NCBI GenBank assembly: GCA_016928395.1
Contig: JAFGKV010000087.1
Span: forward strand, 1 to 8,799
Direction: 5' to 3'
Origin: Candidatus Fermentibacterota bacterium
GTDB taxonomy: Bacteria > JAFGKV01
Length of the DNA: 8,799 nt
Below the pieces are notes generated by a model that was not told where the DNA came from, did no database searches, and worked only from the letters and a program-made list of their open reading frames with translations. Below, in pieces: positions 1 through 8,799 of this stretch (position 1 is its first letter; every line of letters starts with the position of its first letter). Made by a program: the position numbers and the translations under genes.

Positions 1-182
1 CTCTACGCCGTGCGGATCACAGGATGCGTCGTCGTGTCCCGCTTCACCGAGGACCCTGCCGCCGGCGCTGTCTCCATGGAAAGGCGCCCTTCCAACGGCC
101 CTCCATAGCGTGCATGCGCGGGATACGTGTCATGCACTGACCGCATGCATCCCCACCCGAGCCGCCGGCGTTTCTGTTGAGT
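1..182. other. Left-edge region with no supported gene
   Basis: I see no convincing gene here. On the + strand, frame 1 is open from the window edge to a TAG at 106-108, so it could be the last 35 codons of a gene entering from the left. The peptide has no motif I recognise. The other frames are also open for stretches, as expected in GC-rich DNA. No ribosome-binding site or clear terminator is visible. Confidence 0.3.
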
Positions 183-231
183 TACTTTAAAAAACAAAGT
201 CAACGAGCATAAATACTTGAAAAAACAAAGT
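183..231. repeat. Pair of AT-rich 18-bp direct repeats (possible operator or promoter region)
   Basis: Two 18-bp boxes, TACTTTAAAAAACAAAGT at 183-200 and TACTTGAAAAAACAAAGT at 214-231, differ at one base and start 31 bp apart, about three helical turns. The first box has dyad arms ACTTT and AAAGT. They form the only AT-rich island in a very GC-rich spacer. A weak -10-like CATAAA lies between them at 208-213. Phased near-identical boxes with internal dyad symmetry look like regulator-binding sites. The nearest downstream start is over 500 bp away, so the target gene is unclear. The repeat is seen; the function is inferred. Confidence 0.45.
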
Positions 232-295
232 TCGATACGAACCGCCCGCGCCTTCCTCTTCCCTCGATGTGCGATGTTTCCCCTCCCCTTCCGAA

Positions 296-355
296 TGTAG
301 GAGCGGTGTCAACCGCGAACGCAACCCTTCGCGCCTGACGGCGCTCCTTACTACA
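296..355. repeat. Inverted pair of REP sequences (BIME-like)
   Basis: A forward REP at 296-320 carries TGTAGGA followed by hairpin stem GCGGT, loop GTCA and stem ACCGC, then GAACG. It is followed head-to-head by an inverted REP of another subtype, which ends in CTACA at 351-355 and has stem GCGCC/GGCGC. The inverted copy has a few extra bases between its GTAG box and the stem. These match the REPs flanking the transposase gene at 4006-4539, so this is probably a dispersed copy mobilised by the same system. Confidence 0.8.
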
Positions 356-441
356 GTGCATGGGCCGTGCACCCGCGCCGCTAGGTCGGCTCACGATGGC
401 AATTCCGACCACTGCGCTCCTTCTCCCGTTCCCTTTCGCCG

Positions 442-486
442 TTCGATGTTGAATGCTCGATGTTGAATGTTGAATGTTCAACGTTC
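442..486. repeat. GTTGAATG/GTTCAACGTTC intergenic repeat
   Basis: A short tandem motif (TTCGATGTTGAATG, then CGATGTTGAATG, then TTGAATG) ends in GTTCAACGTTC. Related sequence occurs at 1813-1839 and, shortened, at 4713-4729. Here, as at 1813-1839, it sits directly upstream of a CCCCCTTT-type palindromic element. It can be translated in several frames, which creates spurious ORFs. No function is known to me. Confidence 0.6.
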
Positions 487-488
487 TC

Positions 489-524
489 TTCCCCCTTTCG
501 CAAAGGGGGACCGAGGGGGATTTC
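489..524 (+). repeat. CCCCCTTT palindromic element, intergenic copy 1
   Basis: Arms CCCCCTTT (491-498) and AAAGGGGG (502-509) form a perfect 8-bp stem around CGC. They are followed by the conserved right part ACCGAGGGGGATTTC, ending at 524. The same element recurs at 1850-1882 and inside the phosphatase gene. Confidence 0.85.
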
Positions 525-739
525 AGTCCTCTTGCCCATGCAGGAAAACCGCCTCCCCGTTCGTTCTAGTAGTCGTACGGTGGTGGCCGTCCGTGCGCCC
601 GAGGGAATAGTAGACGCGCACGGCCTGGGTTCCTTTATTGATAGATCTAAGACATGCCGTGCGAAATGCGCGGCACATCCGGGCTACGCGAATTCTCGCG
701 CGGCTCCGGTGGGGTACTCTCTGGGAGAGGAGGTTGTGC
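525..739. other. Leader of the FHA gene, no recognised element
   Basis: I see no gene or convincing promoter here. The only clear signal is the Shine-Dalgarno AGGAGG at 728-733, six bases before the ATG at 740, which fixes that start. An upstream in-frame ATG at 638 has no comparable site and would place the signal peptide in the middle of the protein. Confidence 0.6.
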
Positions 740-1726
740 ATGCGTCTTCGCTGTCAATGTCTACCGGTCGTTGTGTGCATGCTGCTCGTCGCGGTTCCCG
801 CGCTGGGCCAGGTTATGAAGGTCTCCGACCTGGGACGAGAGGTGAACAACGTCGTCACGGTTGAGGGGTTCGTGACCCAGTACCAGGAAGACCCTGCAAC
901 GACGCGGGTGTTTCACATCAAGGACGACTGGGCCGGGATCGTGATGATCCGCACATCGGATCCGGTTCCCCGAGTAGGTGCTAGGCTTCGCGTTACGGGT
1001 ACGGTCACGATCGACCCGAAGTTGAATTCGCCTTCGATCATCGAGAAATCGCGGGTCGTGGTCTCGGATCCGGGCGCGCCTCCGCCTCCCCCTCCTCCTG
1101 TCTACACCGAGACCGAGGCCGCCGGGGAGACCAACTATCTGCTCTACCTCCTCATCGCGGCAACGGTCATCGTCCTCGGCGCTTTGGTCGTGGTGATCGT
1201 GCGGATGGTTGGCAAGGGCAAGGCCGAAGCCGAGCCAATTGCCGCCCCGAGTGGGGCTCCCTTTGCTCCGTCACCAACCGGCGGCCCCTCCCAGGTTCCC
1301 GACGGCGCGACCATCCAGATGCCGAAGCCTCAGGAGATCATCGAAGGCCACACGATCAAGATGCACGCGCCTCCACCTGGCACGCTGAAGTTGCTTCCCG
1401 GCTTCTTCGAGGTTGCTGCCGGCGAGCCGCAGCTCAAGGAAATCCGGCTTTACAAAACCTCGGGCCAGACTGAGATCGAGACGACCATCGGCCGAAACCC
1501 TGGCGAACCCTACAAGCACATCCAGTTGAAGCTCCCGACCGTGTCACGCCAGCAGGCGAAGCTGGTGTTCTCGAACGGGCGGTATACGCTCATCAACTAT
1601 GCGCCCGACAGCAGCAATCCGACCGAGGTCAACGGGTCACCAATGGGCGTGAACGAATCCCGGATCCTGGAGGAAGGCGACCGGATCCGCATGGGTGAAC
1701 TTGAGTTGGTCTACCACGTACGCTGA
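740..1726 (+). CDS. Membrane-anchored FHA-domain protein with exported OB-like domain
   Basis: This 328-residue protein probably reads phosphothreonine made by the kinase encoded at 4754-6547. Residues 1-24 form a signal peptide ending near ALGQ. Residues 26-108 look like a small beta-barrel of OB type, with VVTVEGFVTQ, FHIKDDWAGI and GARLRVTGTV strands. A poly-Pro linker (114-120) precedes one transmembrane helix (about 133-155). The following RMVGKGK is positive, which places the C-terminus inside. A Pro-rich linker contains two similar Thr motifs, ATIQM (190-194) and HTIKM (204-208). The FHA domain covers about 232-328, with the turn GRN at 251-253, SR at 269-270 and NG at 299-300. The usual SRxH histidine is replaced by Gln (SRQQA). 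The start at 740 is supported by AGGAGG at 728-733. FHA and membrane topology are well supported; the OB call is moderate. Confidence 0.9.
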   Translation: MRLRCQCLPVVVCMLLVAVPALGQVMKVSDLGREVNNVVTVEGFVTQYQEDPATTRVFHIKDDWAGIVMIRTSDPVPRVGARLRVTGTVTIDPKLNSPSIIEKSRVVVSDPGAPPPPPPPVYTETEAAGETNYLLYLLIAATVIVLGALVVVIVRMVGKGKAEAEPIAAPSGAPFAPSPTGGPSQVPDGATIQMPKPQEIIEGHTIKMHAPPPGTLKLLPGFFEVAAGEPQLKEIRLYKTSGQTEIETTIGRNPGEPYKHIQLKLPTVSRQQAKLVFSNGRYTLINYAPDSSNPTEVNGSPMGVNESRILEEGDRIRMGELELVYHVR

Positions 1727-1733
1727 TCGTGAG

Positions 1734-1756
1734 GTAGGAGCGGCGTGAGCCGCGAA
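1734..1756 (+). repeat. REP sequence, single forward copy
   Basis: GTAG at 1734-1737 is followed by GA and the hairpin GCGGC-GTGA-GCCGC, then GAA. The loop GTGA is of GNRA type, unlike the GTCA loop of most copies. It begins eight bases after the FHA stop codon, so it may also protect or end that transcript. Confidence 0.8.
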
Positions 1757-1763
1757 CCTAGCG

Positions 1764-1806
1764 GGGCGGGCCTCTGCGCCCGCCCACCCTTCTCCCCTTC
1801 GGAGAA
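1764..1806 (+). terminator. Two GC-rich hairpins downstream of the FHA gene
   Basis: The first hairpin has perfect 8-bp arms GGGCGGGC (1764-1771) and GCCCGCCC (1778-1785) with a six-base loop. The second has arms TTCTCC (1790-1795) and GGAGAA (1801-1806) with a five-base loop. Neither has a proper T-tract, so a classical intrinsic terminator is not certain. Position and strength suggest transcript termination or 3'-end protection. Confidence 0.4.
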
Positions 1807-1810
1807 AGCC

Positions 1811-1840
1811 GAGCGTTCAACGTTCGGTGTTCAACGTTCC
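1811..1840. repeat. GTTCAACGTTC repeat, second locus
   Basis: GTTCAACGTTC occurs twice (1814-1824 and 1829-1839), separated by GGTG. It relates to the repeat ending at 486 and again lies just upstream of a CCCCCTTT palindromic element, so the two modules occur in the same order in both spacers. Confidence 0.6.
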
Positions 1841-1849
1841 CTTTCTCTT

Positions 1850-1882
1850 CCCCCTTTGAAAAGGGGGACCGAGGGGGATTTC
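1850..1882 (+). repeat. CCCCCTTT palindromic element, intergenic copy 2
   Basis: Arms CCCCCTTT (1850-1857) and AAAGGGGG (1860-1867) are followed by ACCGAGGGGGATTTC. It is nearly identical to the copy at 489-524, including the preceding TCTT, but with a shorter loop. Confidence 0.85.
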
Positions 1883-1900
1883 TGAGGTGAGGGTGAATCT

Positions 1901-1919
1901 CGCGGCGTCAGCCGCGAAC
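1901..1919 (+). repeat. Truncated REP sequence
   Basis: The hairpin CGCGGC-GTCA-GCCGCG and trailing AACG match the REP core, but the 5' GTAGGA box is missing. This is probably a decayed copy. It lies 64 bp before the phosphatase start. Confidence 0.6.
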
Positions 1920-1982
1920 GCAGCCCGTGTCGGATTTTGTGGTTTGTGTTTCGGTTTTCACTGACCCTATCCGGGGGTGCTG

Positions 1983-3611
1983 ATGGCGACGACGCCTGAT
2001 CGAGTTACTCTCGCGACCCGAACCCATCAGGGTCGCCGGCCCTACAACCAGGATGTCGTGCTCGCGGAGGAGGTCTTCCTCAAGTCAGGAGCCAGAGGCC
2101 ATCTCCTGATCGTGGCCGACGGCATGGGCGGCGCCGCGGCCGGCGAAGTGGCCTCCAGGGTCGCGGCCCATACGCTCCGCAATACCCTGGTTGACTGGGT
2201 TAAACGCAACGACATTGACCCTTCATCGGCAAAGACCGGCCTTCGCCTCGGGTATCGCGCCGCACACGAAGCGGTCCAACAGGAGGCGGCCAAGGACCCC
2301 GCGCGCCAAGGCATGGGAACAACTCTGGTTGCGGCCTTGGTTTGGGCCGATCACTACGTAGTCGCCAATGTCGGCGATAGTCGAGCCTACGTGATCGATT
2401 CCGGCGACATCACGCAGATCACCAAGGATCATTCAGCCGTCCAGGAGATGATCGACCGCGGCGTCATTCAGCCGGAGCACCGCGCGACCGCGCCCATGGC
2501 GCATGCGTTGACCCGGGCCTTGGGAGACTCGCCGGAGCCACCGGAGGTTGACGTGTTCCCTAGGGATGGCGCCTACTCGCTTCACCCGGGCCAGATTCTA
2601 CTCCTCTGTTCCGATGGCCTGGAAAACGGCGTGGACGACGACGCGATCCACGGCCTCGTCTGCGGCGCCCCGAACCTGGAGGACACCGCCGAGGCCCTCG
2701 TGCGCGCGGCATGGCATGGCGGCAGCAGAGACAATATCAGCGTTGCTCTTGTGGAGCGCGGTCATCTCCAACGCCGCCCAGGAAAGGCATCGCTTCCTCC
2801 GCCCATCTCTCGGGCCAAGCCCCGCACACGCCGAAGGCGCCCTTCGTCGATTCCGGCCTTGGTCTTGTTCCTCGTGGCCGCCGGCCTTGGTGCCGCCACC
2901 TGGAAGGTCTGGCACACCACCCAGACCGAGCAGCTGGTTCCATCTCCCCCCTTGTCAAAGGAAGACCAAGAGGGATCAACGGTGCTTCCCCCTTTAGAAA
3001 AGGGGGATCGAGGGGGATTTCCGTCCCCGATGGATGGGGATTTTGGCCCCGACACCGCTTTTGCACAATTCGACTCCGCAGCCCCAGAGAGCTCAACCGC
3101 GGCTACCGTTGCCCCTCCCCCTTTGCAAAAGGGGGATGAAGGGGGATTTCCTTCCCCGACGTCTCAAGAGGATCGCCCGCGCTTACGCAGGGCACCAGAG
3201 GCCCCGGCGAGACCACCGTCTCCCAAGCCCCAAGCACCAACTCCTGTGCCCATCACCGATCCCACTTCCGCTCCGACCGCCGGCACTGCCGTCACCGAAC
3301 CGACTCGAACTCCTCCCCTTACTTTAGAGGGTGACGAAGGTACGACCCAACCATCTCCCCCTTTGCCAAAGGGGGATGAAGGGGGATTTCCATCCCCGCT
3401 CCCCGAGGCGGCGCTCCCGGGAGAACCTGGGGTCGAGCCTCCAACTTCCCCAGCACGAATGCTCCCTGATTCAGTTGCTCCGGCTCGTCCCGACTCTCCT
3501 TCGGCTACAAGTCCGATTGATCCCACGACGTCCGCTCCCGCCGACGCAGCTCAGCCACCTGCCGAACCTCCCGAGCCAGCTCCTTCGACCGAGGCGAACC
3601 CGAACCCATGA
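1983..3611 (+). CDS. Membrane PP2C-type Ser/Thr protein phosphatase with repeat-built tail
   Basis: This 542-residue protein should dephosphorylate Ser/Thr phosphoproteins, most simply those of the kinase at 4754-6547. The catalytic domain spans about 1-258 and carries the PPM metal-binding motifs: NQD (22-24), ADGMGG (45-50), GMGTT, NVGDSRAY (129-136), KDHS, SDG (210-212) and RDN (249-251). All key aspartates are present, so it should be active and Mg/Mn dependent. A strongly basic stretch (KPRTRRRR) precedes one transmembrane helix (about 290-308), giving catalysis inside and the C-terminus outside. The outer tail (about 318-542) is Pro/Ser/Thr-rich, of low complexity, and contains five copies of a PPLxKGDxGGF-like peptide encoded by a dispersed DNA repeat. 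The first start is a GTG at 1977; the ATG at 1983, five bases after GGGGG, is preferred. There is no evidence of frameshift. Confidence 0.95.
   Translation: MATTPDRVTLATRTHQGRRPYNQDVVLAEEVFLKSGARGHLLIVADGMGGAAAGEVASRVAAHTLRNTLVDWVKRNDIDPSSAKTGLRLGYRAAHEAVQQEAAKDPARQGMGTTLVAALVWADHYVVANVGDSRAYVIDSGDITQITKDHSAVQEMIDRGVIQPEHRATAPMAHALTRALGDSPEPPEVDVFPRDGAYSLHPGQILLLCSDGLENGVDDDAIHGLVCGAPNLEDTAEALVRAAWHGGSRDNISVALVERGHLQRRPGKASLPPPISRAKPRTRRRRPSSIPALVLFLVAAGLGAATWKVWHTTQTEQLVPSPPLSKEDQEGSTVLPPLEKGDRGGFPSPMDGDFGPDTAFAQFDSAAPESSTAATVAPPPLQKGDEGGFPSPTSQEDRPRLRRAPEAPARPPSPKPQAPTPVPITDPTSAPTAGTAVTEPTRTPPLTLEGDEGTTQPSPPLPKGDEGGFPSPLPEAALPGEPGVEPPTSPARMLPDSVAPARPDSPSATSPIDPTTSAPADAAQPPAEPPEPAPSTEANPNP
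2946..2978 (+). repeat. Degraded in-frame CCCCCTTT element (copy A in phosphatase tail)
   Basis: Encodes PPLSKEDQEGS. It has the layout of the intact copies but most of the G-runs are broken. It is in the same reading frame as the others, at about residues 322-332. Confidence 0.6.
2988..3021 (+). repeat. In-frame CCCCCTTT element (copy B)
   Basis: A near-intact element encoding PPLEKGDRGGF, followed by PSP, at residues 336-349. Like the intergenic copies it has CGA before the second G-run; the other in-gene copies have GAA there. The + strand frame begins on the first C of the element. Confidence 0.85.
3117..3150 (+). repeat. In-frame CCCCCTTT element (copy C)
   Basis: A near-intact element encoding PPLQKGDEGGF, followed by PSP, at residues 379-392. 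It differs from copy D by two bases over 42 and from copy B by five. Frame and orientation are the same. Confidence 0.85.
3312..3341 (+). repeat. Degraded in-frame CCCCCTTT element (copy E)
   Basis: Encodes PPLTLEGDEG at about residues 444-453. The bases are well diverged but the peptide pattern is retained in the same frame, suggesting an older copy. Confidence 0.5.
3357..3390 (+). repeat. In-frame CCCCCTTT element (copy D)
   Basis: A near-intact element encoding PPLPKGDEGGF, followed by PSP, at residues 459-472. It is closest to copy C. Confidence 0.85.
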
Positions 3612-3680
3612 CCCCACTGTGGCTCTTTTCCGATGCCATGGCTTCCTTCCCTCTCTCCAACGTGCAAGACGCCCGGTTTC

Positions 3681-3717
3681 GCGCATTTGAGGTCGCAGTC
3701 TGCGACCTCAAATGCGC
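3681..3717. repeat. Perfect 17-bp inverted repeat (long hairpin arm of a BIME)
   Basis: Arms 3681-3697 (GCGCATTTGAGGTCGCA) and 3701-3717 are exact reverse complements around a GTC loop. The hairpin begins 69 bases after the phosphatase stop. There is no T-tract, though it could still stop or stabilise transcripts. It is followed by CTCCTAAC (3720-3727), a near match to the CTCCTAC foot of inverted REPs, and then by the usual linker and a forward REP at 3752. It therefore appears to occupy the place of an inverted REP hairpin. Confidence 0.85.
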
Positions 3718-3751
3718 CCCTCCTAACTTGGGGAATGCCTTGCACAAACGC

Positions 3752-3775
3752 TGTAGGAGCGCCGTCAGGCGCGAA
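3752..3775 (+). repeat. REP sequence, GCGCC subtype
   Basis: TGTAGGA is followed by stem GCGCC, loop GTCA and stem GGCGC, then GAA. Both stem strands are changed relative to the GCGGC/GCCGC subtype, so pairing is kept. The preceding 24 bases match the linker of the BIME at 4556-4627. Confidence 0.85.
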
Positions 3776-3784
3776 GGGTTTGGG

Positions 3785-3946
3785 TTCGCGGTTGACACCG
3801 CTCCTACCATCGGGAATGTGGTGCACGGACAATGTACGTTCGCAGTTGACACCGCTCCTACCCTGGGGAATGTGGTGCACGGACAATGTACGTTCGCGGT
3901 TGACACCGCTCCTACCCTGAGGAATGTGGTGCACCGACGCTGTAGG
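3785..3946. repeat. 54-bp tandem array of inverted REP plus linker (3 units)
   Basis: Units start at 3785, 3839 and 3893. Each begins with the inverted REP TTCGCGGTTGACACCGCTCC, or a one-base variant, plus TAC, then a linker with GGAATGTGGTGCAC. The first two units differ at only four positions. They end in TGTACG, where an intact BIME would continue into a forward REP. The last unit does continue into the forward REP at 3941. The array is best explained as tandem duplication of a half-BIME. Confidence 0.9.
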
Positions 3947-3964
3947 AGCGGCGTAAGCCGCGAA
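3893..3964. repeat. BIME upstream of the RAYT gene
   Basis: The inverted REP (3893-3915), a 25-base linker and the forward REP (3941-3964) form a 72-bp unit. It has the same layout, orientation and spacing as the unit at 4556-4627 on the other side of the transposase gene. The forward REP has loop GTAA. It overlaps the third unit of the 54-bp array and ends 41 bases before the transposase start. Confidence 0.88.
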
Positions 3965-4005
3965 GATGGCCAGAAGCCGTCAGCAGCGAACCCTGGTCCT
4001 GAACG

Positions 4006-4539
4006 ATGATGCAACACACTCCTGCTCCTGCAGACAAGCCCTGGGTCGGGCGGGAAACCCCTGGGCTCCTTGCCCTCCGCAGAGGCCGGTTCTCGGAGCC
4101 GAACAGGGCATACTTCTTGACGACGGTCGTGCACGAGAAGCGGCCGCTTCTTGCGGGCCGTGTCGGCGAGCGGGTCGCTGAGAGCCTTGTCAGGTGGCAG
4201 GAGGTGGGCGGAATGCCCTTGTTGGCGTTCGTGATCATGCCGGACCATGCCCACATCCTGGGTGTGCTGAGGGATGGTAGTGACCTGGGGCGTGCGTTCG
4301 GTCGGTGGAAGGCGGGGGCGGCGAAGGAAGCGAATGAAGAACTGCGAAGGACGGGTCGGTTCTGGCAATCGGGGTTCCACGATCACGCGGTGAGGAGGAG
4401 CGAGGATCTGCGGGAGATCGCTTCGTATATTGAGGGTAACCCGGTGCGCAAGGGGTTGGTTTCCAGGGCCGAGACGTTCGAGTTGAGCAGTGCGAGCGAG
4501 CGTTTCCGCGACCGGGTTCTGGGATGGGCGCTGATCTGA
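4006..4539 (+). CDS. REP-associated tyrosine transposase (RAYT, Y1/HUH family)
   Basis: This 177-residue protein belongs to the IS200-like Y1 HUH superfamily, whose RAYT branch binds and cleaves single-stranded REP DNA. The HUH pair is H81-A82-H83 in FVIMPDHAHIL. Catalytic Tyr is Y141 in SYIEGNPVRKGL, the characteristic helix. The N-terminal strand RAYFLTTVV (34-42) and the FWQSGFHDHAVR segment (119-130) also fit. The length is typical for the family and all expected motifs are present, so it looks intact. The start is uncertain: ATGATG at 4006 has no clear ribosome site and the first 25 residues lack family features. Near-identical BIMEs lie 41 bp upstream and 16 bp downstream. The gene interrupts the kinase/phosphatase cluster. 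It lacks IS terminal inverted repeats of its own, as is usual for domesticated RAYTs. Confidence 0.92.
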   Translation: MMQHTPAPADKPWVGRETPGLLALRRGRFSEPNRAYFLTTVVHEKRPLLAGRVGERVAESLVRWQEVGGMPLLAFVIMPDHAHILGVLRDGSDLGRAFGRWKAGAAKEANEELRRTGRFWQSGFHDHAVRRSEDLREIASYIEGNPVRKGLVSRAETFELSSASERFRDRVLGWALI

Positions 4540-4555
4540 GCACGAAGGGCATGCG

Positions 4556-4627
4556 TTTGCGGTTGACACCGTTCCTACGTTGGGGAATCTGGTGCGCGGA
4601 CAATGTAGGAGCGGCGTCAGCCGCGAA
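4556..4627. repeat. BIME downstream of the RAYT gene
   Basis: Inverted REP (4556-4578), a 25-base linker GTTGGGGAATCTGGTGCGCG(GACAA), and forward REP (4604-4627) with stem GCGGC/GCCGC and loop GTCA. It closely matches the unit at 3893-3964 and starts 16 bases after the transposase stop. Confidence 0.9.
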
Positions 4628-4753
4628 TCCCTCGGATTTCCCACACACAGGCCGAGGGGGATGTTCTGCCCGCATCCATTCATCCAGTGTTCACCGATTC
4701 CATCTCATTTGTCGTTCGATGTTCGATGCTAGTTCTTCCTCCCGGAGTCTCTC
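4628..4753. other. Leader of the kinase gene with repeat remnants
   Basis: CCGAGGGGGATGTTC at 4652-4666 resembles the right part of the CCCCCTTT element (CCGAGGGGGATTTC) with one extra base. GTTCGATGTTCGATG at 4714-4728 is a short version of the repeat at 442-486. GGAG at 4744-4747 is the likely ribosome site for the ATG at 4754. No clear promoter is seen. Confidence 0.45.
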
Positions 4754-6547
4754 ATGCTATTCTATCGTCCTGGCCTAATCATCGTTGACCGTTTCGAGCT
4801 CCGGCAGGAGCTGGGCGCCGGCGGCATGGGGATCGTGTTCGGGGCGATGGACCGGGTCCTCGACGAAGACGTGGCCCTCAAGTTCCTGCCACCGGCCATG
4901 GCGCGGGATCAGGATGCCATCGAGCAGTTCACGAAGGAAGTGAAGCGGGCGCGCAAGGTTCCTGGGGAGTACGTCCTGCGGGTCCACGACATCTGGAACG
5001 ACGGCGAGGGCGGCTGGTTTGTCAGCATGGAGTGGGCCAAGGGGGGAGATCTGACGGCGTACCGGCGGCGGTACGGAACGCTGAGTTGGGATCAGGCGAA
5101 GACGCTCCTGCTGCCGATTCTCCAAGGGCTTCAGGCAGTGCACAAGGCGGGGATCGTGCATCGGGACATCAAGCCGGCGAACATCCTGTTCCGGGAAGAT
5201 GGGACGCCGGTGGTGGCGGACTTTGGGATCTCGAAGTCGATTCAGGCTTCGATGAGCCGGATCTCACAGGACGCGACGATCAGCGGCACCCCGGCATACA
5301 TGGCGCCAGAGGCGATTCGGGGCGGGAGCGAGATCGGGTTTCACACGGATCTCTATGCGATCGGCTGCATGGCGTATGAACTGGTGACGGGCCACACGCC
5401 GTTCGTGGGCGATCCGATGTCGGTGATGTACAATCAGACACAGAGTGACCCGTCGTTCAGTGGCATGCCGCCTGAGGCGATTCGGTGGATCGGTGCGTGC
5501 ATGATGAAGGATCCGGCGCGGCGAGTGCGGAACGCCGAGGAGCTGATCCGGGGTCTAGAGGATCCGAGCCGGTTGCCGGCGTACGTGCCGGTGGTCCCCA
5601 TTCAGCAGTACGTGCCTTCGGTGCAACCGGATCCGGTGCCGAGGGCGCCGGCTGGCCCTCCCGCGCAACGCGCTCCCGTATCCTCTTTGCCGGCTGTGGA
5701 GCGAACGCACAAGGTCCCGGCTGTGTCTCCAAGGGTGTCGTCTCCGGCTGCACCGGTGCTCCCCAGTGTATCCTTCATGCCCTCGGAGGCGCGACAACAG
5801 GGAGATGCGAAGCCGAAGGTGCGCCGCAAATCCGCCAACTACCTGCCGTTCGTGCTCGTCGGTGCCCTCGCGGCGCTCCTGGTAATCATCCTGATTGTGA
5901 TTCTCCAAGGCAGAGGAACGCCGCACCAACGGGTCGCCAGAGCACCGGTTGGAGTTCAGTATCCACCACCAGACGGTGGCCAACAGCCCGATGCGAATGA
6001 GACGCCGGATCGTCCACCCTCCCCGCCTCCTCCGGAATCCGATCCGGGGGACTCTCGTATCGAGCTCATTGCCCGCCTGGAAGAGGAAGCACGCGAGCAC
6101 TTCGCTGCCAGAAGGTACACCAGCCCAGCAGGGCGGAACACCTGGGAGACGTGCCGGCGCATCCTCGCGGAGCAGCCGGACAACTCGCTCTGTCAGATGC
6201 TCCAGGGACAGATGCAGAACTGGTACGTCAAGGACATCGGGAAGAAGCTGGTAGATGGCGACTGTGAGGGCGCCGAGGCATGTGCTCGGGCGCTTCGACA
6301 GCTTGGATGGGCCAGTGACTACTCGGCCCGAATCGCCGACTGCCGGGCGCGTAGGGGGCCACCTCCCCCCCCACCTCCCCCAGCAACCATTGGGCTCTGT
6401 CCATTCTGCGGAGAGCGGACCGAGAAAGGGAATCGATGCCAGATGTGCGGGAAGAGCCTTGCAGGTCGCGGTGTAGTCTGCCCCTCCTGCCAGAAGTGGG
6501 TGCCGGCGGGCAATCGATGCACGGAGTGTGGCAAGGAGCTTCCGTGA
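4754..6547 (+). CDS. Transmembrane Hanks-type Ser/Thr protein kinase with C-terminal double zinc ribbons
   Basis: This 597-residue protein transfers phosphate from ATP to Ser/Thr of target proteins. The kinase domain covers about 14-272 and has all catalytic elements: glycine loop GAGGMG (21-26), VALK with K43, helix-C E62, HRDIKPAN (136-143), DFG (156-158) and SGTPAYMAPE (177-186). The activation loop is rich in Ser/Thr (SMSRISQDATISGT), as in autophosphorylating kinases. A Pro-rich juxtamembrane region and basic KPKVRRK precede one helix (363-384), giving kinase inside and the rest outside. The ectodomain has a Pro-rich stretch, a helical TPR-like segment (about 429-532) with five Cys (467, 480, 504, 510, 530), eight prolines (536-543) and two zinc-ribbon halves with CxxC pairs at 549/552, 562/565, 576/579 and 589/592. 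There are no PASTA repeats. GGAG at 4744-4747 supports the start. Kinase assignment is certain; ectodomain ligand unknown. Confidence 0.96.
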   Translation: MLFYRPGLIIVDRFELRQELGAGGMGIVFGAMDRVLDEDVALKFLPPAMARDQDAIEQFTKEVKRARKVPGEYVLRVHDIWNDGEGGWFVSMEWAKGGDLTAYRRRYGTLSWDQAKTLLLPILQGLQAVHKAGIVHRDIKPANILFREDGTPVVADFGISKSIQASMSRISQDATISGTPAYMAPEAIRGGSEIGFHTDLYAIGCMAYELVTGHTPFVGDPMSVMYNQTQSDPSFSGMPPEAIRWIGACMMKDPARRVRNAEELIRGLEDPSRLPAYVPVVPIQQYVPSVQPDPVPRAPAGPPAQRAPVSSLPAVERTHKVPAVSPRVSSPAAPVLPSVSFMPSEARQQGDAKPKVRRKSANYLPFVLVGALAALLVIILIVILQGRGTPHQRVARAPVGVQYPPPDGGQQPDANETPDRPPSPPPPESDPGDSRIELIARLEEEAREHFAARRYTSPAGRNTWETCRRILAEQPDNSLCQMLQGQMQNWYVKDIGKKLVDGDCEGAEACARALRQLGWASDYSARIADCRARRGPPPPPPPPATIGLCPFCGERTEKGNRCQMCGKSLAGRGVVCPSCQKWVPAGNRCTECGKELP

Positions 6548-6680
6548 GGCGGTGCGTTCGTTTTCATCGCGCAAGGCCGGCCTTTGAGATGCGGATCTTG
6601 GAGGCGGTGGAGGTATCATTGTGCTACCTTGCCGCCATAAGACAGCACATGAACCGTTGTCGAACAAGGAGGAGTCACTG

Positions 6681-8099
6681 ATGAGAAGATCAGCCGTGCT
6701 CATTGGGGCATGCATTCTGATGCTGGCGGTCAGCCTCGCGTATGCCAAGCCGTGCCCTCAGTGCGGGACCGAGAACATAGACGAGGCGAAGTTCTGCAAG
6801 CAGTGCGGCTTTGAGTTCGCAAAGGCCGACGAGATCCGCAAGGCCCTGGAGCAGGAGCGGGCTGCACTGCTTGAGCGAGCGGACTCGGCGTACAAGGCCG
6901 GCCGGTGGGAAGATGCCCTGACCTCGTACAGGGCCCTGCTGCAGAAGGATTCCGGCAATGAGCTCGCAAAGGGCCGGATTCCCGAATGCGAGAGGAAGGC
7001 CAACGAGGAGAAGGCACGACGTGACCAGGAAGCCCGTGCAGCGCAGCTCAGGCGTGAGTACGATGCCTGGCTTGAAGATGCGCGGAAGAACCGCACGTAT
7101 CGACTGAAGACTGCGCGGGGTTTGCTGGACGACGGGAAGCTCTATGAAGCCGGGCGGAATAGCATGCTCGCCCTTGCGGGAGATTGGAACTGGAAGGAAG
7201 GCAGAGCACTCCTGAAGGAGATCCTCAGCAAGGCAACCTGGAACTTGAGCGTCTGTGATCCTGAGGCAGCGTTCGGTGGGCTGACGATTGCAGCCCCATA
7301 CAAGGAGGAATTGAAACAACAGGCCCTCATGGTCTGCCGGGAATTCGCCTTTGGTGTCCTCGAAATCGACGTATCGATCCCCGGGGCGGAGATTGCGGTT
7401 GACGGTAGGCGGATCGGTGTCTCACCTGTTGAGCCTGAGAGCCTGGCCGCGGGATCGCACGTGGTCGTGGCGCGCAAGGAAGGATACTACGACGCCACGG
7501 AGTCAGTTGAGGTCCAAGGAGGAGGCGAGATCACCCGGGTGAGTCTTGGTCTCCGGTCTGCCACCGGCGTGGCGCGCATCCTGTCGAATCCGACGGGGGC
7601 TCGCGTATTGCTGGACGGAACGTACGCGGGGACTACTCCCCTTCTTGATCTCACCCTTGACGGCGGTCAGCGGCAGGTTGTGGTCGAGTCCAAAGGCTAC
7701 GAGCGCTGGTCTGGCATCCTCACGGTTGTGGAAGGCGAGACTGCGTCGCTCGAAGCCGCGCTGATCGCGAAGAGCAAGGGCAAGGCGTTCCTACGCTCGG
7801 CTCTCTTGCCGGGATCAGGGCAGCGCTATCGCGACAGGACGGGGACAGGCTGGGTCTATACGGTCGCCCAGGTGGTTTCCGCCGGAGCAGCGGTGTTCGG
7901 CTACTCGGCCTACAGCTCCGCCTTCGACGAGTACGAGGAGGCAGTGAGGGACTATGAGTCTAGCGGCAGCGAGCAGTCCTGGCAGAGGATGATCAGCAAG
8001 CACAACGACGCCCAGGACAAGCAGAAGACGAGCAATCTTACTCTGTCCCTGGCAGTTGGAGTCTATGTGGTGAATCTGGTGGACGCCTTGGTGTTCTGA
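6681..8099 (+). CDS. Exported zinc-ribbon, TPR-like, PEGA and DUF5683-like protein
   Basis: A 472-residue envelope protein of unknown role. Residues 1-22 are a signal peptide ending AYA. A zinc ribbon follows with C25/C28 and C39/C42. Residues 48-185 are charged, helical and TPR-like (for example SAYKAGRWEDALTSYRALL). Two PEGA-like domains span about 226-291 and 295-362, each with the pattern of a short strand, PGA or PTGA, VDG or LDG, and a late KEGY or SKGY. The C-terminal 105 residues resemble DUF5683: SALLPGSGQRYR (373-384), then two hydrophobic helices (about 389-408 and 451-470). AAGGAGGAG at 6666-6674, six bases before the ATG, is an excellent ribosome site and rules out the in-frame ATG at 6621. 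The 133-bp gap from the kinase permits cotranscription. The zinc ribbon plus TPR-like combination is shared with the kinase ectodomain. PEGA is confident; DUF5683 moderate. Confidence 0.9.
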   Translation: MRRSAVLIGACILMLAVSLAYAKPCPQCGTENIDEAKFCKQCGFEFAKADEIRKALEQERAALLERADSAYKAGRWEDALTSYRALLQKDSGNELAKGRIPECERKANEEKARRDQEARAAQLRREYDAWLEDARKNRTYRLKTARGLLDDGKLYEAGRNSMLALAGDWNWKEGRALLKEILSKATWNLSVCDPEAAFGGLTIAAPYKEELKQQALMVCREFAFGVLEIDVSIPGAEIAVDGRRIGVSPVEPESLAAGSHVVVARKEGYYDATESVEVQGGGEITRVSLGLRSATGVARILSNPTGARVLLDGTYAGTTPLLDLTLDGGQRQVVVESKGYERWSGILTVVEGETASLEAALIAKSKGKAFLRSALLPGSGQRYRDRTGTGWVYTVAQVVSAGAAVFGYSAYSSAFDEYEEAVRDYESSGSEQSWQRMISKHNDAQDKQKTSNLTLSLAVGVYVVNLVDALVF

Positions 8100-8130
8100 C
8101 CAAAGGGTAATCACTGGGAGGTCTTTGATC

Positions 8131-8799
8131 ATGCGTATTCTTAGGGAGTCACCGCGGCGCGTCACCAGAATGGCGTCGGTCCTTACCTGCCTGGCCATGA
8201 TGGCAGTAGTATCGGAACGCTGCACGAAAGATCCTTCATCGCCTCCGGGACCTCCACAGCCGGAGATTGCGGTAAGCCCCACGAGCCTGAGCTACTCCGT
8301 GGCGGTGGATGGGAGCCAAACCAAGAGCTTGGTGGTCACGAATAGTGGCAAGGCGACGCTGAACGTGAGTTCTATCAGCGTCAACGCATCATGGTTGGAA
8401 GGGATCATGCAGAGCTTCTCCGTGTCACCTGGTTCGGCCCAAGAGATGATGGTGACTGCGAATGCGCACGGAATGAGTGCCGGGGACTACAACGCCACGA
8501 TCACGATTGCGAGCAATGATCCGGACGAAGCGACGAAGACGGTGGGGGTGACGTTCGAGGTGACGTCGACGTCGCAACCAGACATTGACGTGAGTCCGAC
8601 GAGCCTGAGCATGGACACCGTATGGACGGGGGGAAGCACGACCGCGACGTTGACGGTGCAGAACGTGGGGAATGCGACGCTGAACGTGACGTCGATCACG
8701 GACAATCAGGACTGGCTGAGCGAGAGTCCGACGAGCTTCAGTGTGAATGCGGGGTCGAGCCGTGCTGTGACGGTGACGGCGAGCGCGGCGAGTCTGGGA
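8131..8799 (+). CDS. Partial exported protein with Ig-like (HYDIN/choice-of-anchor type) repeats
   Basis: The frame from ATG 8131 stays open for all 223 codons to the window edge, so the gene is cut off on the right. GGGAGG at 8116-8121 is the ribosome site. The first 31 residues (RRVTRMASVLTCLAMMAVVSERC) resemble a signal peptide. A cysteine near its end could be lipidated, but the lipobox is poor. After a Pro-rich linker come beta-rich repeats of 106 codons. Each opens with PEIAVSPTSLS or PDIDVSPTSLS and carries NSGKATLNVSSI or NVGNATLNVTSI, typical of bacterial surface Ig-like folds related to ASPM/SPD-2/HYDIN and choice-of-anchor modules. It starts 31 bp after the PEGA gene, so the two are probably cotranscribed. 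Expected role: cell-surface or secreted structural or adhesive protein. Confidence 0.85.
   Translation, partial: MRILRESPRRVTRMASVLTCLAMMAVVSERCTKDPSSPPGPPQPEIAVSPTSLSYSVAVDGSQTKSLVVTNSGKATLNVSSISVNASWLEGIMQSFSVSPGSAQEMMVTANAHGMSAGDYNATITIASNDPDEATKTVGVTFEVTSTSQPDIDVSPTSLSMDTVWTGGSTTATLTVQNVGNATLNVTSITDNQDWLSESPTSFSVNAGSSRAVTVTASAASLG
8260..8799 (+). repeat. 318-bp coding tandem repeat (Ig-like units)
   Basis: Unit 1 begins at 8260 and unit 2 at 8578, a period of 318 bp (106 codons). The second unit is cut by the window edge. Bases match closely at the unit heads (CCGACGAGCCTGAGC in unit 2 against CCCACGAGCCTGAGC in unit 1). ACG and TCG codons are strongly enriched, especially in unit 2, suggesting recent expansion further downstream. 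Confidence 0.75.

Follow-up and report, generated by a model that had tools for sequence, protein, structure and literature searches.

Among the described REPtrons, those of group 3 from Pseudomonas, Stenotrophomonas and Thauera come closest to the locus analysed here. They share with it the RAYT family and clade including the WQ motif, the short straight-stemmed REPs in which two bases separate GTAG from the stem, and an arrangement with REPs on both sides of the gene, tandem BIME arrays and REP dimers. REPs of this short, straight-stemmed form characterise group 3 (PMC8266576, PMC6006769), and those of subclass 2.5 have a foot plus stem of 10-13 nt (PMC6006769). The E. coli rayT (yafM)/BIME-2 system of group 2 belongs to the same HUH/Y1 fold family, but its REPs are longer and need a bulge, and its protein falls into another clade. 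Since E. coli rayT is bordered by BIME-2 on both sides (PMC2817692), flanking BIMEs are ordinary for RAYT genes. A further relative on the repeat side is the GTAG-1 family (Di Nocera et al. 2013). In its description (PMC3733652), two unpaired bases separate the stem from GTAG, a 3-base motif lies at the far end, tag-inside (TT) dimers are common and the repeats occur in clusters, all as found here, whereas the GTNA or TTCA loops of our REPs set them apart; the Eisenbacteria phylum is not named in the accessible text.

The window, i.e. the whole stretch of 8,799 nt that was analysed, belongs to a genome of 4.79 Mb in 343 contigs (G000). Via a genome of the same genus, its host was placed in Candidatus Eisenbacteria (Candidatus Eiseniibacteriota) and is thus non-proteobacterial, which distinguishes the system from the known group 3 REPtrons with their mostly Xanthomonad or Pseudomonad hosts. 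A brief literature search found no earlier report of a REP/RAYT system in this phylum. The system is known in kind, and the phylum is a new host branch for it. The earlier note had described the locus as lying outside the usual proteobacterial examples; this is right for the host, but GTAG REPs as such were already known from Cyanobacteria, Chloroflexi and the PVC group (PMC3733652). For comparison we used a sister-species genome of the same genus (G001), which is 82% complete so that absences in it weigh little, and a genome of the same family (G002).

A gammaproteobacterial contig misplaced into an Eisenbacteria genome during binning would also give such a picture. The nearest non-Eisenbacteria RAYTs are indeed proteobacterial among the matches listed, and contamination of the source genome is estimated at 2.97%. 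However, the same-family genome encodes homologues of the adjoining PP2C and kinase genes at 61% and 55% identity, respectively, which argues for a genuine contig, the sister genome carries a RAYT of its own, and the REPs are spread over dozens of contigs. We consider misbinning extremely improbable and have rejected contamination for the window contig, as its neighbour genes match the same-family genome. At this locus, the contigs of the same-family genome stop about 466 bp past the PP2C gene and about 170 bp ahead of the kinase gene. No PP2C match was found in the sister genome, at its 82% completeness.

The open reading frame at 4006-4539 on the plus strand encodes a protein of 177 amino acids, which we annotate as RAYT/TnpA-REP (HUH Y1 endonuclease). 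It scores 110.2 bits with the curated RAYT model NF047646 (cut-off 80) and matches PF01797, the Y1 superfamily. PDB 4er8, a RAYT bound to a REP hairpin, is both its best solved relative by sequence (E=6e-9) and the top fold match of its structure model (pLDDT 89.7). The HUH motif is H81-A-H83, the catalytic tyrosine is Tyr141, and W120-Q121 form the WQ motif; H81, H83 and Y141 are invariant or nearly so across 41 homologues. The HUH/Y1 protein and its RAYT identity, both proposed earlier from the letters alone, are thus borne out. The motifs DHAH, WQ and YIEGNP deviate from the subclass 2.5 consensus DH[LF]H, WQ and YI[VI]ANP, with only WQ being exact. The surroundings of the gene showed no sigma-70-like promoter.

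Being a member of the same Y1 superfamily, the protein might instead belong to an ordinary insertion sequence of the IS200/IS605 kind that has ends of its own. Against this, the IS200 transposase model NF033573 yields only 20.4 bits (cut-off 55), far below its threshold, whereas the RAYT model lies above its own; tnpB is not among the identified genes of the window; the gene is single-copy in the source genome, as is the sister RAYT in the sister genome, rather than present in several near-identical copies; and it is bordered by REPs that are dispersed in the genome. An ordinary IS200 transposase was rejected on the model scores, and there is next to no chance that the insertion sequence reading is correct.

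In our trees the RAYT of the window clusters with group 3/subclass 2.5, with E. coli group 2 and two group-2-like rows falling elsewhere. Judged by its sequence, it is a RAYT of the Pseudomonas/Stenotrophomonas type. The phylogeny called for in the earlier note therefore places the protein among RAYTs, but contradicts its wording "E. coli-type", as do the short, straight-stemmed REPs. At least 79 non-Eisenbacteria RAYT loci from the genome scan all bear titles that are proteobacterial in a broad sense, including two of delta lineages. A proteobacterial horizontal origin of the Eisenbacteria RAYTs is likely, although the tree does not prove it: one tree supports a mixed set of six rows at 97/87, but proteobacterial monophyly is not rejected by the AU test (p 0.25), and a tree without the long rows leaves the node open. 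When the flanks of 80 related RAYT genes were searched, GTAG/GTGG-tagged palindromes were found around most of the non-Eisenbacteria RAYTs, many of them of the form GTAGGAGCG...CGCGA; about a dozen loci gave no such palindrome with the same finder. In about ten homologues (e.g. L092, L120, L133, L144 and L145), the stop codon of the RAYT gene is overlapped by a GTAG tag (position -1). This overlap is also seen in the sister RAYT (L044), but not in the RAYT of the window.

The gene is embedded in an array of REPs. The 23-nt REP consists of GTAG, GA, a 5-bp stem with a 4-base loop, and GAA; foot (6 nt) and stem add up to 11, inside the subclass 2.5 range. With up to two mismatches, the pattern GTAGGAGCGNNGTNANNCGCGAA matches ten times in the window compared with zero expected from shuffles. 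Two 72-bp REP dimers (REPINs or BIMEs) with GTAG tags inside flank the gene in the same layout and orientation. The upstream dimer at 3893-3964 comprises a minus-strand REP (3893-3915), a spacer (3916-3941) and a plus-strand REP (3942-3964), and the downstream dimer at 4556-4627 has its minus-strand REP, with two mismatches, at 4556-4578, the spacer at 4579-4604 and the plus-strand REP at 4605-4627. The REPs nearest to the gene are hence the plus-strand copy upstream and the minus-strand copy downstream. The flanking BIMEs had been described before, with a linker of 25 bases; presence, layout and orientation stand, but the spacers measure 26 nt. Both dimers fold as hairpins, the upstream one as a single long hairpin (z -3.9 and -5.4 for the two strands, and -4.3 and -3.4 for the downstream dimer), and no known RNA families were found in the window. 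Two tandem half-dimers of 54 bp each (3785-3892) precede the upstream dimer as a direct repeat family. Each starts with a minus-strand REP (3785-3807 and 3839-3861, neither of which had been listed earlier), followed by the spacer and "GTA" without a plus-strand REP, and these two REPs together with that at 3893 make up the 54-bp tandem. Further REPs already named in the earlier note were recovered as well, all on the plus strand: GTAGGAGCGCCGTCAGGCGCGAA at 3753-3775, one between the FHA gene stop (1726) and the PP2C gene (1734-1756), and one at 297-319 that forms a pair (297-350) with tags outside together with an inverted degenerate REP with a TAAG tag at 328-350.

The same REPs are dispersed over the source genome, as the search for further intergenic copies proposed earlier made clear. 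Up to three mismatches being allowed, 120 matches were obtained compared with 5 for the reversed control, and as many REPs lie at contig ends, 120 is probably an undercount. Only 4 of 100 REPs fall into called ORFs, all four being non-canonical, compared with about 71 expected; the simple gene calls behind this overlap missed the PP2C gene, so that the coding fraction is underestimated. The stem is paired at 95.9%, with a covariation score of 0.350 versus 0.139 for shuffled and at most 0.08 for slid alignments, using a REP finder that itself required stem pairing; in exact genome matches, for which the pattern leaves four inner stem positions free, almost all of these are paired nonetheless. 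Tag-inside pairs (n=19) have spacers of 25-31 nt, mostly 25-26 nt and similar in sequence, on several contigs, and a search with the dimer spacer gave 31 matches versus 3 in the control. The REPs thus form dispersed dimers with a conserved spacer, i.e. REPINs. Tandem REPIN arrays with periods of about 83, 86 and 107 bp are present on contigs C241 (L170), C292 (L172) and C198 (L167) of the source genome, respectively, the first two consisting mostly of a GTAG REP paired with a GTTG REP. Per genome, we counted about 98 REP matches in the source genome with its RAYT, 50 in the sister genome with the sister RAYT and 7 in the same-family genome, which has no close homologue; 57 other genomes were essentially devoid of window-type REPs.

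Taken together, the locus of this Candidatus Eisenbacteria genome is very probably a group 3 REPtron, that is, a RAYT gene embedded in a REPIN array of its likely cognate REP family. The features observed directly are the protein family, the number of REPs and their intergenic location, the covariation of the hairpin, the conserved dimer spacer, and a filled and an empty array (see below). That the RAYT binds, cleaves and disperses the REPs would follow by analogy to work on TnpA-REP of E. coli and Stenotrophomonas. In single-stranded DNA, e.g. during replication, a REP would fold into the hairpin with GTAG, GA, 5-bp stem and 4-base loop and be bound by the RAYT, whose HUH site would hold a metal ion while Tyr141 cuts near the REP. 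Strand transfer would then put REPs, mainly as 72-bp dimers, into other intergenic sites.

The pairing of REP classes with RAYTs is less straightforward. The sister RAYT is flanked by GTACGAGCGGCTTCAGCCGCGAC and GTAGGAGGGCCTTCAGGCCCGAC; the GTAGGAGGGCCTTCAGGCCCGAC class has 44 copies in the source genome and only 5 in the sister genome, and as far as seen no RAYT of the source genome is flanked by it. Window-type REPs that share the spacer are found in the sister genome, too. As REP sub-classes and RAYTs do not correspond one-to-one between the two species, the cognate pairing is inferred; the mismatch is reminiscent of what has been described in Pseudomonas as "orthoswitch" or as loss of a RAYT (PMC3686654). 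In addition, many REPs carry GTTG or GTAC tags, a feature that distinguishes them from those of known group 3 REPtrons. The S. maltophilia enzyme no longer cleaved REPs with such tag changes (PMC8266576), so the RAYT of the window may differ in specificity, or these copies may be inactive.

The source genome encodes a second RAYT (C207:2809-3282, L168) with the motifs DHVH, WQ and YIVANP, the Tyr motif of which is exact for subclass 2.5. It is surrounded by GTAGGGGAGGG...CCCTCCC and GTAGGGGCGACC...GGTCGCCC repeats. The second GTAG REP family has 159 exact matches in the source genome versus 1 in the control, 8 versus 6 in the sister genome and none in the same-family genome. This coexistence, like the class mismatch between the sister species, would fit REPs that are not moved by the RAYT of the window at all, being retained as structures in RNA or DNA or dispersed by a different RAYT, with the gene merely sitting in a REP-rich region. 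Such a scenario appears improbable to us, for most homologues found lie amid the same kind of REPs, the second RAYT is located amid clearly different ones, and REPs are scarce in the family member that has no close homologue.

The idea of the earlier note that the direct BIMEs could let the gene be moved or lost together with them is supported indirectly by the sister species. The sister RAYT (contig C309, JALOPK010000031.1, of Candidatus Eisenbacteria bacterium isolate Prado127) is 51% identical to that of the window, and both group together at 100/99 support, yet they occupy unrelated loci in the two genomes. It is located in a REPIN array next to a gene for dodecin. In the source genome, the orthologous array (C153, L222) lies on one continuous contig and consists of three tandem REPIN units with no RAYT. 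A 21-bp REP stem (L222:1238-1258) occupies the place where the sister genome has a segment of 530 bp (L044:1015-1544); the flanks align at 81-84% towards dodecin/phosphoesterase and at 72-84% on the opposite side. Read along the coding strand, the insert spans from a GTAG to the next GTAG, the second of which overlaps the stop codon. The gene was thus gained or lost at this site; gain in the sister species, loss in the source species and differential loss of paralogues are all compatible with the difference. The dodecin reading beside the sister RAYT (L044:1703-1894) carries one in-frame stop, at which an X was put in the search query, and represents a pseudogene or an assembly error.

These features, namely related RAYTs at unrelated loci, the filled and the empty array, and the GTAG-to-GTAG borders, raise the question if the RAYT gene moves autonomously as an element of its own, hopping from one REPIN array to another with REPs or GTAG tags as its ends, its position in the window being one such insertion. 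We regard this as unlikely: the RAYT is single-copy in each genome, loss in the source genome or differential loss of two ancestral paralogues gives the same pattern, evidence of tnpA-REP mobility is lacking in the literature (PMC8266576), and REPtrons are deleted in many E. coli strains (PMC3733652). Slightly more doubtful still is a general mobility of the RAYT genes of this genus between REPIN arrays. If it applied, REPs would be the sites at which the transposase gene itself, and not just REPINs, enters and leaves. In the REPtron model that we favour, the single-copy gene amid direct REP dimers could be gained or lost along with its array, as the orthologous arrays of the two species illustrate.

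Group 3 RAYT/REPIN systems have been described mostly from relatives of Pseudomonas and Xanthomonas until now; here, a complete one is seen in a distant uncultured phylum. The sister-species pair, in which an orthologous REPIN array carries a RAYT in one genome and lacks it in the other, offers a natural case for distinguishing movement with the REPs from mere loss, as well as for following the rate at which REP tags and their RAYT change together.

A separate repeat, CCCCCTTTnnAAAAGGGGGATGAAGGGGGATTT, is found in the PP2C gene (ORF 1977-3611). At 2986-3398 it runs in-frame through the tail of the protein, encoding PPLxKGDxGGFPS in three clear copies, with a partial one at 2944. The PP2C homologue of the same-family genome has a shorter frame of 366 amino acids. 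The repeat also occurs twice between genes, at 489 and 1847.
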